Source of the DNA: Chlorobiaceae bacterium
GTDB lineage: Bacteria; Bacteroidota; Chlorobiia; Chlorobiales; Chlorobiaceae
NCBI GenBank assembly: GCA_013334975.1
Contig: JAAXWL010000004.1
Location: forward strand, 1-39,142
Length of the DNA stretch: 39,142 nucleotides
Direction of reading: 5' to 3'
Every line of letters begins with the position of its first letter. Positions within the stretch are counted from its first letter, which is position 1. A program made the translations under genes and the position numbers. Positions 1 to 39,142 of this stretch are shown one piece after another. Below the pieces are notes generated by a model that made no database searches, was not told the DNA's origin, and saw nothing but the letters and a program-made list of their open reading frames with translations.

Positions 1-129
1 TCGAAGCGTGCCTGGTCGAGGGCGCAGTACCGTGAGTTCCTTCAGCGATACCGGTCGGGGTACGCCACAGGGTCGGGCGTTTATCTCACCTGGCATCCCG
101 TCTATTGCTGTTTCAGGAGGAAGCGCTGA
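1..129 (+). CDS. bioC: BioC C-terminal fragment (malonyl-ACP O-methyltransferase), cut by window edge
   Basis: An open frame enters from the left edge and ends in TGA at 127-129. Its last 42 residues include the stretch LTWHPVYCCFRRK, which resembles the end of BioC proteins from the Bacteroidetes/Chlorobi group (typically LTYHPIY plus a basic tail). BioC methylates malonyl-ACP to start pimelate synthesis for biotin. The stop codon overlaps the ATG of bioD (TGATG), the usual arrangement in a translationally coupled operon, and bioD and bioA follow directly. The SAM-binding core lies outside the window, so the call rests on a short tail and on context. Confidence 0.6.
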   Translation, partial: SKRAWSRAQYREFLQRYRSGYATGSGVYLTWHPVYCCFRRKR

Positions 130-824
130 TGAAAGGCGATGTTCTGGTTGTGGCCGGTATCGATACCGGTATCGGCAAGACTGTCGCCACCGGTCTGCTT
201 GCCCGGCACTTTGCCGCAGAGGGGCTTCGGGTGATCACCCAGAAAATCGCGCAGACCGGGTGCTCAGGAATCGCTGAAGATATCGTCATTCATCGCACCT
301 TGATGGGGAGCGGTTTACTGGAGGTCGATCTCGACGGCACAACCTGCCCCTTCGTCTTTCCTTTTGGCGCCTCTCCGCATCTGGCAGCGGCCCTGGAGGG
401 GCGCGTGATCGAGATCATGACCATCCGCAGGAGCACCTTCATGCTCCGGAAAAACCATGATCTGGTGCTGCTCGAAGGGGCGGGAGGTCTGCTCGTTCCG
501 CTCAATCCCGAACTGCTCTTTGCCGATTATGTGCGCGATGCCGGCTACGGGCTCGTTCTGGTCACCTCGCCCCGGCTCGGCAGCATCAACCATACCCTGC
601 TCTCTCTGGAGGCCTGTGTGTCGAGAGGAATCGAGGTCAGGGGGGTGATCTATAACCGCTTTTTGGGCGAAGAGGAGAGGATCGTTACCGACACACGCAA
701 GGTGATCGCGTCGGCACTCAAACGGTACGGGTTTGAGGAGGCGCCGCTCGTCGATCTCGACGTAAACACGCTCCATGCCGATACGGCTGCGCTGCAACGA
801 ATGCTCAAATCCCTGACCCGTTGA
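129..824 (+). CDS. bioD: Dethiobiotin synthetase
   Basis: BioD makes dethiobiotin from 7,8-diaminopelargonate, CO2 and ATP in the cytoplasm. The protein is about 231 residues, normal for the family. It opens with a P-loop of BioD type, GIDTGIGKT at residues 10-18. A conserved Lys and QTG follow near residues 39-44, and [10 protein letters not shown] near 114-123 matches the second nucleotide-binding signature. I chose ATG at 129 over an in-frame TTG at 105 because a strong AGGAGGA ribosome site sits just upstream and the protein then starts [14 protein letters not shown], as expected. The start overlaps the bioC stop and the stop overlaps the bioA start, so all three are probably coupled. Confidence 0.93.
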
Positions 825-2101
825 TGATGGATCTCGATTTCGACCGCCAGCATCTCTGGCATCCCTACACTTCGATGCAGTACCCGCTGCCGGTATGGCC
901 GGTCGTTGGCGCCAGCGGCGTCATGATTGAACTTGAGGATGGACGCCGTCTTGTCGATGGTATGTCCTCATGGTGGGCGGCGATTCACGGCTATAACCAT
1001 CCGGTGCTGAACCGGGCGTTCTCGGAGCAGATCGGTCGCATGAGCCACGTCATGTTCGGCGGTCTGACGCACCAACCGGCCATCGAGCTAGGCCATCTTC
1101 TGGTTGAGATGCTTCCTGCACCGCTCGACCGGGTTTTTTTCTGCGATTCCGGCTCGGTTTCGGTCGAGGTTGCCGTCAAGATGGCCCTGCAATACTGGCA
1201 CTCCGCCGGACGGCCTGAAAAGAGGCGCCTTCTGACCGTGCGTTCAGGCTATCATGGTGATACCTTCATGGCCATGTCGGTTTGCGATCCGGTCAACGGG
1301 ATGCACTCCCTGTTCAGCGGTACGATTCCGGAACAGCTCTTTGCCGAAGCCCCCTCCTGCGGCTTTCATGAAGAGTGGCGCGAAGAGTCGATCGGCGGTA
1401 TGAGGGAGCTGCTTGAAGCCCATGCCGGCAGCCTCGCCGCAGTCATCCTCGAGCCGCTTGTCCAGGGGGCGGGCGGGATGCGCTTTTACTCCCCGCACTA
1501 TCTTCGCCGTCTCAGGGAGTTGTGCACGGCTCATGACGTCCTGCTTGTTTTCGACGAAATCGCCACAGGGTTCGGGCGTACCGGAAAGATGTTCGCTCTG
1601 GAACATGCTGGTGTCGTACCCGACATCATCTGCCTGGGCAAAGCGTTGACCGGTGGGTACCTGACTCTTGCGGCCACAGTGGCCTCCGGGCAGGTGGCCG
1701 AGACGATTTCATCGGGTGAACCTGGCCTGTTCATGCATGGCCCGACCTTTATGGCCAATCCTCTTGCCTGTTCGGTTGCTGTGGCGAGCATCGCTCTTTT
1801 ACATTCCTATGACTGGCAGTCAGCCGTGCTCGGTATCGAACAGCAGTTAAAAGAGGGGCTTGCTCCTTGCAGAGGAGTGGCCGGGGTACGGGAGGTCAGG
1901 GTACTCGGTGCTATCGGGGTGGTTGAACTCGATCAGCCGGTCGATATGGCGCGCATCCAGAAGCGTTTCGTCGAGATGGGCGTGTGGGTCAGGCCCTTCG
2001 GCAGGCTGGTATACCTTATGCCGCCGTTTATTATCAGCACGCAGGAGCTTTGCTTTCTCACCGAAGCGGTCTGTGCGGTTCTCATGAAAGAGTATGAATG
2101 A
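824..2101 (+). CDS. bioA: Adenosylmethionine-8-amino-7-oxononanoate aminotransferase
   Basis: BioA is the PLP enzyme that uses S-adenosylmethionine as amino donor to make 7,8-diaminopelargonate, the BioD substrate. The protein is about 425 residues. It has the family WW pair near residue 50, the [12 protein letters not shown] segment near 110, [12 protein letters not shown] near 243-254, and the PLP lysine in LGKALTGGY at about residue 273, almost the same position as in E. coli BioA. The start lies in a TTGATGATG cluster; ATG at 824 overlaps the bioD stop (TGATG), while TTG 821 and ATG 827 are alternatives. There is no strong ribosome site, which fits coupling to bioD. The gene order runs opposite to the reaction order of the two enzymes. 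Confidence 0.95.
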
Positions 2102-2268
2102 GCGTATATGTTCGCGTAATGCGTATATTCCAAAGGTATACAGTTATTATGATTTTCGTACAGAATTCTCTGGAGTCTTATCACCACCTGACTGTCGGTT
2201 CAGTCTGAACATCAGCTTACCGGCAATAGAGTCCGTCAGGCGCACTCCAGATCGAAAACAGAGGTACC

Positions 2269-2406
2269 ACGAACAACAAGGCCAGGCGCTCCTCCCGGCT
2301 TACCCTGAGCGGTTTGGTGGTGTTGTTTCCGGTAGCACTTGCTTGTTGTGTGAACGATTCCGATGATGCAGGAGAGCTTCATTCATCATTATCGAGAGTT
2401 CTGTAA
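2269..2406 (+). CDS. Possible tiny lipoprotein with ACG start (uncertain)
   Basis: In the 373-base gap between bioA and the acyl-CoA ligase one frame reads as a small lipoprotein of 45 residues. It has a basic N-terminus (NNKARRSSR), a hydrophobic core (LSGLVVLFPVALA) and a Cys-Cys pair where a lipobox would be cleaved (VALA|C), followed by an acidic, Ser-rich tail of about 20 residues and a TAA. No ATG, GTG or TTG lies before the signal-like part; the only plausible start is ACG at 2269, four bases after an AGAGG ribosome-site-like stretch. It could be a real gene with a rare start, a decayed gene that lost its ATG, or chance. The size and layout recall entericidin-like peptides, but I cannot assign a family. 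Confidence 0.3.
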   Translation, partial: TNNKARRSSRLTLSGLVVLFPVALACCVNDSDDAGELHSSLSRVL

Positions 2407-2474
2407 TCGTTTACTGTTGCTATGATTCTGGATCACAGGAGGTGTTATTTTAATCTATACCAAACATTTACGTT

Positions 2475-4163
2475 ATGAGCGACAGACCCTGGCTCAGTCA
2501 TTACGATGAGGGGGTGCCACATACGCTTGCACCTTACCCGACGCTCACCATGATTGATCTTCTGCGTGATATTGTGCGAGACCATCCCGATGACGCTGCG
2601 CTTCTTTTCATGGGAAACACGATTTCCTGGCGGGAACTCGAATGGCAGAGCAACGCTTTTGCTTCGGCATTGCAAAAGCTTGGGGTCAGCAAAGGTGACC
2701 GGGTTGCCCTGATTTTGCCCAATGCTCCGCAGATGATTATTGCCGAATTCGGCATCTGGAAGGTAGGCGGTATTGCGGTATTGCTCAACCCGCTCTACAC
2801 CGGGCATGAACTTGAACAGGTTCTTCTCGAAAGCCAGGCCGAAACGGTCATCGTGCTTACCCCTTTTTACGAAAAGCTGAACCTTATCCGGCCGAACACT
2901 CTGGTGAAGCGGGTGATCATTTCATCTATTAAAGATTATCTGCCACAGTTGAAGCGCTTTCTTTTCACCGTGCTGAAAGAGAAGCGCGACGGTCACCGGA
3001 TCATTTTGCGGTCGGGCGATCTGATCATGAGCGCCATGATCGATCAAAACTCACATGCCGAGGTATCGGATATCAAGGTCGATCCCGAAGACCCTGCACT
3101 TTTTCTCTTTTCGGGTGGCACAACAGGCAATCCAAAGTGCGTCATCGGACGACACGAGGCCATGATTATGACCGGTATGCAGGCTAATGCTTGGTTTATG
3201 AGCGCTCTTGGCAATGACCGGATCGTCATCATGCTCAATCTGCCGCTGTTTCATGTGTACGCACAGGTTGCCCTTATGGCCAGCTGTTTCGTCAGGCGAT
3301 CAACGATGGTGCTCATCCCCGATCCAAGGGATATCAATGTGCTGATCGCAACCATCAAGCGCCACAAAGTAGCTATGTTGCCGGGTGTTCCGACGCTTTT
3401 CAATGCTCTGGCAGCCCATCCACGACTCAAGCGCGACCCAAAAGCACTGCAATCGCTCAGACTGATCGTTTCGGGGGCTTCATCACTGCATCAGGAAACC
3501 AAAAACCGTTTCGAACAACTGGCAGATTGCTCGATTATCGAAGCCTACGGTCTTACCGAAACGCTGGCATCTCCCGTGTGTTCACCGGTACGCGGTATCA
3601 AGAAAAACGGTTCGGTAGGCATGCCTGCAACGGATGTCGAACTTTGTATCGTTGATGCCGAATCGGGCACTCAGCGTCTGTCTCTTGGAGAGATCGGGGA
3701 GATTCTGATCCGCGCACCCCAGATTATGTCAGGATACTGGCGGAATCCTGAAGAGACGGCGACGACCCTGCGCGATGGCTGGGTTTACACAGGAGATCTC
3801 GGATATCTCGATGAGGATGGCTATCTGTTCATTGTCGATCGCAAAAAGGATGTTATCAAGCCAAGCGGGTTCCAGGTCTGGCCGCGTGAGGTCGAGGAGG
3901 TCATTGCCTCGCATCCGATGGTGCTTGAAACCGGAGTGGCGGGTGTGCCGGATGATTATCAGGGGGAAGCCGTCAAGGCGTGGATAGTGCTGCACAAAAA
4001 GGGGTCTGTGGAGGCTGCCGAGCTGAAGGCGCATTGCCGCAAAGAGCTGGCCGCCTACAAGGTGCCGAAACATATCGAGTTCTGCGACTCTCTGCCCAAA
4101 TCGACCGTAGGCAAGGTGCTGCGACGGGTGCTGGTGGAAAGGCACAAGGCGGGGAAGGGTTGA
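2475..4163 (+). CDS. fadD: Long-chain acyl-CoA synthetase (AMP-forming)
   Basis: This 562-residue ANL-superfamily enzyme activates a fatty acid to acyl-AMP and then acyl-CoA. The ATP loop is SGGTTGNPK at residues 213-221, the second motif is YGLTET at 359-364, TGDLG at 440-444 binds the ribose, the hinge region is DRKKDVIK at 456-463, and the catalytic C-terminal lysine is in KSTVGKVLRR near residue 548. The N-terminus (PWLSHYDEGVPH) matches long-chain acyl-CoA ligases. After the P-loop lysine there is Cys where Gly is usual, a minor oddity. An AGGAGGTG sequence at 2437-2445 lies 29 bases upstream of the ATG, too far for a normal ribosome site; no standard in-frame codon lies nearer. It stands alone between two gene-poor gaps. 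The chain-length preference cannot be read from sequence. Confidence 0.88.
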   Translation: MSDRPWLSHYDEGVPHTLAPYPTLTMIDLLRDIVRDHPDDAALLFMGNTISWRELEWQSNAFASALQKLGVSKGDRVALILPNAPQMIIAEFGIWKVGGIAVLLNPLYTGHELEQVLLESQAETVIVLTPFYEKLNLIRPNTLVKRVIISSIKDYLPQLKRFLFTVLKEKRDGHRIILRSGDLIMSAMIDQNSHAEVSDIKVDPEDPALFLFSGGTTGNPKCVIGRHEAMIMTGMQANAWFMSALGNDRIVIMLNLPLFHVYAQVALMASCFVRRSTMVLIPDPRDINVLIATIKRHKVAMLPGVPTLFNALAAHPRLKRDPKALQSLRLIVSGASSLHQETKNRFEQLADCSIIEAYGLTETLASPVCSPVRGIKKNGSVGMPATDVELCIVDAESGTQRLSLGEIGEILIRAPQIMSGYWRNPEETATTLRDGWVYTGDLGYLDEDGYLFIVDRKKDVIKPSGFQVWPREVEEVIASHPMVLETGVAGVPDDYQGEAVKAWIVLHKKGSVEAAELKAHCRKELAAYKVPKHIEFCDSLPKSTVGKVLRRVLVERHKAGKG

Positions 4164-4498
4164 GGCAGGGAGCGCAAGAAAGTGCCGTGTCCAGCTTAAA
4201 CTGACCTGTTTTTTTGAGCCATTGATTTATCCAAATCGGTATCGGTATCGAAATCGATTATTTATGTAAAAACAGAAAATTGGTCTACGGCTGTATCTGT
4301 ATAATTATCATATTGTTATAACACTATGCCATAACGCTCGATTATATTTTCTTTAGTCTCTTCAAGTGGAAATCGATACCGATACCGATTTGGATACCGA
4401 TTTCGATGATAAAAGAAATTCTGATTATTTACCGTTGACACGACAATAGTCAAGGACTAAAAGGACAATACTGAAAAAGAGTACCGCTTCTTTTGTAT
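4164..4498. other. Gene-free gap holding an inverted-repeat element
   Basis: This stretch of about 335 bases has no convincing open frame. It is much more AT-rich than the flanking genes, especially 4260-4370, and it holds the inverted-repeat element listed separately at 4231-4393 together with more hexamer repeat up to about 4407. A promoter for the methyltransferase gene at 4499 should lie in its last 90 bases, but I see no confident site. Confidence 0.6.
4231..4393. repeat. 163-bp AT-rich element with 21-bp perfect terminal inverted repeats
   Basis: The left arm at 4231-4251 begins CCAAATCGGTATCGG and the right arm at 4373-4393 is its exact reverse complement over 21 bases. Both arms are built from degenerate ATCGGT/ACCGAT hexamers, and the right arm runs on into further copies (to about 4407). 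The 121 bases between the arms are AT-rich and non-coding. The layout resembles a miniature inverted-repeat element or a long-hairpin RNA. Related hexamer tracts occur near 21851-21932 and 22174-22202, so this is a dispersed family in this genome and not a single chance palindrome. Confidence 0.7.
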
Positions 4499-5698
4499 AT
4501 GACTATCGATGAATTCTATCGCTTGCTTGATCAGCAGGTTCTTGAGCTGATTGATGCTCATTGGCAAGATGACCCGGCTGATTTCGCCATGCGTTTCCAC
4601 GGTCGACGGGAGTTACCGGTCAGGGCAATTGCTGAACAGATCGCCTGCCGACAGAAGGCTGCTGTGAAGCTGCCTTCACTCTGTTGCTTTCCGCTGATCT
4701 ATACCCGCCTCTCGCTCGAACAGTGCTCCGGAGAGCGTGCCGCTGAGTGGAAATCGTCGCTGATGCATGGGCGTCGGGCGATTGATCTGACTGGCGGGCT
4801 TGGCATCGACACACTGTTTCTTGCCCGACGGTTTGAGGAGGTTATCTCCTGCGAGCGGGACGAGGTGTTGGCAGGGCTGGCTGAAACGAATCGTCGCACG
4901 ATGGGGGTGACGAATGTCGAAACGAGGATCGGTGACAGCGAAGCGCTGCTTGCCGGTTATGCCGATGAGGCTTTTGACTGGGTTTTCGTTGACCCGGCGC
5001 GAAGGGAGCATGGCTTGCGCTCTGCGACTCTTGAGCACTCGAGTCCCGATGTGGTGCGTCTGCATGATCTCATGCTCCGGAAGGCTCCGAAGGTCTGTAT
5101 CAAGGCTTCGCCGGCTCTTGAAACCGGCGACCTGGAAAAGAGCTTGCCGTCACTGGCATCAATCATCGTCATTTCGGTTGATGGCGAAGGCAAAGAGGTG
5201 TTGCTGCTGCTCGACCGTGCTCATCCTGTCGGAAGCAAGCCGGAGGTCAGGGCGGTGTGCCTCGGTGAGAAGGTGTTTGAAATCAGCTCGAACGCGATGG
5301 GCTCAACCGGTCGCGTGGTTGCTGAAACTCCAGGGAGCTGGCTGTACGAGCCGGATGCGGCCATCATCAAGGCCAGGCTTACCGCCGGGCTTGCCAGAAC
5401 GATGAAGCTTGAATTCCTGAACCGTACGGTCGATTACCTTACTTCGGAGCGTTGTGTCGAACGATTTCCCGGCAGGCGTTTCCGGATAGAGGCGTGTCGT
5501 CCCTTCAGGCCGAAAAGCATTCGCCGGGAGCTTTTGGCTTTTGGGGTGTCGAACGCCGCTGTCCAGCGACGCGATTTTCCGCTTTCGGTCGATGCGTTAC
5601 GCAAACGCTTCCGGATTGGGGAGAGCAGCGAACACTTTCTTTTTTTTACGAAGGATGCCTCGGGTGGGCTTGTCTGGCTGTTGTGCCGCAAGCCCTGA
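4499..5698 (+). CDS. SAM-dependent methyltransferase with THUMP-like C-terminal domain
   Basis: This protein of about 399 residues carries a class I methyltransferase core. The SAM-binding glycine loop is DLTGGLGID at residues 96-104, an acidic ribose-binding position follows in SCERDE, and the catalytic-type motif is DPARRE at 165-170. Its overall plan (helical N-terminus, methyltransferase core, C-terminal THUMP-like domain of about 70 residues) matches a family common in Bacteroidetes and Chlorobi, whose substrate I do not know; an RNA target is plausible from the THUMP-like part. I took ATG at 4499; TTG at 4493 is possible. No clear ribosome site is visible. The gene converges on ppx with a 26-base gap. 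Confidence 0.8.
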   Translation: MTIDEFYRLLDQQVLELIDAHWQDDPADFAMRFHGRRELPVRAIAEQIACRQKAAVKLPSLCCFPLIYTRLSLEQCSGERAAEWKSSLMHGRRAIDLTGGLGIDTLFLARRFEEVISCERDEVLAGLAETNRRTMGVTNVETRIGDSEALLAGYADEAFDWVFVDPARREHGLRSATLEHSSPDVVRLHDLMLRKAPKVCIKASPALETGDLEKSLPSLASIIVISVDGEGKEVLLLLDRAHPVGSKPEVRAVCLGEKVFEISSNAMGSTGRVVAETPGSWLYEPDAAIIKARLTAGLARTMKLEFLNRTVDYLTSERCVERFPGRRFRIEACRPFRPKSIRRELLAFGVSNAAVQRRDFPLSVDALRKRFRIGESSEHFLFFTKDASGGLVWLLCRKP

Positions 5699-5724
5699 AG
5701 CGGTTGTGCCTCGGTCAGGGCTGG

Positions 5725-6651
5725 TTACAGCAGGCGCTGAAGTTCCCGCTGGGCCAGGCCGAAGCGGAGTCCCTGAATGCTGACCGTGACGCTGCCGACA
5801 CCAAGCATGCGCATGAACTGATGCAGAATGAGGGTACCCATGGCAATCACGTCAGCTCGTCCTTCCGGAATGCCGAGGGCCACGATTTCATGGAGCGGCA
5901 TGGTGCGGAGTTTTTCCAGAAGGGTGTGCACCGTTTCGTAGTCAAGCCGGTACCCATGCATCTTTGACGGATCGAAGTGTTTGTCGCCCATGGCGACTTG
6001 GGCGATGGTGGTCAGGGTGCCGGCAACACCGAACACCTGCTGACGGGCTGCGAAGAACGGCGGAAGGCTTCTGGCGAGATGGCGGTCGATCTCCTGTTTT
6101 GCCTCTTCGAATGCTTCGGGAGAGGGTGGCGATGCGGTACAGAAGCGTTCGGTAAGCCTTACCGAGCCGATATTCATGCTGACCGCGTGTTCGACTCGCT
6201 GCGTGGAGCCCATGATGATCTCGGTGCTGCCTCCGCCGATATCGATGACCGTGAAGGGTTCTGGCGCCTGGTCCAACCCGGCTACTGCGCCGAAGAAGGT
6301 TAGTTCGGCCTCTTCCTCGCCCCTGATGCACTCAAGTTCAATGCCGGTTGCATGACGAACCTCGTTGATGATTTCGTCCCGATTCGAAGCGTCGCGCAGG
6401 GCGCTGGTGCCAGCAGCAATGATGCGACGGACGCCGAGGTCATGGCAGATCGTGCTGTACCGGGCAAGAGAGGCGATCAGGCGTTCGAGTGCTTCACGGC
6501 AGATGACTCTTGTTTCATCGACATTCTGACCGAGACGTACAATGGCCTGGTGGTGTGCGACCGGCTTGATTCTGCCGGTTGCCGGATCGAGGTCGGCGAC
6601 CAGAAGGAGGGCCGTATTGGTGCCCACATCGATGCTTGCAATTCGTTCCAT
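5725..6651 (-). CDS. ppx: Exopolyphosphatase / pppGpp phosphatase, short form
   Basis: This Ppx/GppA family protein of 308 residues belongs to the ASKHA (actin-like ATPase) fold. Phosphate-1 loop is DVGTNTALLLVADL at residues 8-21, GTSALRDA is at 81-88, the catalytic-type glutamates are in GEEEAEL at 111-117, and the second phosphate loop is DIGGGSTE at 137-144. The length equals the short family form without the extra C-terminal HD domain, so whether it prefers polyphosphate or pppGpp cannot be decided here. It starts 23 bases after the prmA stop on the same strand, so the two are probably co-transcribed. Confidence 0.88.
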   Translation of the reverse strand: MERIASIDVGTNTALLLVADLDPATGRIKPVAHHQAIVRLGQNVDETRVICREALERLIASLARYSTICHDLGVRRIIAAGTSALRDASNRDEIINEVRHATGIELECIRGEEEAELTFFGAVAGLDQAPEPFTVIDIGGGSTEIIMGSTQRVEHAVSMNIGSVRLTERFCTASPPSPEAFEEAKQEIDRHLARSLPPFFAARQQVFGVAGTLTTIAQVAMGDKHFDPSKMHGYRLDYETVHTLLEKLRTMPLHEIVALGIPEGRADVIAMGTLILHQFMRMLGVGSVTVSIQGLRFGLAQRELQRLL

Positions 6652-6674
6652 AACTTCAGGCGGGAGCCTCCTGT

Positions 6675-7544
6675 TCAGTTGACTGGTTCAAGAAAGGCCG
6701 AGAGCCACTCCTCCTCGTAGATACTTTTGCTGATGGTGTAGCCAAGTCGCCTGACGAGCTGCTTCAGCCAGGGCTCGTCATAGATGAGGATACCTGAAAG
6801 CAGCACCAGGGCTTCCGGAGCGTGACTCCGGATGACCGGCAGGATGCGGTCATGCACATTCTTGTTGATGTTGGCCAGAATCAGGTCGAAGCCATCTTCG
6901 AGGTTCGCCGCCAGCTCTTCTTCAGCGTCGAGCAGCTCCACTCGGATGTCGGCCACCTTATTTTCCGCAACATTCTCGACGGCGTTCTCTGCTGACCAGG
7001 CGTTGTTGTCGAAGGCAAGGATCGGGTTTCTGTTGCCGAGCATGCGGGCGGCGATGGCCAGTACGCCAGTACCGGTACCGATGTCCATGATGTTCCTGTC
7101 GGCAAGGTCGATCTCCTCCATCTGGCGCAGCATCAGGCGCGTGGTCGCGTGATAGCCGGTACCGAACGACATTTTCGGGTTGATGGCAATGACCAGTTGG
7201 CCGGGTTTGACGGCATACTCCTTCTGGTGCTGGACGATGAGGAACCTGTCGGAGATTTCAACGGGTTGAAGATGAGCCTCCCATTCTGCGTTCCAGTTCC
7301 GGTCAGGAATAAACGAAGTCGTGAAGCGGGGCTCCGAAGCAAAGGTCTCCTGCAGAAGGGTTTTGATCGACGCTTCCTTTTCGGCATTCCAGTCGCTTTC
7401 GGAAAGATAGGCAAGAAGCTTTCGCTCTTCTTCGAGGAAATATTCAATGCCCTCCTGTGAAAGCAGGGCTATGTAGAGTTCAAAAAGATCACTGTCGATC
7501 TCGAAAGAGAGTTCGATATGGTTATGAGTTTTCGGCGGCTGCAT
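6675..7544 (-). CDS. prmA: Ribosomal protein L11 methyltransferase
   Basis: PrmA methylates ribosomal protein L11. The 289-residue protein has the normal two-part layout: an N-terminal L11-recognition domain (residues 1-85) and a C-terminal methyltransferase. Family marks are FGTGYHATTR at about 127-136, the SAM loop DIGTGTGVL at 154-162, an acidic position in AFDNN near 177-181, and LANINKN at 223-229. The ATG at 7544 is well supported because the N-terminus (HIELSFEID) matches the family. It is the first gene of a two-gene unit with ppx. The region upstream is a purine-rich repeat tract and contains no obvious promoter. Confidence 0.93.
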   Translation of the reverse strand: MQPPKTHNHIELSFEIDSDLFELYIALLSQEGIEYFLEEERKLLAYLSESDWNAEKEASIKTLLQETFASEPRFTTSFIPDRNWNAEWEAHLQPVEISDRFLIVQHQKEYAVKPGQLVIAINPKMSFGTGYHATTRLMLRQMEEIDLADRNIMDIGTGTGVLAIAARMLGNRNPILAFDNNAWSAENAVENVAENKVADIRVELLDAEEELAANLEDGFDLILANINKNVHDRILPVIRSHAPEALVLLSGILIYDEPWLKQLVRRLGYTISKSIYEEEWLSAFLEPVN

Positions 7545-7593
7545 CGATGGAGGTATTGCTGTGAAAAAGAACTGAACCTGAAGATACTAATTC

Positions 7594-7684
7594 CGGAGAG
7601 AAAGAGCTGGAAGAGAAAGAAAGGGAGCAAGGGGGAAAGGGACGAAAAGGACGAAAGGGAGCAAAAGGACAGGGGGAAAAACAC
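7594..7684. repeat. Purine-rich degenerate tandem tract
   Basis: About 90 bases on the plus strand are almost entirely G and A. They are built from variants of GGGACGAAA and AAAGGGAGC (for example GGGACGAAAAGGACGAAAGG near 7639-7658). The tract lies in the gap between the starts of prmA and the stop of the NlpC/P60 gene and codes for nothing convincing. The period is loose (8-9 bases). It resembles the low-complexity intergenic repeats seen elsewhere in this window. Confidence 0.7.
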
Positions 7685-7719
7685 TCAGCACTCAGCACTT
7701 GTCACTCGCCCCTCGTCAC
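7682..7719. repeat. Heptamer repeat (CACTCAG) and CTTGTCACTCG word
   Basis: CACTCAG occurs twice in tandem at 7682-7695 and is followed by a degraded copy and then the word CTTGTCACTCG at 7698-7708. The exact reverse complement of that word occurs at 22052-22062 in another repeat-rich gap. The tract overlaps the last codon and stop of the NlpC/P60 gene (stop at 7716-7718). Confidence 0.6.
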
Positions 7720-8279
7720 TGTTTTATCCTGATGATTCTTGTGCCGAAGGCGAAGCGGGTTTCGTAATGGAGCTGGGCAAGGGGGCTGATGATGACCCCT
7801 GCCGTTGTTGATGCATGGGCGAAGCGTCCGCTTCCGAGATAAACGCCGACATGGTCGATCTCTTTGCCGGAGGAGAAAAACACAAGGTCTCCTTTTTCGA
7901 GCCTGTTTCGGGGGATGAGCGGGCCAAGCAGGGCAAGATCGGTCGATGTCCGTGGAAGCAGGAGGTGAAACGATGAGCTGAACAGGTATTGAATGAAGCC
8001 CGAACAGTCGAATCCATCCGGAGCGTTGCCACCAAAACGGTAACGGATGCCAAGAGATTTTTCGATCGAGTCGAGCATGGTTCTGTAATCGCGAATCGAG
8101 ACCGGTACCGGCAGGTCGCAACGTTCAGGGCCTTGAGGACGAAGGCGGGAGATAGATGTTTTTCTCTTTTTTAAACTATATTTGCTCTCCATGCGATCGG
8201 AGAGCGACCGTGAGCTCTGGCATGCGTCCAACGCAAGCATGAGGCACGAGATCACGAGGAGCATAGCCATCCTGAGCAT
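7716..8279 (-). CDS. NlpC/P60 cell-wall peptidase, lipoprotein
   Basis: This is a predicted lipid-anchored peptidoglycan endopeptidase of about 187 residues. With the chosen start the protein opens with a hydrophobic signal and a lipobox-like LALDAC, lipidated Cys at residue 20. The NlpC/P60 catalytic triad is visible: Cys92 in GFDCSGF, His143 in DHVGVYLG, and His155 in GRFAHAS. I chose ATG at 8279 because AAAGGA lies just upstream and the signal then starts cleanly; an ATG at 8327 would add 16 residues and has no ribosome site. It is divergent from lysC, so both promoters should lie in 8280-8451. Confidence 0.88.
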   Translation of the reverse strand: MLRMAMLLVISCLMLALDACQSSRSLSDRMESKYSLKKRKTSISRLRPQGPERCDLPVPVSIRDYRTMLDSIEKSLGIRYRFGGNAPDGFDCSGFIQYLFSSSFHLLLPRTSTDLALLGPLIPRNRLEKGDLVFFSSGKEIDHVGVYLGSGRFAHASTTAGVIISPLAQLHYETRFAFGTRIIRIKQ

Positions 8280-8451
8280 GCGTCCTTTGTGTGCGGATTC
8301 TGAAGGGTGTCGGATGATCTCGCTCATGGGGCCGTTACTTCGGGTCCCTGTCTTTTGGGTTCATTTGTTTTTCGATCATGGCAGTATAATACAACAGAAC
8401 AGGAAAATGATCCTGAAACGATCATCATCCAAATTCATTTGATTTCAGGTT

Positions 8452-9864
8452 ATGGCAGTCATGAAATTCGGCGGCACCTCTGTCGGCACGGCAAGCGCCA
8501 TGCGACAGGCTATCGCCATTATCGCCGGGAAGCGAAAAACCGGCGTGCCGCTGGTCGTCCTGAGCGCTTGCAGCGGCATCACCAACAAGCTCATCCAGAT
8601 CGCTGACGCGGCTGGAGCCGGGCGTCTTGACGAGGCCTTGCAGAAGGCCGACGAGGTCAGGAAGTTTCACCTCGCCCTTACCGGCGAACTCGTCGTCAGC
8701 AAAGCGCTTCAGCAAGAGCTTGCCGGAAAGATCGACGCTTATGTCACCCGGCTTGAGCTTCTTGCCAAGGGAATTGAGATTGTCGGGGAGCTGACCGAAC
8801 GCTCGAAAGATACCTTCTGCTCCTTCGGCGAGCTGCTCTCGACCACCGTGTTTGCTGCCGCTATGGCCGAACAGGGAGTCTGCTGTGAGTGGCTCGATGT
8901 CCGCCAGGTGATGATTACCGATGACCGTTTCGGCTTCGCCCGTCCGGTCGAGCATCTCTGCCAGGCAAAAACGGATGCCATCATCAGACCGAGACTTCAG
9001 TCGGGAGTGATTGTTGTTACCCAGGGCTATATCGGTTCGACCGAAGCCGGAAAAACCACGACGCTTGGACGTGGCGGTTCCGATCTTTCGGCTGCGCTGA
9101 TCGGGGCATGGCTGCATGAGGATTCCATAGAAATCTGGACCGATGTGGATGGCGTGATGACTTGTGATCCCCGCCTGGTACCCGAGGCCCGCAGCATCAG
9201 GGTGATGACCTTCTCCGAAGCGGCTGAACTGGCCTATCTCGGCGCCAAGGTGCTGCATCCCGATACCATCGCTCCGGCAGTGAAGAAGAACATCCCGGTC
9301 TATGTGCTGAATTCACTGCATCCCGAGTCACGGGGAACCCTGATCACCGATGATCCGGAACTGCTTTCGGGTATGAGCTATGGTGGTCTGGTCAAGTCGA
9401 TCGCTGTCAAAAAGGGGCAGGCTATCGTTAACATCCGCTCCAACCGGATGTTTGGCCGTCACGGGTTCATGAGTGAGCTGTTCGATGTCTTCGAGCGTTT
9501 TGCCATATCGGTCGAAATGATTTCGACCAGCGAAGTATCGGTTTCGCTGACCGTTGAGGATGCCCTTCTGAGCGAGCCCTTCATCCAGGAGGCAAGAACA
9601 CTCGGCGAGGTGGAGATTGAGCACAAAGTGGCGACGGTCAGTATTGTTGGCGACAACCTCCGAATGTCGAGAGGCGTTGCTGGCAGGATTTTCGGCTCAC
9701 TGCGCCAGGTGAATCTGAGGATGATTTCCCAGGGGGCCTCGGAAATCAATGTCGGCGTGGTGGTCGAAGAGAAGGATGTGCTGGCGGCGGTCTCTGCCCT
9801 GCATCACGAGTTTTTTCCCGAAGATCAGTGCTCCGGTATCTTCGAGAAACCGGCAGGGAGCTGA
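8452..9864 (+). CDS. lysC: Aspartate kinase
   Basis: Aspartokinase phosphorylates aspartate as the entry to lysine, threonine, methionine and diaminopimelate. The 470-residue protein starts with KFGGTSVG at residues 5-12; TTLGRGGSD is at 203-211 and WTDVDGV at 229-235, all family signatures. The last 150 residues form tandem ACT domains, the usual site of feedback inhibition by end-product amino acids. It is a stand-alone kinase, with no fused homoserine dehydrogenase. ATG 8452 and an in-frame ATG 8461 are both possible; the first gives the better family start. purM follows after 60 bases. Confidence 0.94.
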
Positions 9865-9924
9865 CCGGTACTTGCAGGTTCCACAGATGAAGGATTCAAC
9901 AGGATATAAACGAGAGGAAATGCT

Positions 9925-10914
9925 ATGGATTACAAGAACGCCGGAGTCGATATAACCGCCGGGGAGGAGTTTGTTCGTCTGATCAAGCCGCAGGTACGCC
10001 AGACCTTCACCAGCCAGGTGATGACCGATATTGGAGCTTTCGGAGGATTCTTCAGACCCGATTTTTCGAAATACGACAATCCGGTGCTGGTCAGCAGTAT
10101 CGACGGGGTGGGCACCAAACTCAAGATAGCCGTTGAGCTGGGGCTTTATGACACGGTTGGCTCCTGTCTGGTCAACCATTGTGTCAATGATATTCTTGTC
10201 TGCGGCGCCCGTCCCCTCTTTTTTCTTGACTATTATGCCTGCGGCAAGCTGAAGCCCGAAATCGCCGCTGCCGTGGTCACCGGCATGGTGAGGGCCTGCC
10301 GTGCGAACGGTTGCGCTCTTATCGGTGGAGAGACTGCTGAGATGCCAGGAATCTACGATGCAGAGGATTTTGACCTTGCTGGCACGATTGTCGGTGTCGT
10401 CGATCAGCAGCAGATCATCAACGGTTCGAAAATCGTGGCCGGTGACGTCATGATCGGTCTGCCCTCCACAGGTTTGCACACGAACGGTTATTCGCTTGCC
10501 CGCAAGGTTTTTGAAGGCCGGATGCAGGAGTGCATTGCCGGGCTTGATGGTACGATCGCCGAGGAGCTGCTGAAGGTGCACCGCTCCTACCTTCCGGTCA
10601 TCGAGCCGCTGCTTGGCACCGGAGTACTGCGGGGTATGTCACATATCACCGGAGGCGGCCTCATGGGCAACACCATGCGTATCGTTCCGGAAGGACTGGC
10701 CCTCTTGGTCGATTGGGCTTCCTGGCCGGAGCCGCTTGTTTTCGACCTGATCCGCAAGGAGGGTGCGGTCCCTGAAGAGGATATGCGCCGTACCTTCAAT
10801 CTGGGACTCGGCCTGGTGATGATCACGCCAAAAGATTGTGTCGATCATCTCATGGATCTCTTGAGGTCAAAACAGGAAAATGCCTACATTATAGGTGAAG
10901 TCATCAATGCCTGA
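9925..10914 (+). CDS. purM: Phosphoribosylformylglycinamidine cyclo-ligase (AIR synthetase)
   Basis: PurM closes the imidazole ring in purine synthesis, using ATP. The 329-residue protein has the typical DGVGTK at residues 60-65 and GGETAEMPG at 134-142, and a C-terminal TGGGL segment (in [10 protein letters not shown]). The ATG at 9925 follows a good GAGGAAA ribosome site. It sits in a rightward group with lysC, plsY and gpsA, with a 42-base gap to plsY; a shared transcript is plausible although the pathways differ. Confidence 0.95.
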
Positions 10915-10956
10915 CCCTCCGATTGATCGTTAGTTCATCATTCAATCAAGACCGTT

Positions 10957-11655
10957 ATGCTGACCTTTATCGCAATCATCGCCGTCTCTTACCTCATCGG
11001 CTCCATTCCGACCAGCATCATTGCCGCCAGGATGCTCAAAGGTATCGATATCCGCAAGTTCGGCAGTGGCAATGCCGGAGGCACCAACGCATTCAGGGTG
11101 CTTGGCTGGAAAGCCGGGCTTGCCGTTACGCTCATCGACATCGCCAAGGGGACTGTGGCTGCCGTGCAGGTTGTTGCCCTGTTCAAGGCCTACCCCCTCG
11201 GAGCCTATCCTGACATGAACGAGGTCGCTTTGCGTCTTGTTGCAGGCATGAGCGCCGTTATCGGCCATGTCTTTACGGTCTTTGCCGGTTTCAAAGGAGG
11301 CAAAGGGGTCAGTACGGCGGCCGGTATGCTGATCGGCATCGCTCCGGTAAGCATGCTGATGGTGATCGGTGTGTTCATTCTCACCGTCACGGCATCGCGA
11401 TACGTCTCGGTCGGATCAATTCTGGCAGCACTGGCGTTTCCGCTCATCATCGCGATACGCAAATATATTTTCGAACTCGGCTCGGGTCTCGATTACAGCT
11501 TTTTCGGAAAGTGGTTCGTCCATGACAGCCTCGATTACCATCTGCTGATCTTCGGCGGCATCGTCGCTGCGGCAATCATCTATACCCATCGGGCCAACAT
11601 CAAGCGGCTCTTTTCGGGAACCGAGAACCGCCTTTCCTTCGGGCGGCGTGCCTGA
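10957..11655 (+). CDS. plsY: Acyl-phosphate:glycerol-3-phosphate acyltransferase
   Basis: PlsY is the inner-membrane enzyme that transfers an acyl group from acyl phosphate to glycerol 3-phosphate, the first step of phospholipid synthesis. The 232-residue protein shows the conserved loops [10 protein letters not shown] at residues 36-45 and [10 protein letters not shown] at 111-120, separated by hydrophobic membrane segments, as expected for the family. It is slightly longer than average, with extra residues around 175-205. It lies 15 bases ahead of gpsA, which makes its glycerol 3-phosphate substrate, a functionally sensible pair. Confidence 0.94.
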
Positions 11656-11670
11656 CAGCCGGTGTCCCTG

Positions 11671-12690
11671 ATGAAGATTACCGTTCTCGGTGCGGGAAGC
11701 TGGGGGACAACGCTTGCCATTCTTCTGGCCAACAAAGGCCACGAGGTCACCCTGTGGGCTCACAGGACGGAGTTCGCCAGGGCGCTTGAGGCTGATCGTG
11801 AGAACAAGCGCTATCTCAGAGGGATCGTTTTTCCGGATAACCTGCATGTTGTCGAAGCGCTGCACGACGCTGTCAGTAAGGCGCAGATGATCGTTACGGC
11901 AGTGCCTTCCCATGCGCTTCGTGAAACAGCACAGGGGTTTGCTAACGAACCTCTCGATGACAAGATCATCGTTAACGTCGCCAAAGGACTCGAGCTGAAG
12001 AGCGGTAAACGGATGTCTGAAGTGCTGCTCGAAACACTTCCGGGACTCACGCCCGAGAGCGTTGCCGTCCTTTATGGGCCGAGCCATGCCGAAGAGGTCG
12101 TTCGCCAGCAACCTACCACCGTTGTTGCTTGCTCCCTTTCAGAAAAAACGGCCCGCTTAGTTCAGGAAGCCTTTCATACCAAATACTTTCGTGTCTATGT
12201 CAACACTGACCTGGTTGGAGTCGAAATAGCCGGTTCGGTGAAAAATGTCATTGCCATAGCGGCCGGAATTTCGGACGGGCTCGGTTTTGGCGACAATGCC
12301 AAAGCGGCCATCATTACCAGGGGGCTTGCCGAGATTTCAAGGCTCAGCGCCAGACTCGGCGCCGACCCGCTCACGATTTCGGGTCTTTCCGGTATCGGCG
12401 ATCTGGTCGTGACCTGCCTGAGTCGGCACAGTCGCAATCGCTCGGTTGGAGAGCAGATCGGCAAAGGGCGCAAGCTCAAGGCCGTTCTGGCCGAAATGAG
12501 TATGGTTGCCGAAGGGGTGCTCTCATCGAAAGCCGTGGTTGATCTGGCCGGACGTCTCGGGGTCGATATGCCGATCTCGCAAGCCGTCTACCAGATGCTT
12601 TTCGAAGATAAACCCGCCCAGCAGGCAATTCTCGACCTGATGCAGCGGGAGCCCAGATCCGAGAGGGAACCCGGATCCGGGTATAACTGA
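11671..12690 (+). CDS. gpsA: Glycerol-3-phosphate dehydrogenase [NAD(P)+]
   Basis: GpsA reduces dihydroxyacetone phosphate to glycerol 3-phosphate for phospholipid synthesis. The 339-residue protein begins [16 protein letters not shown], with the dinucleotide loop GAGSWG at residues 7-12. The catalytic lysine region [16 protein letters not shown] is near residues 190-205, and [10 protein letters not shown] follows. I chose ATG 11671 because it gives the canonical start; an upstream GTG at 11662 is less likely. It follows plsY by 15 bases and converges on sixA with a 12-base gap. Confidence 0.95.
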
Positions 12691-12702
12691 GCTTTTTCTG
12701 CT

Positions 12703-13194
12703 TCAGTCCTTTTTCGGATATTCGTACCAGGTAAGTGTTCCGCTCTCCTCTCCGGCCTCATGCCACCGGTCACACTCCAGATCGATTCTTGCAATTCCAC
12801 AGGTCTCCATGGCGTCTGTCGGTTTGCCGGTGAGCCAGCGTATCAAAGAGCTGATGGTCGGGTTGTGACCAAAAAGCATGATGGTTTCGAAGGCATCATC
12901 AAGAGCCTGAACAATGGTCGCAAGAGCCTCCGTATCCCCTTCGTAGATGTCGATGTTGTGCCTGATTTCGCCTGTCTCGATACCCAGGGTATCGGCGAAG
13001 ATTTGTGCGGTTTCGAGCGCCCTTGTTGCCGGGCTTGAGACGAGCAGTTCAGGGATGATTCCCTGATGGAGGAGGTGTGTACTCATCGAGTCTGCTTCGG
13101 CATGGCCCCTGGTGGTGAGGGGGCGTTCGAAATCGGCTATCGTTGGGTCGTGCCAGCCTGCTTTTGCGTGCCGGACAAGATAAATGACTTTCAT
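12703..13194 (-). CDS. sixA: SixA-like phosphohistidine phosphatase
   Basis: This 163-residue protein is a small histidine phosphatase. The catalytic RHA motif is YLVRHAKAGW at residues 5-14 (His9), a conserved SSPATRALETA is at 53-63, and the second catalytic histidine is His110 in LFGHNPT. Length and motifs fit SixA, which removes phosphate from phosphohistidine in signalling proteins, but the true substrate here is unknown. Its ATG overlaps the nagZ stop by four bases (ATGA), so its translation is probably coupled to nagZ. Confidence 0.88.
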   Translation of the reverse strand: MKVIYLVRHAKAGWHDPTIADFERPLTTRGHAEADSMSTHLLHQGIIPELLVSSPATRALETAQIFADTLGIETGEIRHNIDIYEGDTEALATIVQALDDAFETIMLFGHNPTISSLIRWLTGKPTDAMETCGIARIDLECDRWHEAGEESGTLTWYEYPKKD

Positions 13195-14309
13195 TTGCGG
13201 GGAAAGATGGTTCGTGTTTTCAGGGCCATGATGCGTCGGTACGAGGCATCAATTCTATCAGGAGCTATGGTTCCTTTCTCGACCAGTCGCCTGATGATGC
13301 CGGCAGCTTGCTCTGCAACCAGCGGATCGTAGCTGACGTTGTTGCCAAAGAGCAGCATATCGACACCGGCATCGAGGGCCATGCGGATGGCCTCTTCCTG
13401 GCTGTATCGGTCAGTAATGGCCTTCATCTGCATGTCGTCGCTGATGACCACACCCCTGAATCCGAGTCTGGTGCGAAGCAGCCCACCAACAATCGCTTTG
13501 GAGAGTGTTGCCGGGCAGAGGCTGTCGAGACGGGCGTTGAAGACGTGGGCCGTCATGACCGGGTCGTCATAGCCCTGGCAGATCAGTTCGCGATATGGTT
13601 CAAGCTCGGTTTCGGACCAGGTGGCGGTAACATCGGTGAACCCCTTGTGCGTATCCTGCGTTGAGCTGCCGTGTCCGGGAAAGTGCTTCAGGACGGCGAT
13701 AACCCCGTGCTGATAGAAGGCATCCACAACGATGCCAGCCTGTCGGGCAACGACTGCCGGGTCACCGGAGTAGCTCCGGTCAAGCTTGCCGATGACAGGA
13801 TTGGCGGGATTGGTGTTCAGATCGACACAGGGTGCGAGGTTCATGTTGATACCGAGACGCGCCAGCAATGCGGCGGTCGATCCGGCGGCCTGGCGGGTGG
13901 TGTCGGCGTTGTCAATCGCTCCGAGGCGAGCCGCAGACACAGATGGAGGAAAGCCGCGAGCCGGTTTGAGACGGCAGACACGTCCACCCTCCTGGTCGAT
14001 GGCGATGAAGAGTGGGATTGACGACAGTTGTTGCAGCCCGGCTGTGAGGCGCTGGAGTTGATCCGCCGAATCGATGTTTCGCACGGGCGAGGCCGCAGTG
14101 ACGTCATAATCGAACAACACCACACCGCCGATGGCCCGTTTGAGAATATCGGCCTCGATGGCGGGGGCATGCTTCAGATCGACTCCCCTGAACCCGATCA
14201 TGAGCATCTGGCCGATTTTGATCTTCAGGCTGTCCGGACGGGAGCGGGCGGTCACTTCCGGAGGGCAGAGTATGATAAGGAGAAAAAGTGCGAGAAGTCC
14301 TTTTTTCAT
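13191..14309 (-). CDS. nagZ: Beta-N-acetylhexosaminidase (NagZ-like, glycoside hydrolase family 3), exported
   Basis: This family 3 glycosidase removes N-acetylglucosamine-type sugars, probably from peptidoglycan fragments. Counting from ATG 14309 there are 372 residues: a Sec-type signal at 1-22 (MKKGLLALFLLIILCPPEVTA), IDQEGGRV at 104-111, KHFPGHG at 208-214 with the Asp-His pair at 219-221, and the nucleophile Asp291 in SDDMQM. The signal suggests a periplasmic enzyme, unlike the cytoplasmic NagZ of E. coli. An ATG at 14345 would add 12 residues ahead of the signal. It overlaps sixA by four bases at its 3' end. Confidence 0.87.
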   Translation of the reverse strand: MKKGLLALFLLIILCPPEVTARSRPDSLKIKIGQMLMIGFRGVDLKHAPAIEADILKRAIGGVVLFDYDVTAASPVRNIDSADQLQRLTAGLQQLSSIPLFIAIDQEGGRVCRLKPARGFPPSVSAARLGAIDNADTTRQAAGSTAALLARLGINMNLAPCVDLNTNPANPVIGKLDRSYSGDPAVVARQAGIVVDAFYQHGVIAVLKHFPGHGSSTQDTHKGFTDVTATWSETELEPYRELICQGYDDPVMTAHVFNARLDSLCPATLSKAIVGGLLRTRLGFRGVVISDDMQMKAITDRYSQEEAIRMALDAGVDMLLFGNNVSYDPLVAEQAAGIIRRLVEKGTIAPDRIDASYRRIMALKTRTIFPRK

Positions 14310-14380
14310 GGATGGCACGCGGTAGCGGTGACCGGTCGACGGCATCGGGCTGATGGCAGCGACCGGGGTTGGTTCATGAT

Positions 14381-15697
14381 TTATTTCCTCTTCATGGTGA
14401 TTGCGTCGCCCTCAAGGGCGATCGCAACGCTATCGCCTTCGCCGATGGTGCCGGAAAGGATCATCTCCGACAGATGGTTGGTGATACGGCGCTGCATGAC
14501 CCGCTTGAGCGGGCGCGCGCCGAACGCCGGGTCGAACCCTGTACGGGCAAGCCACATCAGCGCCTCATCGGTGATTTCAAGAGAGATTCTCTGACGCATG
14601 GCTGTTGCCCGGATGTGGTCGAACTGGATCGTAACGATCTCTCTCAGGTTATCTCTGGTCAATGGGGTGAACAGAATAACCTCATCGATGCGGTTCAGGA
14701 ATTCGGGTTTGACCTGCTGCTTGAGCAACTGGAAGAGCTTGTCCTGCAGCGCTGCCAACATCGTATTAGCGTCCCGGCCTTCGAGGTGCTCCATTTCGCT
14801 CTGGATAAGCTGGGCGCCAATATTACTGGTCATGATGATGATGGTGTTCTTGAAGTTCACCAGGCGCCCCTTGCTGTCGGTCAGTCTTCCGTCATCAAGA
14901 ATCTGCAGCAGGATGTTGAAAACATCGGGGTGTGCTTTTTCGATTTCATCGAGCAGCACAACCGAGAAGGGTTTTCGCCGGACCGCTTCAGTGAGCTGGC
15001 CCCCCTCTTCGTATCCGATGTAGCCGGGAGGCGCCCCAACGAGTCGGCTGACGGTGTGCGATTCCATGTATTCGCTCATGTCGATGCGGATCAGGGCATC
15101 CTCGTCGTCGAAAAGGTAGTCGGCGAGAGTTCGGGCAAGTTCGGTTTTTCCGACCCCGGTCGGGCCGAGAAAGATGAAGGAGCCTATCGGGCGCTTTTCA
15201 TCCCCCATTCCTGCACGGGATCGCTTCACGGCGTCGCTGACCGCTCGAACAGCCTCGTCCTGGCCGATCACCCTGTGGTGAAGTTCGGCCTCGATGCCGA
15301 GCAGCTTCTGACGTTCTGACTGGAGCATCTTACTGACAGGGATACCGGTCCAGCGGGAGACGATGTCGGCGATATCGTCTGAATCGATCTCCTCCTTCAT
15401 GATCAGGTCGCCCGAAGCTTGCCGGGCCTCGATCTTGCGACTGTTTTCCTCGAGTTCCCGCTCTATCTGAATGATTTTTCCGTACCGTATCTCGGCAACC
15501 TTGCCATAGTCACCGCTTCGTTCGTAGTTTTCGGCCTGTACCCGTAGTTCTTCAAGCCCGGATTTGAGACGGCGAGAAGTCTGAATCAGCTCCTTTTCGG
15601 CATCCCACTGCGCCTTGACCGTTGCCTGCTCCTCTTTGAGGCTCGCGATCTGCTTTTCGATGTCGAGCAGTCGCTGCCGGGTATCTGCGGTGTTCAT
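14381..15697 (-). CDS. clpB: ClpB-like disaggregase, half-length (middle domain plus second ATPase only)
   Basis: This 438-residue AAA+ protein matches only the second half of ClpB (normally about 860 residues). Residues 1-100 are a charged coiled-coil matching the ClpB middle domain. The second ATPase follows: WTGIPVSKM near 116-124, Walker A GPTGVGKT at 178-185, Walker B VVLLDE at 246-251, TSN at 290-292 and a GARPLKR sensor in the last 60 residues. The N-domain and first ATPase are absent. The frame is intact with its own ATG and the upstream 131 bases before kdsA hold no remnant, so it is a stable short gene and not a recent break. I recall a comparably short second ClpB in C. tepidum; a full-length copy probably exists elsewhere. 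Confidence 0.88.
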
Positions 15698-15828
15698 ATT
15701 CTGCTATCGTTGGTTAGACAGTGAAAAGAAAAATTATTGATTAAATTGAGGGCTTGAGTATTCAAGTAAAAAACAAATCGGCGCCATCCGGTTTTTTATC
15801 GTCAGCTCTTAATTTAACAGGATAATCT

Positions 15829-16671
15829 ATGCAAAAGTTCTCGATAGGTCCCACGGCACTGCCGGGACACATGGGACTGTTCCTCATTGCAGGCCCTTGC
15901 CTTATCGAAAACCGGAAGATGGCCCTCGAGGTCGCCACCGAACTCGATCGCATCGGGCAGGAAGAAGGAATTCCTGTTATTTTCAAGGGCTCCTATCGCA
16001 AGGCGAACCGATCATCCTCCTCGTCGTTTACCGGCATCGGCGATCGTGAGGCGCTGGACATTCTCCGTGAAATCAGGGATACGTTCAATATGCCCGTTCT
16101 GACCGACGTTCATGAAACGTCGGAAATCGATCTTGCCGCCTCCTGTGTCGATGTGCTCCAGATTCCGGCCTTTCTTTGCCGACAGACGGAGCTGATCGTG
16201 GCTGCGGCCTCAACCGGACTTGCCGTCAACATCAAGAAAGGGCAGTTTATGGCGCCGGAGGATATGCGGTTTGCCGCAGAGAAGGCTGCTGCAACCGGGA
16301 ACCGGAAGATCATGCTCACCGAGCGAGGAACCACCTTCGGTTATCACAATCTTGTGGTTGATTTCCGGGCGCTCCCGATCATGGCCGATTCCGGCTGGCC
16401 GGTTATTTTCGATGCGACACACAGCGTCCAGTTGCCGGGCGCACAATCGGGCGTTTCGGGAGGTGATCGACGCTTTCTGCTGCCTCTTGCCCGTGCAGCC
16501 GTGGCAACCGGTGTGGACGGACTCTTTTTCGAGGTGCATCCTGAGCCGTCGAGCGCCATGTCCGATGCTGCAACCCAGGCGCCACTTCATGAATTCGGTG
16601 CTCTGGTGCGGGAACTCATGCAGCTCCAGGAGTGCATGTTGTCGATCAGGGAAGCTTTTCATTCACGTTAA
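15829..16671 (+). CDS. kdsA: 3-deoxy-8-phosphooctulonate synthase (Kdo-8-phosphate synthase)
   Basis: KdsA condenses phosphoenolpyruvate with arabinose 5-phosphate to make Kdo 8-phosphate for lipopolysaccharide. The 280-residue protein has [10 protein letters not shown] at residues 18-27, [11 protein letters not shown] near 53-63 and ATHSVQLPG near 202-210. Cys24 in AGPC marks it as the metal-dependent class; the metal-independent E. coli type has Asn there. An AGGA lies 8-11 bases upstream of the ATG. It is divergent from the ClpB-like gene and is followed 36 bases later by a KdsC-like gene. Confidence 0.95.
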
Positions 16672-16707
16672 TCCTCTACACCATTGAGCTCTTTCCAGTT
16701 TTTCGGT

Positions 16708-17256
16708 ATGCAGCCCTATCAGGCTGATCCATCCTCACAGATAAGCACCGCCCTCGACGGCATCAAGGCGCTGGTCATTTCACTTGACGGAGTCCTCAGT
16801 AACGGAACCATCGCGCTGGATGGCGAAGGGCGGGAGATGCCTGGGGTCTATTGCCGGGATATGATCGCTATACGGGAAGCGTTACGTCTCGGTATGCAGG
16901 TGGCTGTTATTGCCGGTCGCGATGCCCGAGCATGGCGCTCATTGCTTGAAACAGCAGGTCCGGTCGATCTTTATCTCGACGGCGAGGAGCGACTCGAAGC
17001 ATACGAATCGTTTAAAAGCCTCCACGGACTGCAGGACGATGATTGTGCCGGCATCGCTGACGATATCGAAGACCTTGAGATGCTCAAGCGGGTCGGTTTG
17101 CCGGTGACCCCGATCAACGGCGCCGATTACCTGCGCAACAGAGTGGCTTACATCTCGGTGTTCGAAGGAGGCCGCGGTTGCATCAGGGAGATCGTTGAGA
17201 TGATCCTCGAGCATCAGGGACGCTGGGAGTACAGTGAAAAGCAACCCCAGGGCTGA
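16708..17256 (+). CDS. KdsC-like HAD protein with degenerate active site
   Basis: This 182-residue protein aligns end to end with KdsC, the phosphatase that follows KdsA in Kdo synthesis, and it sits right after kdsA. The active site looks lost: motif I reads VISLDGVLSNG, with Ser25 where the nucleophile Asp of DxDG belongs; motif II reads VIAGRD with Ala69 for Thr; the motif III Lys appears replaced by Arg95; only the acidic pair of motif IV (ADD, 118-119) remains. The C-terminal GGRGCIREIVEMIL of KdsC is kept. So it is probably not a phosphatase of the usual kind and may be a structural or regulatory partner. Alignment is by eye. The start is uncertain: TTG at 16684 would add eight residues, and neither start has a good ribosome site. 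Confidence 0.78.
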   Translation: MQPYQADPSSQISTALDGIKALVISLDGVLSNGTIALDGEGREMPGVYCRDMIAIREALRLGMQVAVIAGRDARAWRSLLETAGPVDLYLDGEERLEAYESFKSLHGLQDDDCAGIADDIEDLEMLKRVGLPVTPINGADYLRNRVAYISVFEGGRGCIREIVEMILEHQGRWEYSEKQPQG

Positions 17257-17308
17257 GGGCGTTTTTTTTATTACCTGAATACAGATTGAGCCCGAAGTTT
17301 ACCCGGTT

Positions 17309-18799
17309 TCAATGAAGATGGCGGCCATGATTACCTTTGTTCCTGACAGCGGACGGCTCCGGATTCAGAAATGCGGCCATTTCGGTGAGTGACATCGTGC
17401 CAACGATGTTGGTGCCGTGTCCGGGTTCGATATGCAGGTCTCCGTGATAGTCGATGCCGGATTCGATGGCGATCTCGAGTGCATCGAGCTTGCCCAGGAG
17501 GCTGTAGGCTGCCGATTGCGGTGTGGAACACGAGACTGGCGGATTGCCTCTTCCATGCACCACGTAACCTTCAGGAACCATCTCGCCATCCGGATAGTGG
17601 TGCCAGTGCGTCATTGCGCAACCGGTGCGTTCAAGCAACCGGGGAAAAAGGCTGTCTGGCCTTAACCTCAAGAGAATGCTGGCGATCATGGCATTGCCAA
17701 CCGCATGGGCAATGATGGTCAGCGTGTCGAACGATGGTTTCGAGACCATATCGGGGGGTAGTCCCTTCGGCGTGGCCAGCCGTGCCCGTCCGTTTTCAAA
17801 GCCGATTTCCACCAGATCGTACCTTCCGTCGAGGTCGGTTTTCCGGCATCCCGAACGGGTGGTGATGATACGTACCGGCGGTATGGGGACCAGCAGCACC
17901 CTTCCGGCAAGCCTCACCGGAATGATGGTCTGGCCATCTGATGAGGCAGGCGTCTCATGATCCGCCATCCAACACCCATTATCGGCTGCCGGAAGGGTGG
18001 CTACCGGGAGTTGACGCGCAAAAAAGCCATAACTCATACCACTTCGTTCATCCAGGTATCGTGCCACAATCTTCCGGTAGAAGCCGCTCCGATAGTCGAG
18101 CGATTCGCGAGCGGTGTGGTTCATGAAGTGGTGGTTGGATGTCCAGAGGCGACCACAAGTCACGAAATCCTCCGCAATTTTCCTGAACTCCGCCGTCGAG
18201 CTATCGAGCGCTCCCGGCAGAATATCGAGGTCACCTTCACGGGGAGGCACCACCTGCGCGGTGATTTTAGGAATCAGCGATTCGAGCACATCACGGAGTT
18301 CCGGCAGTGGCGTCCCGAAGGTGGCGATGCCTCCGTTCATACTGCACACCGTCCAGGAGTCATCACTCACATAAATCAGGAGATGCACCATCTCCCAGGC
18401 CAGACGCCCGATGACCGCGTCGAGTGTCTCCTGGGGCGTCTGGTCGGCACTTACCGGCGGGGGTCCGTCGTAGATGCCGACAATAAGATTGTTGTACAGT
18501 GTTGAAACCCGATTGATCGGCAGGAGTTCGTCGGGAAAGACTCCCGGTGCAAGAACGGCTGTGCCGGCACGGTAACGGCAACCGGATTGACCGGCATCAC
18601 GGTGTTCAACGACCGAGACGCCGCATCTCCTGAAGGTCTCTCCCAGGGCAGCAGTGAACCGTGCGAGCCTTGGGCTCAGTTCGGGAGCCGGGTCTATGGC
18701 GATCTGCAGCGATGCGCTCATCGCCTGGGGAGTGAGCGGAGTCGTTGACGGAATGCCGAGCAGGCGGTTCAGCCAGAAAGATCCGATGCGTTCAGTCAT
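17309..18799 (-). CDS. Conserved-looking protein of unknown function
   Basis: I do not recognise this 496-residue protein. It has no signal peptide, no clear membrane segment and no nucleotide-binding loop that I can see. Notable are a hydrophobic GRVLLVPIPPVRII segment in the middle and a histidine-rich C-terminal third (THWHHYPDGEMVPEGYVVHGRG, then DYHGDLHIEPGHGTN), which could bind metal, and an NHGRHLH end. Codon use and a long uninterrupted frame argue that it is a real gene. It lies 56 bases after nadK on the same strand and is probably the last gene of the pyrE-tyrA-nadK transcript. Confidence 0.75.
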   Translation of the reverse strand: MTERIGSFWLNRLLGIPSTTPLTPQAMSASLQIAIDPAPELSPRLARFTAALGETFRRCGVSVVEHRDAGQSGCRYRAGTAVLAPGVFPDELLPINRVSTLYNNLIVGIYDGPPPVSADQTPQETLDAVIGRLAWEMVHLLIYVSDDSWTVCSMNGGIATFGTPLPELRDVLESLIPKITAQVVPPREGDLDILPGALDSSTAEFRKIAEDFVTCGRLWTSNHHFMNHTARESLDYRSGFYRKIVARYLDERSGMSYGFFARQLPVATLPAADNGCWMADHETPASSDGQTIIPVRLAGRVLLVPIPPVRIITTRSGCRKTDLDGRYDLVEIGFENGRARLATPKGLPPDMVSKPSFDTLTIIAHAVGNAMIASILLRLRPDSLFPRLLERTGCAMTHWHHYPDGEMVPEGYVVHGRGNPPVSCSTPQSAAYSLLGKLDALEIAIESGIDYHGDLHIEPGHGTNIVGTMSLTEMAAFLNPEPSAVRNKGNHGRHLH

Positions 18800-18855
18800 G
18801 GAAGACGATGGCTGGTGCGTTGGAAGAAGGTTCAGGTCTGCCGGGGTGATGTGCT

Positions 18856-19713
18856 TTACTCACCCGTGGGATGTTCGTGGCCCCAGAGCAGCTTTTTACG
18901 AAGGATTTCGAAGTAACTCCGTTTTTCGTTGGCCACGAGGTTGATCATCTGGGGCGATTTTTTCACACAGACAACCTCTCCCGGGTGCAACATCTTTTTG
19001 ACGACACCGTCCATTTTCAAAGGAAATTCTCCGGAGTATGAATCGACCGAAATTCTGACTGTTTTATCATCACTGATGACGATCGGTCTGACCGTCAGCA
19101 TGTGCGGACAGATGGGTGTGATGACAAATACATTCGATTTCGGCGCGATGATAGGGCCTCCTGCGGACATGGAGTATGCCGTCGAACCGGTCGAGGTAGC
19201 GATAATGATACCATCGGCGCGGTAAGAGCCCAGAACCTCGTGATCAAGCCATATGACGAATGCTGGCAGACGCGAAGAGGCTCCCTTTTCGATGATGACA
19301 TCGTTCAGCGCGGTCATGGGATGCGGCTGATTGCCGGAATCGAATGAGGCTTCGAGCTGTGAGCGCGTATGGATCGAGTAGTTGCCGCTCAGCACATGAT
19401 TCATGGCCGTATACATTTCGTCAGGGCTGAATTCGGTAAGAAAACCGAGGTCGCCCACATTGATGCCCAGGACGGGCTTTGTCTGTGAGTAGTGAGAGGC
19501 GAGCAGGAGCGTCCCGTCACCGCCGAGGGAGACGAAAACGTCGCAATGCCGGTACAGTTCGGTTTTCTCTTCCTGTTTGTCGCTGCCAAGCGCTTTGGCC
19601 GACTGGGGGTCGAATACATAGTCGATCGAACGTTCGTCCAGCCATGCGGTCAGTTCACAGGCAAGTTCCAGAGCTTTTTCTCTGGTGATGTTGACGATGA
19701 TGGCCAGCTTCAT
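18856..19713 (-). CDS. nadK: NAD kinase
   Basis: NadK makes NADP from NAD and ATP. The 285-residue protein has the diagnostic GGDGT at residues 64-68, [13 protein letters not shown] at 83-95, NDVIIEKG in the middle, and [21 protein letters not shown] near 180-200. The start codon overlaps the tyrA stop by four bases, so the two are probably translationally coupled. Downstream, after 56 bases, lies the unrecognised 496-residue gene. Confidence 0.95.
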
Positions 19714-20591
19714 GGGCGGTCTCTTTCCTGAAGGAGTTGATAGAGACGGTTTGCTTCGAGGAATTTCGCTTCGAGCGCTTCGCTGTTTCCGGTACGGACC
19801 TCTTCTGCTACGGTGGCCAGCAGCGAGGAGAAGGTCTCGAGTTCAGTTGCGATGTTGTTGCGGTTGGTATCGACGATGTCGCGCCAGATTAGCCAGGGGC
19901 TGCCGGCAAGCCGGCTGACAGAGGCAAATCCTGGGCCGGAGCTTTCTACATTCTGGCGGCAGTGATGCATCAGGGCAGTCGATACGAGCTGGGGCAGGTG
20001 GCTGATGTTGGCATAGACCCGGTCGTGCTCCTCCGGGCTCATGATGACCGGCCTGCATCCCGCTTTGCGTAGCAGCGAACAGAGGTCGACGAGGACACTG
20101 GTTTCAGTCAGGCCGGAATCGGAGCAGATGATAATGATACGTCCTTCGAGCAGCTCCGGAGAAGCTGCACGGTAACCCTGCTGTTCACGTCCGGCGATGG
20201 GGTGCATCCCGATGAAGTTGAGGTCGAGCTGCCTGGCTTTTAAGGCGATTTCAGTTTTGGTGCTCGATACGTCGGTGACCAGGGTTCCCTCCGGTGCGTA
20301 TTGTTTTACCACTTCAAGCAGGGCGATGTTGGTGACAACCGGTGCGCAAAGCACAACGAGGTCCGCATCGTAGAGTTTTGCCGGATCGGTTTCGAAACAG
20401 TCGAGTCCCAACGTTCCTGTGATGGTTGCAACATCCTTTTCGGCAAAGCCCGGATCGAAGCCGATGGTCTCGATGCTCCGACCTTCTACCGCCGCAGCAC
20501 GTTTGAGAGCCTGCATCAGCGAGGTGCCAATGAGTCCGAGGCCGACGAACGAGATTCTGTTGATGCGCTGTCGCAACATGGAGAGGTTCAT
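19710..20591 (-). CDS. tyrA: Prephenate/arogenate dehydrogenase
   Basis: This enzyme makes the tyrosine precursor by NAD(P)-linked oxidative decarboxylation. The 293-residue protein has a Rossmann loop GLGLIGTSL at residues 17-25 and the catalytic-type [12 protein letters not shown] at 128-139 with His130. It lacks both a chorismate mutase domain and a C-terminal ACT domain, so it is the mono-functional short form; regulation by tyrosine through ACT is therefore not expected. Its ATG overlaps the pyrE stop by four bases and its own stop overlaps nadK by four bases. Confidence 0.92.
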
Positions 20592-21169
20592 GCCTGGGGG
20601 TTGCTTCTGCTGCCAGGCGCGTCAATCGGGATGCCCTCCTTGCAGAGCGGGCACTCTTCCGGAGCGTAACTCACCACCTCCATCATGAGCAGCGAGAACT
20701 GCTGATCGGCCAGCAGTACCTTGCCGTTGCTGCGATCCACCACCGACGCGACGCCGGCAACATTGGCGCCTGTGGCCCTGACCAGTTCAATCACCTCCGC
20801 AACGGAGCCTCCTGTGGTGATCACATCCTCCACAACCAGAACCTGTTCGGATGGGTCGATGGAGAATCCCCTGCGGATCATCATGGTTCCCTCCTTGCGT
20901 TCAGCGAAGATGGTTCTGACGGCGAGCTGGCGTCCGACCTCGGTGCCAACGACGATGCCCCCGATGGCTGGCGAGATGACTGTCGTGATGCCGCTGCTCA
21001 TGAAATGGGCGGCAATTTCTGAGCAGATCGCCGTGAGGTGTTCCGGATATTGCAGTACCTTGGCGCACTGGAAATAGGAGTTGCTGTGACGGCCTGAAGT
21101 AAGCCTGAAATGGCCATCGAGCAGTGCGCCGCTCGACTTGAACATCGCGAGAATTTCCGGATTGGTCAT
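20588..21169 (-). CDS. pyrE: Orotate phosphoribosyltransferase
   Basis: PyrE joins orotate and PRPP to give orotidine 5-phosphate. The 193-residue protein has the PRPP loop [12 protein letters not shown] at residues 111-122, [11 protein letters not shown] near 24-34 and [10 protein letters not shown] near 66-75. The C-terminal CPLCKEG looks like the cysteine-containing tail seen in some PyrE branches; whether it binds metal is unknown. It is the first gene of a leftward set (pyrE, tyrA, nadK, unknown) with four-base overlaps. Confidence 0.94.
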
Positions 21170-21286
21170 GGATGAACTACAGTCGGTTATAACGTGAGAG
21201 AGTCACTTCCGTAAAGATACAGAAGCCTGCCGGAAAAGCTATAAGGAAAAACTGATCCGTGGAGGGGTCAAAAAAAGAGTGGCACT

Positions 21287-21712
21287 TCAGCGACGACCCT
21301 CCAGCCAGCCCTGCAGGATAAGGCAGGCGGCTGCGGTATCGAGCCTGCCCTTCACGTTACGTTTTCTGCGGCTTGCACCCGAACCGGCAAGAAGCTGCAT
21401 GGCCGTTCTCGAAGAGCGGTGCTCATCGCTGGTCTCGATCGGAATACCGGGGAAAGCCGCGCTGAGTTCCACGATGAAGCCGTCAATCACCCTGGTCATA
21501 CGGGTTTTTTCGTCATTGACGTTCAACGGATAGCCCACCACGATTTTTTCAATCCCCTCATCGTTGCGCATCTTCGAGAGTGCGTCGAGAAGCCCCGTCA
21601 TGTCGAAGGTGCCTACCGGCTGGGCGAACAGTCCGAGCGGATCGCTTTTGGCCAGGCCGATACGTTTGGAGCCGAAATCGATGCCGATGATGCGCTGGTG
21701 AGAAGAAGACAT
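21287..21712 (-). CDS. ruvX: Holliday junction resolvase-like pre-16S rRNA nuclease
   Basis: This 141-residue YqgF/RuvX protein has an RNase H-like fold. The first acidic site is IIGIDFGSKRIGLA with Asp12; VVGYPLN at 58-64 and DEHRSSRTA at 96-104 complete the family signature. In E. coli the homologue trims the 16S rRNA 5' end. It is a single gene, with 117 bases between it and pyrE. A TATTATCC-type repetitive stretch (ATAATGGATAATGG) starts directly upstream of its ATG. Confidence 0.93.
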   Translation of the reverse strand: MSSSHQRIIGIDFGSKRIGLAKSDPLGLFAQPVGTFDMTGLLDALSKMRNDEGIEKIVVGYPLNVNDEKTRMTRVIDGFIVELSAAFPGIPIETSDEHRSSRTAMQLLAGSGASRRKRNVKGRLDTAAACLILQGWLEGRR

Positions 21713-21736
21713 AATGGATAATGGATAATGGATAAC

Positions 21737-21780
21737 AAGGAAAGAACGCTGTTCTTCTCAGTGAACCAGAAACTCGATGA
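21737..21780. repeat. Dispersed repeat of about 45 bases, copy 1
   Basis: The core reads GTTCTTCTCAGTGAACCAGA, followed by AACTCGATGA. Copy 2 at 21996-22040 differs at a few positions, and a more diverged copy 3 lies at about 35356-35400. The three copies align without gaps over about 45 bases and none is in a coding region. Confidence 0.75.
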
Positions 21781-21850
21781 TGAGCCCGCCAATCAGCGGC
21801 GATAGAAATTGAGGTCGGTATAGCATTGAATCGAGATTCCAACTGAAATC

Positions 21851-21932
21851 CGATTTGGATAGCGATACCGATTTGGATACCGATAAAAAAAAAGTGCTGG
21901 CACGTGAATTGTCCAAATCGGTATCCAAATCG
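21851..21932. repeat. Hexamer repeat pair, inverted, 16-bp stem
   Basis: The left tract at 21851-21884 is made of GATTTGGATACC/GATACC units, and the right tract at 21911-21932 is inverted. The arms CGATTTGGATACCGAT (21869-21884) and its exact reverse complement (21917-21932) enclose 32 bases, mostly an A-run and the small palindrome GTGCTGGCAC at 21894-21903. Oligo-A follows both tracts in the plus strand. Confidence 0.7.
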
Positions 21933-21995
21933 AAAAAAAAAGAGACCATAATACGTCAATAAACCATTGGTTTCTTAGGAATGGATAGTTGACAA

Positions 21996-22040
21996 CAAGC
22001 AAAGAAAGGTGTTCTTCTCAGTGAAACAGAAACTCGATGA
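21996..22040. repeat. Dispersed repeat of about 45 bases, copy 2
   Basis: The core GTTCTTCTCAGTGAAACAGA and the following AACTCGATGA match copy 1 at 21751-21780 with one change. The preceding GCAAAGAAAGGT matches copy 3 (GCAAAGAACGCC) in part. A GTGACTGGTGACGAGTGACAAG tail follows, containing the word shared with 7698-7708. Confidence 0.75.
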
Positions 22041-22095
22041 GTGACTGGTGACGAGTGACAAGAAAATTCAGGAAGACTCGTCCTGTTGCTCTTTC

Positions 22096-22130
22096 GTCCC
22101 ATGAGTCCCATTGGCCCCATCAGTCCCATG
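22096..22130. repeat. Nine-base tandem repeat (GTCCCATNN), four units
   Basis: The units read GTCCCATGA, GTCCCATTG, GCCCCATCA and GTCCCATG. The period is exactly nine and the last two bases vary. It is non-coding on both strands as far as I can see. Confidence 0.75.
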
Positions 22131-22173
22131 TTCATTACTTCGAGTGATGAGAGTGGATAAGTGTATATTTGAT

Positions 22174-22202
22174 AAATCGGTATCGGTATCGACTTCCACT
22201 TG
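22174..22202. repeat. Hexamer repeat, related to the 4373-4393 arm
   Basis: The 29 bases here match, in reverse complement and with a single difference, the right arm at 4373-4393 plus its flank (ending TTCCACTTG). Because the match extends beyond the simple hexamer into TTCCACTTG, this is a copy of the same element and not just independent hexamer DNA. Confidence 0.65.
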
Positions 22203-22345
22203 CCAGAGCCGAAAGCAGATTTCTTTGTTTTATAAAAAAGGTACTCCAGCCGTCTCCTCTCCCTGAGTGGAAAAGCGAAGGCCGGAGGCCGGGGTGGGAA
22301 CTCTTATGACGTTACCGGTGTAGTCACTGGTAACCGGAAGATGAT

Positions 22346-22522
22346 TTACGCTTCGGCTTTCTTTTGGCACTGCTCCCGTGAGATCATGATGAGGGCGGCC
22401 ACAACTCCGGGAATCCAGCCCCAGAGAGTGAGAATACCGGTCAGCATGATTGTTCCGGCTTCTTTGTTCATAATGGCTGCAGGAGGAAGGATGAATGCCA
22501 GAACCAGGCGGCGAATGTCCAT
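22346..22522 (-). CDS. YqaE/Pmp3 family small membrane protein
   Basis: This 58-residue protein begins MDIRRLVLAFILPPAAIMNK and has two hydrophobic segments. The PP pair in the first segment and LTLWGWIPGVVAALIMI in the second match the Pmp3/YqaE (stress-induced hydrophobic peptide) family. A GGAGAT ribosome site lies just upstream of the ATG at 22522. In other organisms such proteins help keep membrane potential under salt or cold stress; the role here is unknown. It lies alone in a non-coding region and is divergent from the next candidate gene at 22744. Confidence 0.85.
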   Translation of the reverse strand: MDIRRLVLAFILPPAAIMNKEAGTIMLTGILTLWGWIPGVVAALIMISREQCQKKAEA

Positions 22523-22743
22523 GTTGATCTCCAGGGTTTAGGTTGTTTCTACTGATGAGATGAAATTTACGATTTGAAGTGACAACAATCAATGGAAAAC
22601 GGGTAGGAAAGCTTTGCATGAACAACAGAAGTTGTATCGAAGAAAACACGCACTTGCTTTTTCATGCCGAAATCTTAAATTACCACTCCTTGCCGAAAAC
22701 ACCCCAAAGCTGTTTGCTGCTTAAGGTTTTGTAAACTAAACGA

Positions 22744-23058
22744 TTGACCAACTTGTACAATAAGATTCATCCTGACGTGGTACTGGATGAGGTTGACGAG
22801 GCTCACGATGAGCCTAATTACAATAATTTCAATACGTCACCGGACCCGCCCAGTCCCTACGCTGAACTTGAAAAGAAGTATCGGAAAAACAAGTTCAACA
22901 AAGCGCGCAAAAACCCTCCCCCAGGACTTTACGGCACCCACGGGCTTGCCCCGGTCAACGAAAGCAAGCCTTCAGGAAAAAAGTTTCAGAAAAAAAGAAA
23001 CAAAAAAGCCCCCTCTTCCAAACCTGTCAGACAACAGAACAATAACAGAAATTCATGA
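22744..23058 (+). CDS. Small hypothetical protein, Lys/Asn/Pro-rich, TTG start (uncertain)
   Basis: This 104-residue frame has an acidic N-terminal third (DVVLDEVDEAHDEP) and a strongly basic, low-complexity rest (KKYRKNKFNKARKN, KKFQKKRNKKAP), which suggests a disordered nucleic-acid-binding or linker protein. There is no Met in the frame except the TTG start at 22744, and an AAGG about 17 bases upstream is a poor ribosome site. I do not recognise it. It could be a real lineage-specific gene or chance. Confidence 0.42.
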   Translation: MTNLYNKIHPDVVLDEVDEAHDEPNYNNFNTSPDPPSPYAELEKKYRKNKFNKARKNPPPGLYGTHGLAPVNESKPSGKKFQKKRNKKAPSSKPVRQQNNNRNS

Positions 23059-23158
23059 TCTGTTGTGTTTTGCTGAACAGGAGCTTTAACGATAGCGTCG
23101 TGTTCCCTGTTGCCTCGGGTGACAACGAACCTGAAGCAGTATTCTTGTCCGCGTTCTC

Positions 23159-23962
23159 ATGATGTTTGAAATTCAGGCTCATCGCGGAGCCAGAGCATTT
23201 TATCCGGAAAATACCCTCCAGGCCTTTTGCAAAGCGGCTGATCTCGGTTGCGGTGTTATCGAACTCGACCTTGTTGTTTCGCAGGATCGCAGGATCGTCG
23301 TTGCTCACGATCCCTGGGTGTGGCTCTCTTCTGGTGACGACCTGATACGGAGTGATCTTTTTTCCATGACGTATGAAGAGATCGCCTGCTTCGATTGCGG
23401 TGCGGCTTCACCGGCATTTCCATTTCAGCAAAGCATCAGGGCTGTCCGTCCGCTTTTGTCGGAGGTTTTCCTTGTGGTGGAGGAGCATCTGCGTCAAGCC
23501 GGCCGTTCGCAAGCGATGATCTACAATCTCGAAGTGAAATCCTGGCCAGAACTTGACGGCAAGGCCCATCCGGCTCCCCGTGAGTATGCCTCGCTTGTTC
23601 TTCGTGATATTGTCGAATCAGGACTTGAGCATCGTGTTCGTCTCCAGTCTTTCGATGCGCGCATCCTGCGCGCGGCGCGGCGTGTGATGCCTTGGCTCTG
23701 TTATGGCCTGCTTGTCGACGATCCTGCTGTTCTGAGCCATTTTCAGCACACGACTGGATTCGTGCCGGAGTATGTCAATCCCCGGGTTGACAGGGTTGAT
23801 GGAACACTGGTTGAGTGGCTGCACGGCCTTGGCTCCAAGGTGGTTGCCTGGACGGTCAATCAGCCGGAAGCGATGCTTGCCATGAAAACGTTCGGTCTTG
23901 ACGGTATCATTACCGATCATCCGGAGATCGCCCTGCATCTGCCGGGTCTTGTTGATGGATGA
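23159..23962 (+). CDS. Glycerophosphodiester phosphodiesterase
   Basis: This 267-residue GDPD-family enzyme hydrolyses glycerophosphodiesters to glycerol 3-phosphate and an alcohol. The TIM-barrel signatures are present: HRG at residues 8-10, the metal ligands Glu17 and (in IELDLV) Glu35 and Asp37, and the second histidine in AHDPW at residues 49-53. EVKSWP is mid-protein and GIITDHPE is near the end. There is no signal peptide, so a cytoplasmic enzyme is likely. Two adjacent ATGs (23159, 23162) are possible starts. It converges on the batD-like gene with a 22-base gap. Confidence 0.9.
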   Translation: MMFEIQAHRGARAFYPENTLQAFCKAADLGCGVIELDLVVSQDRRIVVAHDPWVWLSSGDDLIRSDLFSMTYEEIACFDCGAASPAFPFQQSIRAVRPLLSEVFLVVEEHLRQAGRSQAMIYNLEVKSWPELDGKAHPAPREYASLVLRDIVESGLEHRVRLQSFDARILRAARRVMPWLCYGLLVDDPAVLSHFQHTTGFVPEYVNPRVDRVDGTLVEWLHGLGSKVVAWTVNQPEAMLAMKTFGLDGIITDHPEIALHLPGLVDG

Positions 23963-23984
23963 ACTGGTTTGTTGTATGCGATTT

Positions 23985-25352
23985 TCAGCGTAAAGATCTG
24001 AGGTTGGTGATGACTTGCGCAGCACGTCGATTCATCGCAACGAGCTGCTCATGATTGGTGTCCCCTGGTGTATAGAGGGCGTGATCAATGGTGGCCAGAA
24101 GCTTTCCGGCTTCGGCGACCGTTTGCGGACTGATGTTGAGCATCTCCAGTCTGGTGCAGATATCCTTTGAGGTCATGCCGGACGGGTTAGCGATGCCTGT
24201 GTTTTTTATGGCCTCATAAAGCTCGCTCCGCAGTGATTCAGGCGATTTCTGCGTAGCCTGTGTCTGATCGACCGATGACGCTGGCGATTTCGGAGTATCC
24301 GGCTGTTTCGGGCCGGCTGCTGAGGGCACGACCTTCCTTTTTTTGTTCATGTTGCGGCGGTGCAGCCCGAAGATGAGCAAGAGAACCGAGCCAGACAGTG
24401 TTATCATGACCGGTGACCAGGGATCGGCGGGTTTGGCGGGTAAGCGAATCGGGGAGAGCACCTTCATTTGAGGTTGAACGGTTGGCGCCGCTGCGGGAAA
24501 CACCCTGACGGTGACCTCATTCGAACTGATTGTTTGGTAACGCTCAGTTTTCGGATTGAAAAAGGTAAGTCGGACCGGCCTGAACCGGAACAATCCTGCG
24601 TGTTCCGGCATCAGGCTGATTCTTGTCGTTACCGAAGCCTGTGCTGACGGAGTGTTTCCGGTTGAGACTATGGCAGGAACCGCCGAGGACTCCTTGCGCA
24701 CGCCTTCAGGCAGGATGACGGTCAGCATCGGCTGTGCATCGAGATTTCCTGTGCCCGCAAGCGTGATAGAGAGCCTCAGCAACTCCCCGGCATGAATGCT
24801 GTCTGTTTCAGGTGATACGGAGAGGGAAAAGAGACCCACGGCGCCACTGAACCCGGCTGGTGCGGGTGTGGGCAGGGCTGTTGCCTGAAGCATCGCCGGT
24901 GGTGCTGTCACCAGGGTCTCTGTATCGTTGCGACTGTCGAGAGTGACCTCGCCGTTTTTCGGAATGAGGCACTTCAGCCGGTAATTGGCGACCGAGAGTT
25001 TGCCGCTCTGCATCGGTACCACTCTCAGTTGCTTGATGATCGCTTTTCTGAAGAGCACACCTTTCACTGATACGGGTGTACTGTTGATATAGTTTTCAGG
25101 ATTGATCTCACGAACCCAGAGTCCGGGATGATCGGGTTTTGTTTTATCCTCGATTCCCGGCGCGGCATCCCTGAAAAACAGCGTATAGGTCAGGCGCACC
25201 TCCTGGCCGACCCACGGCATCGGGTTGTCGATGGTGGTTTCGATAAAAATCGGTGGGCTTGCCGGTTTTTCGGCGAGTTGCGCCTGCAGGTTCGATCCGG
25301 AAAAAAAGAGCAACAGAGAAAGCAGGCCATAACGGAGGCTTTTAAGAATCAT
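23985..25352 (-). CDS. BatD-like membrane protein (oxygen tolerance family)
   Basis: This 455-residue protein has a Sec-type signal (MILKSLRYGLLSLLLFFSGS, cleavage probably after LQA) and a long periplasmic part made of Ig-like beta domains, rich in Thr/Ser/Pro (residues 25-320). One membrane segment follows, VMITLSGSVLLLIFGL, then a basic stretch (RRNMNKKRK) and a cytoplasmic tail of about 110 residues. This is the BatD plan of the Bacteroides aerotolerance cluster. It lies four bases after proC on the same strand. Other Bat-type parts lie at 29245 and 35553. Confidence 0.75.
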   Translation of the reverse strand: MILKSLRYGLLSLLLFFSGSNLQAQLAEKPASPPIFIETTIDNPMPWVGQEVRLTYTLFFRDAAPGIEDKTKPDHPGLWVREINPENYINSTPVSVKGVLFRKAIIKQLRVVPMQSGKLSVANYRLKCLIPKNGEVTLDSRNDTETLVTAPPAMLQATALPTPAPAGFSGAVGLFSLSVSPETDSIHAGELLRLSITLAGTGNLDAQPMLTVILPEGVRKESSAVPAIVSTGNTPSAQASVTTRISLMPEHAGLFRFRPVRLTFFNPKTERYQTISSNEVTVRVFPAAAPTVQPQMKVLSPIRLPAKPADPWSPVMITLSGSVLLLIFGLHRRNMNKKRKVVPSAAGPKQPDTPKSPASSVDQTQATQKSPESLRSELYEAIKNTGIANPSGMTSKDICTRLEMLNISPQTVAEAGKLLATIDHALYTPGDTNHEQLVAMNRRAAQVITNLRSLR

Positions 25353-25356
25353 GATT

Positions 25357-26157
25357 TTATTTCATGAGTTCTCTCGACCGGTTGGCCGCAGCCTTGACGG
25401 TTTCTACGAGCGCTCCCCGGAGGTCATGCCGATCCATCTCCTTCAGTCCAGCCTCGGTTGTACCTCCAGGCGTGGTTACTTCTCGAACCAGCTCTTCCGG
25501 ACCCTTTCGCCCGGAGAGTACCATGAGGGCTGCGCCGAGCATGGTCTGGGCGGCAAGAAATTGCGCGCTTTGACGGTCGAGTCCACAGGATGCGCCTCCT
25601 TCGGCAATCGAATCGATGATCCTGAACATATAGGCCGGCCCGCTTCCGGATATGGCGGTGGCCGCATCCATGCCGCTCTCTTCGATGATTGCCGATTTAC
25701 CGATCGCGTTGAAAATGCGTTCAACGGCAAGCAGATCATCCGATGTGGCATGAGCCCCCTTGCATAAAGCGGTCATGCCCTGGCCAACAAATGCCGGAGT
25801 ATTCGGCATCGCTCTGACCACCCTGGCGCCTTCGCTCAGATTCGACTCAATGAATCCCGTTGAAATTCCCGCAGCAACACTGACCACAAGCTGATTCCTG
25901 CGAAGAACCGGTTTGAGCTCCTCAAGCACCTCGACCACCTGGTAAGGTTTGACGGCAATAAAGATGATCTCCACGTCGCGGGCAAGCCCTTCGACCGACT
26001 CTTCGGCGGTGATTCCGTATTGAGTCGAGAGTCCCTGGATGGTTTCGGGTATTTTATCGTATCCGCAGATAGCAATTTGCGGATCGTGTGACATCCCTGA
26101 GATGATGGCCTGGGAGATACGTCCGGTACCGATAAAACCAATGGCAAGTCGTGTCAT
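25357..26157 (-). CDS. proC: Pyrroline-5-carboxylate reductase
   Basis: ProC makes proline from pyrroline-5-carboxylate. The 266-residue protein has the NAD(P) loop GFIGTGRISQAI at residues 7-18 and a conserved MPNTPAFVGQG mid-protein. SGSGPAYMF and the C-terminal TTPGGTTEAGL are also conserved. It overlaps the SemiSWEET gene by four bases upstream and is followed after four bases by the batD-like gene, so the three are probably one transcript. Confidence 0.95.
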   Translation of the reverse strand: MTRLAIGFIGTGRISQAIISGMSHDPQIAICGYDKIPETIQGLSTQYGITAEESVEGLARDVEIIFIAVKPYQVVEVLEELKPVLRRNQLVVSVAAGISTGFIESNLSEGARVVRAMPNTPAFVGQGMTALCKGAHATSDDLLAVERIFNAIGKSAIIEESGMDAATAISGSGPAYMFRIIDSIAEGGASCGLDRQSAQFLAAQTMLGAALMVLSGRKGPEELVREVTTPGGTTEAGLKEMDRHDLRGALVETVKAAANRSRELMK

Positions 26158-26474
26158 GGTAAAGGGGATTGCTGATTGTCCTGTTCAGTTGCCGAATGCC
26201 GGGCAATGTCTGGATGGCGGTGATAGCGAATTTTGACGACGAGTATGACCAGGAGCAGGAGAAGCGTTATGCTGTTCGCCGAAATCATGGGAATACTGTG
26301 CTTCAGAAAACCGTAACAGAGCCAGAGAAAGACGCCGACTGTTGTGCTCGCAGCCCAGGTCATGCTGATATCTCTTGTCTGACGTGTCCTGATCATCCGG
26401 AATGCCTGAGGCAGGAACGCGAAGGTGGTCAGTATGCCCGCAGCATAGCCAAGATACTCGGTCTCCATTATCAT
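26154..26474 (-). CDS. SemiSWEET-type small sugar transporter
   Basis: This 106-residue membrane protein has three hydrophobic segments and an N-terminal PQ motif (LPQAFR at residues 21-26), the single triple-helix unit of SemiSWEET proteins, which work as dimers; the substrate is unknown here. I chose ATG 26474, which has AGGGA five bases upstream; the residues before it (from ATG 26513) are unlike the family. A further in-frame ATG lies two codons in. The stop overlaps the proC start by four bases. Confidence 0.8.
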   Translation of the reverse strand: MIMETEYLGYAAGILTTFAFLPQAFRMIRTRQTRDISMTWAASTTVGVFLWLCYGFLKHSIPMISANSITLLLLLVILVVKIRYHRHPDIARHSATEQDNQQSPLP

Positions 26475-26544
26475 ACATTCCCTGTCGTTGAGGTCGTTCT
26501 CCATGCCCTGCAAGAGAGCAAAGATACAAAATAATCGATCAAGG

Positions 26545-26580
26545 GTCGTTGAGATCGTCGAAGATCGTGACGATCGTCAG
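26545..26580. repeat. Nine-base degenerate repeat (GATCGTNNN)
   Basis: Three successive units, near GATCGTCGA, GATCGTGAC and GATCGTCAG, with a preceding degenerate unit, lie in the gap between the SemiSWEET start and the cytochrome terminator. They are non-coding. Confidence 0.5.
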
Positions 26581-26588
26581 GGTGACAT

Positions 26589-26630
26589 AAAAACAAAAAA
26601 ACGGGTATTACTTTCCGTTTTTTTGTTTTT
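26589..26630 (-). terminator. Rho-independent terminator of the cytochrome c-555 gene
   Basis: The arms at 26589-26604 and 26615-26630 pair perfectly over 16 bases with a 10-base loop. On the minus strand the stem ends in a T-rich arm, right downstream of the cytochrome stop at 26648. The A/T-rich arms make it potentially bidirectional. Confidence 0.85.
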
Positions 26631-26647
26631 ACCGGGTAGAAAAAAGC

Positions 26648-26980
26648 TTACTTGCTCTGGCTGACCATGTAAGCAACAGCGTTACCAACCTGGTCGGCGG
26701 TCAGCTTCGCATTGCCACCTTTTGGAGGCATCATACCTTTGGCGCCTTTGTAGCCGGTGATCGAATTGGCTGCCATTTTGTCCATACCTTTTGCAATGTG
26801 GGGCGCCCAGGCGGCCTTGTCGCCGGTTTTGGGAGCACCCATCATGCCGGTCTTGTGGCACATGGCGCAGCTTGCATCATAGGTCGCTTTGCCGGCAGCG
26901 GGGTCGAACTTGGCTGCAAAAGCGTTACCTGAAACGAGCAGGGCAGCACCGATGAGAGCCGCGGAAACGAAACGGGACAT
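26648..26980 (-). CDS. Soluble cytochrome c-555
   Basis: This 110-residue precursor has a Sec signal (cut probably after AFA at 21-23) and a mature part of about 87 residues. It has one haem site CAMCH (Cys38, Cys41, His42), and the Met ligand lies in GMMPPKGG at 82-89. The mature sequence closely resembles, from memory, Chlorobium cytochrome c-555, the small periplasmic electron carrier feeding the photosynthetic reaction centre from thiosulfate and sulfide oxidation. GGAGA lies nine bases upstream of the ATG. It is a single gene with its own terminator. Confidence 0.93.
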   Translation of the reverse strand: MSRFVSAALIGAALLVSGNAFAAKFDPAAGKATYDASCAMCHKTGMMGAPKTGDKAAWAPHIAKGMDKMAANSITGYKGAKGMMPPKGGNAKLTADQVGNAVAYMVSQSK

Positions 26981-27045
26981 AGGATTTTTCTCCGTTGTGA
27001 ATTATGGTTGCTTGTGGATGATCCAACAATGATTTGGCGACTCAT

Positions 27046-27074
27046 ATTTTATCATTTTGAGCGCTGACCTCCAA
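27046..27074 (-). promoter_or_regulatory. Possible sigma-70-type promoter for cytochrome c-555
   Basis: On the minus strand TTGGAG (27069-27074) and TAAAAT (27046-27051) are separated by exactly 17 bases, about 65-70 bases ahead of the cytochrome ATG. The -10 matches consensus at five of six positions and the -35 at three of six. It is plausible, not proven. Confidence 0.4.
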
Positions 27075-27117
27075 ATATTTTCGAAACAACAGAAAGAGTT
27101 AGGGAATGGGGCATGGT

Positions 27118-27176
27118 GAATAGGTAATAGGTAATAGGTAATAGTGAAACCCAGTACCCAGTACCTATATACCCAA
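27118..27176. repeat. Heptamer repeats: AATAGGT tract followed by CCCAGTA tract
   Basis: AATAGGT occurs in about three and a half tandem copies at 27119-27144, and CCCAGTA occurs twice at 27150-27163, then a diverged unit. The same two tracts in the same order occur again at 38396-38450. The gap 26981-27299 that holds this tract contains no gene. Confidence 0.75.
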
Positions 27177-27252
27177 CATGGAAGAGGGGTGCTGGTGAAC
27201 AGCCTGTGCCAGTCAGTGTCAGTCCGTGTTTCCCCTCTTTACACCAAAAATG

Positions 27253-27281
27253 AGAGAAGGCCGGTGCGTCCGGCCTTCTCT
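27253..27281 (-). terminator. Rho-independent terminator of the lipoprotein cytochrome gene
   Basis: The arms at 27253-27264 and 27270-27281 are a perfect 12-base GC-rich inverted repeat (AGAGAAGGCCGG) around a five-base loop. On the minus strand it is followed by ATTTTTGG, 19 bases past the cytochrome stop. Confidence 0.85.
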
Positions 27282-27299
27282 GAAAAAAGCACTCATCGT

Positions 27300-27722
27300 T
27301 TATTTCGAGATGCTTATCAGGTACTTGGCAGCCTTGGTGAGCTGATCGTCAGTCAGGGCGGCATTGCCACCTTTGGCTGGCATGCCGTTCAGACCGTTGA
27401 TCGTATTTTTGATCACGGTCTCTTCGCCTTTGGCGATGCGTGGTTCCCATGCGGTCTTGTCGCCAGGCTTCGGCGCGTTCATCATGCCAGCATCATGGCA
27501 GGCATTGCAGCCGCCTTCATAGACGGTCTTGCCTTCTGCAAGCGCCGGATCGGTCGGTATGGCTGCTGGCGCTGGTGCTGCTGCCGGTGCTGGGGCTACT
27601 GCTTCCTCTTTCGGTTTTTCAGCCTTTTGAATCTCTTCGGCAAGTTTGGCCGGGGGTTTTTCAAGGCTGCATCCGCCGAGGAAGATGAGTCCGATCGTGA
27701 GCAGAGGCAGAAAACGTTTCAT
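27300..27722 (-). CDS. Lipid-anchored monohaem cytochrome c (c-555/c5 type)
   Basis: This 140-residue protein begins with a lipoprotein signal ending LGGC (Cys18), then an Ala/Pro/Glu-rich linker (residues 22-57) and a haem domain with CNACH (Cys72, Cys75, His76). The Met ligand is probably Met114 in NGMPAKGG. The haem domain is clearly a paralogue of the soluble c-555 next door. An anchored carrier could shuttle electrons at the membrane surface. AGGAGA lies five bases upstream of the ATG, a strong site. It has its own terminator and is separated from the c-555 gene by 319 bases. Confidence 0.9.
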   Translation of the reverse strand: MKRFLPLLTIGLIFLGGCSLEKPPAKLAEEIQKAEKPKEEAVAPAPAAAPAPAAIPTDPALAEGKTVYEGGCNACHDAGMMNAPKPGDKTAWEPRIAKGEETVIKNTINGLNGMPAKGGNAALTDDQLTKAAKYLISISK

Positions 27723-27818
27723 GGCAATCTCCTTGTATTGTCGGTGTTGTCTTGGGTGTGTCCCTTAAAATAAATTGAACTCCATTTTAATCATAATTCA
27801 TCAGCTCTCAAAATTCAT

Positions 27819-29240
27819 TTATGTGTTACGGAGCGTTTCGAGCTGGTGACTGAGATCATTTCGCGACAAGCGGTAGAGATGGGTATAAAAAAGGTTGAAA
27901 AACAGCACAGCAGCCTTGATTCCCGGCGCATCAATCCCTCGCTTGATCGCATTGCGTACATTGAAGACTTTGCGGGTGAGTTCCGAGTAGCTTTCGATGA
28001 ACTCCGGCAGGGGGATGTTTTTCGGACGGTAGAGCATCTCCTGGCCGAAGGTGTAGCGGAAGGCGGTGATCTCTTCCGGATCGAACAGCAGGCGCCCCTC
28101 CTCACGGAGGCGTTCGAAAACCTTGGTACCTGGAATGGGTCGAAGGGTATTTATGCCGGGAACGTCAAGCCGGGTGTCGGCGATGAAGTCGAGGATTGCA
28201 GCCGGCGTATCGAGAGTGTCGCCATCGAGGCCGTAGATGAAGCTGCCGTAAAGGCTGATGCCTCTTAAGCGGATTGCCCTGATGTTGCCGGCAAGCTCTT
28301 CTGCGCGGTTCTGCGTTTTGCGATGGGCGTTTCGGCTTGAGGTTTCGATGCTTTCAATGCCGACGAGGAGTGCCTGGCATCCCGAGCGGGCAAAGGTGTC
28401 GAGAAGCAGGGGTTGCTGACCGAGGGTGGTGGTTGCCTGGCCGAACCACCGTATACCAAAGGGTATCAGCCTGCTGAAAAGCTCCTGGGCGAACTGCGGG
28501 TCTGCGTTGATGGAGTCGTCTACGAAAAAGAAAATACGCCGGTCGTCCCGGCTGAATAGCGCTACTTCATCGACGAGGTCAGCGATACGTCGTTGGCGAA
28601 GTACCCGGCCATTGAGCACGTGCACATTACAGAAATCGCACTGGTAAGGGCAGCCTCGTCCGGTCTGGATCAGGTTGGTGGTAAAGTAACGTCCGCTATC
28701 CAGCGCGGATTTGCTTACCGGGCGGTGGCGCTGCAGATCAGGTGGCTCGGTTGTACGGTACTCGGCCTGAAGCGCTCCTGCCGCAAGATCCAGGAGGAGC
28801 TTTTCCCAGAGATCGTCAGCTTCTCCGTGTACCAGGCAGTCTGCGTGAGGTCGGCATGAATCGGGAAACATGGTGACATGCGGACCGCCAAGGACAACAG
28901 GGAGTCCCTGATGGCGCAGTCGGTCAGCAAGCTCGAATGCCCGGGCGGCCATGCCGGTCTGCACACTGATGCCCACAAGGTTCCAGGGGTGGTCGAAAGG
29001 AAACTCCTCGAATCTGAGATCACAGATCCTCTGCTCGACGCCAGCCACCTCTATTGACGCCAGGATCATCAGGGAGAGTGGCGGAATGGCGAACTGTGTT
29101 TTCTTGATAAGGTTCCTGATCCCCTTGTCGAGCCATTTCGTCAGACCGGACGCACCGTTTTCCCCGTAGAGCGATCGCGCGCCATCGACGCCGCTGTCGG
29201 ATGGCAGAAAGACCAACGCCACCTGTTGCTTCATGACCAT
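27819..29240 (-). CDS. B12-binding radical SAM protein, substrate unknown
   Basis: From ATG 29240 this protein is 473 residues. The first part (about 50-160) is a cobalamin-binding fold without the DxHxxG signature. The radical SAM cluster is CPYQCDFC (Cys197, Cys201, Cys204). A conserved DDSINAD is near 245-251, and a C-terminal region follows. Class B methylases of this type include the bacteriochlorophyll ring methylases BchQ and BchR and the hopanoid methylases; I cannot tell which reaction this one performs. I chose ATG 29240, four bases after the TPR gene stop; a longer version would overlap the TPR gene by about 90 bases. Confidence 0.82.
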   Translation of the reverse strand: MVMKQQVALVFLPSDSGVDGARSLYGENGASGLTKWLDKGIRNLIKKTQFAIPPLSLMILASIEVAGVEQRICDLRFEEFPFDHPWNLVGISVQTGMAARAFELADRLRHQGLPVVLGGPHVTMFPDSCRPHADCLVHGEADDLWEKLLLDLAAGALQAEYRTTEPPDLQRHRPVSKSALDSGRYFTTNLIQTGRGCPYQCDFCNVHVLNGRVLRQRRIADLVDEVALFSRDDRRIFFFVDDSINADPQFAQELFSRLIPFGIRWFGQATTTLGQQPLLLDTFARSGCQALLVGIESIETSSRNAHRKTQNRAEELAGNIRAIRLRGISLYGSFIYGLDGDTLDTPAAILDFIADTRLDVPGINTLRPIPGTKVFERLREEGRLLFDPEEITAFRYTFGQEMLYRPKNIPLPEFIESYSELTRKVFNVRNAIKRGIDAPGIKAAVLFFNLFYTHLYRLSRNDLSHQLETLRNT

Positions 29241-29244
29241 TGCG

Positions 29245-29907
29245 TTACCAGTCAGGTTGATCTCGCTCAGGCTGCCGGGGCGGTAGCGGGCGGTAGTACC
29301 GGCGCATCTGTTGAGCCTCTTGCTGGCGCGCATTTTCGAGGATCAGGCGGGTGACGCTGCTGCTGGGGCCTTGTGCAGCTTCCGGGTTGTCTCGGGAGTT
29401 TTGTGGTGCGGGGGCAGGTGGAGGTGGGGGCTCGTGGCGCTGCATGGCACGGGTTACAATTTCAAAGTTGATTCGGGCATCACTGTTTGCCGGATTGTCG
29501 AGCAGCGCTTTGCGGTAGCACGAGAGTGCCCGACCGAGCAGCTCCTTCTCCTGGTCATCTGGCGTTTTTCGGTTACTGAACGCAGTCATGGCAAGGGCAT
29601 TGCCGCGGTTGTACACGGCACTTCTGCTGAGGCTGGAGTTTCCGGGAGGGAGACTTGCAAACAGGTCGGCAGCACGTCGGTAGTGTTTCATGCTGAACTC
29701 CGATACAGCAAGATTGAACGATGCCTCACACCGGAGGTATCCTGCCGGATAGCGATCGAGCAACTCCTGATAGCCTTGTACAGCCTGTTTCTGCTGACCG
29801 GCCAGGCCGTGTTTCGATGCTTTTCTGAACAGGTTGTACTGTTCAAGATTCGATTTGACCGCGTTGAAGGTAAACAGCGCGATCAAGAGAGGCAGCATTT
29901 TTTGCAT
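29245..29907 (-). CDS. TPR-repeat membrane-anchored protein (BatC-like)
   Basis: This 220-residue protein starts with a hydrophobic segment (MLPLLIALFTFNAVK) that may be a signal or anchor. At least two or three TPR units follow (YNLFRKASKHG, QGYQELLDRYPA, RAADLFASLP, LSCYRKALLDNP), then a Pro/Ala-rich region (HEPPPPPAPAPQ) and a charged Arg/Gln-rich C-terminus. The TPR plus membrane anchor resembles BatC/BatE parts of Bat clusters, which fits the other Bat-type genes in the window, but similarity is only at the level of plan. It sits between a class V aminotransferase and the radical SAM gene. Confidence 0.7.
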   Translation of the reverse strand: MQKMLPLLIALFTFNAVKSNLEQYNLFRKASKHGLAGQQKQAVQGYQELLDRYPAGYLRCEASFNLAVSEFSMKHYRRAADLFASLPPGNSSLSRSAVYNRGNALAMTAFSNRKTPDDQEKELLGRALSCYRKALLDNPANSDARINFEIVTRAMQRHEPPPPPAPAPQNSRDNPEAAQGPSSSVTRLILENARQQEAQQMRRYYRPLPPRQPERDQPDW

Positions 29908-29964
29908 GGCGGCTTTGTCGCGTAAGAGATGCCCATCAGGGAAAGCCGTTCGACGATACTGGAA

Positions 29965-31104
29965 CTAATCTCCAAGAAATGCCCGCTGGACGGCGCAGAC
30001 GCCTGCTCCGGTTTTCAGGGGAATCTCCATCATGCTGAGGGTTCGTTCCAGTCCTCCGATAACCGTGAGCATGTCGAGTTCGTCATAATAACCCAGATGC
30101 GAAATGCGGAAGATCTTTCCTGCATAATCGTCCTGGCCGGCGGCAACCGTGATGCCGTTTCGGGTTTTCAGGGTTTTGTTGAACTGCTTCCAGTCAACAC
30201 CTTCCGGAAGCCAGACTGCGGTGACGGCAAAAGAGGGCGATTTGCTGAACAGCCGCATGCCGAGAGCCTGGCAACCGAGCCGACAGGCTCCGGCAAGCTG
30301 CGCATGGCGATGCCATACATTTTCGATTCCCTCCGCACGAAGCATCTGCAGGGCTTCGTCAAGACCGATGATGAGTGAAACTGCCGGGGTGAAGGGGGTG
30401 TCGTTGCTGGCGTGGGCTTTCAACGCCTTTTTCAGGCTCAGGTAGTACTGCGGCAACCCCTTGCGGTTATTGATGATATCCTGGGCGCGTTCCGATATGG
30501 CCACCAGAGCAAGACCCGGCGGCATCATCAGCCCCTTCTGTGAACCGGTGACGCAGATATCGGCTCCCCAATCATCGAAATGGAACTCGTGTGCCCCGAT
30601 GGCCGTGATGCCATCGACCAGGATCAAGGCATCGGAAGCTTCGCGAATGGCCGCACACAGCGCTTTGACGTCGGATGCCGTTCCTGTGGATGTTTCCGAG
30701 TGGGTAATGCAGATACCCAAGGCATCTGGGTGCTCATTCAGGAGTTCGGTGATACGCTCAGGCGAGATGGTCGAGCCCCATTCGACCTTTTCCTCGATGC
30801 AGTTTCCTGTAAAAATCCTTACCAGCTCACCCCAGCGTTCGCCGAACTTTCCGCTGTTGATCGTGATAATCTTGTCGCCCTGTTTGAAGAGGCTCGAGAC
30901 GGCGGCTTCCATTCCGCCGGTGCCGGAACAGGTCATGACAACGACTGGCTGGGTCGTTCCGAACAGGTACTTCAAGTCTTCATGGACCCGTTGCAGTATC
31001 TCCATGAATTCGGGGTTCCGGTGATGGATGATCGGTGCAGCCATGCGAAGCATGACATTTTCCGGCACAGGAGTCGGCCCAGGGGTGAAAAGTCGTTTTT
31101 TCAT
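29965..31104 (-). CDS. Class V aminotransferase (alanine-glyoxylate/serine-pyruvate type)
   Basis: This PLP enzyme of about 379 residues starts MKKRLFTPGPTPVPE. It has the cofactor loop CSGTGGMEA at 59-67, the aspartate in VDGITAIG at 163-170 and the PLP lysine Lys190 in GSQKGLMMPPG. Family members transfer amino groups between alanine or serine and glyoxylate or pyruvate; relatives were historically misnamed 'soluble hydrogenase 42 kDa subunit'. I chose ATG 31104 as the family start; an upstream ATG at 31176 would add 24 residues unlike the family. The TPR gene follows after 57 bases. Confidence 0.85.
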   Translation of the reverse strand: MKKRLFTPGPTPVPENVMLRMAAPIIHHRNPEFMEILQRVHEDLKYLFGTTQPVVVMTCSGTGGMEAAVSSLFKQGDKIITINSGKFGERWGELVRIFTGNCIEEKVEWGSTISPERITELLNEHPDALGICITHSETSTGTASDVKALCAAIREASDALILVDGITAIGAHEFHFDDWGADICVTGSQKGLMMPPGLALVAISERAQDIINNRKGLPQYYLSLKKALKAHASNDTPFTPAVSLIIGLDEALQMLRAEGIENVWHRHAQLAGACRLGCQALGMRLFSKSPSFAVTAVWLPEGVDWKQFNKTLKTRNGITVAAGQDDYAGKIFRISHLGYYDELDMLTVIGGLERTLSMMEIPLKTGAGVCAVQRAFLGD

Positions 31105-31315
31105 GAACCAGGTGTTGCCTGACAGGCGTCTTGTGTTTGATGTTGACTGCCGGTTGCGTAGAATCGGCTGAAACATGATGTCAGTAGCCGGGGATTGACC
31201 GGAAACAGGGAGACAATATAAGCATTTAAAGCTCGCTTTAAACAGACCGTGTTGTTTGCTTGAGCTAATATGATTTTTTTCCAGAGGAAGGGAGGGCAGG
31301 AGCGATCAGAACAAA

Positions 31316-31348
31316 AAAAGCCGGAAGCTTTCCTTGCTTCCGGCTTTT
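31316..31348 (-). terminator. Rho-independent terminator of the outer-membrane protein gene
   Basis: The arms 31316-31328 and 31336-31348 (AAAAGCCGGAAGC and its reverse complement) enclose seven bases. On the minus strand the stem runs into a T-run (TTTTTTTGT), 21 bases beyond the stop of the gene at 31370. Confidence 0.9.
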
Positions 31349-31369
31349 GGTTCATTGGTACTCGAAGGG

Positions 31370-32104
31370 TCAGAACTGGTATCTGATGCCTACAAGGATG
31401 TTGTTACTTTCCCATTTCACATTACCACCACCTAGTGCACTCAGCTTTTCCGGTCTGAAGTGCCGATAACCGATATCGAAAGTCGTGTTGTCGGTGACCT
31501 TGAAACCCAGTCCGCCACCAAGCTGCCAAGCAAATACGCTTTCGGTGTCAGCAGCCCACGATACGTCAGCTTTGGCCACGCCAGCTCCTGCCATGACATA
31601 TGGCCGTATGTTTGAGGTCGTATTGAATTCGTAAAAGCCATTGGCCATGATGGTCAGGAAGGAGATATCTTCAGCGAGGGTTTTGTAGTCATACTGCTGA
31701 TAACCAACAGCCACCTCGGCCCTTGTGGCGCCGAAACAGTAGCCGATGGCACCGTTGAGCAATTCGCCGGTTTTCATTTTGTAGTCGCCGCCATACTCTT
31801 CCTTCCATGTGCCGGGTACGGCAACACCAATCATTCCGCTGATGTAAGGTCCTTCATACGATGATGACACAACCTGTACCGGCTGGTAAACCGTAACAGC
31901 TACCGGTGCAGTTGCTGGCTGGTAGACGGTAACTGCTGTTGCGGCAGCAGGCTGCTGGTAGGCGGCAACAGCTACCGGTTCGGGCGCCTTGGAGTAGGTC
32001 ACGGGTTCCTGGGTGACCATATTGGTGCCGTTAGCCATGGCGGCACCGTTGAGTCCTGCAAGGAGGGCAACGGCAAGCGTTACCATTTTCGTAGTCTGTT
32101 TCAT
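31370..32104 (-). CDS. Outer-membrane beta-barrel protein (OmpA-like/OMP_b-brl)
   Basis: From ATG 32104 this protein has 244 residues. A Sec signal (LAVALLAGLNGAAMA) is followed by a low-complexity stretch of repeated YQP and VTVYQPA/V units (near residues 45-78). An eight-strand-type barrel with alternating hydrophobic residues makes up the rest, and the last residue is Phe (GIRYQF), the usual mark for barrel insertion. The repeats could form a flexible periplasmic or surface segment. An ATG at 32143 would add 13 residues; neither has a clear ribosome site. It is a single gene with a strong terminator; the 336-base gap upstream (32105-32440) must hold its promoter. Confidence 0.8.
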   Translation of the reverse strand: MKQTTKMVTLAVALLAGLNGAAMANGTNMVTQEPVTYSKAPEPVAVAAYQQPAAATAVTVYQPATAPVAVTVYQPVQVVSSSYEGPYISGMIGVAVPGTWKEEYGGDYKMKTGELLNGAIGYCFGATRAEVAVGYQQYDYKTLAEDISFLTIMANGFYEFNTTSNIRPYVMAGAGVAKADVSWAADTESVFAWQLGGGLGFKVTDNTTFDIGYRHFRPEKLSALGGGNVKWESNNILVGIRYQF

Positions 32105-32410
32105 TTTTGTTTCATTTTTATTCAACGTTTCCAGATTTTTCACAAATGCACAACGAGTCGTCGCTGACCATAACGGCGGTAATAGACATTATTACTGATG
32201 AAACACAAAACAGGAGGGAAGGTGAAATTATCTTTAATCGTGAACTCAAATTAAATCTAGCTGCATTGTCCGGTGCTGTTTCCTGTGCCCGCAAACCGCA
32301 TTACTACAAAGTACATAACCATTTCAGGGGGCTAAGAGTTTCCTGGTGGCAATAGTCGTGTTATGGGAGAACAGGGATGGTTTGGATGTGACCACAAAGG
32401 GGTAGGCTAT

Positions 32411-32434
32411 CCGGCGCAGGGCATCCTGCGCCGG
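32411..32434 (-). terminator. Stem-loop after carA (no clear T-run)
   Basis: The arms 32411-32420 and 32425-32434 form a perfect 10-base GC-rich stem around GCAT, just 7 bases beyond the carA stop. A T-run is lacking on the minus strand (AGCCTACCCCTTT), so it may act as a weak terminator or as an mRNA end-protecting hairpin. Confidence 0.55.
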
Positions 32435-32440
32435 TACAGG

Positions 32441-33550
32441 TCAGCTATGGTTTTGCTCCATAAGGCTGGTGAACTCCCTGAACAGATAGTGTGAGTCGTG
32501 AGGGCCTGGCGCGGCTTCCGGATGATACTGCACCGAGAAGCAGGGAAGCTGGCGATGCCGGACGCCTTCGACGGTCTGGTCGTAGAGGTTCCTGTGGGTC
32601 AGCTCCAGAGCATCAGGCAAGGTCTCCATTTCAACAGCGAAGCCGTGGTTCTGCGAGGTGATCTCGATGCGGTTGTCGCTGAGGTTCTTGACCGGATGGT
32701 TCGCTCCGTGGTGGCCGAACTTGAGCTTGTAGGTTTTCGCCCCGAAAGCGAGCGAGAGCAACTGGTGGCCGAGGCAGATGCCGAATAGAGGTAGCGCGCG
32801 TCTCTGGCGGTTGTATTCGACAAGCTCCCTGATGGTATCGATGGCGTAGGTGACCGCGAAGGGGTCGCCGGGGCCGTTGGAGAGAAAGACGCCATCCGGA
32901 TTCATCGCAATCACCTCTTCAGCCGTGGTTTTTGCGCTGACCACGGTGACCCGGCAACCCTCTTTGTTGAGCTGGCGGATGATATTGGTCTTGATACCGT
33001 AGTCGAAGGCGACCACATGGTACTTCGCTTCAGGGTTCTCTACGGTGTAGGTCGCACTGGTGGTGACGCGCTGCACCAGGTCCTGGCCGGTCATTTCGGG
33101 GATGGCTGTGGCCTGCGCTTTCAGCGCTTCCACATCGTCGCATGTGGTCGAGATCACACCTCTCATGGCACCCTTCTGGCGGATCTCCCGGACAAGTTTT
33201 CGGGTGTCGATGCCGGCAAGGCCCATCACTTTTGCCTCTTTCAGAGTCTGATCGAGGCTGCGGGTCGATTCGAAATTGCTGTAAATTGTGGAGATCTCAC
33301 GCACAATCAGCGCTGAAGCCCAGATTTTCGCTGACTCGTCGTCGTTTGGCGTGATACCATAGTTGCCAATGAGCGGATAGGTCATGACCACCATCTGACC
33401 GGTGTAGGAGGGATCGGTGAGAATCTCCTGATAACCGGTCAGCGAGGTATTGAAGACCACTTCGCCGTCAGCATCACCGGCATGGCCGAATGCGGTTCCC
33501 CGGTACACTGAACCGTTTTCGAGAACCAGTATTGCGGATATTTCCTGCAT
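32441..33550 (-). CDS. carA: Carbamoyl-phosphate synthase small subunit
   Basis: CarA hydrolyses glutamine and passes ammonia to CarB to make carbamoyl phosphate for pyrimidines and arginine. The 369-residue protein has the N-terminal CPSase domain and a class I glutamine amidotransferase with Cys259 in FGICLGHQL, and His343-Glu345 in YHPEA. The oxyanion-type SNGPGDP is at 224-230. carB is not in the window. It lies nine bases after yajC on the same strand, so tsaD, yajC and carA may be co-transcribed. Confidence 0.95.
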
Positions 33551-33559
33551 CGGGTAGTG

Positions 33560-33916
33560 TCACTCCTTTGTGGCGAGTTTGTCGCCGGTTTCCTGTTTTT
33601 CGATGTTGGCAATGGCCGAACGTTCGAACTTGATCTTGACGTTTTCGGACACCTGTACCAGAACCGTTTTTTTCTCGGTTTCGATCCCGGCCACCGTGCC
33701 GTGGATGCCGCCGATTGTGACCACCTTGTCGCCACGCTTGATATTGTCAAGCAGCGACTCACGGTCTTTCTGTTTTTTCTGCTGGGGACGGATCATGAAA
33801 AAGTAGAAAACGACGAAAATCAGGACGAGCGGTACGAACTGGATGTAAGGATTCGGCGCAGCACCTCCCTGGTTGGGCGGGGCGAAAAGCATAAGGGCGG
33901 TAATGATGTCGTGCAT
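33560..33916 (-). CDS. yajC: Preprotein translocase accessory subunit YajC
   Basis: YajC associates with SecDF and the translocon at the inner membrane. The 118-residue protein has a short N-terminus, one membrane helix (YIQFVPLVLIFVVFYFFMI near residues 24-42) followed by RPQQKKQK, the family mark, and a cytoplasmic domain with DKVVTIGGIHGTV. It sits between tsaD and carA; secD and secF are not here. Confidence 0.92.
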   Translation of the reverse strand: MHDIITALMLFAPPNQGGAAPNPYIQFVPLVLIFVVFYFFMIRPQQKKQKDRESLLDNIKRGDKVVTIGGIHGTVAGIETEKKTVLVQVSENVKIKFERSAIANIEKQETGDKLATKE

Positions 33917-33953
33917 GGTCAGTGGCTTGCAGTTGGTAATCGATACTTCGCTT

Positions 33954-34076
33954 TCAGACCGGAAACCGGTTCCGGCCAGGGCGTTTTTTCAGGCCCTCAA
34001 GATAATCTATTTCCTGAACTATGTCAACGAGCGCCTTTGCCTGCCGGAATGAAACGGGCGAAGGGGGCGATACCAT
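33954..34076 (-). CDS. Candidate small ORF overlapping the end of tsaD (uncertain)
   Basis: A 40-residue frame opens with ATG at 34076 inside tsaD (in another frame) and runs 70 bases past the tsaD stop. Its second half, past tsaD, reads like protein: [19 protein letters not shown], an amphipathic, charged segment. There is no ribosome site, and half the frame overlaps tsaD, so it could be chance; the fact that the non-overlapping part stays open and protein-like is the only support. Confidence 0.25.
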
Positions 34077-35079
34077 AAGAGTTTGTCGCGCTTCGACCCC
34101 GGGAAATCATCAGTTGGGCCATGGTGGCAATCATGGCCGCATTGTCTGTCGAATAGGTTGTTGCCGGTATGAAGAGATCGAGTCCGTGCCGTTGGCAGGC
34201 GGCCAGCATGGCTGAGCGAAGCCCGGTGTTGGCGCTGACGCCGCCAGAAACCGATACGGCATCGATCTTGTGGAGCAGGGCGGCGGAAATGCTTTTTTCG
34301 ACCAGCACACTGACAATGGCCTGCTGAATGGAGGCGGCCAGGTCGGCCAGGTGCTCCTGGACATAATCGTGGTCGTGGCGTCCGAGCCAGGTGAGCACGG
34401 AGGTTTTCATCCCTGAAAAACTGAAATCGAAGTTGTTGCGGTAGTTGCGGCTGGTCTGTGAACTTGAGGTCAGTGCTCTGGGAAACCGGCAGAACTCCGG
34501 GTCACCACCCTTTGACAGCCGGTCGATGGCCGGGCCTGCCGGATAACCGAGACCGAGCATTTTGCCGGTCTTGTCGAATGCCTCGCCGGCAGCGTCATCG
34601 ATGGTTCGTCCGATCACTTCGTAGTCGAGGTTCTGCCGGACAACCGACAGGAGGGTGTGCCCACCGGAGACCGTCAACGAAATGAAATCTCCTTCGGGCG
34701 CCCGGTGCTCATCTTCGTCGCTGATGAAGGGCGAAAAGATGTGCGCTTCGACATGGTTGACCGGTACGAAGGGCTTGCCGAGCGACCAGGCGAGTCCTTC
34801 GGCGAAACAGAGTCCCACCATGACTGCGCCAATCAGACCAGGGCCGGCTGTGGCCGCTATGACATCGAGATCATTTTTTGTTATATTTGCTTCGGTTATG
34901 GCGGCATCGACAATCGAAAAGATCAGCCGTTCATGCTCTCTGGAAGCCAGCTCCGGGACTACCCCGCCGAAATCGGTATGGCAACACTGAGAACTGACGA
35001 CGTTCGATCGCACCTTTCCGTCACAGAGGAGCGCGGCAGATGTTTCGTCGCAACTGGTTTCTATTCCTAACAGATTCAT
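34024..35079 (-). CDS. tsaD: tRNA N6-adenosine threonylcarbamoyltransferase
   Basis: TsaD transfers the threonylcarbamoyl group to adenosine 37 of ANN-decoding tRNAs. The 351-residue protein has the metal-binding HVEAH at residues 109-113 (His109, His113) and [12 protein letters not shown] at 6-17. The ATPase-type loops ([13 protein letters not shown] near 78-89) match the family, and its C-terminus reads YGIAPFARF. It is normal length. It is divergent from the small membrane protein at 35104 with a 24-base gap, so both promoters overlap. Confidence 0.95.
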
Positions 35080-35103
35080 CGCTCAAGATTGGGAAAATAG
35101 GTT

Positions 35104-35331
35104 ATGGCCAAAGCTAAGAAAGAGGAGCAGAATAGCAAGCCAAGAGTCAGGATCGGTATCATGAATACGCTCTTCATCCTTGCGGGAGCTGATTTTATCC
35201 TGCTCCTGGCGCCTCAGTACGGCCTGCTTAACAGCATGTTCTTTATCGGCGATCTGATCACCTGGTCGGCGTTGCTCTCCGGAATCGTGCTTCTCCTGCT
35301 GGGGTTCAGAGGTGTGTACCGGAAGAAATAA
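35104..35331 (+). CDS. Small membrane protein of unknown function
   Basis: This 75-residue protein has a charged N-terminus (MAKAKKEEQNSKPRVR), two hydrophobic segments (MNTLFILAGADFILLLA and WSALLSGIVLLLLGF) and a basic end (RGVYRKK), which suggests two membrane helices with both ends in the cytoplasm. I do not recognise it. It is divergent from tsaD by 24 bases, a short shared region. Confidence 0.75.
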   Translation: MAKAKKEEQNSKPRVRIGIMNTLFILAGADFILLLAPQYGLLNSMFFIGDLITWSALLSGIVLLLLGFRGVYRKK

Positions 35332-35355
35332 GGGGAATTGTCAGATCGCAGGTAA

Positions 35356-35400
35356 CGTGCAAAGAACGCCGTTTTTGTCAGTGAACCTGAAACCCATTGA
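35356..35400. repeat. Dispersed repeat of about 45 bases, copy 3 (diverged)
   Basis: GCAAAGAACGCC and TCAGTGAACCTGAAACCC align, in the same order and spacing and on the same strand, with copies 1 (21737-21780) and 2 (21996-22040). About a quarter of the bases differ. It lies in the gap ahead of the moxR gene. Confidence 0.6.
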
Positions 35401-35503
35401 TAAGTGAGCCAGTCAACTCAATACGGTACTCAGAATCGGGTCAGGATGCCGGACAGTGAACCTATCGGAGATGCAATAAAGAAGTCAGGGGCTTCGACAG
35501 AAA

Positions 35504-35521
35504 TCTTCCCGATTGGGAAGA
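35504..35521. promoter_or_regulatory. Seven-base-pair hairpin ahead of the moxR gene
   Basis: TCTTCCC and GGGAAGA form an inverted repeat around GATT, 31 bases before the moxR ATG. It could be a regulator site or an mRNA hairpin; I have no evidence for either. Confidence 0.25.
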
Positions 35522-35552
35522 GCCTCTCACAGGGACATCAAGACATGATATT

Positions 35553-36551
35553 ATGAGACAGGAAACAGAACTCGAAGTTCTTGGCAGGGAGATTGTCGAA
35601 GAGTCGGCATTTATCGATCGGGCGCGACAGGTGCTCTCGACCACGATCATAGGTCAGGGAACCGTCCTCGACAGGGTGTTTATCGTTCTTCTTGCCAATG
35701 GACATCTCCTGCTCGAAGGGGTGCCGGGACTTGCCAAGACCCTCATCGTGCGTACTTTCGCTGCGGCCATGAATCTCTCTTTCCACCGCATCCAGTTCAC
35801 CCCCGACATGCTTCCCGCCGATCTCATCGGCACGATGATCTACAATCCGAAAACGATGGAGTTTCATCCCCGCAAAGGACCGGTATTCGCCAACATGATT
35901 CTTGCTGACGAGATTAACCGTTCACCGGCCAAGGTGCAATCTGCGCTTCTGGAGGCCATGCAGGAGAAACAGGTCACCATTGGCGACGTCACCTACCCCC
36001 TCGGCGAGCCCTTCATGGTGCTGGCTACCCAGAATCCGGTCGAGCACGAAGGCACCTATATGCTGCCTGAGGCGCAACTCGACCGTTTCATGATGAAGGT
36101 CATGGTTGAATATCCCACCTTCGAAGAGGAGCTTGAGGTGATGCAGCGGGCCTCTGCCGTTCAGGCCGCCATCGAGGTTCCGCAGGTCGTTCAGCCTGAA
36201 GAGGTGTTTCGTGCCCGTGGACTGGTCGATCGCATCTATGTCGATCAGCGGGTGCAGCGCTATATCGTCGATCTGGTCACGGCTACCCGATTTCCCGATC
36301 GTTACGGTCTTGGCAGGCTTTCGACAATGATCGAATACGGCGCATCGCCCAGGGCTTCGATCTTTCTCCTTCTCGCCTCGAAAGCCCATGCCTTTCTGCA
36401 GCGCAGGGCCTATGCCACGCCTGAGGATGTCAAAAGCATCGTTTATGAAGTGCTTCGCCACCGCGTAAGGCCGAGCTACGAGGCGGAAGCTGAAAATATG
36501 AAGCCCGAAGATTTTATCAGAAACATTCTCGAACATGTCCAGGTGCCCTGA
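35553..36551 (+). CDS. moxR: MoxR-type AAA+ ATPase
   Basis: This 332-residue ATPase is a chaperone-type partner of von Willebrand-domain proteins. The nucleotide loop is GVPGLAKT at residues 56-63, Walker B is MILADE at 115-120, followed by INRSP, then TQNPVEHEGTY, with the family C-terminal lid. It is the first gene of a rightward set with a DUF58 protein and a BatD-like protein; it overlaps the DUF58 gene by 17 bases. MoxR plus DUF58 plus BatD-like is the usual core of Bat clusters. Confidence 0.9.
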   Translation: MRQETELEVLGREIVEESAFIDRARQVLSTTIIGQGTVLDRVFIVLLANGHLLLEGVPGLAKTLIVRTFAAAMNLSFHRIQFTPDMLPADLIGTMIYNPKTMEFHPRKGPVFANMILADEINRSPAKVQSALLEAMQEKQVTIGDVTYPLGEPFMVLATQNPVEHEGTYMLPEAQLDRFMMKVMVEYPTFEEELEVMQRASAVQAAIEVPQVVQPEEVFRARGLVDRIYVDQRVQRYIVDLVTATRFPDRYGLGRLSTMIEYGASPRASIFLLLASKAHAFLQRRAYATPEDVKSIVYEVLRHRVRPSYEAEAENMKPEDFIRNILEHVQVP

Positions 36552-37458
36552 GGGCGTCGGTGCCGGTAGCAGCACAGACAAAGCGCCCGATCCCCGCGAG
36601 CTTGCCACCAGAGTTCGCAAGCTCGAAATCCGGTCGAGACGCCTGGTTAACGAGCTGTTCAGCGGGGAGTACCACTCCTCTTTCAAGGGACGGGGCATCG
36701 AGTTCAGCCAGGTTAGGGAGTACCAGTACGGTGACGATGTCAGGACCATTGACTGGAACACTTCTGCCCACAAGAACGATCTGTATGTCAAGATGTTCAC
36801 CGAGGAGCGTGAACGCATCATGATTCTGGTTCTTGATGGCTCAGGCTCGATGCTCTTCGGCAGTCACCGGCTGAAAAAGGAGCTTGCCGCCGAAGTGGCG
36901 GCCATCCTTGCCTTCAGCGCGGTGCAGAACAACGATATGGTAGGCCTGCTGGTTTTTTCCGACAAGGTCGAGACCTACATTCCACCTCGCAAGGGCCGCG
37001 CCCACGCACTCGCTATCCTGAACGTCATCTTTTCGTTGAACCAGTGCGGACGGAAAACTGATATCAACGAGGCTCTCTCTTTCATCCGCCAGACGCAGAA
37101 ACGCAAGGCGATCGTTTTTCTGCTGACCGATCTTCTCGGCTCTGACTACGAACGAGGCATGAAAATGCTCAACATGCGCCATGAATTCGTGCTCATTCAT
37201 ATCGGTGATCCTCTGGACAGTCGGCTTCCCGGATCGGCGCTGCTCGATCTGGTCGATCCGGAGAGTGATGAGCGAATAACGATCGATGCTGGCAGTCGGG
37301 CACTCCTTGCCCGTTACGTCAGCGCGCGCAGCGAGGAGCGCGAAGTGTTGCTGCGGCAGTTGAGCCGCATGAAGATCGATACCGTCTTTCTCGATACCGG
37401 AAAGTCGATCATCTGCGGTCTGAACGCTTTTTTCCGGCACCGTGAACGCAAGATTTAG
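36535..37458 (+). CDS. DUF58 / von Willebrand factor A-like protein
   Basis: This 307-residue protein has the DUF58 core: VNELFSGEYHSSFKGRG near residues 38-54, REYQYGDDVRTIDWN at 61-75, and a metal-site DGSGSM at 101-106. The MIDAS-like signature is intact, so metal-dependent binding is likely. The first 25 residues are unlike the family and hydrophilic. It overlaps moxR by 17 bases upstream and the BatD-like gene by 17 bases downstream. Its start ATG lacks a clear ribosome site, in line with coupling. Confidence 0.85.
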   Translation: MSRCPEGVGAGSSTDKAPDPRELATRVRKLEIRSRRLVNELFSGEYHSSFKGRGIEFSQVREYQYGDDVRTIDWNTSAHKNDLYVKMFTEERERIMILVLDGSGSMLFGSHRLKKELAAEVAAILAFSAVQNNDMVGLLVFSDKVETYIPPRKGRAHALAILNVIFSLNQCGRKTDINEALSFIRQTQKRKAIVFLLTDLLGSDYERGMKMLNMRHEFVLIHIGDPLDSRLPGSALLDLVDPESDERITIDAGSRALLARYVSARSEEREVLLRQLSRMKIDTVFLDTGKSIICGLNAFFRHRERKI

Positions 37459-38389
37459 TTTCAGGGTTGTTGCGGCGTTTCTTGCATTGATCGCAGGAAC
37501 GGTGTTCAATCACGATATGGTGAGTGCCGTGCTGCGCCCGTCAGACGTTACCGTCAGCGCAAGGCCCGACAGCCTGCTGGCTGGCGAGCGATTGCACTAC
37601 GTTATCACCGTGTACCATGAAGGGCCGGAACAACTCTCCATCGCATCGCTTGCCACCGGTCAGGGCACCCCGTTTGAAATCATCAGCACTAAATCCAATT
37701 CGAAAAAGCTCTCAGACGGACGCGTCGAGTACCGTATGGATACCGAACTTGCCGTTTTCGGGCTGGGCCGTAAACCCCTTCCCCGCTTTACGGTGCTTTC
37801 CGGCAAAGGGGCAGTATCGGAAAGAGCCCGATTCGATGTCGTTCCCACCGAGTCGGTTACCGTGCTCAGCGCCAGCGATTCGACCATTACCGAACTACGC
37901 CCGATCGTCCCTGCCCTCAAAGCGCCACTCCCGGCCTGGTTGCTGGTGCCGGTTCTGCTGGTACTTCTGGTGCTGTTGCTCGTCGGCTCTTTTGTCAGGT
38001 CGCTTTTTATTACCCTTCGTCGTCACCTCGATGATCCGGTGCGCGTCGCCCGAAAGAAACTCCGCTCAATCCGTCGTCAACTTTCCAAAGGGCTTTCCCC
38101 CGATCTTGCCTATGAATCACTCAGCAACATTTTGCGGGAGTTTCTCCAGAAGCGCTATCAGTTCGGAGCAAGAGAGATGGTAACCCAGGAGATCGCCGAA
38201 GTACTTGCCTCCCGAAAGATCAATATCCGTGAAGGTTTGCTCAAACTGCTCGACCAGGCCGACCTTGTCAAATTCGCCGACAGCCGCCCCGGTATCGATG
38301 AGTGCCGACGTTCCCTCAGAGTCGCCGAGGTACTCGTAGCAAACTCCACCGAACCGGAAGAACCAGAGTTCGTTGATCAGGAGGAATAG
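37442..38389 (+). CDS. BatD-like anchored protein of the MoxR cluster
   Basis: This 315-residue protein starts at GTG 37442. It has a signal peptide (VVAAFLALIAGTVFNHD), a beta-rich periplasmic domain, one membrane segment (WLLVPVLLVLLVLLLVGSFV near residue 160-180), then a basic stretch and a cytoplasmic helical domain (RRQLSKGLSPDLAYESLSNILREFLQ). It has the plan of BatD/DUF4381-type proteins, much shorter than the BatD-like protein at 23985. It overlaps the DUF58 gene by 17 bases. No vWA-type BatA or BatB follows; instead comes a repeat and an IS remnant. Confidence 0.75.
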   Translation: MNARFSFRVVAAFLALIAGTVFNHDMVSAVLRPSDVTVSARPDSLLAGERLHYVITVYHEGPEQLSIASLATGQGTPFEIISTKSNSKKLSDGRVEYRMDTELAVFGLGRKPLPRFTVLSGKGAVSERARFDVVPTESVTVLSASDSTITELRPIVPALKAPLPAWLLVPVLLVLLVLLLVGSFVRSLFITLRRHLDDPVRVARKKLRSIRRQLSKGLSPDLAYESLSNILREFLQKRYQFGAREMVTQEIAEVLASRKINIREGLLKLLDQADLVKFADSRPGIDECRRSLRVAEVLVANSTEPEEPEFVDQEE

Positions 38390-38395
38390 TGGGGG

Positions 38396-38452
38396 GAATA
38401 GGTAATAGGGAGTAGGGAGTAAGAAAACCCAGTACCCAGTCCCTGATAGGGT
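38396..38452. repeat. Heptamer repeats: AATAGGT-like tract followed by CCCAGTA tract
   Basis: AATAGGTAATAGGGAGTAGGG at 38397-38417 is followed by CCCAGTA and CCCAGTC at 38428-38441. The arrangement mirrors that at 27118-27176 (order and spacing similar). It sits seven bases after the stop of the BatD-like gene. Confidence 0.65.
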
Positions 38453-38629
38453 CTCGGCAACAATGAAATTCACCAGATCATCCGTTTTGACCGCAATTAG
38501 GCCAGGCGATGCGTATAATGTTAGAATTACGTCGAGATCATGATTAGTTTCAAAGCTCAGCTCATGGTGGTGTCGGCGCTATATACGATTGGTTAAAGGG
38601 ATAAAGGCTCCTGAAATTGAGTTTTGCGC
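38453..38629. other. Gap with no recognisable feature
   Basis: Nothing here reads as a gene or a strong signal; it could contain decayed IS or Bat-operon DNA. Confidence 0.4.
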
Positions 38630-39055
38630 CTAAGGCTGCGCATTGTTGTTCGCAATGGCGAGGATTCTTGAAAATCGGAAGTCCCCTTCAGACATTACAA
38701 TGTAAACCATGACGCGAGGCTTACTCTGTACTTCAACTGAGACGACCGCAAATTTGCGAACATGCCGTCGTTGAAGCTCGCGGGCATAGTGCTCCAGGCG
38801 CCCGGAAAGCCACGAGTAGCGCTCATCGGCCTGTTTTGTATTGCGCGGTGGATGAAGCAGTGCCGCCAGTTCGGAGTCAGGCAGGTTTAGCAGTTCATCG
38901 AAGGATTTGCCGCTGTTTCTGAAGCGCTCCGAGTAGCTCTTGATGGTGGTTCGATGAATACCGGTGAAACGCTGAATCTCACGGATCGATCGTACTTCCT
39001 GAAGAAGCATGAGAAGACGTCGAATTTGTAACATGGTCAGTGCCTTGTTTGCCAT
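38630..39055 (-). pseudogene. istA: Truncated IS21-family transposase (IstA N-terminus)
   Basis: The first 95 residues (MLQIRRLLMLLQE, HRTTIKSYSERFR, LLNLPDSELAALLHPP) match the helix-turn-helix N-terminus of IstA, the IS21 transposase. From about residue 98 the expected sequence (the LLWEEYR start of the catalytic part) is replaced by an unrelated tail of about 42 residues, so the DDE domain is missing. No istB follows. The upstream 39056-39142 begins TGTTCTGG in the minus direction at the very window edge and may hold the left end of the IS. It is a decayed element. Confidence 0.75.
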
Positions 39056-39142
39056 ATATCCTCCGGGTTTTTGACCGGAAGGTACGGTTACTGTTGTTAC
39101 AAATCCGCTTGGCAGGAAGGTGGTACACTATAATCCAGAACA
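39056..39142 (-). mobile_element. Possible left end of an IS21-type element
   Basis: Read on the minus strand, the window ends with TGTTCTGGATTATAGTGTACC and then istA follows after about 87 bases, as in IS21 left ends, which begin with TG and carry internal repeats. A partner inverted repeat was not found in the window. Confidence 0.35.

Follow-up and report, generated by a model that had tools for sequence, protein, structure and literature searches.

A probable KdsC-derived pseudophosphatase conserved across the green sulfur bacterial order Chlorobiales

The protein encoded directly behind kdsA in a member of the Chlorobiaceae is, with little doubt, a conserved pseudophosphatase derived from KdsC, and its relatives throughout the order have probably been kept for a binding role that involves no catalysis. 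The window, by which we mean the whole 39,142-nucleotide stretch of DNA that was analysed, carries on its plus strand the gene for Kdo-8-phosphate synthase, kdsA (15829..16671), which scores above the NCBIfam equivalog cut-offs (NF003543, 387 versus 242 bits; TIGR01362, 369 versus 314 bits) and is the first of a gene pair. The second gene, on the same strand (16684..17256), encodes the pseudophosphatase, hereafter pseudo-KdsC, a protein of 190 amino acids recognized from its open reading frame, KdsC-family homology and predicted KdsC fold. Its scores fall narrowly short of the curated cut-off of TIGR01670 (106.1 versus 106.95 bits) and clearly short of that of NF007019 (106.6 versus 208 bits). 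An earlier note on this DNA had described a KdsC-like protein beside kdsA with a lost phosphatase active site; the placement is confirmed, and the proposal of a pseudophosphatase is now strongly supported by the order-wide loss of the catalytic nucleophile together with purifying selection on the gene.

The start of the gene was revised. The ATG at 16708 that had been taken as its first codon is preceded by a conserved peptide (SSFQFFG in Chlorobaculum, GFQYFG in Chlorobium) that is opened by TTG or GTG at the equivalent point in the copies of both genera, so we place the start most likely at TTG 16684, and all residue numbers given for pseudo-KdsC count from that codon. TTG is the opening codon of 78 of 94 copies in the order-wide comparison. 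The gene mostly follows kdsA, and in most Chlorobaculum copies its start codon lies 12–15 nucleotides past the kdsA stop, an arrangement in which the two genes are likely to share a transcript. The genus labels Chlorobaculum (group g1) and Chlorobium (group g2) were assigned from named relatives and group codes; the named relatives of pseudo-KdsC are mostly Chlorobaculum genomes, and the genus of the window matches Chlorobaculum. Within the window, kdsA and pseudo-kdsC are in one frame and separated by TAA and 12 nucleotides alone (16669–16684), and at two further loci (L014 and L019) the kdsA frame extends and ends in a TTGA that overlaps the TTG start. A read-through fusion of the two genes was considered and rejected: the frames agree, with a single TAA between them, in 40 loci, but many other genomes differ and the arrangement is not conserved. 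Convergent with pseudo-kdsC is an open reading frame of 496 amino acids (17309–18799, minus strand) with no Pfam match at E 0.001, and an Rfam scan of the window returned no matches.

Alignment to E. coli KdsC accounts for each position of the altered active site, all on the plus strand. Ser33 of motif I (SLDG; codon TCA, 16780..16782) aligns with the nucleophile Asp32, Ala77 of motif II (IAGR; 16912..16914) with Thr76, Arg103 of motif III (16990..16992) with Lys102 and Ala125 of motif IV with Gly124. The first three replacements had been read correctly from the sequence by the earlier note, as had the survival of the motif IV acids, Asp126 and Asp127; to this we add the correction that the motif IV glycine is lost, GDD having become ADD (Ala125–Asp127, 17056..17064). 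Also retained are the second aspartate of motif I, Asp35 (16786..16788), invariant in all copies, and the C-terminal GGRG loop of KdsC (17167..17178). The mechanism of HAD phosphatases requires the first motif I aspartate. Another aspartate that could occupy the nucleophile position was looked for and none fits, as strand beta-1 of the structural model ends at Ser33 and the alignment to KdsC is ungapped there.

The loss extends through the order. Among the 98 Chlorobiales-type genomes searched, 95 hold the kdsA-family copy, pseudo-KdsC or its orthologue; motif I is readable in 94 of these, the copy in genome G105 being cut before the motif, and the nucleophile aspartate is absent from 93, which rules out chance or sequencing error as the cause of Ser33. 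The sole copy with the aspartate is in G039, a draft genome that is the single member of family f4. Six different residues (P, S, N, T, A and V) stand in its place elsewhere: Ser in 14, Pro in 5 and Ala in 1 of the Chlorobaculum copies, Pro in 62 Chlorobium copies, and Asn in 4, Thr in 3, Ser in 3 and Val in 1 of those from other families. The aspartate is present in 30 of the 30 best-matching Bacteroidia homologues used as controls, from the class of G054, whose copy groups with B. thetaiotaomicron KdsC. Three genomes (G004, G083 and G088) have neither pseudo-kdsC nor kdsA; an assembly gap over one locus is a likelier cause than a joint biological loss.

Compared across families, the catalytic residues appear to have eroded stepwise, in families f2 and f3, then in Chlorobium, then in most Chlorobaculum. 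Copies from f2 and f3 have lost the nucleophile alone and keep the motif II serine, motif III lysine and motif IV glycine. The motif III lysine, present in families f2–f4, is gone from all Chlorobaculum and Chlorobium copies; motif II, which reads Ser in Chlorobium and families f2–f4, reads Ala in 14 of 20 Chlorobaculum copies, and the motif IV glycine has become alanine in 19 of those 20. Asp35, Arg58-Asp59, Arg79, Asp126, the three glycines of the C-terminal loop and Arg168 are invariant throughout the order, so part of the old active site would seem to be constrained still.

Phylogenetic analysis joins the pseudo copies and the G039 copy in one clade (support 98/99), whose sister group is Bacteroidota KdsC, with the solved enzyme of B. 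thetaiotaomicron among its members (99/95). Since the sole other family member in these genomes groups with KDN-9-phosphate phosphatases, the tree marks the dead protein as the true KdsC orthologue in green sulfur bacteria. The intact G039 copy falls inside the pseudo clade, its orthology backed by the common neighbourhood kdsC–nadK–tyrA. A single pseudo clade, equivalent to one loss of the nucleophile, is not rejected by an AU test (p 0.43), so one loss and two are indistinguishable by this test.

Pseudo-KdsC is under purifying selection. Its median dN/dS (Nei–Gojobori) is 0.173 in Chlorobaculum and 0.123 in Chlorobium, with corresponding kdsA values of 0.100 and 0.083. All of these are approximate figures from pairwise comparisons with dS close to 1; they exclude neutral decay and do not measure function. 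Over the first 20 codons dN/dS is 0.067 in Chlorobaculum, the lowest in the protein (remainder 0.183), and 0.082 in Chlorobium. The reading frame is open in all readable copies, and a selected non-catalytic role is likely.

The protein is predicted to retain the HAD fold of the KdsC type, which has no large cap. In Foldseek its AlphaFold model (pLDDT 88.7, pTM 0.85) matches E. coli KdsC structures best, and the KdsC proteins of Yersinia and B. thetaiotaomicron are also among the top matches, with E about 1e-17 to 1e-18 to 2R8Z, 3HYC and 4HGN. Ahead of this fold lies a conserved N-terminal extension, MSSFQFFGMQPYQADPSSQ (16684..16740, plus strand), in which pLDDT drops below 50 at residues 1–5 and 10–14, within the best-conserved part of the protein. 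An FG[MIV] motif near the N terminus occurs in the pseudo lineages of families f1, f2 and f3; neither the intact G039 copy, whose open reading frame has no space for such a motif, nor the 30 Bacteroidia homologues have it. A tail that is conserved yet predicted to be disordered, and that accompanies the loss of catalysis, is a candidate docking peptide. In G039, an open reading frame of 162 amino acids, PIN/NYN-like by eye, lies directly before the intact kdsC at the place of the extension (L138 679-1167, plus strand). It may be an insertion, and such a new upstream reading frame in this draft genome could have removed the motif from the intact copy.

A role as partner or scaffold of KdsA, put forward in the earlier note, fits the tight linkage to kdsA in the Chlorobiaceae and the conserved disordered peptide. 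Against it, the two genes are not adjacent in some f2 genomes, lying about 6 kb apart in G037 and G044 and on different contigs in G043. KdsA and pseudo-KdsC folded as one read-through chain gave a pTM of 0.59 and no confident interface, with the N terminus still disordered, though with 34 sequences and no oligomer this result carries little weight in either direction. We regard KdsA as about a one-in-three prospect for the partner.

The window organism presumably makes Kdo, because kdsB (over its cut-off) and waaA/kdtA are present in addition to kdsA. That another enzyme performs the Kdo-8-phosphate step, as had been suggested, is thus implied by the rest of the pathway. The proposed search for a second intact, true KdsC in the genome found none, only a paralog that groups with KDN-9-phosphate phosphatases and sits beside neuB. 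A missing KdsC activity would be tolerable, because other bacteria have the remaining pathway enzymes and make CMP-Kdo without KdsC, which is reportedly not essential in E. coli (PMC5615194). The open literature yielded nothing on Kdo in Chlorobium LPS.

The paralog (G000:C144:3210-3674, in genome G000, whose contig C81 is that of the window) is intact, and almost every genome of the order has it. In the tree it joins the KDN-9-phosphate phosphatase of B. thetaiotaomicron (support 99/93), and it has the Glu and Lys whose positions are altered in entries 4HGQ and 4HGR (E56 and K67 of BT1677); the window pseudo-KdsC has Arg and Thr there. Because it adjoins a NeuB-family gene in every locus examined, the paralog itself probably acts on a nonulosonate 9-phosphate. 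Three genomes (G010, G096 and G108; 77–91% complete, G108 being at 91%) have a pseudo copy and no paralog that we could see. Neither the paralog nor its neuB was found in G039, a draft in which one gap could explain the absence of both neighbouring genes. As a side observation, the phosphatase and a short NeuB-family synthase of 289 amino acids form a two-gene unit (G000:C144:3174-4658; L134) whose adjacency is conserved through the Chlorobiales and was not found in G039.

We propose that pseudo-KdsC, without its nucleophile, would be unable to form the aspartyl-phosphate intermediate and therefore would not dephosphorylate Kdo-8-phosphate. It may persist as an assembly without catalytic function, probably a tetramer as in KdsC, and the flexible FG motif at its N terminus would dock on a partner, most likely KdsA or another Kdo-pathway enzyme, which the assembly may stabilise, organise or regulate; the former active site may have kept the ability to bind a sugar phosphate. 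The phosphatase that makes free Kdo would then be another protein, whether the KDN9P-type paralog beside neuB or an enzyme unrelated to it. The most specific form of this proposal, in which a pseudophosphatase that gained a docking peptide serves the Kdo pathway, and probably KdsA, as an obligate subunit or an allosteric regulator and a sialic-acid-type phosphatase took over Kdo-8-phosphate hydrolysis across the whole order, we consider unlikely to hold in full.

Several other explanations bear on these observations. The step-by-step loss of catalytic residues from family to family is what a functionless gene in decay might display, but stops, frameshifts and dN/dS near 1 would be expected of a decaying pseudogene, and instead the frames are open, dN/dS is 0.12–0.17 and the gene is missing only where kdsA is missing too; decay is refuted as far as sequence allows, and we give it practically no weight. 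The pathway's need for a Kdo-8-phosphate phosphatase, together with the failure to find a second true KdsC and the invariance of Asp35 and of the first motif IV aspartate, could be taken to mean that the protein is still a phosphatase by some other route, with Asp35 or a residue from a neighbouring subunit as nucleophile. This is very improbable given that the HAD mechanism needs the first aspartate, that the residue there varies among copies and includes Pro, Val and Ala, which cannot substitute for it, and that the motif III lysine is lost in both Chlorobiaceae genera. A more serious alternative makes the protein a ligand sensor and not a scaffold, its dead site binding Kdo-8-phosphate, Kdo or phosphate and so tuning KdsA by feedback, or another enzyme. 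The order-wide invariant set of active-site residues exceeds the needs of a pure scaffold; still, the requirements of fold and oligomer could account for part of that conservation, and the loss of the motif III lysine, like that of motif II in most Chlorobaculum, should weaken phosphate binding, which leaves the sensor rather doubtful.

A further possibility concerns who carries out the reaction and is compatible with a non-catalytic helper: the neuB-linked paralog may hydrolyse Kdo-8-phosphate, and its assumption of this step would have allowed KdsC to lose catalysis. Intactness and near-universal presence in the order speak for the paralog, and G039, the sole genome with an intact KdsC, is without both the paralog and its neuB. 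This pattern has to be set against the draft state of G039, the phylogenetic grouping of the paralog with KDN-9-phosphate phosphatase and its Glu/Lys pair, its constant place beside neuB in the loci examined, and G108, which at its high completeness has a pseudo copy and no visible paralog. On balance a takeover is quite conceivable, falling a little short of probable.

The preferred reading, a KdsC-derived pseudophosphatase retained for binding, can be set beside several known systems. With KdsC itself (YrbI; HAD subfamily IIIA, type C0; TIGR01670) the window protein shares its fold, its place beside kdsA, 36% identity to B. thetaiotaomicron KdsC (4HGN), the arginine after motif II, the motif IV aspartate and the GG-G loop; it differs in lacking the nucleophile aspartate, the motif II Ser/Thr, the motif III lysine and the motif IV glycine and in having the extra conserved N-terminal peptide. 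KDN-9-phosphate phosphatase (BT1677 type; PDB 3E81; NF058599), with which the intact Chlorobiales paralog groups, belongs to the same HAD subfamily, whereas the pseudo protein is without its Glu/Lys signature and branches with KdsC. By analogy, the closest precedent comes from vertebrate CMP-sialic acid synthetase, whose C-terminal KdsC-like domain has no phosphatase activity and has been described as providing the catalytic domain with a tetrameric platform (PMC8636478). That domain (PDB 3EWI; sequence match 1e-14) is likewise a KdsC-fold module in an acidic-sugar pathway, but it forms one chain with the enzyme that it serves, whereas the Chlorobiales protein is separate. Phenylphosphate carboxylase offers another case, its delta subunit (TIGR02726) being a member of the KdsC family that was drawn into a different enzyme as a subunit; the match to pseudo-KdsC is remote (66 bits against a cut-off of 282).

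Should our reading be correct, one step of Kdo synthesis is misannotated throughout the green sulfur bacteria, as the gene that looks like kdsC by position and ancestry cannot catalyse the reaction, and their real Kdo-8-phosphate phosphatase lies elsewhere than in the kdsC orthologue. The inactive KdsC-like module of vertebrate CMP-sialic acid synthetase would also gain a bacterial counterpart in pseudo-KdsC, a free-standing protein, and the stepwise loss of an active site through related families, with one intact relative, would be well suited to studying how enzymes turn into non-enzymatic partners. We found no description of a Chlorobiales KdsC pseudophosphatase in the open-access literature searched.

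The window also contains, next to kdsA (14381–15697, minus strand), the second half of ClpB alone (model positions about 425–852); the first half (1–433) is encoded by a separate, distant gene (G000:C46:7353-8642). No match exceeds the TIGR03346 cut-off, separate full-length ClpB/ClpC-like proteins exist, and no paper on a split ClpB in Chlorobiales was found in the literature searched. The split occurs in five genomes of three families (that of the window, G003, G031, G037 and G038), single-contig ones included.
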